DNA of 64,000 nt from positions 11,087,331-11,151,330 of the forward strand of contig CM021318.1 of NCBI GenBank assembly GCA_010645155.1. Direction: 5' to 3'. The position numbers were made by a program, and so were the translations under genes. The notes below the pieces were generated by a model. That model saw only the letters and a list, made by a program, of their open reading frames with translations. It ran no database searches and was not told the origin of the DNA. Shown piece after piece: positions 1 to 64,000 of the stretch (positions are counted from its first letter, which is position 1; every line of letters begins with the position of its first letter). Source of the DNA: Tigriopus japonicus (Eukaryota; Arthropoda; Copepoda; Harpacticoida; Harpacticidae).

Positions 1-2
1 CA

Positions 3-2690
3 AAAATTCCGACCCTGAAGGCCGTAGTGGAGCTCAAAGAGGAAGGTACAAAGCTGACGGGATACCGTCTACCCTCACATGTGACTCCAGAGCTCTACAA
101 ATTGGATCTGATTCCAATCATGTATCCCGAATTTTTGACCCAAGGCTACTTCGTAATGGATGGAAGGGTTTATATCGATCAGTTAGATGGCCACCTCTAT
201 CTCAATGTGTACAACACGGAAATGCTCGAGGAGAGTTTGATCATCACTTTGGGTCCACAGATCTCTGCCACGATGGAAATCTTGGAGATCCACTACGACT
301 TCGAACGAGATTTGATCATCATTAAATACGTCCCATACGCCGCTGATGCCTCCTATCCCATTCGAGTGGCTGGAAATTTCGTGTCCAAACTGCCCTATCC
401 AAGTGGCTCAGGGTTCTATACGGACTCGTATAAAAATTTTGAAACAGGAGATAGAGTTTATGTGGCAGCCACTCAGTTTCAAGCCGTCCACGCGCGAAAA
501 GCATTCCCAAGTATTGACGATCCGGGTCGCAAAGCTCCATTCCAAGTGCGGATTGCCGCCGAGTCAGGCAAAACCGCGGCTTCAAATATGCCCGTTTTGA
601 AGACAGACGAGCCCGTGGAGGGATATCCAGGCTACACATGGTACGAGTTCCCACAATCCCCCATCATGTCGAGCTATACGCTCGCCTTTTTTGTGTCCGA
701 CTTTGCCAAGGCAACTGTCTCGCCATTTGAAGTCAATTATCCGATCGAAATTTTCGCCAGAGAGAGTCGATTTAACTTGGGATACACTGAAAAAGCTGAG
801 GTGTATGTTCCCGGTATCATGGAGTTTTATGAGTCTTACCACCTAGTGGAATTTCCGTTGCCGAAATTGTCGGTCGCGGCCCCTCCTTCCAAAGGGGGTG
901 CCATGGAGAATTGGGGAATGCTACTGATGGCTGATTTTGAGTTCATCTTGGATGAAGAGTACATGGGAGCCAAGGATTGGGAGGACAGTATTCCTGTATT
1001 AGCTCACGAGTTGGCTCATCAATGGTCTGGAAACCTGGTCACCTGCGATTACTGGGACGAGATATACCTCAACGAAGGTCTAACAGAGTTTTTCCAATAC
1101 TATGGAGCGGAGGCTGTCGTACCAGAGCTCAGAAATTGGGATCGGTTCGTTCGAACGGAGACATTTTTGGGCTTGCGAGAAGGCGAAGATCGCATTTCCA
1201 GCCACCCTATCATTCAAGAGCCGGACGTGGAGCCAAACTCGTACGCTTTCGATGGAACCACCTACCGCAAGGGATCTTCTCTCTTCCGAATGATTGAAGC
1301 TGTATTGGGTAAAAACACCTTCCAGAAAGGTCTTCAAAACTACATGAAGGCCCATCAATTTGGCAATACTAAGAGCGATGATCTTTGGGATATGCTCGAT
1401 AGTGCTGCTTCAGAGGACGGATCGTTGTCCGGGGGCGTAACTGTCAAGGAGGTCATGCACACGTGGACCCTTCAACGAGGGCATCCAATTATTAATGTTG
1501 ACACCGATTTTGGTTCTGGATTGGTGACTCTGAGACAAACTGAATTGCCCATGGATGTCGGGAAAAACTACAAGTGGTGGGTTCCAATTACGTATGGCAG
1601 AAACAAGCCTGGGTCTGGAAATTTTGATCAGACCAAAAACAGCATTTGGCTCAGCCCCGAGGATGCCTCAGTCAGAATCAATATCGGTAGTGACGATGGC
1701 TCGTGTTTTATCCTCAACAACCAATACACTGGATTGTTTCGAGTGAAGTACACTGATGAAAATTGGCTGAGGATCTCAAACTTCCTGAAAAATGATATGG
1801 ATGCCATTCCACCTCCAAACCGAGCCCAAATCATCCATGATTCCATTTTTCTGGCCCAAGAAGGATTACTTGATTATAACATTCCCCTTCAAATCATAAC
1901 CTATCTGAACCAAGAAACTGAATATGCCCCATTCCAAACGGCTGTGGCGCTTCTAGAAAACATCATGTTGAAATCCGTTCGCACAAAAGATGAAACCCAA
2001 CTCATTGAGAGTATGCACAACAGCTTAAAGCAAAAATACAACGAAATTGGCCTAGAAGAACAAGGCAACGCGGATCTATTGGATCATCTTCAACATCGAG
2101 CAATGATTCAGGCGCTTATCAACTATGGTGACTTTGAAGTACTCCAAGACGTCCAATTCGCCTTCCAAGCTTGGATGGTCAGTCCTAATCCGGACGAGGT
2201 GTCTGGCAATCCTATCAATCGACACATTCGATCCCCGATCTACTGCTCAGCTCTTCAACAGGGTGGACTCGCCGAACTGACCTTCATTGAGGATCGGATG
2301 GCAAACACTGTGTCTCCTCAGGCCACGAGAGATTTAAATCGGGCATTGGGATGTGCTGCCTTGCGATCAGACGATGCTTTGGAACAATTTCTGGAAGATC
2401 CATTGAATCGAGTGACCTTAGGTTCGACCTTGGAATCGAGCCAACAAGAATTCATCTTCAAAGACAAGAAAACACGGAATATTCTAATGAAATGGGTTCT
2501 TCGACACCTTGATGACATCGAAACGTTCAACGGTGACATTTTCCGGCAAACCTTGAAACTTTATGCCGATTTCGCCGATACTCAAGAGGAGTTGAACCAT
2601 CTCCAAGAGATGATGAACTGGGATGCGGCTCCTTCTATTGAAGTATTGAAAACGATTGCAACAAAAGTCCAATATAGGATGTCAGTTTAG
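3..2690 (+). CDS. M1 family zinc aminopeptidase (aminopeptidase N type), 5'-partial
   Basis: Removes N-terminal residues from peptides; family members are usually ectoenzymes on gut or other epithelia, or secreted. The frame is open from the window edge (first full codon at base 3) to TAG at 2688-2690, so the true start lies upstream. Numbering residues from the GTG codon at base 27, YRLP at about 13-16 opens the N-terminal beta domain. The exopeptidase motif GAMEN is at 291-295, the zinc site HELAH at 327-331 with its third ligand Glu350 in LNEGLTEF, and the transition-state Tyr413 in TTYRKG. The long helical C-terminal domain (ERAP1_C-like) follows. All catalytic residues are intact. The C-terminus (QYRMSV) has no hydrophobic GPI-type tail, so a type II membrane anchor or signal peptide is expected in the missing upstream part. 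About 890 residues are read without an intron, which is notable because most animal homologues are split into many exons. Confidence 0.95.
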   Translation, partial: KIPTLKAVVELKEEGTKLTGYRLPSHVTPELYKLDLIPIMYPEFLTQGYFVMDGRVYIDQLDGHLYLNVYNTEMLEESLIITLGPQISATMEILEIHYDFERDLIIIKYVPYAADASYPIRVAGNFVSKLPYPSGSGFYTDSYKNFETGDRVYVAATQFQAVHARKAFPSIDDPGRKAPFQVRIAAESGKTAASNMPVLKTDEPVEGYPGYTWYEFPQSPIMSSYTLAFFVSDFAKATVSPFEVNYPIEIFARESRFNLGYTEKAEVYVPGIMEFYESYHLVEFPLPKLSVAAPPSKGGAMENWGMLLMADFEFILDEEYMGAKDWEDSIPVLAHELAHQWSGNLVTCDYWDEIYLNEGLTEFFQYYGAEAVVPELRNWDRFVRTETFLGLREGEDRISSHPIIQEPDVEPNSYAFDGTTYRKGSSLFRMIEAVLGKNTFQKGLQNYMKAHQFGNTKSDDLWDMLDSAASEDGSLSGGVTVKEVMHTWTLQRGHPIINVDTDFGSGLVTLRQTELPMDVGKNYKWWVPITYGRNKPGSGNFDQTKNSIWLSPEDASVRINIGSDDGSCFILNNQYTGLFRVKYTDENWLRISNFLKNDMDAIPPPNRAQIIHDSIFLAQEGLLDYNIPLQIITYLNQETEYAPFQTAVALLENIMLKSVRTKDETQLIESMHNSLKQKYNEIGLEEQGNADLLDHLQHRAMIQALINYGDFEVLQDVQFAFQAWMVSPNPDEVSGNPINRHIRSPIYCSALQQGGLAELTFIEDRMANTVSPQATRDLNRALGCAALRSDDALEQFLEDPLNRVTLGSTLESSQQEFIFKDKKTRNILMKWVLRHLDDIETFNGDIFRQTLKLYADFADTQEELNHLQEMMNWDAAPSIEVLKTIATKVQYRMSV

Positions 2691-3794
2691 AGGTCCAATT
2701 AAACGTCCAATTTCACATGAAAACGCGTTTTTATATGGATGGTGCTTGTGCACATCATTATTGCCGTTCCCCCAAATACAATGGCCGCCAACATCGATAT
2801 GTCCGCTTCATTGTGACTAGATTAATCAGAAAAGTCTTGTTCCACTTCCCCCATCAGGAACAGTCAGGGCCATGCTATTGGGACTTCTGGCTCATTGTTG
2901 CCAAGGTTTATTGTCCTATATTTTCTAGGCTCTTAGAAGCTTTCGTCATATTGGGGACAAGGAGGTGTGGCACAATTCTAACACTATTCTATCACAACAC
3001 TGTATGAAATATTGCAAATATTATGTTTGATCATAGTTCTTATGAATTTTAAAATGCGAACTGTCAAGTGTCTTAGGCAATATCTTCGGCATGCAATACC
3101 CTCAAGGAATACCTTAGCCGTCGACTTGAAATGAAATTTTGAAGAGTGCTTCCATCTTGCATAAGGAATTGCAACTCGCCCTATTGCAAGATGTGTGTCT
3201 TTTGTGATGACATACTTTTGGGGCGAGGAAACTTGGTTATACCAAGACGCAATCGAATCACTTGAGGGTGATGAGTGGGGCATACGACAAGCCAGAGATA
3301 ACGAGAGATTGGGGTCCGACTCAATTGCAGGAATTGAGCAATGGAGCAATGCAACATTTCCACACCACCTTCTGTAGCTACTACAACGTACAGTAGAAGC
3401 AGTTGGCAAGGTTTCCGCTCCTTTCCGCATGTTTGGATGAGCAAATAAGGTACCAATTTCGAGGAGATCTCTCTTCCTATTCTTCTTACTCCATATCTTG
3501 CGCCCGTTGCAAAGCCAGTCTTGGGTTTGGAATTTGCTGTCAGGGAAAGCAATTTTCCAGCAATCGACCCAAGCTTGAAAATATGTCTTTGTTCCAATGA
3601 TATGCCTTTTCTCATTGCGTCTCTCTCTTTCTTTCTTTCTATCCTTCTCAAGAACAGGGAGAAAGAGATTGAGAAAAATTGTGCAACGCAATTTAGGCGA
3701 AGCCAAACCAAGGCCCAGCTAATAATGAGAAGAAGACATCCGCCAATTTGTTCCACTTTGAGAATTTACGGCCAGTGACAAGGCCTAGTTTTTG
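2691..3794. other. 3' flank of the aminopeptidase, no gene recognised
   Basis: This stretch should contain the aminopeptidase 3' UTR. I see no convincing AATAAA polyadenylation signal in the first 400 bases; an ATTAAA at 2698-2703 is too close to the stop codon. Open frames here, including a 240-codon one on the minus strand, overlap one another in several frames and have no recognisable domain. No semaphorin exon is visible here. Confidence 0.5.
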
Positions 3795-3802
3795 AACATC
3801 AC

Positions 3803-4705
3803 TAGGGCTGAATATTTTAGGTTTTACATAAAAACCTAGGTTTTAACCTAAAACGCCTTTTTTGGGCAATTTTTACCTAAAAGTAAGTTTCCAACCCTAA
3901 ATCAACTTTTTTCTCGCCTTTTTTGGGAAATTTTTACCTAAAACTAAGTTTTCAACCTAAAATGAACTTTTTTTCTTATCCTAAAGTCATTTGACAATGA
4001 CTTCGCCCTCTTGAAAATTACCCCAGTGTCGTTTAAACAACAAAACAAAAGAAGGAACAAGGTTAGCCACAATGCTTTTCATCCCATCAATATACCGAAT
4101 TAGTGTTACGAGGTGGTTTCAGGCCGACATTGCCAAAAGTTGTTTGAAATACTGCTAATTAAGGGCGCTCACTGTCATTTTTTGAAGTCATATACCGCCA
4201 CATTCTGCCTTTCGAGCAAATTTTTTCTCGTTTTCAGTCATTTCATCTCGTCTTTAGGGCGCAAATTTTCGATCTCTTTTTAAGTCGAAAATTTTTGATC
4301 TCGTTTTTAGGTCAAAAATTTCCGAACTCGTTTTAAGGTCAAAAAATCCGATCTCCTTTTTTAGGTCGACAATTTTTGATCTGGGTTTTTTGGTCGAATT
4401 ATTTGCCACTTTCTACCATATTCTGCCACTGAACAAATTTCACTGGCACAAACTGTTCTATACTGCATTTTTCCCCACTGCCAAATAAATTATTTATTGC
4501 CTTTGTCTCAGCTCAACTGCTTTTACTCTTGCCTCTTGCCAAGAGTAAACTACTGTAGAACAATACATAAAAGGCAAAATTGGGTCTGAAAAGCCTCTGT
4601 AAAAGGTGTAATCTATCCAACCTAAAAAAAACCTAAAACGTAATTTTGGGCAACCTAATTATGTCATAATTTGCCCAAAAAGTGAACCTAAAATATTCAG
4701 CCCTA
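3803..4705. mobile_element. Non-autonomous hAT-type DNA transposon (903 bp)
   Basis: The element begins TAGGGCTGAATATTTTAGG and ends with its exact reverse complement, a perfect terminal inverted repeat of about 21 bp. It is flanked by a perfect 8-bp direct repeat, AACATCAC, at 3795-3802 and 4706-4713. An 8-bp target duplication with TAG(G)G termini is the signature of the hAT superfamily. There is no transposase frame, so it must have been moved by an enzyme encoded elsewhere. The interior is rich in AACCTAAAA and GGGCAA motifs in both orientations near the ends, which may be subterminal transposase-binding repeats. The flanking duplication has no mismatch, so the insertion may be fairly recent. 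Confidence 0.88.
4259..4394. repeat. Imperfect ~27-bp tandem repeat inside the hAT element
   Basis: About five diverged units share the pattern GTCgAAAATTTTtGATCTCgTTTTTAG. The best unit boundaries fall at the repeated TTTTTAGGTC junctions. It lies wholly inside the 3803-4705 transposon and probably arose by amplification of its internal sequence. Confidence 0.65.
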
Positions 4706-4713
4706 AACATCAC

Positions 4714-6734
4714 CTATCGGAGGCTTTTCTACAAAACGCATTCTAAGACAAATCACATGAACAAGTTTATATAGCCTTTTGGCTATGTACACATGTACAC
4801 AAGAGCACATGTTCCTTGGCACTCTGTAATCCCAATTGTGCATTAGCGAACTTTCATGCCACTACGTACATTATATCCCCAAACAGGTTCGCCAAGAGGC
4901 ATTCTCACTGCTAGTTCAGAATGCTCAGAATTAATACACTTGCTGTGTTACCTCAAGCACCGTCAAATATATTCAACGTTCCTGTGGTTCCTAACCGGCT
5001 TCTGAAAATGCACCATATCCTCTTCACATCAGTTCCAGTTAAAGTGAATCTAGAGCTAGAGTGAGCACAATCCCCGATTGGACAAATGAGAACAAGCAAG
5101 CGAGAACAGGGTTGGTTCCAGGATTTTCCCCACAGTGGTTCATGTTACTAACAGGCTAGCTTAAGGGCAACACCAGTGCAAGAAGATGATGCTCTGAGGA
5201 GTGATAATGGTATTCATGGGCCCTGAAATGACGCCATTATTTCGAATATAAGTTTCACTCCCAGCGGTCGTCCGTCTCTTGAGTTTCACGCTTTCGTTCT
5301 CTTTCTCTCTCTTTCACTTTTTCTCGCCCTTACTACAGGGTGTCCAAGAATTGCTGGTGCATTGAAAAAAGAGATGTTCAATAGCTTAAAGACACGCTAG
5401 AGAAAAGTATACTTTGGCAAATATGATTATATCTCAGTTGCAAATAACTTCAAACCCTTTTTAAGACTTTTTGTATGAAGCTTTTCACTCTATTTGACTT
5501 CGTATGTGCTTTTCATTTTTTTCTCGGTCTTTGCGTTTTTTGACGCATACTCATGCTCATACTTCCAAATAACCTTCACATTGTTAACATATTTTAGATC
5601 AAGGCTCTTCTAAAATAGTTCCTCTTGCCTCCTGAAAAAAAATTAAGTTGATATTAGAGGATTTAGATGTCCCCTGTGTCGTGTGATTATTGAAGTGTCC
5701 TTCAAGACACTCTTTAGATACATTTTTGACCTGCTTTGCTTGAAACGCTTTGCAACTCATCAAATATTGTGGCGTGTTTTTGAAACTGTTGTTTCCAATG
5801 GGATAAGGGTTTTCAAAACTTTTCGTTATTGTATTTTTATTTTTATTTTCAAAGCCAAGGTTTGGTCTGAATGGGAAGGAAAAACACGATGCATCATCAA
5901 TTCCTGGACTCCCTGTATGTAGTATGTACGTTCTATGTGTGTCTCCGTCGAAGCTCTGCCCGAAAGAGGTAGATCCCCTTGAAGAAAGGGGTCGTTTGAC
6001 AAGGCCGCGATGGCCCCAAGCTAGCTTGCAACCTGGTTATGGTCATGATGGCGGAACGTAATACCGTCTGTGTGTAAGAGGCGGTGCCTGACGAGCTGTT
6101 TCAGTCACATAATTTGTCTTGCTTGATTCTTTGAGTGCTCTGCTTGGGTTGGCTCACTCATTCCTAATAGCAAGGATGGACACAGTGTGGACCATGGGAT
6201 AGGGTGTCGAATGCTTGCGAAACTGTGAATATGCAAAGAGGGTCATAAGCTTGCCAGACTTGGATCTATCAGGATTTCGGAGGCCTTCGGGATGTGATCT
6301 CAATTGTAGAGAATAAGTATACGCCTCTGTAACCATTCATTGCCAAGTACTTTGATCCATGCATTCATTTATGGAGGTCTTGGAAACGTTCCAAACATCG
6401 GTCAGGCTTCCAACACTATTTTACGTCTCTAGTCAATACGTACAAATCCAAATTTTCCCTTTTGCTGGGTAGGATATCTTTGAAGGGTATCAGAAGGAAA
6501 GCTTGCGTCAGGTAAACGAACTATCCGACAAACCTCCAAATCAATCCAGTCTTAGATTTAAACACTGCGACACTTTCCTATATTCTCTGCTTCTCAAGTC
6601 CTTGGCGATGGAACGTTACATAGGTTCAGGTTAGTCAACCAGTCAGTCAGTCAGGCGCAACGATCCAAGTTCCAATAGTCGACAAGCTCCTTCGTATCGG
6701 AACCAAACGGGAAGACAGGCTTTCAATTTCTTAC
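4714..6734. other. Non-coding stretch between the hAT element and semaphorin exon 5
   Basis: I looked here on the minus strand for the next semaphorin exon, which should encode the region with the family motifs CPxDPxHNST and GTVADFxGxDPLIYR. I found neither the motifs nor a plausible splice-bounded exon. By the semaphorin gene model this is part of its fourth or a later intron. A few CT-rich tracts and scattered short open frames are present, with nothing I recognise. Confidence 0.5.
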
Positions 6735-6842
6735 CTGAAATTTATAGTGTCTGCATTTCGGTCTGTAGGCGTGTGTTCCACAGATAAGAAGCTTCTTCTG
6801 GTCCAATTTTGCAATTATTCGGATATGGTTCTGGCACTCGGC
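6735..6842 (-). CDS. Semaphorin, coding exon 5 (sema domain)
   Basis: A 108-nt minus-strand exon bounded by an acceptor with a polypyrimidine tract (TTTTTCAG) and a GTAAG donor, phase 0 at both ends. It encodes 36 residues containing ECQNHIR, LLICGTHAY and KCRHYKF. These match the diagnostic early sema-domain pattern (D/E)CxNxIR...LLxCGTxAxxPxCRxY; the four cysteines are those expected to form the first conserved sema disulfides. It joins in frame to exon 4, whose last residues LKGKSK lead straight into AECQN, as in known semaphorins. Semaphorins are secreted or membrane-bound guidance ligands for plexins. The downstream exons are not visible in the window. Confidence 0.94.
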
Positions 6843-8652
6843 CTGAAAAAGAGATAAAACAGATTAAATTTGGGGAACACTCCACGACCCCAATTTCGAA
6901 GACTATCACTTTGGTCTAGTACGAAGAGGTTGGTTGCTTGGTTGGTCGGTCGAAGTCGTTTTCGATCGAGTGAAACTTTATTAGAAAATGTGTGGAACGA
7001 GAGAGGCGCTCGTTCCCCCGATTGGGACTTCGTCAAATCCTACTGAGCCAATTGCTTTGGATGGACCTCCACGATTCCATCCAAGTGAGGGGAATGAGAT
7101 ACGGAACGAATGCACGCACGAAACGAGCAGAGAGATGAAGGCAAAAAGTTGGCAAAGTTCAATTAGCCCTAAATTTCCCTCTTAAAACTCGACTTAAGAA
7201 GCTTAGAACGAGATGGTCTTAACTAAATATTTTGGCTCTTCGCCCTTTTCTTTCCTTCCATTTTGTAGCGTCTGTAAGCCTCTTTAGGGAGGCTCCACTT
7301 CGGGGGATTCCCTGGAACATGCACAAGGACTACAACAGTATCTTCAGTGCGTCGACTACCACTTAGTTACTGTAGCAAAACCGGCGGGCTGTATCGTCGT
7401 CTCTCTTGAGGGGATTTTCTATCATCGTTTCAAGGGCTTTAAATGTATTGCTGAAACTGTAAAGATACCGACTTGAAAATATCCATGGGTGATGCGGGAA
7501 AACCATAGAGGTTGGATGGTCGATCTACAGGGTTGTCACGAATCAGAGTCGCATACCAAATCAAGACTCATTCTCGACACATTACCTTTGCGATGAATTG
7601 TGCAAATACCAATTGAAGCAAATGGCTTTAAATATACTCAGGCAAAGTATTTTTGAAATAAATTGATTTGTTTTAAAACTATGATTTATTTTTGATGAAC
7701 GACTCCTCCACCCAGGGTACGCAGGCTCAATTCTCAAAAAACATCCTTATCTTGAGCGCCCATTAGAAGAACTAACATTGCTGTAAATCATAAGACGACG
7801 AAAACAAGGTGTTAGGTATACAACTGTTAGGACCTCAAGTTAACTTCATCCTCTCGTTTTGTTACAATTTACCATTACAGTTTTGGGAGACTCTAATTTA
7901 AAACAACCCTGTAAATGGAAAGAAGCCCGAGAATTAAACGAAAGCTTGTGAGGGTTCCTACTGGCCCTCGAACCGACTCTTCGTGAGTATCTCGAGGACC
8001 TTGACTGAAAGACTTATCTTGACCGATCCCTAAGCATCATTTGCACAAAGAGAACCTTCATTTGTTGGACAATGTATTTATTTCTGCGAACAGCCTAAAG
8101 GATGTTGTTCTGTCTCATTAGTGCGTCGCCTCACAAACTAGCCCCAGACTTCTCAGTTCTAGCTAAGCAGGCAGACGACGGCGACAGTTGTTTAATCCGT
8201 GTCCTCTAGATGACTCAGGCTGTATTTTCTGGATTGACTTGGAGGATCAAACTTCAAAAAGGATATTTGCGTTACAAACAAGGTAGCGCACTCTATGACG
8301 TTCCTTATGAAACCATCATTTTTAACAATGTTGTTAGGTAATCCCTCGTAGAGGGCGGTTTTGGCGACGTCAAAATTGAGATATCTCTATATAATTTATC
8401 TATGGTCGCCTTAAATGCCACTGACCCTCTACGAGTTCCCGCGCAAAACAAGGATAGAAAAAGGGTCCTTTTATAAGTGAACATTTTTCCACGTGTGATA
8501 ATGCCTCCCAAAGACGAAGTATGTATCTCAAGTGAATGCACCTTTTAAAGTATACGTGCGTTTCTCCATCCAATCATTAAAATCCAACCAATCCATCAAT
8601 TTGATCTTAGAAACAACTTTGATAACTGAAGCTTATTAAATTACTGATTGAG

Positions 8653-9215
8653 CACGGTGTTTTTTTGAGCGTGAGAAGCCATTTTCAAATTCCAAAAACT
8701 TTTCAGACCAGTTTTGAGGTGTGATTGCAATACCACATCTGTGTCTAATTTTTTCTTATTAGGTCACGGGCAAAAACACGATGTAAGGTCACTTAAAAAA
8801 TGCTTAAACACATTTTTCTAAACATTTTTTTCCACTCAATTCTCAAGTAACGTTGTATGTGAATTTACCTCAAATATTGTCAAATTCTCCTAAGCCGTTT
8901 GTCTAAATTCATGTAACGACCCTCCCGTTTGGTCCTTCGAGAATGCTGAACGAAAAAGCCGTTGAAAAAACATCCACGCAATAGATTTCCGAAATATTTT
9001 AGAACAACACTGCTATTAGTACATCTAAGACTTTGGTCAAAGTAATCTTTCAAATATCTGTTTTAAGTGTGTTTTAAGTAACATTATAGAGTTTTTGCCC
9101 GTGACCTATTTAACCGACTTTAAATAAATGTTCTACATTGCGTTCACATTTCAAAAGTGCTCTCAAAAGTTCCTGGAATTTGAAAATGACTTCTTACGCT
9201 CAAAAAAACACCGTG
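8653..9215. mobile_element. Long terminal-inverted-repeat DNA element (563 bp), family uncertain
   Basis: The left end starts CACGGTGTTTTTTTGAGCG and the right end is its reverse complement. Over the outer 51 bp the two arms match at 47 positions, and weaker similarity continues inward. A second, inner inverted pair is perfect over 17 bp: AGGTCACGGGCAAAAAC at 8761-8777 and its complement at 9091-9107. Immediate flanks repeat TGAG on both sides, consistent with a 4-bp target duplication. No transposase is encoded. CAC-starting termini with 4-bp duplications would suit a CMC/Chapaev-type element; CACGGTG also resembles the Transib/RAG heptamer, but that group makes 5-bp duplications. Superfamily left open. 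Confidence 0.8.
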
Positions 9216-10548
9216 TGAGGCAATCAAAAAACAGACTTCGGAAATGAAATACTTATTTTTGGAGGGATTTTCACATTAATTTCTCTCAGCGATTTTGCGC
9301 ATTCCTTCCCAAATGGGTGGAACTTCTGGATGTCTGCCATTTTGGCCGCAAAGTGCGCATTCTACAGTTCTGGGATCAGAAACAACCCGGAAACAATTCG
9401 GAAATATTTAAAAGACAATGTTTGAAGCATGAAAGGAACTTCGAAAGGCGCGAATGTGAAATCTCACATTTGCTTCCATCCTTTGCTTCTTAGAAATAAG
9501 AAATGTAGTGTCTTAACAAGGCTGGTTTTCAACTTCATTGTGTTTGATGAATGCAAGATGCATCATTAATTTAGTCAGTGAAAGCAATGGATAATCTTGA
9601 TAGATTTTCACGTGTTTACTTCACAATGTACCTTAATTTCAAATTGAACCGCCAAAAACCTAAAACTTTGTATTTTTCTAGAAATGGCTCTCTGGCAATA
9701 CAGTGTTGAGCAAAAGCAGACTCAATTCCCATGAAGTCAAATAGGGGTAAAATGCATGACATATTTTGCAACCCTTTAACTTGAATAACATCAGAGTACT
9801 GATAAAAGCGAATTGTTGAACCATTTGCATAACGGCCTTTCTGCATCCAACTGACAGAAACATCCGAGTCTGTAATTTCTCAAAAAGTATTTCCAATGAA
9901 ATATTACACCTAACTGTGTTTTTGCTAATAGTCAAGAGCGAGTGGTTCTAATGTTCCACTTCTTCTTTTTGCCCACTTTGAGCTTAAATGACAGCTGCAC
10001 ACCAGAAAGGCGTAGCTTTCCTGAATACGAGAGTCATGAGAACAGAGAAGGATTTCATTTGGAGATGGAAATCTCAAAAGCTTTCTGGAATGCGTCAAAC
10101 TTATCTCCAAGTTGCAGTAAAAGCTTCTTTTGAATCCCCGGGAGACGTGCTCTTGCCTCACTTCCACTTCTGAATTTGGAAACAACTTGACGTCTCTAAG
10201 AGTTAGCGGAAACAAATCACCCCACGCCCACACTGATTTTCCGATTTCCACTCTCATCAAGGAACTTTGTCTTTCTAAACGAGGGATTAGCTTCTACTTT
10301 ACCGTATCTAAAGATGTCCATTCCATTTACCACTTCTATCTAAACCGGGTTGGAAATTATTACAGATGAGAAACAAACAAATATAAAAAATAACAAAGGA
10401 GAATTAACAAACGACAGCGTACGAAACAAATACAAATCCCAAATAAAAAGCAAACATCGGAAAAAGATGTAATCAGATGTTGCTTGTTGTAGTCTCTTCG
10501 AAATACAGGGCTGACAAAAGTGACACACACCCCTTAACAATTGAAAAG

Positions 10549-10633
10549 GGTCAAAATTAAGCTAAAGTCTTGAAAACTTTCTATGGTCAAAATTAAGCTA
10601 AAGTCTTGAAAACCTTCTATGGTCAAAATCAAG
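10549..10633. repeat. 36-bp tandem repeat, 2.4 copies
   Basis: The unit starts GGTCAAAATTAAGCTAAAGT. Copy 1 (10549-10584) and copy 2 (10585-10620) differ by a single base, and a third partial copy of 13 bp ends at 10633. It lies inside semaphorin intron 4. No function is evident. Confidence 0.85.
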
Positions 10634-12147
10634 TGCTTCAGTTGTATGGGATACGTGCGTATACATCTCTTGATCCAATTAATCCCTTAAACAGAATTTT
10701 AATAAATGTGGCAAAAATAATCATCAGACAAGCACTTTTGCAAATCATGACAAATTTGCTCTTTATTGAAATGATACAAATTTACCCTAAAACAAACAAA
10801 TATCTTCAAACAAAGAAAGAAATATGGAATTTGTTCGCATCACTAGCAATTAATGGAACATATCTGCGGAACTAATATGAGGCGGAGCGCAACCTCGAAG
10901 ATCATCCCAATAAGGAAATCAGTCCAGATTTATCTTTGGATATATATATTTTTCTCGAAGACAGAGTCTTGAATTATTTCAAGCATTCCCATCAACACCC
11001 AACGAGCCTTGAAGTTCTTGTTTCCGTGTTTTTTCCGAGATTGACACTCGCGGCTAAGTAGTTCGGCGCGAAAGAAAAGCTCCCCTCCGGCTACCAGGTC
11101 AAGAGAAAGCACGAATTTGACGAATTATGAACTGAGCTGCTAAGATCTGCAATTTCCGGAACGTTTTTGTTTCCTACTGTGAACCACCCGTGTATCTTGA
11201 TTCCGACCAAAAAAGTCCATTGACCTCGTTTGCCTTGGAATCACTTGCTCGCAACTCACAGAACTGGGCCAGCCACACATCATTTATGATAAGAAATGGC
11301 AAGTCTGAGTGAACAAAACATTGAAATCATTTCCCATTTGAGCGAACCCGGGTTAGTTGGTCGTTGGCCACGAGCACCAAAGAAATCCGTTGGCGATTAG
11401 CTTGAATTGCTGTCATTTATTTTGATCAGCCATGCAGAAAACGGGCATTTTGGCCGGAAAATAGCCTTTATATTTATTCTGGCCAAGTTAAGCACTTTCA
11501 ATGCCTGTTGTGTTCAAAACTAAGGCTCACGCAATGTCGTTCGCGATTTCTATGCGCCAATGCACTTACATACGAGTACATACATACAGCAACGTGGTAG
11601 AATTGACTACATTCGCTGAACAATTGCGAGTCTAAGGGGAAATGAGTTTGTCCCAAACTGATATACGGTCGGATTAACTGGGAAAACTGCAGCAATTAAA
11701 TCTTCGCTTATTTCCTCCTGTTTTCCGACGAGCTTTTGACAGGCCATCTAATAACTTTTAATCACCATCATCCCTTTCTTTAGGCCCAAACCTTTTATAC
11801 TGTCTTGACAAGAACGGTCAGTCAGTAAGTTAGTCAGTGAGCACGATTTCCAGCCTTAGGAGTGCATGAAAAACATTTGACAATAGCCAACGGAACCTGT
11901 TCCGTGTTCCTCGTTGAAACGGGGAAGAAAATTTGTTTTTACCTCCAAAGACACATCTTTATTACTCTGCCTGATTAAGATCTGAAGGAAGGAGAGCAAA
12001 TATTTTTGTTCCATTTTGTTCCAATTCCTTCGCCAGAACGACGACGAATGCACCCGTCTGTCTGTTTAGACGTTCCGACCAACCTTTCATCAATAAATGG
12101 GCTCGCACTACTTCAACAGGATTGGGACCAGTCGAGAAGGAACTCAC

Positions 12148-12210
12148 CTTTGATTTTCCTTTCAACGAGCACAGTTCGATGTCTTGGAGAGCGGGCGACC
12201 ACACGATTCT
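12148..12210 (-). CDS. Semaphorin, coding exon 4 (sema domain)
   Basis: A 63-nt exon (21 codons, phase 0 at both ends) on the minus strand. The acceptor is TTCTTTGTAG and the donor GTGAGT. It encodes RIVWSPALQDIELCSLKGKSK, which has the sema-domain pattern of a short I-x-W strand, then the first conserved cysteine in ELC and the near-invariant KGKS motif that precedes the (D/E)CxN segment of the next exon. Position, phase and content all fit between exons 3 and 5. Confidence 0.94.
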
Positions 12211-12572
12211 CTACAAAGAAGAACAAGAAAGAAACTCCGAATGAATGGAGAAGAAAGAGAAAGAAAGAATGAGAGCCGAGGAAAAATCTCTCACATGATC
12301 AATCATATTGTTTTTGAGAGCTGGCTGACGTGGGAAGGAACTTGAAAGATCTCGGATATCATCATGACCATCAGAGATGGGCGATTGAAGCAAATATGCA
12401 CTGCCAGGGAAATTTTGACTCAAAATAGCTCAAATTGAAGTGGTTTCATACAATGGAGAATCACAACGCTTGCTTTTACATGTACAATATACAAATAAGG
12501 GAAGTTTGTTTCATCAGCTACGGGTATTTTTACATTGTTATTATTATATGAATATTCTAAAAGTTTACTTAC
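12211..12572. other. Semaphorin intron 3 (362 bp)
   Basis: Separates exon 3 (donor GTAAGTAAAC) from exon 4 on the minus strand. Nothing else is recognised inside it. Intron 2, between exons 2 and 3 (12625-12694), is only 70 bp, in strong contrast to introns 1 and 4. Confidence 0.85.
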
Positions 12573-12624
12573 CAATGGCTTGATCTCTTTGAGGGTACGA
12601 GTATCCAAAAAGTAGATGATATTT
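12573..12624 (-). CDS. Semaphorin, coding exon 3 (sema domain)
   Basis: A 52-nt minus-strand exon flanked by acceptor TTGGTTGCAG and donor GTAAGT. Its first base completes a codon split after exon 2; it then encodes 17 residues, NIIYFLDTRTLKEIKPL. With exon 2 this makes LLIGAVNIIYFLD, matching the first beta-propeller strands of sema domains (LLVGAxNxIYxL). It ends in phase 0, as exon 4 requires. Confidence 0.93.
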
Positions 12625-12694
12625 CTGCAACCAAGAATATCAAAATCATTTTTAGGCCAATCAAACAAAAGCAAAAAAGTCGTAGTCTACTTAC

Positions 12695-12785
12695 ACAGCA
12701 CCAATCAAGAGCATATTTTCGTCCACTTCGAGGATTTTGAATTGGTCCATCGCGGTGACATTGCCGCCAAATTCAGCCACATCAC
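12695..12785 (-). CDS. Semaphorin, coding exon 2 (start of sema domain)
   Basis: A 91-nt minus-strand exon with acceptor CTATCTTTTTTAG and consensus donor GTAAGT. It is read as two bases completing a Gly codon from exon 1, 29 codons, and two bases carried to exon 3. It encodes DVAEFGGNVTAMDQFKILEV and then DENMLLIGA. The pattern GNxT...DxFKxLEVD...LLIGA is the opening of the sema domain. NVT is an N-glycosylation sequon at the position often glycosylated in semaphorins. Confidence 0.92.
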
Positions 12786-15700
12786 CTAAAAAAGATAGGG
12801 ATGTATTTGATAGGTGCTAAACTTTCAACTTTCTAGCAATTTGACATGAAATTGTCACACCTTAAAACGAATGCCTCCTCCCTTTGGAAGTCTTTATTGC
12901 AGAGCGGGTGTGTGCTTTCACCACCTTAAGTATTCTACGTCGCCCTTTGAGGTTCGCTCACTCGACTAGTAGTTGACCGACTTTAATCATAATAGGACGA
13001 CGTGTACTGTATGCTTAGTGCTAAACTAGGGCCGACCAACCTCTCCATTCGAGTTGTGCAGATTCAGGGCTCAACTTAGAACCATATAAGGCGAAGATGG
13101 AACAGTCGCAATGGTTCCAGGCCATTAACATTAATAGTCCTTGTTGCTGGGATGAGACTTCAAGAACTGGCCACACCAATGCATTCTAAATGGAGCCTTA
13201 CAGGATATGCTCCAAAAATCTGGTAGACCATGAAATGCTCCAATTCAAATGGGGATGCTCAGACACAAGATCCCAGACCAAATAGCGGCTTAAAGCTCGA
13301 CAGAGACTTTTGATACTACATCCAAGGTGTGGCTGGGAAAAGACCCTATTCGGCGAGGACACCCTTCACAACGAGCATGCGGTGTGCCAATAAAGTAGCA
13401 GCAATGAAGTGAAAGTGGGGCCAGCTTACTCAAGTCATCTAAATGCAATCTTCCAAAGCTAATCCTTGAGATCGAGCAAATCTCCCTTGAAACGGAGGGG
13501 GAAGGACGCCTTGCTACAGGCAGAGGCTAAAAGAGCAAAGATCCTAGACATTTCGCTACACATTTTTTCTCAATCTCCCCAAAGTAGCTGGTTGGGTTGG
13601 GGTTGGGGTTTAATCAGCCGTCCATGAGATCACATTAAACTACGAATCTTGCTCCCCCATTTCATAGGGACCGATATGAAAACGGTGCATCAGCGAGCCA
13701 TACTTCTACTGCTCATTGATTTGAATGCTTTGGAGGAGTGCTTTCATTCGAGGAAATCAGATCACTTAGACTTTGAGTTTGAGGAGGAGCGACAACGATT
13801 CAACTTTGATTAGATTTTGAGCAAAAAGTTTGTCGATGCTGGCTTGAATCCACGAACGCGAAAGAAAGTTTCTCGCAATTCTTATTCGGCGACCTGAAGG
13901 CCATCTCAATCTCGCCCACCCACTCACATGCACATGGCACACAACTTGATCTAATCCATTTCTGGACACGAAAAGAGACCACGAGGGAACAGGGGAGGGA
14001 CTCGTGCGTAGTATGAGACCGTTCATAGGAGGACAAGAAGAAGAAGAAGAAATAGAAAACACGCTAAATGTCCTCCTCGTTGCTTGCTGGTTTGAACTGT
14101 TGGCCTGAATTGCTTTCTTTCCCGCTATTCCAGTCAACCAAGGACATGCCATAGAAACGAAATGGTCAAGACCAGGCACTACGACAAGCACTTTCTTAAC
14201 AACTTCTTTTAAAGAAAACACACACAAAAAAGCCGTTCAGTTGAATGCTTCATGTTGTCTCTCCAAATGTCTGTCGCACGCAGAATGTTTCTTATTAGTT
14301 CCAGTTTCTTGTCGTGCTTCACGCCAAAGCCGCCCTTTTCTTAGAGTCTGGTCTTGATAAAGATAAAAGTAGTTCTGACCTTTATTGGGAATGGCACCTC
14401 AATTACTCAGATCGGCGGAACCAAGGGCATACGTGAATTTTGGCCGCAATCGTGTTCCAATCTTAACTGAGTTTGGTGGAACTTCAAGAACCAGTTGAAG
14501 AAAAGGAAGAATTTGAAGACGGTCCAAATGCTGCCATCCTCCCTCAGTAAAGCAATTTCTTTCCCTTTGGGCTAATTTAATTTTGAAAAAAAGTCTTCTC
14601 CCCGGTTCCTGGTACCACTAGAATGAACGAATATGCACTCACACTCAGTGCTAGCTAGTGGGTCCTACGGTAAATGCCCGGAGACTTCTTTGGAACATTG
14701 GGAGTTAGGGAACGAGTAAGTAAGGTGGCCTTTCTTGGAAGAGGTTTCTATGAAAGCCAACCAACTGAACTTATCCCATGAAAGTGTGTGTGTCAGAGAC
14801 GTTTACTGATTGTCTTCGGTCTCGTTCAATATTATGTAAGTTCATTCAAGCCTGGCAGTGAATAATCTCACCAATAGAAACAGCTTCAAAGATTTAAATC
14901 TCACTAAAGGTGCCCCAAGAACACCCAAACCTTGCTAAGGTAGTCGCTAGCGTGGGCTCAGAATTGATGAATGCTCGTGTGGAAATGTTCCTTCTTCCGA
15001 ATCATACATATTTCATGAGGCTTTGTTGTGGTTCCGCGGCTCTCGACAGGATGAATGAGAGAAGCCCCAAAGCTAAGCTATGTAGCAGTCGGCACCATCA
15101 TCTACTCTACGTAGACGGATCTATCTCCAAACCACAGCCCACCCATCCCTTAACCTCAATCTTTGCCCATTATAATGATGCTTGGCAAATTGTGAATTTA
15201 CCCGATGCTTTTGAGACTCAGCGACTCCAAACTTTCATGATGAGGCGGCTGAAATGACGAGGCTGTGAAACTGGAGGATTGTCCGGATGAAGATGGACGA
15301 GTTTTACGGTTTGACAGTATCTCGCTGCATAATGAAGAGAAGGAGAGGCAGGAAACGCGAAAGAGCACGGTAACAACCGCTACTTCTCCCATCATCATCA
15401 TCATCATTCTAGTCGTCGTCCTCTTTATCTTCTCAAAACCATCCCCTAGCTATGCATTAACTATGATTATGAGCATACGAGAGTTCCATACATTCACTAT
15501 CCAAACGAATCTCCCCCCTTCGATCTGGTGTTTTTTTGAAAAGCGCCTCTCGATCATGGATGAAACTCGGCGACAGCCCAAGCAAAAGCAGTCTAGAAAT
15601 GTAATAGTTTTTTGATGGATCGTCCACGCCATGTGTCCTGGATTCCGGGGCTTTGTATTGTAAGCTCACAACCTCATACTTATTCCCTGGCTTTTAGTAA

Positions 15701-16062
15701 ATGAAACCTCCCGTGTTCGGCGTCAGCTTTTTCTGGCTCATTCCGTTTAGAGTGGAGAAAAAGTTGGAAAGGATTTGAGGGAGAGGCTGTCGTTGGAGGT
15801 AAGATTTGTTTGGAATTGCTTTTTTTTGTTTAAAAGACCACAAATTAATGCTATTTGATGTAGCTTTAGCTCAAGATCCATTTCGACTTTGAATGACTTG
15901 ATCAACCTTAGTCTGCTCTGCGTCCAAACGCAAAATGAATGATAAACATGTCTGGGGCAATATTGCCTTATATTTCTCCTTTGGAGAGTGCAGAAAATGC
16001 ACCCTGAAGTGCCTCTTCCAATGTCCCACAGTTCCATTCAGCGTGCCAGACTAAAGCATGGA

Positions 16063-16113
16063 CCGCCGCCGCCGCCAACAACAACAACAACAACAACAAC
16101 AACAGCAGCAGCA
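16063..16113. repeat. Compound microsatellite (CCG)n(CAA)n(CAG)n
   Basis: About five CCG units run directly into about nine CAA units and then four CAG units. A (GTT)n tract on the same strand lies about 150 bp downstream near 16265-16290, so the two tracts are partly complementary. It lies in semaphorin intron 1 and is not in a supported coding frame. Confidence 0.85.
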
Positions 16114-17575
16114 GTAATAGCAACAACAATTACCATTGTTGCAACCCCCATCTCTTCATGTGCCTTTGAAATAGTGAACCACACAGACGGGTAAGTATTC
16201 ATCGTAAAAGTAGTCAAGACGGAGAACTCAGACTTTGTACAATGCTCGATGGTGGTTGCCATTGATGTTGTTGTTGTTGATATTGTTGTTTGTATGCTTC
16301 TTGCATCGGATGTTGCTGTTGCATGAACTTAGAGCTTGCTTAGCTTTCCGAGGATCCTGAAGGCGATTCAGAAGAGAGAGAGGGGGGGGCGTGTGTATTA
16401 CTCGAAAAGAGGGGGCTAAGAAAGGGCAATCATGATTTTGGTCACGACTTAGGGGAGCAATTGTTGCAAAAACTGCCGCAAAATTTTGGAACTGGGATTG
16501 CCAATGAACTACCAAAGCCGCATCGTGCAGCTACTACTATCGGTTGTGGATTGGTCGGCCCGAGTTTTTTTCTCCGTTTTTGTTCGCTGTTTCTATTGAG
16601 ACCATGAAGGAATGTTTTGTTGGCCATGATATATGCATTTCCAACGAAAGAACATGCTGGATTGTGCATTATGCAATCAATCACTCTTGCAATCTCGAAT
16701 TACATTTATGAGTATCTTTGCCCGATTGTGATAACAAGGGCAATCAATTCCTTCCTACTTTGAAGGAAAAAAACCATCATCAACTTTGTTCTGGAGCTTC
16801 GTTGCATTTCAAATGAGTCTCATCGAACGTTAAATGGGAACAGTCAGATATCATAGGCCTTGCTTCAGCCAAATTGAAGTTGAATGTAACCCAGGGGTCG
16901 AAAATCAATCAAGCCTTTCCTCTGTGTTTGCGTTCAATATAGTGCTAAAAAAATCCTATCTGTTGTCCCCAAAGCCCGAACTTTTAGCTCGTTGAGCAGG
17001 GCTCCCACAGTTTGATCCAATCAAATATAGTGGCAGAAGAAAATTGGAGTCAACACAATGGATCAAACCTAATCAAACAAAACGACACCAAGAACACTAA
17101 AAATGGATCAGCTTGATACAACACCCCTCAAAGTGGCGATTTCGGCACTTGGAAAAAAATAAAACTTGTTTTACACCACTACATTTCCAACTATTGCAAT
17201 GACGGGCATCCATTTTCAATGTTTGGGGGAACACAACCGAAAAGTAATCTCAGTAATGTTTCTTCAAGTTGTCGCTTGAAGAAAAAGTTTCTTGTCTCAC
17301 TTTAGAACAGCACTCTGTTACTTGATGCACAATATTGACACACAGAAAGTAAAGAAGCTACCCCTTTTCTGGGTCATCCTAGAGTAACTTGAGGGCGACT
17401 CCATGGCACAACCCCCTTTTAGTGGTCTAAATAAGACCTGGTTGTTAATTGCATCTAAACCATCAGCCAGATTGGGCCCCTAGGCGACGATGCTAGAGTG
17501 TGTGAAGCCATGGTCATTGAGCGAGATGTCCCCCTGGTATGGCAACTACATAGAAATGGGGGGTGAGTGTCTGAC

Positions 17576-17607
<32 letters not shown>
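17576..17607. repeat. (AG)n microsatellite
   Basis: A slightly interrupted AG dinucleotide run within semaphorin intron 1. Read on the semaphorin (minus) strand it is a CT-rich tract. Confidence 0.85.
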
Positions 17608-17608
<1 letters not shown>

Positions 17609-20600
17609 AAGCGCAAGTAATGGATAGTTCCATCTCAAAGAGATGCGGGTTCCATAACCAACCACAACCATCCAGTCTGTTAGCCAGTGGTGTTTCAAAA
17701 AGTTTCCTGTCCTCTCCCCATAGAGTTGGAAGGGATTCTCATTCCTAGGACAACCAAGAGCACAATGAACGAACCAAGTATCCAACCAACACCGACGGCC
17801 ACAACCACGACCCAACGTTAGGTACGCAAGGTTCCATCAGTGGGCTCAAAAACTTTCCCTTGCACCTCAAAAAGTTTAAGGCATGGAGTGGCTCGGCCCT
17901 GATCACTAAAACAACCTGGACGCTGACCAAGATATCCTATTAAATGCAACATTGTCATTGCACTATACCACAAAATTACATCGTTGTCGTTAGCCACCAA
18001 AAGTGTTAACAATGCACAGGACGTATTTTTTTATAACTCTCATAGAACGAGGTTCTTGAGGTAAATTCAAAGTATTGTCTGTGGAATGTGTGATATATTT
18101 CATGATTATTTTTATACTGTACACTATTGTTAATCGAGTTGCAACTTGACCAATACGTACAATGGAACGGAAGAAAACTTTCTTGGCATTACCACTCCAC
18201 TCTTGGCGAAAAGACATTGTTATGCAAATCACGGCAAGGGAGCCAGCCGACAAGGTCGTTTCTTAAGCCATTGCTTACAACTAATGATAGACCAACTCTC
18301 AGTTTGCGACGCACCAGGGCCCAGTCTATTCATAATTTCAAGGCAGTATTTTGTCTTGGGCCATCGCTCTCCTTCGAAGCCAGTATTATGCATTTTGGGT
18401 CGATGAATAATTGGACACACGAGAATCGAGATACTGCTAGGATTATGTCTTCTCTCAACGTCATCCATCCCTCATGGTATTGTTCTCTCGTTCGATCGAG
18501 AATAAAGGGTGACCCAAAGAAAACAAAGAAGATCCACCCATTTCCAGCGCACCAAACCAACTTCTGCTCTGGGTATCAAAACAAAGCCAAGAGAGTAGAA
18601 GCTCAAGTACGTACATACATACTACGTACCACATGGAAGTGAATTATATTCCTTTGGAAATCTTACCGAACCCACGAACTTCTTCGGAACCCTTTTTGGA
18701 CCCCGCGGAGAGAAAGTTTTTCGATGGACCATTTCTATTGTTATCGGAAGCAATATTTTGATAGATATCATGCAAACCTTTCATGAAGGAGTCTCGCTTG
18801 TGAAATGTAGTACGAATATCTCCCCCTTTTCCTACTTAAAGGAAGGATAAGAGGGGAGATTCAGTAGGGCCCCCAGTTCCAGCTCCTTCTCCTAAATTTG
18901 GATCAATGGCCAAGGAGGATGTCAATAAACGGGGAGTCCAAGAGGCTTCGATAGGCGAAGAAACCAAGGACTCACAAAGCCAGATGGAGGAACTTAGCAA
19001 TGGAATGTTCACGAGCTTCAGAAGGTTAAGGAACATCGAGATTCCTCCCCCCTTCACCTCCTCGGTTCGTTGGAACATCAGGAAGCACGAATAGTGTTGG
19101 TTTCTGATCCCGACACTAAAATAAAACTGGAACAATTGCCTCATTACAGTTCGAATTCCTCTAGTGACATGATGGCCGCCGCATCGATCCTAGTGCTCCC
19201 TTTGATAAACAAGTCCAATGACATTTCCTCATTACTTGCGCAGTGTTTCGCCATTGTTCCCTTTGCCATTCACTACCCTCATTTGCTTGTTCCATTTCAT
19301 TATGCCTTTAAAGAGGAGCGTGCTCCACAGCTTTTTCTTCTGAGGGTTCCAAGACGTCGTTTGGTCGCTCGTCTCCCCATCCAAATACGAAGTGGGGACA
19401 ACAACACAGTCAGTGAATGCTTTGGGAGGCTTCTTCCCCTTGAAAGTAGCGGTGGTGATGGTGATGGTGTTTGTCCCGAGCACCCTTTCTTTGCTGACAA
19501 GGAGGCTTCAAGCTTGAAGCCGAAGCGACAAGACAAATGACCAGAAATGAGTTTGAAACTCTGTCGCCGCGTGTCATTGCCTCCATTATTTGTTGGATGA
19601 GAGCAAAATGAAGCGAGCTAGCGTGCTTCTTGTGAAATGGACCTCGTCTCTTCCACCATAACTCTAAATCCCTTTTTCTTGGACTCGGAGTAACACAATA
19701 AAACTATGCCTTCTACAAACACTTCAATGGCATTCAAATTCAAAGAATCATAGCCACCCTTCCTTTTTCTTCTCCGTCTACTGGAACCATTCTCAATGTT
19801 TTACAATTTCATTTCCCCCTTTTCAAATCCAAAAGAACCAGAGGACCAACCCCCACCTCAAGTCACTGTCTGAGATTCCAGAAGTCATCAATCTCATGCC
19901 AAATGGAACTTGGCATCCTTTACGAGGGACAAATACACATCTCGCCGAGACTTACGGAAGAATTGAGAACGTTTCCAACACGTCCATAAATGCAATCCAA
20001 GATAAATAATGTTCATGGCCATGACATCCTTGTTCAAGAGTGTCATCACGCGTGGCGTAAATATCTAATATATATCGAAAGACCGCTAATGCTAAGAGCT
20101 TTTCACGTCTACTCTGACTGAGGTAGTAAGGGTGCTTGCTTTGATGTGTTTCTGATGTTGCTTTGATCTTTGTGGTTAGTGGCAAGGCCGAATCGAGTCT
20201 GACAGTTTATCATGAGAGAGGGAGAAAGACAGCCAAGAACGAGAGAAATATTCTGTCACATTTCAAACCGAAAGCAGTCACGAACATCAACCAACATGAC
20301 AAACTGTGAATGGCTGATGTCTCTTCGAACTAATGGGCATAACGTGTGCTATTTGTAAGACGAAAACGTTTCCTGTTCTAAGAATGGGAAAAGCCGAGAA
20401 AGAACTGAAACTATTATGATCGATTGTTGTAAGAGCAATGCTGAATACAAAAATGATTGATCTCTTATTGCAAAATCAATTGGTATTCAGTTCGTGAATT
20501 GATATTGATATTGAAAATACTGTAGACCAAATGATGAATCCTTTCCCACAGGAAAAGCGTTTGAAAACTCGTCGACAAAATCCTGATTGCAACTTTCGTT

Positions 20601-22638
20601 GGGATTGGCATTGGATTCAGTATATTGCAAGACCACCCTCAGAGTACGTTTGATTGTGTAGGCGGAAAAGAAACAGATTCACTTCTCAATGGTAAAACAG
20701 CTGGAGAACGAGCAGCTGCTTTCGACAATGCCGGACATGTCCTTTGGTTGCTCACTTGAGGTGCCCCAAAAGGATAGCAGCTTCCCAGTAATCCAGGAAG
20801 ACAAAGTTGGCCTTTTTATCGATCGTTATCCACCCGAATTCCTCTTTTTTTCTTCCTATCTGAGTGAGAGACGAAAGGCATTTCTTGAGATTGGATGGGG
20901 CCAAACTCCAGTAAATAGACCAAAGGGGGCTTGAAAAATGAGCCTTGGAAGAAGCAATAACATCGGGTTTATTACGTTTATCATCATGCACCGTGCGAAC
21001 CTAGAGTTGACCTTCGCCAAAACCATTTGCAGGCTCGCAGGTCAGATGGATCAGCATGATGTGAATGTAAATGAAGCATGACTAGAAGATTGCATTCTTC
21101 AATCGCCCAAATGCTTTTTCCTCCGTTCTAGTTTGGTCTATGGTATGCCACGAGGCAAGTGGCCTCAAAATTTAGGGAATTAAAGTGGGCGTTGCCAAGA
21201 GTACACTACAGGTTTTTTCGTGATACAGGCGTTCTTCCCTCAAGCTTTTCTACCTCCGTTACCCAAAATAACACCGGACAAATTACTTGCAAGTGTAATC
21301 TTGATCTTATCCGCCAAGAGCATATTGTGCGTTAAAAGAGCAACCAACCAACGAGGTGGATGGAGAGTTCCAGCGAGTCCTCGAGTTCCCTCACTGTTCC
21401 ATAGAAAGGTCTCTCTCCGAGTACAATACAGCAAAGCAGGCCAAGAGAGGAATGCTAATCAATATCCGTGGTTACAGACTGGAAAAAGATATTGTGTGCA
21501 GGAATTGGGTTAATTGAAACCCGAGGAAAGACTGCAGAACATCATTAGATTGCATTGCTGTGGTTATCCCATAACAATTAACCCTGGAAACTTCCAAAGA
21601 AAAGCCTTCCAGTTCCAGCCATCGCAATAACTTGTCCATTTCTCTCCGGCTCTCCGAAAAGAATTTTCCGAGACTAGAGGACGATTTCTCTTCATTTTGC
21701 GAGCCTAACCCAGCCTGGAGAGCCATGCAAGTTGATCCTTCTAGAGTAGAAGCCGTGAAAGCCATGTGGCTCATTCACTCACTCACTCCCTGCCTGACGT
21801 TTGGTCCTAGCTTCAGAACGGCTATTCGGCTGAATAGGCTGGTTGAAAGGAACATCTTCCACGTTTGAAGGCCACCCACGTGAATGAATATGAAACTGAA
21901 TTGGTAACTTGAAGCGTCGGGAAAAAGCCGTAACCAGGAAGGTTGACCACAGGAGCTCTCCTGAATCTTTTTGCATCTCTGTCGCTCTTTCTTGTCCGTG
22001 AGAACTACGGCGTAACTAACATTGAAGATGACAAGTGGTGGCATCCATTGTGTCAGCAGGTATTCAGAATCAGTCAACACTATGCACCACCACCACCACC
22101 ATCAACACCATCCCCAATGACCCAAAGAATGGCGCTTCAACCCTATTTGTGGGTGGGCACCCGTGTTATTAGGCCTTTGAGCACGAGGAAAATGGTCGAC
22201 CAAGCACCACCACCACCACAAATGTATCCACCTTTTTTTTTCCCGGTGACAATGCAAAAGAGGACAGGAGTAGAAGGGTCATGATGACATGATGGGAAAA
22301 TTGTGTTCCAGGAGGCTCAAGTGAAATGAATAATATTTTATGTCGCTTCCTCACGGACACGGGGACAAAATTGTGAAGAAAACTCGGTCCTCTCCTTCAT
22401 GATGTCCATTTTCTTCCCTCTCTTTCTTCAATACAGTGAGTGAAGTGAAGAGCCCTCCTCATCCTTTGGAAGTTCTTGACCAAAATCCGATGGTTTGTTG
22501 TACATAGTGGTATGGTGCGTCAACACCAGTCCTATGTACTACGTGGACGTACACTTGTAGCAAGTGGCAACTCGCCCTTTTCGCCAGTACACTCTCATTA
22601 CCAACTCCCAACAACCATATGTGACAACATGGTTGTGG

Positions 22639-22640
<2 letters not shown>

Positions 22641-22671
<31 letters not shown>
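22641..22671. repeat. (AG)15 microsatellite
   Basis: An uninterrupted AG run of 31 bases in semaphorin intron 1, likely length-polymorphic. On the semaphorin strand it reads (CT)n, the type of tract bound by GAGA-factor-like proteins in arthropods; a regulatory role is only speculation. Confidence 0.9.
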
Positions 22672-22673
<2 letters not shown>

Positions 22674-25600
22674 AAACCAAAAGTGACAATCACTTTTCTC
22701 ACAAACGAGCCCAATATTGCATTTTTGGGGAATACCACAGCAATTGCCGAAATCTTATGTTGGAGAAGTATGAAGGTGGAACTGTATAGAAAGTATGTTT
22801 ATATTCTGATGTTTTTGAAGAAACGGGGAAGAATGAGCTAACTTCGAGTGGGCTTTTAGAGTGTAACAGGGTGACATAGCAAATCTACAGCTTTATGACT
22901 GCAGGTGCCGTTGGGCGAAAAATGGTCGTGGAGAGGACGTCTCATGGGTGTTATTTTTTCACAACACTCGTTAATATGGTTACGTTCCATGTTGGATGGC
23001 AATTCTACCCACATGTGGAACATCCCCATTGGACCCGTTCGTTTCTTGTGGATCATTGGCAAAGATCATCCGGCTCTCTCAGTGAGAAGTGGCGTCCTTT
23101 TGGCGCAGTTTTTGTTCTCTGACACAAATTTGAAATTCTAATCGAAGATGCCATTTTCCCGGAAAATGCATCCAAATGCAGAACTGACTCCCTTTACACG
23201 GAAATGGAAATGCACTCGATCTAGGTTGCAAATCAAATTATAATCTTACCTGGAGGGAAAGTTTGGTTCTTGAAGAAACTAGTCCTTTTTGTCTTGAGTC
23301 TCAAAGGTGTCCGGTAGGTTAAAGGAGGGACAAAGAAAGAACGAAAGAAAGAAAGGGGAGCAAAGTAAGATTGCCATAGCTAATGAATGCATGATGGCTC
23401 CATTTAGCTATCTCGTTTATCCAAGCCCCATTCCAATATCCTTTTCCCTTTAGCGTCCCATATTAAAGCCAGTTTTGAGTTTCAAAGTCGGGAAAAAGGT
23501 TAATACGAAAAGCTCTCAAAATGTTGAGCAATATCTGAAAAATTCGCCCACCCCATTTTTCCAGCTAGCATATTAGCAGCCTACCCACCCTTCTCCTTGC
23601 TCCCCAAAGGAATTTACCCCCGTTGTGAGTGGCTGGAACCAGAAAGTTTCATTTCTTTTTGTCCTTTGTTTCTTTATGTGGAATGGCTGGAATGCCCTAT
23701 TATGAGTACAGCCGAATACTTTCCGTTTTTTATCATAGATACAACTTGGATCTAATGCAAACACAACTTGAGTTCTTTCGACCTATCTTTTCCCTTTTGC
23801 CGTGAGCTGACAATATTTTTCTGTCACTTTTTTAGTTTGAGACCCTTTCATCTTGGCCTCCTACGGGTTTTCTTTGGTGGATCTTTTCAAACAGAATTAA
23901 TTAAACATGGCTTTGAAAATTTTGAAAGAACTCCATCCCTTGAGATATTAAGAAGAAAAAGCAGCTCCGACCCTTCTGACGAAGTTCAAACTAATACTCC
24001 GATGAGTTTTAGGTAAGCTTCTTTTTAATTTTAGTTTTCTAGAAGAATGTCTCCAGATTATTGCTACCAAATTTAATATTGATGAATCCACAGGGAATTT
24101 ATATGTAACATTTTAAGTTCCATCACGGCACCTAAACAGTGAGCCATGTGAACCAAGAAAATATCTAAAATACGTAAAAGAAGTAATAGAAAGGTGCTCT
24201 TTTATATTTTTGGCCAAAACAAAAATTTTAGAATTTGTTTTATTTCACTTATAATTCTCTACCAATGCATGTTATGTTTTCTAAAGAAATCTCATTCAAT
24301 GGATTGTGGGAAGCGGACGTTCATTGGTATTGGGAATGTGCATGATATTGAAGGGGTCCAATTTCATGGGAAAGGACTTTTGGTTGAAGTTTAGCCAAAG
24401 CGAGTTAAAGTAGAAAAGTCAAGCTGTTCTGAGTCCGCGGCTGGAGGCAGAGCTCAATACCGATCAATCTTATCAAACTTGCTTTGAAGTCCTTTGAAGT
24501 TTTGAGGGAAAAACCTGATCCCAAGGTCGAGTATTGCTTGCTGGTCCCAAATATGACCTCAACTTGATGTTCGGATTACAATAACACAGTTTTGCTTCCA
24601 GTTAATCCACTTTTGGTAGCTTGAATAGGAACGAGCAGCCTCTTGTTTGTGAGCAATACTTTAAGGCTGGACGGACCTTTACTTTCATTTTGTTGTTCCA
24701 GAGTATGGCTGGGAAAAAATGTGCACGTTTTTGGCATTGGTGCCACAAGTTTATGAGACGTGGAGGATCTCTTTTTGGCGATAAAGGCTCCGACTATCGC
24801 TCTTCAATCAGTAAAGCCACACAAAAATGTGAACCAACTAGGAGCGGTCGGTAAAGGGGCTCTTATACTAGGGTATACACACACTTTGTACGTACTACGT
24901 AGTGGTACATTCAGTAAAGCTGAGGGCTGAGAGAGAGAGAGAAAGGCTGCTGCTGCCTCCTTCTCATGCACGAATGACCGAAGAAGACGACCGGAGTGGC
25001 ATACCACCTACTAAATATACTCTAAGGGCAATATTGCACACGGCCTTTGATGAATGCCAGGAGCCCATTTTGGAGCCGTTGGACCAGGGAAAATGGTCTC
25101 ATTTTGGCGATGCATGGCCTTGACGATAAGGGTAATGAGTAAGTAGTAAAAAGTTTTCTGATCCAAGATAAAGATCTTGGACGGAACTCGGAATTTTCTT
25201 CAGTGGTCTTGGCAAGGACATTTCATGCCCTTAAATATTTCCTTACGTGTCCCTTTTGAACAGTTGCTTCCAGTGGAACTCGTTAATTCACCAGCAATAT
25301 GGAGCCAAATTTATTCCAATGAGCCAGAAACCTCCATCTAAATCTGAGTGTTCATACAAAGCGAGTCCAGAAGGTTTTAGATGAGAGCTGCTCTGAAGCG
25401 AACAAGGGATGTTGGACCAAAGCCAAAAGTTGGAATTAGTCCTGTTCCACTTCGTTCGGAAGATGAGGATCCCGAGCCTTGGCTCCTTCCCTTTCTCTGT
25501 CGTGCGTCGACTTTTATGGACCGGAGGTTTGGAACACTCCATTTCGTACCTATCTCCCGCACACATTACATTCAAGGCAAAGTTCGGGAACATTCTAACA

Positions 25601-27583
25601 AAGACACATTTACCAATTTGATGATGGCGCCTTACCAGGAAGTAATTAATGTGCCTTTTAGACATAAGCTTTAGAAATGTTCACGTGTTTTACTTGGCAC
25701 CAATCTTTTTCTTTGACACTCCAGAACTCAGCACTGGAGAGAAGAAAAATGATGCCAAAGTAGTAAAACGAAAAAAAAGATGCACGAAACTCGTCTTAAC
25801 TTTAAGCGTGCGAGGAAAATTAAACTTGCTTATTTCTTCTACTTCTTTGGAAGCTTTTGCAGCTTTGAAGACAGACTCGCATAATTTCTCTTTGCCAGAT
25901 GGTCCATCGTGACTGGTTCGCCTCCTTGGATTGAAAGAACTCCTCGAGACGGGATCGTATATCAATTAGAAACTTTCAGACGAACTGGAGAAGATTTTAA
26001 TCCCAACTTGGGATGCCAAGTTGAAAGAAACTGCCAATCGCATTTAACTGAACCCCTGGCTCTGCATCTGGAAGGAGATTGTGGGCCTCCTCGTCTTCTA
26101 CGGGGTCGATTCTGAACTAAGAAGCATGCCATTCACTCATTCCATTCGACATAATAGACATGACACTGCTGGTAATTACGTCATTTCTAAGAGGCTCTCC
26201 CGAGTGAAACAACATTGTAATCACTTCGAGTCTTGATCTCCTCCCGATCAATTAATGCTAGGCTGTCATTTCCTGAAGAGATTTTAATCACATGTCGCGT
26301 GTGGCAAAAATAGGGAACGTTTCGTCTTGCATTGTTCCGCAATAGAACCCTAGCATTCATTCGCCTGATCTTCTAATACCTCTTTAGATCCATGAGTGGA
26401 ACGAAGCAAGACTAAGTAATCGAAACTCGTTGAGCCGTTTTCAAATTTGGCTCATGCTGGAGTGAGCAAGGAAGCCAGAATTCGTGGCACGACTTGTTTG
26501 AAAGGGTCGAATTATTCCTTGATCCACACTTTCACTCTCCTATATAACGTACACCGATCCAGTTGTACTCGCATATTTTTGGTTTTCAACCACGAAAGGG
26601 AACCAAAACAAGTGTTTTGAAGGGCTCATCGTAGAGTGAAATAACTTTCTTGATGCTGTCAAACTGCTTGTGTGACATGAAACGGAATGTTGGTCCTTCT
26701 AGTCGCGTTTAAAAAACCGCAATCGGGTGGTGGCCAAACCTCATCTCGGTTAGATTTTTGGCCGTAAAGAGAAGGATCTAATTAGAGCTCTGGCTAGGCG
26801 TCCGTTTTTTCCTCTGCTCGTCCAATTTGTGTCTCAGACTGTGGGAATGGCCCAAAATGAATGTGGCACAGGGTCTCGCTCTTCTTCCAAGGACCATGAA
26901 GCAATTCTCCGGCAGAAAATTTCTGCAACTTTCTCCTTCATGCTTGTTCCTCCAAAGACATAAGTAAAGTTATAATGTGAAGCTGATCAGGTGCTCCAAA
27001 TTGTCCTGTCACCCCATGGGAACTCCCTCCCCTTTCGAAGTTGGAACACAGAACATGCAAATGACAGCACGATCAAGCTTTCATTCGCAAAAGGTACCCT
27101 CTATAACCTGGGGAGGGACTCTCTCATTGATCGAAACTCAACTAATGCTCCCATACGTACACAATGTACTACATAAATAGCAGTCAAGATAAAAGCAAAG
27201 ACATGTGGGGTGTAGTACGTACATACAAGGAAGGGGAAGTACAGGAAGGGAGAGATTTTTTCATCCCCTTTCCATGGAGAAATAATGCTAGAAACCTATT
27301 AAGTCATAAGGATACTCTTTGCAGTTGGTTTTGGTATGAAGGTAGAAGCTATTGCGTGATTGGAGGGAACATGCGACAAACTCGGAGCGAGCAAGCTAGC
27401 TCAGAACGGCCATGTCAATGTTCCAATCTCTAGCTCAAACTTGTTTCAAGTGAAACGAATCCAAAAGAGTGGGTAGGCTCTTTACGAGGTGGAGTGAGAC
27501 ATGTGAGAAAGTCAATAAAATCGACTACAAAACCCAAAGATTGCATCTGTAGTGGCTAGCGAGCAAGACAAAAGGCCCATGCC

Positions 27584-27617
27584 AAACAACAACAACAACA
27601 ACAACAATAACAACAAC
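27584..27617. repeat. (AAC)n microsatellite
   Basis: About eleven CAA/AAC triplets with one interruption (AATAAC), within semaphorin intron 1. Not in a supported coding frame. Confidence 0.85.
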
Positions 27618-30600
27618 CCCAGCCAAGCTAGCAAAAGTGAAGTGCCTCTTGAAGTGCTTGTTGAGGGCACAGATCGGCACCAGTTACATACAATTGCATC
27701 AGGCTGGACCATCCGAAACCAAACGAATTGAAAAGAGAAAAGTATTTTCCAATGTACAAAAGAAAATTTCCACCACTACCATGACTGCTGGTCTTGATTT
27801 TCACCAGTTTCTCCGATCTAAGATTGGCCCACCCAGGCCCCGATTGAGACAATGGGCTGCCAGCTCACTAAGAAATTTTTGCTCTAAACAAATGAGCACG
27901 TATTTAAATCAACGTATGTTAAACATCTCTTGGCTCTCACATGCTCGTTAATACAGGATGGAATATTGAGTTTTCATCCATGTTTGGAGGTTAATCATGG
28001 CGGAAAGAGGTTGTTTTCTGTCAGTGTGTTGCTTACGGAAGGAAGGACAGGAGGAATGTTCCAAGAATGAAAGGGAAGGAAAAGAAGGCCGAGTTTGCTG
28101 GGAACATTCAGTCCAAACCAGGCTGACAACCAGCACAGCAACCAGCAACCAAGGTTGAGGAGGGAAAAGGGGGAACGGAAAAGAAAGAAGAAGAAGAAAG
28201 ACTTTCCCAGCTGCTCCAAGAAGTGTGACAAGAATACCTATTCTAAGAAAAAGAAGAAGAAGAGAACTCGAAAAAGTTCAACCTGGAAAAATAGAAGAAA
28301 TGGCAAATGAGGCTACGATGGAGAAAGACTAAAAGCGGTTCGAGAGTGAAAGTGTCTCAAAGAAAGCGACTGAAACATGAAGAAACTGTCCTCCAGTTTG
28401 TCTCGTTTGATGAGAACCTTGAAGAACTAGTTTTTGACTGCCTGGTCAGAAAAAGGGTATTGCCGTTGGACTAAAAAACTGTCGGTCTTAATAGAAAACT
28501 ATGCCAGGCCTAGTAAGTGTAACTAACTCTATTTTGCTCCTGTATTTCAAGCCAGAGACCAAGTAAAGCTGCAGAGTGAGTTCGTGTTTGGAGTTGGCGA
28601 ATCGAAAATTCTATTTGTCACTTTTCGTGTCAAGAGTGTATCCGTGCTCTTATCCACTCTCTCTTTCTCCCATTCACATGTAAATCCAATCACCATCTTC
28701 GACACTTCTTTCTTTCTTTTCTGCTTTCTCGTTCCTTCGCTCTGTTCTTTGACTTTTTGCCCTCTTTTTCATTTTAAACCATGTTCAAGACGTTTCGAAA
28801 ATCACAAATTGGATTTTCCTCTCAAATTCAAAGCTCCCTTTCTTTCATGTCTTTCTGTCAGCCTGACTGATTCTGCTTTGGTCCGTCTTCATAGCAAACA
28901 ATGTTGTACAAAAGCTATGAATGTCTTTTTCCGATCGTTTTGACGGCCCCCGGAGCAAAAGAATTGTTCGTTCAATTTGGTATGTTCAGCTAACCGAGAA
29001 CAAGCGTGACCTCCGAACCAACTCCAAACTTGGAACAGATTTGCAAATCCATTTCCTGGGAAAATTAGTTGGATGTAAGTTTTGTGTACACTTTTACTCG
29101 TTGCTGTCGAGTTTTGACTGGCAATCAAGTGGCAAGTGCACAAAAGGCTTCCCTTACTTTAACTCATATGTGCTGTTGTTCGTAGTCTATAGTAGAGCTC
29201 TTCTTCCATGCTCTACTATCTTGGATAGCCATTTTTTCTCGCCATTGGCAAAATTGATCAAACTTCAGCTCGGGAAACCACTGACAAACCATCGCCTGGC
29301 GAAGCTGCTTTTAAACTATTCTTAACGGAGCTAAATAATAAGCCTGCTCTTTCCTAGACATGCAATCAAACTTGTCAAAGTGAGCTCGAAGATGCAAACA
29401 TGTCGTCTGTCCCATGATGTTGAACTGGTTCATCGGTTCCAGGCTAATATTACCCCCTCGAATTGGCAGAAGTTCTGTGGGATCCATCTAATTTGATAGG
29501 AAGGGACGACCAACTCGGATCAGAAGGGGAGGCATAACAATGGCAGGTACCTACGTACTGTATATACTCGTGCTCTCGTACTTCAAGGGGTTGCGAGGAA
29601 CACACAAAATTGGAACCATGGAACAAGTCGTCAAAAAGAGAGAGAAGGGACACATGAAAAGGAATATAAAAGGAAAAGTGACAGTACTATTCGGAACAGT
29701 TGCTGTGGTTGTGGTCGAGCCAAAGAAACCGCGAGGGATAGCTGGCTGGTTCTGCTATCATCCTTACGCAAGTTTGTCAGCTGGAACCAAAGCAAGCATA
29801 CCATTTCTGAGGGGCTTTATTGTCTAACCCTGAGAAAGAACTGGAAGAGCAACAACGGTTCTCTTTTTGGCAGAGATTATGGCAGGCCTCTGAGGAGCAC
29901 ACATCAGCAGTGGAACCAGATTACTTCTTTCTCATCATCAACAGCAACAACAATACAACCAACACCAGCAGAAGGAGCTTGCTTGTGCCATTCTCGTTCA
30001 CAGCAATAGAAACTTGTCCACGCCAGAAGCATTCAAAGATTTACAAACGGCAAATGACATGTCAGACCTGACACAACACCTCGTTTGTGGTTGTGCAGAG
30101 TGAACTAGAACTGGGTCAACCAATCTCCACATCATTCTTGTCATCAACATCGAGCCCAAATTCTTTGAAATAGGTTCAACACTCATGAGTTGGTTTGAGA
30201 AAATGTAAGTGAAATATCATACTAAGCAGACAAACTACCGTGACTACATTGCTTTGTAAGGGATATTCCAAGGCTGATACGGCAGTGCATGCGTTAAAGA
30301 AGCTGGGAAAAACTATTCCAAAGGCAACACTCCAAAAGCAAACAATGTTCGAGGTACAATCGTATACACACATTCATGAACCATATTCACACGTGCACAA
30401 GTCAATTTCAGAGGAACACAAATTCCGTGGAGAAAAGGGGAAGGGAACACATTCACTCTACTCTGACACTCACTACCACACTACAGCACCACCACCTACC
30501 CACCCAAGTAAGTCAGGGAAACAGAAAAGGTACATGAAGATTGTGCCACTAACCAACAGTCTGAGACACTTTCAGCGAGCACTGACTAAAAAATGGAAAC

Positions 30601-32703
30601 CTAAATTGGAAACAACCTCGTGGTAGGTACTTTAGGGGGAATTGATCACTCGTCTTTGTTTGTGGATGGAAGTGACACTTGGTGCCTGGCTGACGGCTTG
30701 AAATCATTCATCCGTTGTACCTACTGCATGCCGTACGAGGGTAATCCCTGGTTCATGCGATTATTAAAAAAGTTGAGGGGGTGAGAATTGATTAATGATG
30801 GTTAAAGAATGAGGAACCTGGTGGGACGTTTATGGTGGACTCAGAAAGAAAGAAAGGAAGGAAGGAAGAGTCATGGATCGATGAATTTTTGGCCCGCCGT
30901 GTACTTTTCTATACCGTCGATCTCGGAACTTTTGTGAAATAGTTGAAATTCCTTTGAGAATTGGGTGCGATGAAAAAAGTCATTGTCACGATAAAGAATG
31001 ACTTTTCATGCGCTCGGAATTTCGTCCGCGAGAGAAACTTTCCGTGTTGGTCTTCCCTAGAGAGAATTTGTCGGGGCAGTAATAAATTCACGTGGATATG
31101 TGCATTTTTGTTTTCCGGACTAGCAATAAAGTTTAATTTATAGGCTTCATTCATCTGTACTTGGGCATTCAATTTGGTTCTGAGCAATAGAAAAACGACA
31201 GATTATCGCTCTTTTCCTCATCACGACGTTCCATGTTCTTCCATGTATTCATCATTTCCTTTAGCTTCCGTTCCTCTTTACATTCTATCTTCGGACTGTC
31301 AGTGTAACAAAAGGCCATTTCTAGCCGGCCTTTTATTGGACTCGCGCATCAGTGTCCACACAAATGAGGCCTTGAAACATAATGTACATATACATGCTTC
31401 TAGAACTCACTATTCTTTGGATTAGTGCAGCAAACTCAGTTTGCCTGGCTTGGTTGGTTGGGTGGTTGTTTGCATACCAGAGAGCAAACACAAGATAGTA
31501 GTGGTTTTCGACGGACCCGGTAAATCGAGGAGAGCCACTAAAAGAATGGCAGTATAGAGGGTGCCACTAAGTGTGATTCGACAGCATACACACACATACT
31601 ACACATTCATGCACACACAGAATGGTGGTGATGACTTGCCCATTAGGAAGGACAATGGGCCTTTTTGAAAGGGAAAACAACAACCAGAAGAAGCACATTA
31701 ACAAATTGGTTACATTGCGAGATTGCTTTAGGGCCACCAGTAGCGGACCTGTTTGGGCAGGTTTGTTTGGAAATTGGGGTGGAGCTGTGCCTTGGGAAGT
31801 CTTGATGTCAGTCAAGAATAACGCATGTAGTGGCATTCAAGGTTGTTTGGTCAGGCTTGTACAGACATGACACACATCCCAATCCCATGCATCCTCTTAC
31901 ATTGAGTCTTTTCAGGATATTCATGAGCAACGAACCTCGTTATTTTTGCCCAGGCCCCGTAAATACGAACGTGATGATTGGCTTTCTCTCGTTTGCTGCA
32001 AACAATTTTGTGAAAAAAATCTGGGCGGAGGCGCTTTTTTCGAAGAAGTCGGGCCATAATTCATTGCAGCTTGAGCGAGACTCCTGGGGAACAAAGTCAC
32101 GACAACACACAAAGAAAGTTCTCGCTTCTACTAACTCTCTGGGTCTCTTTCTTCCTTCTCTCTCTCTCTCTTTCTCGCCATTCTACACAATGGAACCACA
32201 CACGAGGACCAATTTGATTTCAGTGGTTGGAAACCGTTGCAAGGAGCACAGCTAAATTTGGATTTGTGTCCACTAGGCCAAAATCAATAGCCTTGACGGT
32301 GCTTTGTTTAGCCCACTTTTGCATTCAGATTAGTAGAATGAGAAAAGTTCAATTGCTTCACAGCGTTTTGATTAAAACGTGTGGGCAAACTCTTTGACAT
32401 TAATGATGGATGACGAACACCGGGGGTAATTCAGAGCTTGCTCTCATTGGACGGATTTGATAGGTTTCGGAGGTGTGCCGGCCTCCGTTTGCCCTTTGTA
32501 TAACTTAGTTTATTGTTTACTTAACCAAACTAGGCCACTTTTGCCAAGTTTTGGGTTTACATTTCCAGCAAACTTATGGTTCGCTGCCACTATTCCAGGT
32601 AGCCGGTCTCCTAAAAGTTCCATTTTACGGATCAGTGTTTTAGGTTATTTTCTTTGTCTTGTCCTCCCTCTATGTATTTATGCGAATTGCAAACCGATCT
32701 TAC

Positions 32704-32881
32704 CTTTCAAAGGGCCATTCAAATAGTCCACAAACATCTTTGGTCTTTCTCCAGCTCTGAGGGGATCATATTCACCTTCGGAGTCTGACATTGTGTTTAT
32801 ATTTCCAGCCTGGACTGCCCATAGGGCGGAAAAGGCTGTTAGCAGTGCCACAATGTGGCCAAAAATGGTTTTCACTGCCAT
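32704..32881 (-). CDS. Semaphorin, coding exon 1 (start codon and signal peptide)
   Basis: A 178-nt minus-strand exon from ATG (32881-32879) to a GTAAGA donor. The start has a strong context (AACC ATG G), and an in-frame TGA lies just one codon upstream (32887-32885), so translation cannot begin earlier in this exon. The first 25 residues are a typical signal peptide: MAVKTIFGHI, then hydrophobic VALLTAFSALWA, then VQA as a probable cleavage site. The mature N-terminus is acidic (SDSEGEYD) and leads to ERPKMFVDY, matching the RPKxFVxY segment that precedes the sema domain. The last base of the exon plus the first two of exon 2 form a Gly codon. The protein should enter the secretory pathway. 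Semaphorin class cannot be decided without the C-terminus. Confidence 0.9.
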
Positions 32882-35800
32882 GGTTCAATGGGCTACAGAG
32901 CAACCGTGAGTTTTCGCCTTTTGCTCTTTTGTTGCCATTCGCGTGGTTCCAAATCTTTGGTGTCCGGAAGTGGGCACAAAAATCACTGAAAGCCACAATT
33001 TCCCAACTGTTCACAAGAGTTCAAGATGACAAGCAAACAGTGTTGGTGTGTTTCGTTTTTCTTCCTCTTGAACCAAGACGAGCTTGAGGCGCTTTTCATG
33101 TTCCGACTCGACAATATAAGTACTTGACTTCAGACAGGGTCCAAGTTTCAAATTGAATACAACCACAAACTCGTCCTTCTTTGCTGCTTTGGGCTCGATC
33201 TTCAATGATGGTATGCAGTTTGCGTCGAAGCAACTCGCCAGAGGGGGGACATGAACCCTAATGCTATTCAATCTTACTCAGGGTTGTTGAGGGCGGTGCA
33301 CTTCTTTCTTTTCCTCCAGTTCTCGTCCAACTTAACCCAACCCAAGTCGGGGATACCCTGTGGGTGGTCAAAAAATATAGAGTCAAGGATCCCCGGAGCT
33401 CGTCAAATGAACACCGCACGAGATATTCCCAGACCGAGGAACAGACTGGAAATGATGAAAATGGCTTGGAAGGGGGATCAAGTCATTCATTTAGAGAATG
33501 TGCTTGGACTGGCTGAACGAGGCAGCAAGCAACTAAGTATCCTCGACTCCCTCGAGTATCACCTCGTAGTCAGAGAAAATGAGGACAGAGCCCACCAAGA
33601 TCTTCAGGGACGGACTCTTGGTGTTCCAATAAGGTTTTTTTGTCTCAAGTTCCGCAATAAGACCGTCTCATTCACTCTTGGCAAATGAAACCAAGCGTGC
33701 CACGATCCACTTTTGGGTGGGTGGGTTGATCAGGGTGAGTTTGTGACAGTGACTGTTGCCTGAGTCTGTTGTCTGGAGGTGACGGGTGGATGAAGTAAGA
33801 TGGATTTGCTTCCACCGTGTTGTAACGTCGTCAATTTTGGACCTTGCTCCTTTGGAACCCCTCTTTTTCAGAGTCTCAACCAAGCCTCTTCCGAAGTTCC
33901 AGCGTTTCCCTTTGGCTCAGAGGTTATGTCTACCAACTGGGGTTCTGGTTGTCTGTTGAAGTTTTAGTGTGTAAGCTGGTTGTGTTCTTTCATTTCTTCG
34001 AGTGCAATGGCAGAACATGAACTCGATCGTACAATGCTGTCTTGAAAGAGGAGGACTTGGAAGAAAAGGAGGAGGAGGAGGAGGGTAATCTGCTATCCTC
34101 TGTCTTTCTTCTCGATCTTGTTCCAAACGTTGGGGATCCGGGGTTCTCCTTGACTTTTTTCACCAAAATCTGCAGCATAAGAAAAGAGAGAAATCCAAAT
34201 CAGATCAAGTGAGCTACATACGGAGAAGAGCACTTGGAACGAGGAGCGAGAGAAATGTCTCTCGAGCAGGAAATATTCTGAGAAGAGCAAAAACTGCTGA
34301 AATGTGAGGGGGCAAAAAAAGTTAAGATCTTTAGAGACAAGGGAACTTTTTTGTGTTGACCTGGTCGGCAATTTTCCACCTATTATATACTTTTTGCTCG
34401 ATAGGATATCACACAAACACATTTTGGCAATCATGGCACGTTTCTCCATTTTCGCATTTGGGGGGTCCAAGTAAATGAAGTAATGCACGTTGCACATAGG
34501 ATTCCTAGAATCGACTTTGGCAGCTTGCGGTCGAGTCCCAAAAACCCGAATACGACGGCAATTTTGAGCACATTCAAAGTGGCTCACAGGAGCTATTTGA
34601 TTTGTTCAATGAAGCATTTTATTTCCCGGAGAGCACCCGCTTCATTTCACTTGAAGACGAAACCGTAAACTAAAGGCAAGGATATTTCCTCGAACCCCAA
34701 AAGCAGGAATGTGTGTACTGGTTCTTTCATTTTTAACCCTCTATTCGTCTAGCTCGCCTGAATCTTGATTGGAGATTGAGATGTCGAAAAACCATTTGGC
34801 TGGTCCTCGTTAATACTGGGTAAGAGGTTCTGACCAAATTGGTTCGTTTCATAATACTGGATGGAACGTTGACTCATTCATACGACTACTCGGCCAAACG
34901 AGACCTGAAGAATCCATCCCAAAAGGAACTCATAAGAAGTCAAATCACGATCTGTTGGCAAAGGAAACTGACGGAAGGTAAAAATCCCCTGCTTTTGAAT
35001 GTGTCTGCGTTCCTCTATTCTTCTCATCATACAATAAATAAATTCAGTCAGTCAGTCAAGGCAAACCCGCCACCAGCATACTTGTAGAATCACTAAAACT
35101 TTTGGACCAACATAAAAACCAAGGTCCTTAAAGCTCTTTTTGGTAGCCGTGACAAGAAAAGAATGTTTCTTTTTGAATTTTTACAGTGACGCCCACTTTG
35201 TTGGTACATTGCAATTTCGATTCGGTCTTGGTCCATTTTGGGTCTCCTCGAGCTCATCGCTCCCTCGTTCCCCCTTTTCCACGAGGGAAATGAGGGAAAG
35301 GTCTCGTTTTTATCTTTTTGTGGTCGTGTGACTGTTTTTGGAATTGGGACCCAGGATGATAGCAAGGGTCGTTTAATCCGATTATCGTTATTGGTATAGA
35401 GAGCCTCGACGATCTTTGGTCTCGTCCACGTGTCCTCTCTCAAACCATTAGATCTGCTCTACTCTATTTCTGAATTCAAACTCCAATCCAATGAAGAGCG
35501 TGTTTTATGAATCGGCTCCGAATGAATACACAAAGACTTTCTTCATTTCAAACAAAATGGTTCACTGCAAAGTCAATTTAACGACACCACTCTATTTAGC
35601 GCTTAGCATTAACCTACCACGTACACCATCATAAACACAGAGCAAAAGAGCCGTACACATTTTAATGAAAGTAGTATTCCATTGGCGCCCATTCTGTCGT
35701 GTCCCAGTCGGGCAATTTTTGACTTATCTCGAGTGGGAGGCTCCTTCTTGCTTGGTCCACAAACGAACGTTGAAGGAGCTGCTCCGGAAAAAGGGATTGG

Positions 35801-38533
35801 CCAAAACGTGAAGCTCGGTGCATAAAGATAAGAACCGAAAAAACCCTGTGGCTACTCGACAGAAATTCTCGCAGAGCTGCATCCTCCAAAATGAGATCAA
35901 TTCTTGTTGGAAAATCATATTTAATCATAATTTCAAATTCAAGATTTAAGTTGGCATTTTCAACATGTTTCAATATACTTATGAATGTGGACGCTAATGT
36001 CTATTCGAAATGCACTTTATTGAATAACTTTTTCCATGGGCACCATCTATCCTTTTCATGCGAGTCGGATCTTTTTTTGTGAATGGGGTCAGGTCATTTT
36101 TCATCCACTATGGGTTGTGGTGAAGGTGGTGGCGGTTGTCGAGTGCCAGAAACCCAATGCCATGGTCCCCTTTTGAATGCATAGGCAGAACCAGGACCCA
36201 AGCAGATCAACGAATCTCATAGTGTCTTTGTCTTTATGGATTCGTTCGTGGCCAAGATGGATCCTTTTCTTCGATCTGTCTGATGGGTCCATAATGGACC
36301 AACGTGGATCACACAAGCTCTGTTCTTAAGTCCTCGGCAAGGACATCTTAGACTGCAAGTCCACCACAACAAAACCCACCTCTTTGTTCTGAGAGCTGGG
36401 TATAAAAGGCTCTGTGAAACCCTACAAATATAGCGGCACATGTTTTTTGCTCCACATGATAAATAGACCGGTAAAAGGTCTTGGAAGACAACTTTGCTTC
36501 GTTGTTCTTATAAGTAAAATGCGCCGTGTTGACGTTATGCTCAAAACAATGGATGAGTGTTATCGAACGAATTCAGCTGGGGCTTCTGTGGCCAAAATGG
36601 CAAGGGTTGCGTCAAAGTCTAAACCCCCAAAAATTCTCGAGCCAAATTCACATTCTTCGTTTTAACAACCAATCGGAACAAGAATTTTTCCCTCACGTTG
36701 CAAACTTAACCTATGTAATGCCTGGGCCGTTTTCTGACCCATCCTTAGCCTGTATAGCCCCCAAATCCCCAGCTGAATTTGGCCGACTACACTCATCCAT
36801 CGGGCTAAAATCAAGCCATACTTTGGAGTTTTCAATGAAAGAGTAGACTAAGCTAAGGGGCCTTTGAGCCATCTATGTATTCTCTTGCTCAATGTAAATC
36901 ACGCACCCCTGGGAAATCAGGTTAGCGGTGCATTTTCGAGAACCAATCCAAATACTTTCGATGATATTCCTACAACCATAACGATATTCCGTGGTCGCTT
37001 TCACCGCTCCCAACATAATGGTATCTTACAAAATCAAAGATGGTCTGGGCCAAGTCGAATAAATGTAGCTTAACCTATCTTAATCAGAGAGAAACTCTGG
37101 CCAGACGGAGAGGATTACGAAGTTAACCACGGTTCGTGCGTCATATTTAATCCGACCGAGCAATCGTGATCTCTAACTCTCCCTTGCCTAAGTTATTGAA
37201 TACCCAAAGTGAATAGCATAATCTCTGTGTCAACAGATCATGTCCGAGACGATGAAGCACGCTCTATTCTCTTGGTGAAGACCATCAAATATCATGATCT
37301 ATGGAGAATCATGTGGTGATCCACTCACCATCAACTACGACGTGCATTTCCAACGGGTTATTTTTATTTATAGGATTCTGACACACTTTTCTCTCTCTTT
37401 CTCTGCTCTCCTTATCATCAGGCCTCACAATTGAGAGCGAGTGAGCATCTAACGGAAAAGGACAAAAGATAGATCAGTTTGTGTGATGTGTCACATTCAC
37501 CATTAATCTTAAGTGTATATATAGTACAATGCTCTATAAATCGCACACACATGTGCCTTGTAAATCATTGTGTTGAGACATCCTGCGGATTTTGCCCCAA
37601 ACCCCAAACCCACTTCATGTTCCCAGTTCACCAGTTTCTTTCTCCCCATTTTGGTGAGCCAAAGAACATGACACAAACCAACAAACACGTTTTGCAGATA
37701 GATTAAAAACCAAAGAAATAAATCTCTTTCGAGTTCCGTCTGCAGTGACTTTTGTGTGCAAGAGCATTGTCCGTGGATCTTAGTTGTCCCACTTTTTCAC
37801 TCACTCACTCTCTCTCCTTTCTTTCTTTCTTCAACTCTTTAGAGAACCAGATCGGAAGAACCCAAGAGTCAGAGTCGAAAGTGGGAAAGTCCATAGAACA
37901 CAGTTGGAACACGATCCAATCAGTTTGAAGGATCCACTTAAATTTGTTATGCAGATTTATGGGATAATACCAAGGGTTAGCCTCCCCTCATACCTCGTAC
38001 CAAGGGCCAGTTTATGTACCTTCCAAACGGACTTTTTGTATAATTTATATTGGAGATGGAGGCGCTCAAATTCTTACTGATTCCTTTTTTTCTAGGTGTA
38101 AAACGTATAAACTTGTTTTGTCCGTCTGAACGTTCCACGTATAGGACTGAAGGCTTTTTGTGACATTCATTCCTTTTCCATAAAACGAATAAAGATGGAC
38201 TCTTGAAGATGTTGTTGGAGGTCTATTGACATTCCTCTTGTACCAAGATGTTTCTTTCAATATTTTCTTTGACATGTGTCCAGCATATTCGAGTCATCAG
38301 AGCAGAGAAAGAATAGCAGTACTCTATGCCAATATTGGATATCCATTAAAGCTCACATTGTGACTGCTCTTAGCCTCCATCGAAGCGAGGCGCTCACCGA
38401 TCTCTCTCTCACTCTCTCTCTCCCTGTCCTCCTCAACCACCACCTCCCTCATCCATTGGACTTATTTCTCTCTTATGCGTGCCATACACCCACCCACCCA
38501 TGCACGGATCCATTCATGCTTGTACTAAGAGTA

Positions 38534-38569
38534 AGTGAGTGAGTGAGTGAGTGAGTGAGTGAGTGAGTG
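38534..38569. repeat. (GTGA)9 microsatellite
   Basis: Nine uninterrupted GTGA tetranucleotides. Flanking sequence shows no gene structure. Likely length-polymorphic. Confidence 0.9.
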
Positions 38570-39277
38570 CGTTTGTGTCCCTGGTTCCATTTGATCCCTT
38601 CTTAAGCTCGATCAGACACTTGCCTCCCCAAAGAAAAAAGGCTTCTTCTCGCTCTGTGCTTTGAATTTGTCCTTCTTTCGATTTGCCTCGGTCCAGATGT
38701 GAGGCCCCCTTCGACACAAAGCTGCTCTGGACTCGCTTAGCTTTGAGTCGTTTCCCGATGAAAAGATGAGTGAGTTCATACATAGATGAGCCGTAGGTAG
38801 TAGCATGTATACGTACGTCGTCCATCTATTGCCAAGTTGGGTCAGTGAATGGGCGGAGGGAGGCATGTGAGGTTCAGAACCCTAGACTCGAGAAATCGGT
38901 CAACATCCCAACACGCATCCAAGAAGTGGATTTTCTACTCTGATCAATCAGGTCAGCTAGGCTTCTTTTTTCGGCTTGAAGGTGCGTTATGCACCAAAAA
39001 AATGTAACAAAGTCAATTGAGTATGGTATGCCAAGTTCTTAAATCGAAGATTTTTAAATTAAGCCAAGGATCTTTCTTGCGCCATTTGAGTGTTTTGGAT
39101 GGACCATTGATTTATGATCTGGCATATTTTTTTTGTAGTGAACCACTCCTCCATTTGATCGAGGGAAGCGATGAAAGACAGAAGGCGGAAGCGGGGATGA
39201 ATATATGAATTCGGCCAGATGATGATGGATTGGGAACTTCAACAACTGTGGGCTCTTATACTCTTCGTCATCCACAC

Positions 39278-39976
39278 TAGGGCTGATTCTCGAGAATTCT
39301 CGCTCGAGAATTCTCGAGAATTTCTCGAAAAAATCGAGGATCGAAAATTCTCGAGAATTTTTCCGAATTCTCGAGAATTTTCGAGAATTTTTTATTAGAT
39401 TACTCTAGGTCATATTTTGGAATTGATGGCAAAACTGTTTCATTCAAAACAAAAGTTTCAAGTAAAAGAACAATAGGAGCCATGAGCTATGTTTGAAATT
39501 TTATAAACATCTTTATGGTACATTCGAACAAGAAAATAACTCGTGAACCAGCCCAAACAAAATCTTCTCTGTCCAGATTGGAGGCAAGATTCTGTGTCTG
39601 ATTTTTTTCGAGATTCTATTGGCTGTGGTGGTGTGTACAAGAAACTCCTGTTTTGAAAATTACAGCTGACCAAAAATGCGAAAATGTCCGAAGTTTTAAC
39701 AATGTCAGTAGAACGTTTCAGAAATGTCAGAAATGAAATTTCAGATATTATTGTCCGTGAGGTCCAATCATTGTTTTTCACACTCATGTTCATATTGATT
39801 TAGGTATAAACTTTAAAAAAAAAACAATTTTAAGTGCTTTGGAAGCTTTGAATGTACATTTTTTTCGCTATTTTCACTTTTTCTCAAACTCTCGAGAATT
39901 CTCGAGAATTTTTCTCGAATTCTCGAGAAATTCTCATTCTCGAGAATTGAAATGTTCGAGAAAATCGTCAGCCCTA
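39278..39976. mobile_element. Non-autonomous hAT-type DNA transposon (699 bp) with CTCGAG-rich ends
   Basis: Starts TAGGGCTGA and ends TCAGCCCTA, flanked by a perfect 8-bp target duplication ATCCACAC at 39270-39277 and 39977-39984. Inside each end lies a dense cluster of the palindrome-containing motif TCTCGAGAATT: five CTCGAG sites at the left end and four at the right. hAT transposases bind subterminal repeats, so these clusters are the likely binding sites. The middle (about 39400-39840) is AT-rich, with one 111-codon minus-strand frame that I do not recognise as transposase. It shares its outer 9 bp with the 3803-4705 element, but its interior is unrelated. Confidence 0.88.
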
Positions 39977-42900
39977 ATCCACACAAAGACTAGGGGAGCA
40001 ATCATATTTGTTATTCATTGTCCTGCTCAATATCAAGACGATTGAGTGCTCTTTTCCATGCTTTCTTAGCCAGCTACGTGTAGGGATGTGGTCTATCTCA
40101 TTTTCAATAATGGATGACAAACAAACTGACTTGGAACTCATCATCTGAAAGCTCAAATGAACGCTTAATTGTGATGGAACTTTAAGATCGTGATTAAGAC
40201 TATGATGTACCACAAAATGATTAAAATGCCTTATTTTCTGCCATGGCAGAAGGTTATGACTGCACATGAATAACTAGCTTTATTGATATTGTTTGTTAAA
40301 TTAATTCAATCATGGGTCAGTGACAAGCGCACTCAAACAACTAACGTGCTAAAAAAAGGCCAGTCTTTAGATAATCTTCATTTCAGGTTCAAAGATGTGT
40401 GTTTTGTTCTCGATTTAAATTAGACAAGAAAGAACAAAACGAGATCAACTTCGGATTATCCACAACTGGTATAAAAGTTTCATTGTTGATCTTCTGCTTC
40501 TCCTTTTTGATCCGACTGGTCCAAAAAATCAAACTGATGAAGAAAAGAACGAAGAAAAACTTTATAAATTTCCCGAGGGACTTCAATCGAAGTAAAAAAG
40601 GTATTGCCAACTCTTCAGCTTTGTATCGGATGGATTTTTTGTCGACGGATTAGAAAGATGACAAGACTTCATGTCACGACATCTTGTAATCTTGTAGGGT
40701 TATGGGAATGTTTTCCAAACTGGTCTCATCTTGTTTCTCTAAATTTTTCTTTTTTAAAATTCTTGCACAATTGCCTGTAAAACGTTTTCTGGAAACATTA
40801 CATAACAACGCCAATATTTGAGAGTAAACTTTTGATGACTCGAGTTCCAAAGAGACAAGTCTGAAGCTTATCCCATTTTCAAATATTAGCAAGCTATTTA
40901 CAATGTACCACTTTACGAGGAAATGGCTGCCATATGACACGGCTCACGTCAAAAAAATCCTTATCAATCTTGCGATGACATGATAAAAATCCAAAAAATC
41001 AATACATGAGGAATAAGGAACAGCCAACGAACCAACCAGCCAATCTAGTAGCAAACACCCAACCACCCAAATGAGGAGCATGTTTTGAGCTGAAAGACCA
41101 AAAGCAAAACCAGCAGGCGATGACGGTCCATGGTGGAATGGAAAAAGGACTTCATTTTTCATTAGCTCCTAACTTGAAAAGTTTTCTTCCTGCCAGAAGA
41201 TGAGGGATAATGACGGTAAAGTAGGGAGAAAGCTACCGTAGTACGTAGCTGTTGCGAGCTCTCTAATAGATTCCCCCTCGTCTATTACAATCCTTTTAGT
41301 AGAGTTTTCGCCAAAATCTAAACCTCCAGGTTCCCTCAGCAACCAAAAAGAGTTCAGCACAAGTCGCCTGAGAACACATTGGCTAGATGGACAGGGGAAT
41401 GAATGAATACTCCCGAAGTTGCTAATTCTGAAGAAGACTTATAATCAACAAATGTCTTAAAGCATCGATCAATGACGCCAGGAGATTCAGAATAAAACTG
41501 CTTTTTTTCACAACGCCCATCTGCGTGAAACGAACTTCCAGAATGATAGAGAAAGCTAATCTATGTTCCTATTGTGGTTGGTCTGATTTGTTTAGCTAGA
41601 TCAGGCGGAACAGACCTTGTTCCATTGATGTTCCATGTTCTTTGCTAGCCAGTGACGTAAAGGATACAGTGGAAAATCGAGAAGGACCTCCAGCTTATGT
41701 GGCCCTTGACACAGAAATCCACTCTTGGATTATATCCGATTTACTCCCGTACCTAAAGGCCACTAATGCCAGGTTGGTTCGCGAGAAAACGTATCTGGAT
41801 CCCAAAGACCCGGTGGGAGTAGTAGTGGCCAATACAAACAACAAGGGCACATTGATCCACTGATACGAGGCGAATGGCAACTGTTTAGTTAGCTCGCGAT
41901 AATCCTTAGATAAATCAAAGGGGAGTGCATCCTTGAGGTCTAAGTAGCTGCCCTCCTCAAGGGGAGCATTTTTCTCATGTCCTTCGAATCGAGTCATTTA
42001 ATACCAACGACGAGATAAATCGAACACTTGGGGGAGTGTTTATGGGTGATAATACTGTCAGAGCACATAATCTTTATTCACGGTTATCCTTAGTGCCTGG
42101 AAGCTCTGAAGGCATACCTAACGTTATCAAATTCGAGTACCTCTTGTTTTCAGTGGATTGGCGTTCCTTGTTTGGATTGAAGTGAGCTGATTCCCCTCCA
42201 ATTGAAAAGAGAACTCATACCAAAACTGAAGGGATCTCATTCCGGCATGAATTCGCCCAGATGGCGAGGAAAGGGTTAGGCCAGTGACACAACCAATATT
42301 CTCAACATGTAAAAGGCGGAACAGCGAGGAAAAGCCGGAGAGACCTGCTCTCGATCACTCACGAAAACCCGTCTGGTTCATTTCCACACGGTCTCTGGAA
42401 AATATCCGTACATTGGCATGAATCCAAAGTGGATCCCTAGCCCTTGATACGCAACGTATGTATTCCCAGCAAGAGGGTCGTTCCATATTGCATCCGCTCT
42501 TCATTAGGTTTTTGCATCTTCATTGTTTATGTCTCTCATGGTTGATGACCTTCTTTCTCTCAAAAGGGAGTGGCAGGCATTGAGGCGTGTCTTGCTTTCC
42601 GCTTCGGAAATGGATCACTTCACAGTTGCTCTCTTAAGTGACGGAACGTGGACAAAGAAAGAACCACCATGTAGAGATCAGGGACGCCAAAATCGTCACA
42701 ATGAATATGTGCATTCTCAACTTGAGATGGCGTACTTAAAAACTGCCTTGAAAAGGCCATATGAACTTGTGACGCATATGTTTCAAACGCATCATTTACT
42801 GTACGTATTCAAAAGATCCTTCGAAATTACAGCCAACCTGAACATTGTTTGGCAAGCCTGTGCGAGTGAGTTGGAAACAAATGTGTGACTGGGAGTCTCG

Positions 42901-45900
42901 CTAATTGATCTTCTCCAATCAACCATGCGTCCCTCATCGCCATCCCTATCTTTGCTTCCAAGCGATCCCAATCGCTCCCACAACTCCATTCTACACAACT
43001 GGAACCGGCAGCAAGAGTTCCTTCCATGGTTCTGGACTGCATGAGCATCCAATGGTTAGTAGCCGCACAATCGACAGTTTGCTCGAGCCAAGAGCTCCAT
43101 GTGAGTCACTCAGGTCCTTTGGGATCAGCATGTCTATCGATGAAGAGAAAGAGAGAGAGAGATATCCAAAAGCACTTTGGTTCAACTTCTTCCGACTCAT
43201 TTATTCCGGAAAAAAACATCAGACCCAGACTCATTTGTTCATTCCTTAGTGCACCAATACAACCTTGTTAGTCTACGGTTGGTTGATTTACACTTACCTG
43301 TACAGTGTTAGTCAGATAGTATGGATCAAAAATTTGCTCAAGATTTATAAACCTGAAGCTTTGGTTGCGAAAGAAGCTCATTAGAATGCGCATTTTGATA
43401 ATGAGCGAAAGACTCCGACGTTGAGGCCATTAATTTGGAACCATTCATCCTTATCTCTCACTCTGTCGTGTTAAGATAACCCACTCTCCTCATCTCCAAA
43501 TGAAGCCGTGCGCATGAAGATACTGTCCTTTGGTAAAATACGGCCTCCCTTACTCGCCCTCTGAATTGCTACACTCAGTACAGTATTTCATGGACTTGAA
43601 TGTGTATGACCAGTATATGAAAGTGTCGGCAGCCACATCACTTCCAAAGCCTCCTCCTCCACGTATGTAGCCTCTGTCTCAAGTGCGGGGCTATCCTACA
43701 ACAGTTCTATGGTGAAGGCGAGGACTTGGTTGGCCTCTCTCGAACTTGGGTATAAGACAACAATAGCGAGGCTAGGACCATAAATAATGGTTAAAACACG
43801 AAAGAAGGGATCCTCGGAGCTAGCTAGCAATCCCAGGCACTAAAAGACGAAATGAGGGACACTGTCTCACATCGTTGGTGCATTAGTTCACGTGGACCCT
43901 AGTCAGACAGTTTTATTAGAGGTTCTATTCTTCTTTCAAAATTCATTTCTACACGAGTGAGATTTGACCAATTTTGTTGGGGAAAGAAAAGAACAAAAAG
44001 GGAACTGCACTTTGTCTACGAGAGCTAGATACAAGTGTATTCGTAACCACTACCAAAGAAACAACAGCAACAGAAAAATGCACACAAGGCGGATAGATAC
44101 AAACCAGGAGAGACCACTTTGAAAGAAGTTTCAAGACACGAGGTAATTGATCGGGATGGTGCAAACCAAACACAAAATAAGACACCATCAGTCTTCATTT
44201 CACAAGACAGAGGCCCCAACAGTGAGTCCGTTAGAGGAGAGTCAAAAAGTTACGAGAAAAGGGCCAGCCAAAGAACTACGTAAAACAAGAACAACCAGGA
44301 AAGGCAAGTCAACAAACTTCGTTTCGCTAGGAAGGAAAGGAACAAAGTTGGTCCTATTTCCTCTCGAACCCTTTCGTGACTAATATGATAACCTGGCCAA
44401 AAATGCACCAGAACTGATCTTCCCGATGGGTTGCTAAGTCTGAAAGTGCCTTCCTAGGGGTCTTGGGGTTAAATTTCGATGCTGATCCATATTCTCCCTT
44501 TTCTTTTAAGATGTGATGAAAAAAGGGAGAGAGAGCTGGGATCATGTATCATTGTCATGATCATTACTTCATCATGGAAATGCTTCTCCTTTTGCTTCTC
44601 TATTCTCGCGAGTTTCCCTTTTTACTGATTTTTCTTTGGACCAAAATTAATGATGGCCGACGTTTTGTTCCCGAATTGATTGGCCCCAAGTGGAGCATGT
44701 TTTGATCGTGAAGTGAACAAAGGCGTTAATGTATCAAGCTATCAAAACATTCTCATTACAACAAATGATTGCATTCCAAAACAACACAACTTGTAAGGGC
44801 TCTGAGTGTGTTTCCAATCCTATGCGAGACGTTTCTCTTCGTAACTGCTGACACAATCATCACTGATGATGATCCAGCCACGAAGGGTGAGTTCCAAGAG
44901 TCCCCAGGATCAGCAAATATGACGCAAACTATTATAAATTACTTGCTGATATCTTCCAAAAAGCCAACACCAGACATAGCAAACCATCCCCAAAGAGCTC
45001 TTCTAAAAGCTGAAGGGAGATAGCGACGGCAAAACACCCACCCTTCCAGATCATCTACAGATCATTACTATCATATCTTGGAAATGAGCTTTCAGCTCAT
45101 TTTATTTCAGGGTTCCTAGGATTATTGCTTTTATCGTTCCATCCCAATGTGGATATCTTGTCTCTCGCTGATCGAAACTTGGTCAGAGTCTCGTGATTAG
45201 ATCCAAGAAGGCCAACAAGAAAACTCCAAGACGACCTCTTTATCCAAGGTTTGAGATTCGTGTCGTTAAACCTCGAGTATTTGAGGGATCAATACCAAAG
45301 GAAAGGAGGGATCAAAACATGAGGAAAAGGGACGAGAGAAAGAAGGTTTCCCCTTGCTCACTCGGCAACCATTATCAGTATTTCCACCAACAACGACGTT
45401 GTTGTTGTTATTGTCGTCATTATCATCATAGAAAAAATGAGTCGTTGAAAATGACGGTAAGCAATCAACCCTTTCGTCCAACCAAGTCTGAGAAATGCTG
45501 ACTGGCGATGGATGACTCATGGGTAATAGTCGTGTTATTGATGCCCGACTGAATTTACTTCATCCAATGACTCCTCTTCAAGTTCTCACATTCATAAACT
45601 CCAGTTTATGTACTACTTCCTGAATATATTAGTCATCCCTTGCGTATTTGACTAACGAGAGTTTTCACGAGTGGTGTCCGAAATTCGGCAGAAAAAGAAA
45701 CTTTTTTGTGAAATTACCCCTTGACTTATTGACCGTGTCAAAGCGAATGAGCGTCAGGATCCTGACACAAGTTTGGGAAGGATGGCAATCAACTCGGTTG
45801 CCCATTCTCGTATCGTATCAAATTGGGAGAGATCTCTGTTTTGTTGTCATTTCTCGTGGGCCAAGGGAACAACGAACAAGTGAGTGCTCCAATAGAACCC

Positions 45901-48151
45901 ATTCACCCCTCAACATCGAGTTGGGAAGCAATTCACTGGAGAATTTCTCTGATGAATCTCAATCCAATTCCCCCTTCGAAACAAAGACGAATGAGCCTCT
46001 CGTTCGCTCGTACAATTTTCATGGACCCTCAAAAAACAAACCAACAGACACAGTCCAAAAGTCTGTCTTTGTTCAACTCAAAGGCATTGTAAAATGGACG
46101 GTACCAAGATCATCAAAAGCCAATTCTCGTTTTTTCCCTTCGGGGGATAAAGCGTTGATTACACGAGTCTTCACTTATCCGTAGGATACTGAGCAAGAGG
46201 GATCATATATTGTGTGCCAATCCGGATATGAACCAACTCAAAGGAGGGGGCTGACTGAGGAGTTTCTGAGCCCGAGTCACAAGCAATTGTGGTGCTCATG
46301 AGACGAAATTTCGGCTCAAACATGGGTTGCATGGCAATATCAAGCTGGAAGTGGAGAGGATCAAGCTATTGTATTCTATGTTCTAACTCACTGAGTGAAG
46401 AGCAGAGCACGTAGACCAGAAGACGAAGAAGGGCGAGGTAAACTTTATGAGGCGGAAAAAATAATGCGAGTGTTCCTTGATGTTCCATGACTGCCCCGAG
46501 ATCTCTACTTTTTACCGCCACCACTAACCCACCCTTGGCATGGTCTATTGAGCCATTCCGAATTAAGGGCTAACTTCTTCATAATCTAGAAGGGACTCGC
46601 TGAGTGATGTACTGTGTACTAGTTGCGAGAATTTTGCCCCAACGTCAGCGCCTAGGTTCAAGTTGACACATGTGCTTCACTGGTCGTCGGTGAGACGACA
46701 ATTTACGTAAAAGCCCTGTCTCTCACTAGTTTAATTGCAATGTTGCGGCAAATTTGTGTCCCCAATTTAGCGGAAACAAATGGCGAAACAAATCACAACA
46801 GCTGCTAAAATGCGAATGACCACTGGAGGAGGCCTGACAACAATGTACACAGAGGAGCGAGCACCTCACAAGCAAAGTGGACCAAGAAGGCAATTCGAGC
46901 CTTTCGAAGCCCTCTGGCAATTATATCACATAGTTTGCTGGTCCGACCAACCGTAAAATTAGTCTGTCAGCTTTCATGTTCAATGGGAAAGAAGGCCGGA
47001 CGACTAGAAGCTATGGAAGCAGCTAACTTTGCACCATCTTCAGTTCTTGCTTGGTCCAGACTCGCTAGTAGGACATATTGCCAAGGATATTTCAGGCGCG
47101 TCTTCTCAAAGGTCAAGATAACTTGCATTTGACTGGCTGTATCAAAAACATGTCCTGTAATCAAATTAAACTGGATTTTTTTCCTTGCTCTTTCAAGCTA
47201 TAACAAAACTGTCAATCAATTGGTGTCAAAACTTTCATAAACCTTTTCTTCGATTGAAATCCAACTTGTTTGATACATGACGCATTATTGAGAAACAACC
47301 AAATTATGACTTCTACAAATGTCATGCAACTTTTTGGATTCTTCTTGTTCCTCGTTTTCATGAAGGTTGTTGGAATGGGAGTTTTTTCTCACTTTCTTTT
47401 TTAATAAATAGTTTTCATTTGCCCAAATCAAAGCTAATAACGAGAAGAGTTTTCATCATGGTGCTTGTCAAGCCTGGTTCATTCCAAACCAACATCTACT
47501 CTCATCTGTGATGTTATTTTACTTTAAAGGGTGCTCTCAGAGCCGAACTTTGAAAAGAAATGTTTCTTCAAATCAAACCATCTTTTTGATGTGACCCAAT
47601 TTCTGTCCAAGTTGTCATCCTGTTCCAACTTCTTCTTTTGACTTGGCAAAAAAGAGGGAACATTTCTCTTTTTGGGACGGACAACAATTTGTAATGGAAA
47701 AAATGAAAAGAACATCAGATTATATGAAAGTGCTTGTTTTGAAAACAACGACATTCCCGTGAAAAACAATGAATGATTAAAGTATCTTACCTCGGGGAAA
47801 AAGTTAACGACAAGAAGTTGCCTGTGGCAATGAAAATAATTATAACAACACTTAAAAAGGATATGCCTATCCCCAAAAAGAAGCAGAATTGCTTTTAGGG
47901 ATTAACACTCGAAATCTGAAGTCTCGTTTTCGCTAAGATCCAATGCCGCCTTACTTTCACGTGTAAGCACGTGAATGAACTGGAACTGTGTCCAACATCT
48001 CTGGCAGTCTCCGAATGGAACGACCCGTGGAGGCACAAGGAAGAGAACACATCCAACGAGGAACGGAAAAGAGAGGAGGAGACGAATGCGCAATGGAAAA
48101 GGAACAACTCGGCTTCGAGCGAAAAGCGAGAGTGAGGGAAGAACGGGAGAC

Positions 48152-48217
48152 AGAAGGAAAGAAGGAAGAAAAGGAGGAGGAGGAGGGAGGGAGGGAGGGA
48201 GAAGGAGAAAGAGGGAG
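48152..48217. repeat. 66-nt pure-purine tract with G-quadruplex motif
   Basis: All 66 bases are A or G. It contains GGGAGGGAGGGAGGG at 48185-48199, four G3 tracts with single-base loops, the canonical strong G-quadruplex pattern. Purine bias continues less strictly from about 48020. Long open frames on both strands here are artefacts of the bias. Confidence 0.85.
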
Positions 48218-49942
48218 CCAAGAAGACCGAATGGAAGACAAGTGGTGCCCCTCAAGACCAAAAGACTCGCCCTCATTTCAAGGGCAGACATTACGATGGA
48301 TCCGGGGGTTTGTTGAGAAGTGACAAACCTTAGTTGGGGACACACTTTTTCGCTGGACGAATGGAATTGGAATGAACGAAGTAAGTACATTCGGACTAGC
48401 AAACGGCCAAAAAAAAACGACTCAAGGACCACGATCCAGTTTTCTAAAACTAAGGTTTCCTTTATCTGTTACATGCATGTAAGAGAATCGACATGGAGAT
48501 CTCCTACCGGGATTTCCTTGAAAATATATTAGTTTTCGACACCCAGATTTCACAGTTTTTGTGTTTGATTCCAAGGCGAAATTCAAACTAAATGTTTAGA
48601 ATTTTATTAGATCAAGTAAAATCTACTCATCATAAAGTTCGTTGCAATTTATCTTTGGTAGTGTTGTAAGTCAAATCTGTCCAAATCTGCCCTAGAGGCT
48701 ATTAGATTAGGGAAGGGATTTCGCAACCTCTGTGGAGTAAAAAAATGGACGGGGAAATATCTTTGACAAAAGAAAGTAGCAAAAGGGCACGGACGGACCC
48801 CTGAAAGATAAATCTATGATGTCTTAAATCCTAAAAATCTTGAAGATGAGTAGTGGAACTTGAAATGTGATTTGTTTGTGGTTTTGAAATTTGAAACCAT
48901 TAGCTGATGTTTTCGTGGCTTATCCGCTTCTATGCTTGGCCCTATGAATAAGCCAATCGGGTTTCAAATCGATTGAAATTCTCTACAACGATTGGTTGGA
49001 GCATGAGGAAAATCAGTCCAGTGCTTTTCTTTTTCCAGTACACAACATACATACAAGGAGACACAATATTGTGCTTTTCAAGAGCTTAAATTTACACCCA
49101 ATTTGGAATTTAAACAAATGCACCTAGTGCTATGAATAGCATCTTAATACATTATTTTCATCACTTATTTTTACAATTTTAGAATGTAGTTTTATGCAGA
49201 TGGATGAATCGCATTTACTTTGGTACTTGGGCCCAAAAATATCTATATTTTAGCACCAAAATTTCAGCTGATTTGATGAACACAAAAAAACGCAAAAAGT
49301 GAACAATATTTTTCACAAGATCCGAAATTCGGGAAAAGGGAGTCTCTCTCGCTTGATGTTCCGGCTTCTAAGAATGCATTCATATTTCTTAGCCAACCAA
49401 TGATACCAAGGAACTTAAGCAAGGTCGGCCCATTTGTAGTAATTAAGACTTCTGCAAAGTTAATTGCAATCCACAAAACTCACGGAAAGGACGCATTTTA
49501 AATTCATGCATCGATGACCGTGGTTGGTACAAAAGCTTGGCCGGCAAGTGTTCGCTCCCTTTGCACGGTGCCTGCCTACTTTGACAAAAAATAATTAGGA
49601 AAAAACTGAACAACCTCAGAAAACTGAACAAATCAGCTAAGAGCGACTTCCCTGCGTGCAGTTGGCGGACTTTACAATTTTGGGAGGACTGCAATTCATT
49701 GGCAACCAAATTAAAAGATGACAAACCATGACAGATGCTTTTTACCAACACAAATTAAATACCAGGGTTTCTATTTCAATTTGCTTTGCAAAAATAAAGT
49801 TTAAAATAGTCGTGAAAATTTAGGAGCTGATCCTTCAACAGCATGGTTGAATTAATCTTTAAATACTATTCCTTATCAACCCACTATGCAAAGGTTGGCC
49901 AACAGTAACTTGTTGGTAGATCAATTTTCGTGTAAATGTTAG

Positions 49943-50110
49943 TTATTGTATTGTATTGTATTTCGGGACTTGTATTTTGTACAATGGGGGAATTTAGTAA
50001 CTAGTTGCCCCTGCCTGCGCCCCTTGGAGAGGTCTTATTTCTGAGCCCGTCGGGCTCTGGGTACAATTTCAATGAAATAATAAAATAGTAAAATATAATA
50101 AATAATGTTG
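49943..50110. repeat. Possible 3' end of a non-LTR retroelement or SINE
   Basis: Starts with a (TATTG)n-like run, passes through a GC-rich core with a small perfect hairpin (AGCCCGTCGGGCT, 50044-50056), then GGGTACAATTTCAATGAAAT and an A-rich tail of AATAAAATA-type repeats. A stem-loop followed by a simple A-rich tail is how many non-LTR element 3' ends look. There is no reverse transcriptase and no target duplication that I can define. The call is tentative. Confidence 0.35.
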
Positions 50111-50804
50111 TACAGTGAAAATAAAATGAATGAACTAAATATAATTTATGAGAATGAAATTGGGGATGAAGAAAAATGGCACCGTGGAAAGTGGGTTATT
50201 TTTTCGCGTGGTATATGATGAGTACGTACTGACGTACGCGAGTTGTTTGGCTTTCTTGTGGTTCCTTTCTATTCTTATTTCTCATATTCTCAAGGTAATG
50301 TTGAATATCATTTTGAGCTGTTATGACAAAACATACAAAATTAATATTTTTATTTTTTGTTATGTTATCGAGAAACTTTATGATTTGCTTGGGAGCAAGA
50401 GATTTCATTCACTGGTAACGTTTTTTTCTTATTTTAGGGCCAAAAATGGACAACTTAAACTCAAATAACCCAGCAGCTGATGAACATAATTTCAAATAAT
50501 TTCCATTCAAGAGGTAACCAAGTAAGCTCTAAATATGCATGTATTATCTAGGTTTTCAAAAAAGAGTTTGATTAGGGGCATCAATAATGCTCAGTAGAGG
50601 CACCAAATTAAACAAAACAGAAACTTGGTAAAGAAGAGGCTTTTAAGTTATGGCTTAAAAGGACTTACAATGAAAATAAATTGTTGATGAAATTAATTGC
50701 GTAGAAAAATGTGATTGAGATGTAATTATAAAGACTTATTTATTTGGTCTGCAGGTGATTGAAAAAAAGCAGTGTATTCTGCCATCAAATTAACACCAAA
50801 TATT

Positions 50805-50846
50805 GGCTGCCCAACTTTTGTTACCAATTCCAAAAGTTGGGCAGCC
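50805..50846. repeat. Perfect 16-bp inverted repeat (hairpin)
   Basis: GGCTGCCCAACTTTTG at 50805-50820 pairs without mismatch with CAAAAGTTGGGCAGCC at 50831-50846 around a 10-base loop. The flanks do not extend the pairing. It is shorter than a normal miRNA precursor stem and lacks a following T-run typical of a terminator; its nature is unknown. Confidence 0.8.
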
Positions 50847-52559
50847 TCTTTAGAAACCTCTTTAGTCAGTCAGGAAAGGTATTTTTTAAAATAATTGGTG
50901 ATTTGTAATTGAAAATTCGCCAATTAAATGGCTCAAAAACCAATTTGTCACTGCCACGTTTGCTAAGGTCAAAAATACTCGTACATTGTGGAAAAATGGG
51001 GATTCTAAAAGAAGAACAGACACTACCTCTCCCCCCCTCCCGAAAAAAAAAATGGTTAAAACAAGTCGTCAGCTTCATGAAATTATTATCATTTTATGGT
51101 CTGAGAAAATATTTTTCAACAAAGCAAGTTTAGACATTGATCTCTCCTGTCTGGTTATGGCCCTAAAGTGCAAATTTTTTCCTAAATTTTCTTACGTTAA
51201 AATAAAGGTGCAAACTGCTCCTACACATTTTACTTCATGTGTCAGAACCCCTGGGTTTTGGTGGACTATTCCAATTTCTTTGTTTTGCTCCTCTCCCTCA
51301 ATTAGTAAACGGGCTTTGCACTTGATTTCAACAAAAATCAGTTTTAAGCTTTTGAAATGACAACATTTAGGACTTTGTAAAGTAACACGGTACTTTTTGA
51401 GTCTTTATGTCGTTACAGTCACATCAGTTTTCAAGTTACAGTTACTTTTGCGAAAAAGGAAACGAATGACTTATTGTTTTTTCGTTGCAAGTACTTTCGC
51501 TGCAAACTTACAGCTGCCATGACTATTTACATTTAAATATTGTTTTGGTGTGGTTTTGTAATTCTATGCAAAAAAATCGAGAACTTGTTAAACCTGAATG
51601 TTTAAAAAAATAAGGCAATAAAATTACCTTCTGGCTCTAAGTCCTCTTTAAATCGATGATAAAGAAAAACATACTCGGAACTGAAGTGAACCTTCGGAAT
51701 AAGTTCGTATGAAAATCTACGTTTGGTAAATCTGTCTTAGGAAATAATATCGACATATGATGACAAAGGGCATGGACATCTTAATTTCTCAGGACGAATT
51801 ACAGAAATACAGCTTAAGGCCTGTCATTGTACTAAAATGAGAGGTTATTTCAAAGCAGTAAATGTTCCGTTGAATTTTCATTGTAGTAACTCGGCCTTAA
51901 GTGGTATTCTGTAATATATCCTTCATCCTTGCAAAGGGGTTCGCTTTCCGAAGTCGAAAGCGGGAAAGAATAAGGAGGTTCGGTTGACCTGACTTTAAAT
52001 TTGGCGCGAACTTGAGTGCGATTTCACTTTTCCTAGGCAGGGAGGGCCTTGGCGGATGGACGCCGTGAAACGCCAGGTACGAGCCTATCAGAGGTGCCCA
52101 ATTTTGGCGAGTAATAGGGTTTGACGGGGAGCAATTTTGAAATGATAGAGCTAAATGCTAAATGATAGGGTCAATTATTGAATTGGATGATATTTTTTTG
52201 AACATCGATGCGACTGTGATTATCAAATTCCGACGTGAATCTTGAGCCTTTCCTCATCTGGGCTTCAATTCGGGTTTGTTAATGGCGTCTTCCCTCCAAT
52301 TGGGCCGGTTTGGCTCAAACGGGGTGATCTCAGCCCAAGCCGCCTAAGTTGATGGAGTATTAAAGTGACGGGCGCGACAACAAGAGAGGCCTAAGGAAAA
52401 ACTGAGCTTTTTTCTCATCAAATTCGATCAACAAGACGTTGATCGATTCACTCGTATCCTTAGATATTTAGTATGACGCTATTTTAGCATTGAACGTTCT
52501 AGATAAATTAATTAAGACGATCCGGCCTAAAGCCCGAGAGCGAATTCCGGTCACTCTCA

Positions 52560-53185
52560 CCGTGTTTTGAGGCGAACGCAGGTGAAATTCTCCACACGGC
52601 TGGTGGGTTGACTAGCGTGGAAGGCCCACTCTATTCCCAGCCTATTCAGCCGATGAATGGGCGACCCCGCTCGAAGCCACCTGGACCATCCGAAACGCCA
52701 AAATAAGCTGAAAAAGAGCACTGGGACGAGATCGTGCGTCGTCGTCGTCTTGGTCGAGCGGGAATCGCAGCAGCGCTGAGCGCTTCGGCTTCATCTCCGC
52801 CTCTGGACTGACTTACAGTCAGACTGACGAGCACTAGCGGACAAACATACACACACACGGACAGACAGACAGACAAACGCAGAAAAAAGAGAGAGTGGTT
52901 CAAAATTAAATCTATGTATACCCATCCATATCTATTCCTCAACGCTGTGATCGTGGGTGTTGCGTGTGCGGTCGTCTCATCCACGGGTTGCAACGCGATC
53001 GTTTGGCTCTCGTGAGCGCCTTTCAGCCAGTCAGCCGCCTGGAAATCAGTTTGGAGCCGCCTAGCCATGTTCCGGGGGTGCCCGCGCGTAAATGGTCGTC
53101 AATCAGGCCGCGTGTGACCCCCGCGGGGGTCTAATCCGCCGCCCATCGGACATGAGACGGCCCCTGTAAGCAGCCGTGTGGAATC
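52560..53185 (+). promoter_or_regulatory. GC/CpG-rich 5' leader and probable promoter region of the KDM3-like gene
   Basis: Base composition changes sharply from the AT-rich sequence before 52 kb to a CpG-rich stretch just upstream of the ATG at 53186, suggesting the promoter and 5' UTR. No clear TATA box is seen and the start site cannot be fixed. If transcribed, the leader carries two short upstream frames: 53067-53117 (16 codons plus TGA) and 53152-53169 (5 codons plus TAA), the latter ending 16 bases before the main ATG. A short ACAC/GACA simple repeat lies at about 52845-52876. Confidence 0.5.
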
Positions 53186-55741
53186 ATGTCTTCGCGCGCT
53201 TCGTCCGTGTCGTCGTCGTCATCGCCGCGTAGTTCTCGCCGATCCTCGCGTCAACGCCCTCAACCGCACAGCCACGCCGAAACGGCCAATCATAGTAATC
53301 TCGTCAAGGGCGCCGCCAAGTTGAATTCGGCCGAGGCCGGGGGATCCGCCCGAAATGCGGCCTCGCCGTCTTCGGGCCGCACCACGCGAGCCGGTGGCGG
53401 CGGCGGAACCGCCGCGCTCACCCGCGTCCATCATAGTGAGGAGGAAGAAGAGGCCTTGAGTCCATCCTCCGACGAAGAGGACGAGGAAGAAGAAGAAGAA
53501 TCGGTCCAAGTTCATGATGGAGCCGCGCAGTCGCCGGAGGCCGTTTCGCGTCGCGGTCGGCAGCGCGGAGAGCGCTCTCGCACCACGCGCAGTGGCGGCG
53601 CTCCGGCCAGTCCGCAAATTGATCGAGTGTTGAAAGAGCGCCGAAACAGCCGCTCGCCCGCCTCCTCCTCGGCGTCTTCGGCCACATCCACGTCGCGTCC
53701 CCTGATTAACGGCCGCCGCACCTCAACCCGCGTGCCCGGGGGCAATGCTCCACCTGAAGACGAGACCGTATCCGTTAGTCGGACTAGTAGTCGCGCTAAT
53801 TCCTGGGTTGAAGTGTCGGACGACAGCGTGGACGAGGCCGAAGACATGCGAGACCTGCCCACCGTTTCCTCCAAACGTCGACTCAAGTGCCGATTGTGCG
53901 GAGCCTTGGCCGCCAATCGAACCCGATTGAAAAAACACGCGCTCGTGAAGCATTTTCGCTCCGATATTAGTGCCGAATTACCCCAGGCTCGACCGTTCAA
54001 GTGCCCCTTTGCCCAGTGTTCCTTTGAGGCCGTCACCGCTTGGCTCCTGCAACGCCATTACGAGACCGAACACGACGTGATGGAAAAGTTTATGGCTCAA
54101 GTGGAGACCCCCATGGACAGTCCCGCGCCATCGCCCGTTTCAATCAATCTCCCCAATGGCACCAACGGTTACCCATCGCCTCCGAGTTCCGTGGTGGCCA
54201 AAGATCTGACCGAGATGGATCCTCTTCCGGAACCGCAGACCCGGGTTCCGCCCCTAGAAAGTGACCCTCCTCCGCCGGAGCCGCCCAACAGTGCCTCTGT
54301 GGAAGTTATTGGTGAAACCGATTCAGTGCCCTCCGCTAATGAACCTAAAGAGGAGCCAGTGACGGAGCTCGCCCAGCAAAGTGAGCGAACGAACGATCTC
54401 AAAGGGAAAACCTTGTCCGTGGGTCCTTCGGAGTTAGGTCATAATTCGGTACCACGTGACTTTGACGAGTTCAAAGTCCACGTCCAAGAACATCTCAAGA
54501 CTTTAGCCGGTTCTTGTGCCCAGGCCTTGGATGAGTGCTCGATTCAATGTGTTTGTGGGCAAATTCTACGGTTGCCCACCCCTTTTCACTGGCAGTACCT
54601 GATTCAAAAGCATGTCGAGCAGGAGGGTGAAAGCGGAGTTCCAGGACATTGGTTCACTTGTGAAATTGTGCAAAAAGAAGGGTCTGAATTGTTAACCCAT
54701 TCAGACGAGCCTGCAAAGATAACCCCATTGGGAGTCAAGCTGACCAAAAAAATCGATCCTCCCGACCAAGAAAAGCGCCGAAGCAAACGGATGCTCGTAC
54801 GTGATCTCGAAGAACCAGCCTTGAAAAGACTTCGAGAGCAAGACAGTGACGAAGATGAGAACGAGCAAACTGACGAAGAATCCGTTGCCGAGAAATCCAA
54901 GCCTGTCGTGCCTGAGCTCAACCTGGATCAACATATCAGAGATCTGATGGCTACCCGTGTCCCGGGGGATATCTTCCTCCAAGATGGACCGTGCTTCCAG
55001 ATGGCCTTCGATCTTCCCATGTGTCATATGTGCAAAACGATGCCTCCTTCCGAACGGAGAGCCCTCCTTACCCAAGGGAACTTTGCCGATGAAACGTGTG
55101 ACATTAGTTGCTGTTTCTATGCATTCCGAAAGCTCCGGTGTAGTAAAGCAGGACAGATTTGTGTAGCGGGCTATCTTGATCCGCACAAAGACCCGAAGCC
55201 CGCTGATGTGGCACTCTGGAGTGTCGCTCCTCGAGAGAAACCCGATATTCCAATTGACAAGGTCAAATATATCCTAGGCCTGATTGGTGACCAGTTTTGC
55301 GATATGGTCCAACAGGAACGCAAGTGTCTTTCCCTGAATATGTCCGATAACAAGGCCATTGTTTGGAAGCCAGCGGTTAAAGGTGTGCGTGAGATGTGTG
55401 ATGTATGCAAGACCACGTTGTTTAATTTCCATTGGACCTGCGGGCGATGTGGAATATTTATTTGCCTTGATTGTTACCAGTTTCGGAAAACGGGCTTGGT
55501 GAACGAACATCTAGATTGTAAGAGTGATGAGACCGACGACTACGATTGGCCCTTGTGCAATAATAGGGAACCTCATTGCATGGAGAGGTTGGTTATGGCT
55601 CAGATCATCCCTCAAACGTGTCTACTAGATCTTTCAAAACTCCTTCATAATGCTCGCGAGAAATGGAACATCACCCAATTTTGCCATAGTTCCGATGAAT
55701 TTGCTGAACTTTATAGCGACGACGGGTTCAAGAATTTCGGG
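53186..55741 (+). CDS. KDM3 (JMJD1)-like zinc-domain protein with C2H2 modules, exon 1
   Basis: Exactly 852 codons from ATG to a consensus GTGAGT donor, phase 0. The ATG has A at -3 and an in-frame TGA 33 bases upstream (53153-53155). The N-terminus is Ser/Arg-rich and disordered with an acidic run (residues about 91-104). A two-finger C2H2 module (CRLC...PFKCP...HYETEH) spans 53882-54110, and a degenerate one lies near 54456-54630. From about residue 590 to 852 the sequence matches the KDM3/JHDM2 H3K9-demethylase zinc region. C613 and C616 open it, then the VKGVREMCDVC stretch with C738, C741, C752, C755, C760 and C763 around FNFHWTC and CLDCY, then C791 and H797, then QIIP and a REKWNI helix. 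In KDM3 enzymes this domain precedes the JmjC catalytic domain and supports demethylation. Nuclear location is inferred. The C2H2 modules before it are not a KDM3 feature I know. Confidence 0.92.
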
Positions 55742-55830
55742 GTGAGTACTCTTAAGCTAGTTTTTAGCAACGCTGCTATCTTTTATGATCGTTTTCATGC
55801 AACTAATCTGACAAATTTTATCCCGTTTAG
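55742..55830 (+). other. Intron 1 of the KDM3-like gene (89 bp)
   Basis: Starts GTGAGTACT and ends ATCCCGTTTAG, with a branch-like CTAAT about 25 bases before the end. Splicing is phase 0 and joins two long open frames. If retained, the frame shifts and stops at 55997-55999, giving a 937-residue protein that ends soon after the KDM3-type domain. Confidence 0.9.
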
Positions 55831-58800
55831 GACCGCAACAGTATTAAGAGAGCCTCTAAGCTGTTCCCATGCCCGTTTTGTGAAGAGGTCACCTTCAAAT
55901 GGCAATCCGAGTTATTCAAGCATTGCGTGTTTGTCCACTTCAAAGATCGCATTTGGGCGGAATTACCCGGACCGACTGAATATCCGGCCAAGTGTGTGAA
56001 GTGCGACTACGTTGGTCGAAACCGAAGTGCGTTGTCGTTGCACACCGGTCTCACTCATAGGGTGGTTGTGGCTTGTATTGAAGAGGGTATGAAGAATCCC
56101 GATTTTCTCATGAAACGGCCCCCGCCCCCGTCGGTCCGTGCATTATCAGTAATCAAGCCGTTCAAGTGCCCTATCTGTCCTCTGTCTATGTCCACTTCCA
56201 TGAAAGACTACCATCTCTGTAGCCACTTCCAAGACCTACTCCAAAAAGAGCTTCCAACTCAAGTACCTTTTGCGTGCCCCAAGTGTAGATATGTCGCTTT
56301 GGATGCGGCCGCTCTTCTGCATCATTTCGGGGTCACTCACAAATATGTTCAAAAACACTACAAACAGTATTTAGAGACCAATGGACAAGACGATGAATCG
56401 GGTGAGATTGACTTCCAAGAAATAGAGAATCACAACTCAGGACTTCCAAAGGCTGTTGATGCGGATTGTCGATTGTGCGAGAGCTTACCTGTGATGAAGA
56501 ATGCCAATGACCTGTACAAACATTTATCCGAGATTCACTTCAACGAGACCCTAATCAAGGAGACTCCAGATCCAAGTGGCGAGGATAAAGTGATCAAGTG
56601 CAATAAAGACCAATGTGACTTCACAGCCGTGGCCAAAGTGTCTTTGCTCATTCATTTGGGAGTTCAGCACAGACTCGCTGTCAAGCTCTACTATGATGTG
56701 CTTGGAATTACGAGCGACTGGCAGAAAGTTGAAGTTCTTTCATGTCCTCGAAGAAATTCCATCACTGGTGGCCAAGAGTCGAAACCAGTGTGCCATCTCT
56801 GTAAGGAAGCCGTGGCTCCGGATCAATTAACCGTACATCTGGCAAATACTCATTTCCAAGATAAGATCGCTCAACTGTCGAAGGAGGCACCTTTCGGATG
56901 TCCCATGTGTCCACACTTTGCTGAGACCTACCACAAACTCTTGAATCATTATGGGAACTATCATAAGGTTTTCAATCCAGAGGGGAACGGGGAGCCTGAA
57001 ATCAAAGTTGAGGTCAAACCAGAAGCGATAAATCCAATTCACACCGAAGGGATTGACCTAGATGACTCTTTGAAAGAGGAATTCCTCGAAGATCAATCAT
57101 TGATGAAAGAAGAGACTTTGGGGGGAAGTGCGCCTCTTGACGATGGCTCTGATGGTGGGAACAAGAAAGGAGAGGAGATACGGTGCCTTATGTGCGATGA
57201 CTGCAAGGTAGTGGGATCCTTCAATGGAGATCTTATGAAACATCTAATCGACACGCATTTCCGTGACCGATTGTTCAAATCTGTGAGCTTGGGACAAAAT
57301 GACGGCAACAAGAGATACTTTTGTCCCATATGTCCCTACGACCACCAATACCGATACTCAGTGGCTCGACACTACGGGTCCAAGCACAAAATGGTCAAGA
57401 TTTGGTACAATGAGGTGATTGGTTTTAAAGAGCCTCAGCCTCCTCCTCCAGTGTCGGTCACAACGAAGCGCCCGCCCAACAAAAGTCAACCCTCACCTGG
57501 TCCCTCCTCTTCCTCCTCCTCCTCCTCGTACAACCATGTGCCTTCTCAAACGAGATACCATCCATATTCAATGCAAGAAGAAGGCTTTGGAAATGGACCT
57601 TCCCGTCTTGCTTATCATCCCTCTGATGCAACTCATCCCGGTAGTAATTCTCAACCAACCCCATCACATTCAGCGAATCTCAATCCAGCAATGCAAGCAA
57701 CTCAATCTGCAGTAAGCCAGCATCTGAAGGCCTCCAAGCCCACCACTCCGCACCAAGTTCCTCAATATGAGCAACAACAACAACAAGCTTATGGTGGCTA
57801 CAATCAGACCACCGCCCAGTCACAAATATCCGCATATCCTCAACAATCAGCGCACCAACAGGGTGTGAACAACTTTGCCCAACAGCAACAACAACCGCCT
57901 CAACTTCAACAACAGCACCAGCAATATCAACAGCAGAACGTCCCTACCTTTGTGTGCAAGATCTGCTCTCACCACTCCAAAGATAGACAAGACTATCTTC
58001 ATCATCTAGCTCTCAGCCATTACATTCAGAAGCTCTTGGCCCAAGTGGTTCCCGTGGGTCCGCCATTCAAATGCCCTCATCTTGGATGTCCGACGCAAAC
58101 TGGTGACAAAATGAGCATGGCCATGCACTACGGCGTATTTCACCAAATTGTTCTTTATTACCTTAACGAAGAGACTCCTCGACCTCCTCCAGCCGCAAAT
58201 ACTCAACTAGCAACAGGGGAAGGGCAACCTCCAAATCTTGGGGGAAGCCACCCTTTTGGGAGTCCACCTCCAGTACCTCCTCAAACTGGATCCTCTCCAG
58301 GACATCCAGGAAACTCCTTTCCGCCTCCACCTCCTCCTCCTTCTTCGTCTTCGTCTGCTACTGCTCACCTTACGCCTGCAACCCTGTCAGGAGATCAGAA
58401 TCAACTGCCACCGCCCTCTACTCCCTCGTCTCGAAAAGCGCCTAATACCAATTCCAAATCAAGTGCGACTCCAGCGGGTGCCAAGGGGGGTCAAGGGCCT
58501 CCGGCCAAGAAGGCCAGGGTGATTGGAGCTCATATGCCCCCGTACAAAGCTATGAGCGAAGACAAGAAATTCCCCAAGTGTAAATTGTGCAGCTATCGAT
58601 ACTTCACTCGTTTGGATTTGTGCAGGCATTTTGTAGACAACCATCTTCGTGTTGGGCTAGTCAACGCCGTTCCTCCAGGTCTAACCTCTTGCCCCGTTTG
58701 TAGAAGTACTTATGAGAAGCGTCAAACTCTTATTAGACACTTCATTTGGAGTCACCAGGACCTGGAAAAAATGGTCATGACCGAAACCGGCTTGAAGTTG

Positions 58801-61800
58801 TCGGAATTTGTTCCGACATCTCGAGATCTAGATATTATGAAAATGCGCTCTGAGCAAAGGCAAGGGGGCACAGGAACCGAGTCCAAAGCCGAATTCAAAG
58901 ATCTCTCTGATCTGTCATTGCTACCAGTGAATCTTCAAGTGGACACCAAGTGCACAATTCCCACCTGTGAGCTTTGTGGTGAGGAGTTCACCACGAGTGT
59001 GAACAAAGTCCGTGATAAGGGCGTCCATCTGCTTAGTCACTTTCGGGAACAAGTGCTGCAATTACTGCCGGCCTCAGCTCCTTATATTTGTCCGGATTGT
59101 CCTTACAAAGGACGTGATGTGATGGACTTGTGTCGACACTATGGCCTCTCCCACAAGTATGTGTTCACGTTGATGCAAAAGGAGTTGGGAGATTTATGGA
59201 CCATCGATGAAGTGGAAAAACAGGAATGTAAAATCTGTAAGAAGGTGTTTATGAACGGGCGGGCCCTAAACGACCACTACTGTGATGATCATTATTACGC
59301 GTCAATCTCTGCAGATTTGTCCCGCGATCCGCCTTTCAAGTGCCAGAAATGTAGTTCTGAAAGTAAAACATTTGCGGCCCTTGTGCGACATTACGGTTCC
59401 AAGCATAAAATGGTGAAAGACCTCATGGCCAAACTCAATCCGGAGCTTCAATCACCCAAAAAGAAAAAGCCTCAGCCGAAAAGGTCCAAAGCCAAGCAAC
59501 CCGTTCCAGCGAAGGGTAAAGCTGCTCTGCCATCAAGTTCTGGACAGTTGCCCACAAACTGTTTGCCTCAACATCCGCTGCCTCCCCAATTAGCTAAACC
59601 TCACTTACCCTCTCAGCCAATTCCTGGACCTGTTGGTCAACATAATCAACACCCATTTGCCCCAGGGCCACAGCAACACCATCCAACATACCCATCTCAT
59701 CACAATGGAAGCAATGCCCCTGCACATTTCCCACCCCAAAGTCATCCATACCCGGGTCAGATGCCAACAAATCATCAGCAACAACGTTTCCATCACATGC
59801 AAAATCCCCAGCAACATCACACTCGCCCGACTGGACCACCCTTTGGTGGTCAGGTCCATGCAACTCCTTATCCTCAGTCTCCACATTCCGAGCATCAGTA
59901 TCCTACTCAGCCTGCATCACAACGGCCCCCCTCAAGTCAAGTTCCAACTTATCCACAGATGAACCAATCTGAAGGCATGCCGAACAACATTGGTCCGAGT
60001 TCTGTCTCTGGATCGTCCTCAAATCAGAACAACGCCTCAGATGGAGCATCGTCGACGTCTAGCACTTCAAGTAAAACCAAAGGCAAAAAGGTGGACAGTA
60101 ATGCAAATGCATCGCCAATTGCTTGTCCCCATTGCAATCATACCTTCTTGAATGCCACACATTTCATCCGACATGCAAGTGATAAGCATTTCGGAGAGCA
60201 GATGAAGCAAGAGCTTCCGAATTTCCCTCCGTTCAAGTGCCCTGCTTGTCAGACCTTTGAAGGAAAGGACCTTAAGATGTTGGTCCGCCACTACGGCTTA
60301 ACCCATAACATCGTGGTGCGCATGCTCAACGAGAACATTGGAAGGCACAATTGTTATGATGAGTCGATCCTGAAACAATATGAAACCTCTGAGTCGAATC
60401 GCGAGTCATGCCCTCTTTGCAAGAACCATTTCTCGGGGCGATACATGCTGCTTCGACATTTGGCAGACTGTCATTACCGAGAACGGTTGTGTGAAGGCAT
60501 CCCTTCGGGTGCAGATTTATACAAGTGCCCAGCATGCACTCATGAGTCGAAAGACAAAGGTGGTTTTGTGAGACATTATGGACTGGTGCATAAAATGGTC
60601 CAAAAGTTCCTGAGTGAGGAAGGTGTTGTTCTAGAAGAACCGATGAAGAAAACACCGGTCTCTTTGAAAGGCACTCCATCCCAGACACCCACCCCAGATA
60701 TGGACCATTCTGTGAGCAACGATGGTTACCACTTTGGGGGTGGTCAAAACGTCCCGGGCAATGGTTCGGCGTACAATTCACCTCTAGAGGTGAACGTTAA
60801 TCAGCCGCATTCGATTGGGTCAATGCATTACAGTCAACCTGGAAGTGCATCGCAATCACCTCACCAAGGTCAGATGATGAGTCCGTCTTTGAGATCATTG
60901 TCGAGGTCAAGCTTGGAGCAAACGGCCTATGGACCACCACAAGCATATTACAGTCAAGGTTCTGATGGCATGGTTACCAGTCCTTACTCCTCTCAAGGAT
61001 CTCAACAACCAACACCAAACATGGATATTAAATCTCCTACCTATGTCAATCAACAACCCATGTCTGTGCCTCCGAGGACCCCTCAAACCCCAGGATCTCA
61101 AGGTGCTGGAACACCTCAACCACCAATGACTCCTCAAGAGAGACCCATGTCAACGCAGAGCTCTTCATTTTCAACGGGTATAGTTAGTCCAGGGCCCAAC
61201 CATCAGTATTCGGGTGTGCCTCAACATCATGATCCCAATCAGGGAGGTTATCCACCACAACCTCAAGCATACAACCCGTCAGCTCAGAGTTCGTATCCAC
61301 TACAAAGACCTGTGATTCTTCAGCCTCAGCCACAGCAACACCATATTCCACCCCTTCAACGGCCTCCAGCTAACATTCCACCTCAATCTCAGCCAGCTCC
61401 TTCTGCTCCTCAAGCTCCGGGAACCTCCAAAAGTAAGGCCTCTGTGGGAGCCCCGGCCCCTGATCCATTCATAGAAGCCCCCGAGCCTGGAATGGAACGG
61501 CCCTATTTGATCAAGTGTCTGACGTGTCAAAACATGGCCAAGAACAAAAGTGATTTCTTCCGTCACATGTCTGAGAGACACTACAAGGCTCAGTTGGCCG
61601 CTGAGTTGCCGTCGGAGCCTCCTTGGAAGTGTCCAGTGGGAGGTTGCTCGTATGAAACCAATGACAAACACATTAGTCCCTTAGTGAAACATTATGGCAT
61701 AGTACACAAAATGGTTCAGAAACATCTGACTGGGATTGTGGGCAAGTACGTGCCCAGCAATTGGAAAGACTCAGCCAAATCTCAAGGTTCGAGCAATGCT

Positions 61801-64000
61801 GTTGTTCGCAATCCAACCCCACCCCAACCACAGCCGCAACCGTGCACTCAGCCACAACCTCAACATCAAGTTGGGCAACAATCATCGTCATTCAATTATC
61901 AGCACGATCAACAAGCTTTCTCTCAGTCTCCTGTTCAGACGCCAACTCCGACGAATCCTTCTGGCCAAGACCAAAATTCGTCCATGACAATGTCCAATCA
62001 AGCATTGAAGGTCAAATGTCCTTTTTGCGACATGATGTTTTCGGCAAAGTATACCTTTCACCAACATCTTTGTGACAAACATTTCAAAGATGCTTTGGCC
62101 GCAAAGATCCCGTCACATGCTCCGTGGAAATGCCCGTCATGCGACTATATTGCAAAGGATAGCAAACAGTCCTTGGTTAGACATTACGGAATGACCCACA
62201 AGGTCGTTCTCGAGTTGCTAAAACAGGCTTTGCCTGGATACTCTGTGGATGAACACTTCAAGCAAGAAGCTCATCAACATCAACAACGCCAGCAGTCTGC
62301 TCAAGTCATGTCTAGACAGCCTGCTCCACCTCAGGCACCTCTTTCGCAGCATTACACTCAAACGCCCCATCAACAACCACAGCACCATGCTCCGCCTCAA
62401 GCTCAGCAGTTACAGCCTCCGCACTCTCAATCTCCGCATTCTCAGCTTTTACACTCTCAGTCTCGCCCGCCTCATCCTCAATCCCAGCATCCTCATCCAG
62501 CTCAACAATCTATCCATCAGATGGCTCACGAAGCACATCATCCAGGGGCCCATCAAATGCCTCGTCAAATGATTAATCAAGCGCCTCATCAAGTACAACA
62601 AGGACACCATCAGGCCTCTCATCAGGTTCCTCATCAACCGGCCCACCAACCTCCTCATCAACCTCCTCATCAACCTCCTCATCAACCTCCTCATCATCCC
62701 CCTCATCAACCCCCTCATCAACCCCCTCATCAACCCCCTCATCAACCCCCTCAACACCCCCCTCATCAAAATCACCATCAACCTGTCCACCCACCTCCTT
62801 CTCATCAGGCTCCTCGTCAGCCCCATCCTTCTCAACAGTTGCATCAAGGACACCATCCACAGCTGCAAGTTCATCAACATCCTCACCAGCATCAGACACT
62901 TCCAATTCAGACGCCTTCGGCTCTGCCAGCGCCACAACCGCCACAACAGCAACATCATCATCATCACCAACAACAGCACCAACAGCAGCAGCAGCAGCAG
63001 CAATTGCAGGCACCGCCACATCCTGGGCCTATCATGCATGGAAATCAGCCCAACTATTACCAGGAAAATCGTCAACATGTACCTTCAACTCATCCTCAAA
63101 CCCATCACCTCCAAGCTCAGCATTACCAAATGCCTTCCGCTAGCTCACTAGACCAGCAGTCTACGGCTCATCAGGCTCCTCCAGGCGCCCTACCCTCGAT
63201 GAACAGCTTCTATCATCATAGCGGAGAGTACCACCATCACCCTCCTGCTCCCGCTGTGCATCACGATCCTCACCACTACCATCATGGAGATCTTCGATTT
63301 GATCACCAGATGGATGGAACATACGATCCCAGTTTAGCTAGCGAGCATTCGTTGGAAGACATTCGATCATTACCGACCACACCAGCGAAAAGCGAATCGG
63401 CTCTGTCATTCGTCTCGGACACACCCACGTTGCAAGTGGTGAGTGCCGTGGCCACGGCGGTTCAATCATCCGTCCAAGGAGACGATCAAGAGAGTGCAAA
63501 AGTCAAAGCCCCCACCCGGATTTGTGAAATTTGCGGAAAAGTGTTTGAGGGAAAGAACCGGGCCGTGTTAAGAGTCCAACATTTGGCTCTCCACTTCAAA
63601 GATCAATTGCTCGAGAACCTGCCTGCCACCAAGGCCCCATACAAGTGCCCCATAGACGGTTGCAACTATTCCACCAAGCATAAACCAGATTGGGCCAGGC
63701 ATTATGGATCCGTACACAAGTTTTTGGATAAGTATATCAATCAATATTTTGAAGAGAACCCAGAAGCTGTGCGGTACAATCTTCCCTCCAAGGAGAATTC
63801 GTCTTCAACTCCTGGAACAACAGATAATATGCCCTCCTTGTTAAAAGCGCCTATCCCCAATATGAACGAGATCTTCTCAACAGCCTTAAGTCAGCAGAAC
63901 CTCACCGAGCGGGATTTGCTTCCTTTATCAATGAACGACGAGGCTCAGTTTGATCTTCTAGATCCAATACTGACTGATAACGTCAAAGAGGAGCCATTTG
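55831..64000 (+). CDS. KDM3-like gene, giant exon 2: array of 14 paired C2H2 zinc-finger modules, 3'-partial
   Basis: Open in one frame for 2,723 codons to the window edge, with no stop. It encodes 14 copies of a module: finger A (CxxC...HxxxxHF), a short helix ending in LP, a P(F/W/Y)KCP linker, then finger B ending HYGxxHKxV. Positions are 55861-56088, 56161-56376, 56461-56706, 56782-56976, 57178-57423, 57946-58173, 58570-58791, 58957-59190, 59218-59448, 60115-60342, 60400-60624, 61498-61743, 62005-62238 and 63514-63759. Linkers are disordered and rich in Gln, His, Pro and Ser, with a basic NLS-like KKKKPQPKRSKAK near 59460. The last residues include VKEEP, a SUMO-site pattern. The same module in exon 1 ties the two exons to one gene. 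C2H2 fingers usually bind DNA or proteins; which applies here is unknown. No JmjC domain appears before 64000. Confidence 0.9.
62650..62769 (+). repeat. Coding minisatellite, 12-bp units encoding Pro-Pro-His-Gln
   Basis: About ten 12-bp units inside the giant exon. The first block uses CCTCCTCATCAA and the second CCCCCTCATCAA, a synonymous change shared by consecutive units. It therefore grew by unit duplication within each block rather than by independent substitution. It lies within a broader His/Gln/Pro-rich linker (62239-63510) that also contains a (CAG)n/(CAT)n stretch near 62950-63003. Confidence 0.9.

Follow-up and report, generated by a model that had tools for sequence, protein, structure and literature searches.

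Gene structure of the locus

At the right-hand end of the 64,000-nucleotide stretch of the Tigriopus japonicus genome that was analysed (the window), a five-exon model with phase 0 GT-AG introns encodes a polypeptide of about 4,743 residues, in which one pair of C2H2 fingers is followed by a KDM3-type zinc domain, 17 further pairs encoded within a 9.9-kb exon, and a JmjC domain. Exon 1 (53186..55741, forward strand, as are all window features below) opens with the ATG of the putative protein start at 53186, encodes pair 1 (53888..54073) and the Cys-rich zinc domain (54992..55495), and ends in phase 0 at a GTGAGT donor. Intron 1 (55742..55830) is an 89-bp GT-AG intron, likewise in phase 0, that closes with an in-frame TAG, and exon 2 begins at 55831 directly after TTTAG. 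The earlier note had placed a KDM3 zinc region in exon 1 and the junction at 55741/55831, and both placements are borne out, the latter by the donor, the acceptor and the in-frame stop. The exon 1–exon 2 join is absent from every record examined; we infer that the two exons are joined in the mRNA.

Within the window, exon 2 (55831..64000) forms a single open frame, delimited by donors, acceptors and phases, and it runs past the window to 65694 (position 1694 of the flanking sequence L009, extended numbering being 64000 plus the L009 position), giving a total of 9,864 bp. Exon 3 (65763-66113), exon 4 (66416-67270), which carries the JmjC domain, and exon 5 (67340-67945), which supplies the end of the JmjC domain and the stop codon, complete a chain whose exons and phases are established at the sequence level. 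The JmjC exon begins ~0.7 kb beyond the end of the array exon and the JmjC match lies 3 kb beyond the right edge of the window. The rightward extension proposed earlier in search of a JmjC domain meets three more finger pairs and then a JmjC of KDM3 type. The junctions between exons 2, 3, 4 and 5 agree with the spliced record P0085, which is 99.65% identical over 1,435 residues and joins the last four pairs to the JmjC domain. In addition, array and JmjC share one frame without an intervening stop in P0033, P0036, P0079 and P0038, and in P0038, which belongs to the sister lineage, array, zinc domain, array and JmjC all lie in a single open frame. The possibility raised at the outset, that the JmjC is transcribed apart from the array, is contradicted by the P0085 junctions and by these relatives.

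Exon 2 has phase 0 at both ends, and its in-frame skipping could therefore yield a conventional KDM3 of 1,455 residues. In addition, P0085 shares its starting Met, which lies within exon 2, with the Tigriopus-type model P0086; this could reflect a shorter isoform lacking the zinc domain. Alternative splicing or an internal promoter might thus divide the locus between a conventional KDM3 (exons 1 and 3–5) and a finger or finger-JmjC isoform, with the 4,743-residue giant as a minor product; we regard this as unlikely, given the undivided frames of P0038 and of P0033, P0036 and P0079. The common Met shortly follows a Q/P/H repeat, probably a usual breakpoint for gene models and assemblies, and this also speaks against a genuine start at that position. 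A large exon with low-complexity stretches might likewise raise the suspicion that the apparent fusion is an artefact of assembly or gene modelling, but this is highly improbable and already contradicted by other records with a like architecture and colinear pairs, by P0085 from the same gene, and by a second array-bearing KDM3 elsewhere in the genome.

Paired C2H2 fingers of the array

The 36 paired fingers form 18 pairs, all N-terminal to the JmjC domain, with one before the zinc domain and 17 in exon 2. Pairs 2 to 15 lie within the window at 55870..56058, 56167..56340, 56467..56670, 56791..56964, 57184..57387, 57955..58143, 58579..58755, 58966..59154, 59227..59406, 60124..60306, 60409..60591, 61516..61707, 62017..62199 and 63523..63717, whereas pairs 16 (64228-64416), 17 (64678-64851) and 18 (65368-65544) lie beyond it. 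Thus, the two-finger module occurs once before the zinc domain (53888-54073) and 14 times after it within the window (55870-63717), exactly as had been counted before. A regular-expression search recovers 37 fingers and 18 pairs, a result beyond chance, since 300 shuffles average 1.2 fingers and 0.007 pairs; the finger at residue 451, the 37th, has no partner and is left out of the 36. All eight zinc ligands are invariant in all 18 pairs. A Pfam search returns no finger and no zinc domain above cut-off, and both calls rest on alignment and pattern; below the cut-off, the array fingers match finger 7 of ZNF462.

Gaps within pairs measure 15–21 residues and those between pairs 24–569 residues, where the spacers are either rich in Q, P, H and S or acidic, and no TGEKP-type linker is found between adjacent fingers of the array. 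The structure predicted for pair 14 (pLDDT 94.4, pTM 0.78) is a compact fold whose overall arrangement fails to superpose on that of tandem fingers bound to DNA; the query-normalised TM-score against solved two-finger arrangements is at most 0.38 among the 50 rows listed. The putative base-contact positions of the helices (-1, 2, 3 and 6) were compared with six other positions in a set of 28 fingers that represents 14 of the 18 pairs, with orthologues retained at a score of at least 150 and 40 above the second-best pair, and pairs 1, 2, 5 and 7, which have fewer than three orthologues, dropped. The contact positions are not significantly more conserved (mean difference 0.044, one-sided p 0.19), and sequence-specific DNA reading is thus unsupported by this measure, which we dropped as a sign of it. 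A lean towards more conserved contact positions is seen in both fingers of pairs 8, 13, 14, 16 and 17, the opposite lean is seen in both fingers of pairs 3 and 18, and the remaining pairs are mixed or equal.

The wide spacing of the pairs, the lack of TGEKP-type linkers, the compact predicted pair and the non-significant conservation of contact positions would all suit protein-binding modules, in which case the array would be a scaffold for assembling partner proteins or for multimerising the enzyme, and would itself touch DNA little. We consider this possible, if somewhat doubtful, since the net charge is positive in 16 of the 18 pairs (mean +4.3) and the best sequence and fold matches of the fingers in the PDB are DNA-binding fingers, with CTCF first. 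Such top matches are generic for C2H2 fingers.

KDM3 membership, relatives and paralogues

The zinc domain aligns with those of ten other rows, namely seven named animals (two insects, a decapod, a barnacle, a mollusc, a fish and a cnidarian), P0038, and two KDM3 paralogues from the same genome, paralogue B and C27, and it is placed N-terminal to the JmjC domain, as KDM3 membership demands. The Fe(II) triad is intact (H4410, D4412 and H4541), as it is in all seven array-bearing rows, although homology in P0033, P0036 and P0079 stops just past the distal His. All seven PDB matches of P0085 are to KDM3B or JMJD1C, the best being KDM3B (E 1.4e-131), and we infer by analogy with KDM3A/B that the JmjC domain demethylates H3K9me1/2. 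The proposed combination of a KDM3 with a large multi-finger platform is supported, and the nearby JmjC exon with its intact triad makes it more than the 'demethylase-derived domain' first described.

JmjC trees restricted to KDM3-type rows place the array-bearing KDM3s in one clade (support 99-100/99). This clade is nested among arthropod rows in one tree; a grouping with barnacle and malacostracan KDM3s (82/79) appears in one tree and is absent from two later ones. Within the focal lineage, pair order matches the focal order from pair 8 onwards in 12 of 12 array proteins. That ordinary KDM3s lack C2H2 arrays, as the earlier note stated, holds for 71 of 74 long KDM3 matches and for 118 of 120 shorter ones (among the matches listed, 120 of 1,489), with finger pairs in the other three and two, respectively. 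The titles and abstract openings of the open-licence PMC literature surveyed do not describe a KDM3 with a C2H2 array.

Paralogue B is the second array-bearing KDM3 of the genome, and C27 is a KDM3 of conventional layout whose iron ligands are changed. The search for Tudor_KDM3B covered the whole genome, and the absence of PWWP_KDM3B and DUF7030 applies to exon 1. The array may have been inherited once, before the split of the focal gene and paralogue B, with which the JmjC trees are compatible, or gained twice. A pair-for-pair orthology between the two arrays was not found (best scores 24–95, the second best mostly close), and paralogue B gives convincing matches to P0038 only for the last pairs. 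C27 has a very long branch, and the AU test does not exclude a topology that groups it with the array rows (p-AU 0.23).

Proposed docking role and comparison with known systems

We favour, as the probable reading, a single KDM3-type H3K9me1/2 demethylase of about 4,743 residues, in which the linker from zinc domain to JmjC has been expanded by a 17-module exon, an 18th module precedes the zinc domain, and the array provides multivalent docking. Each finger pair would fold compactly into a two-finger unit, with spacers joining one unit to the next, and the units may make many weak contacts with chromatin, be it DNA, the nucleosome or partner proteins. The array would thereby act as a recognition platform for multivalent targeting rather than as a single long DNA-reading helix, and many weak contacts could allow the enzyme to dock itself without reliance on the N-terminal Tudor/PWWP readers of long KDM3s. 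This suggests a very large version of KDM3 with its own large docking platform. More tentatively, intact KDM3 active sites may be confined in this lineage (probably copepods) to two giant self-docking array enzymes, with the conventional Tudor-associated KDM3, minus an iron ligand, as a pseudo-enzyme, such that removal of H3K9me1/2 by KDM3 would be addressed by the array's own code; we know of no animal histone demethylase addressed in this way.

With KDM3 (JHDM2/JMJD1; KDM3A, KDM3B, JMJD1C and insect Kdm3), the protein shares the Cys-rich zinc domain, an LXXLL motif after it (here LSKLL, residue 816), the C-terminal JmjC and the Fe(II) triad, with a JmjC about 59–66% identical to those of the insect and malacostracan KDM3s compared. 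In contrast, it carries 36 C2H2 fingers in 18 pairs, and the distance from the zinc motif to the JmjC HxD is ~3,670 residues, compared with 480 in Neodiprion P0001. Exon 1 also lacks the Tudor, PWWP and DUF7030 domains of P0001; these are likewise missing from P0111 (Palaemon) and P0195 (Amphibalanus) and are thus not defining. KDM3A reportedly needs both the zinc and the JmjC domain to homodimerise (PMC7280979), so the insertion of ~3,300 residues between the two directly probes how the module works.

JmjC and C2H2 fingers also share one polypeptide in REF6-type plant demethylases, C2H2 fingers being described as rare in histone demethylases (PMC7105484). REF6 is an H3K27me3/2 enzyme with four clustered fingers (residues 1223-1360) that bind CTCTGYTY motifs, a precedent for a JmjC enzyme addressed by its own C2H2 fingers (PMC7105484). 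The protein described here is instead of the KDM3 subfamily, and in contrast to this compact four-finger cluster its 36 fingers form spaced pairs, most of which lie in the stretch from the zinc domain to the JmjC domain. A conserved family of animal demethylases has here acquired 18 pairs, 17 of which lie midway through its catalytic module, has kept its active site and has been duplicated, beside a paralogue with altered iron ligands, and offers a natural system in which to ask whether fingers on the enzyme itself can address H3K9 demethylation. REF6 and KDM3 belong to different JmjC subfamilies.

PRDM9, KRAB-ZNFs, CTCF and ZNF462 are likewise chromatin proteins with numerous C2H2 fingers, and the finger style of the array is nearest to CTCF in the PDB, whereas the spaced pairs, the missing TGEKP linkers and the fusion to a demethylase are distinct. 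The finger arrays of PRDM9 and KRAB-ZNFs turn over rapidly; here, by contrast, the order of the pairs is common to relatives.

Gene model and the joining of array and JmjC

Exon 1 of the focal gene is covered by a 947-residue stop-to-stop frame in the window, and a 2,723-residue stop-to-stop frame remains open up to the window's right end. A recount within the window agrees with the earlier note, which placed the KDM3-type zinc domain within a C2H2 array with one two-finger pair before it and 14 after; this placement is confirmed. The exon 1/exon 2 junction that it proposed (55741/55831) is borne out at the sequence level by GT-AG signals (GGG/GTGAGT ... TTTAG/GACCGC), by the in-frame TAG that closes the 89-bp intron 1 and by the frame, which reopens exactly at 55831. 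The note had also called for rightward extension and a JmjC search. A Pfam profile search of the species' own genome (194.85-Mb assembly, 158 contigs, window at C4:11087331-11151330) gave 17 JmjC matches, one of which (C4:11154364-11154606) lies ~3 kb past the window on the same strand as the focal exons. In the next 10 kb (L009), three further finger pairs are followed by the end of exon 2 (65694 in numbering continued beyond the window) and by exons 3, 4 and 5. The model comprises 4,743 residues with a single terminal stop; each of the five exons starts in phase 0, and all four introns are GT-AG. Since exon 2 (9,864 bp, 3,288 residues) starts and ends in phase 0, skipping it would leave the reading frame intact. 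The proposed reading as a KDM3-derived protein with a multi-finger platform is supported and extended by the JmjC domain in the same gene model.

Protein record P0085, from a 5,034-base contig, matches model residues 3309-4743 with 99.65% identity over 1,435 residues (5 differences), and its exon 2/3/4/5 junctions are exactly those of the model; the record spans the last 4 pairs and JmjC, with exon 1 outside. The MAKER model P0086 ('Tk03194', 1,226 residues) carries 3 pairs and a JmjC region with 87% identity to the focal one. Array and JmjC also share one frame in P0033, P0036, P0079 and P0038, the last with 22 pairs, of which 14 precede its zinc domain and 8 follow it. Homology in P0033, P0036 and P0079 stops immediately behind APHQ, where the focal gene has intron 4, and these three may therefore be genomic frames. 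Among the records examined, none of the focal lineage joins exon 1 to exon 2; this joining is suggested by splice signals, phase and the uninterrupted P0038 frame of the sister lineage. The architecture, integrity and conservation of the focal gene model are shown at the sequence level.

A long Q/P/H repeat spacer of HQPP units (window ~62570-63080, residues ~3100-3270) shortly precedes the Met at which P0085 and P0086 both begin, and this common Met may mark either a start within the protein or a break in the assembly.

Pair order and distribution of the array

When relatives' pairs were scored against the 18 focal pairs, the focal order was kept from pair 8 on in all 12 focal-lineage proteins (P0033, P0036, P0075 to P0084), as far as each extends, with no called pair 10 in P0079. 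This common order argues that each later pair has a long history of its own, and rules out the array as a recently multiplied repeat. Upstream of pair 8 matching is weaker, with two best matches each out of order in 9 of the 12 proteins. Focal pairs 2-18 show 21-33% identity to pair 1, and gaps measure 15-21 residues within pairs and 24-569 between them; no TGEKP-type linker was found in the focal array.

Querying with the JmjC segment of the full-length focal protein gave 74 proteins within the eligible length range, of which three (P0033, P0036, P0038) bear finger pairs; the other 71, including insects, millipede, mites, molluscs, annelid, cnidarians and vertebrates, have none. With a query of conventional length, finger pairs occur in two (P0085, P0086) among the 120 matches listed of 1,489, and are absent from the decapods, amphipods, barnacle and chelicerates among those listed. 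All 11 proteins found with part of the array have 7 to 18 pairs (by regex), and two (P0033, P0079) also reach JmjC.

KDM3 paralogues and the JmjC tree

A protein search of the genome using the JmjC exon revealed three KDM3-type genes and one partial copy, and a zinc-domain search returned the same three genes. Paralogue B (C4:2164283-2154070, minus strand; L020-L022) contains a frame of 2,522 residues whose 20 fingers flank the zinc domain on both sides, followed by JmjC-coding exons with an intact Fe(II) H-D-H triad. Its finger pairs show no recognisable orthology to the focal pairs.

The conventional KDM3 on C27 (C27:686801-682832, minus strand) has JmjC and zinc-domain matches and no C2H2 fingers by regex. 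It probably retains the classical architecture, since the sole Tudor_KDM3B match in the genome (C27:704076-704183) lies ~17 kb upstream on the same strand, putatively in one gene. Its iron ligands are altered, with HFE at HxD and Cys for the distal His (SPCQ). In some JmjC enzymes the iron ligand Asp can be replaced by Glu, and HxE is also present in the aligned fish JMJD1C; we therefore attribute the likely inactivity of this candidate pseudo-demethylase to the lost distal His rather than to Glu. The degenerate JmjC region is present a second time, in incomplete form, at C27:678519-679230 (minus strand); this partial copy lies a few kb from an N run and may reflect either duplication or an assembly artefact.

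In a tree of 38 KDM3-type JmjC rows, all seven array rows form one clade (support 100/99), which splits into the focal lineage (focal, P0086, P0079, P0033, P0036) and the B lineage (paralogue B, P0038). Clade support is 99/99 after removal of Oryzias, Nematostella and Anopheles, and 100/99 with C27 removed too. The clade joins barnacle and malacostracan KDM3s weakly (82/79) in the 38-row tree, and the two reduced trees do not recover its join with other crustaceans. C27 forms a very long, loosely placed branch.

Possible function and other paired-finger proteins

KDM3 enzymes are described as removing H3K9me1/2, and the KDM3A homodimer is reported to require zinc and JmjC domains (PMC7280979). 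REF6 is presented as a JmjC enzyme addressed to DNA by its own C2H2 fingers; fingerless REF6 is reported to be active in vitro, yet not to restore the mutant plant (PMC7105484). By analogy with REF6, the array would most likely provide multivalent docking and JmjC the chemistry, catalysis, docking and ligand type being putative properties of the focal protein. Direct DNA reading by the array is unsupported by a conservation test. The focal protein is a variant of the KDM3 kind; it lies outside the REF6 group and possibly works like REF6.

The window is gene-poor from 1 to 53100, where the longest closed frame among those listed has 244 residues, and no tRNA was found in its 64 kb. A 1,676-residue frame on C15 (L025, C15:1935001-1945000) has 30 C2H2 fingers with gaps mostly alternating between ~17 and ~32 residues, and is another paired-finger protein; none of the 17 genome JmjC matches lies on C15. 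Frames on C2 (L027) and C1 (L029) resemble BTB proteins by eye and carry finger pairs spaced in the same manner.
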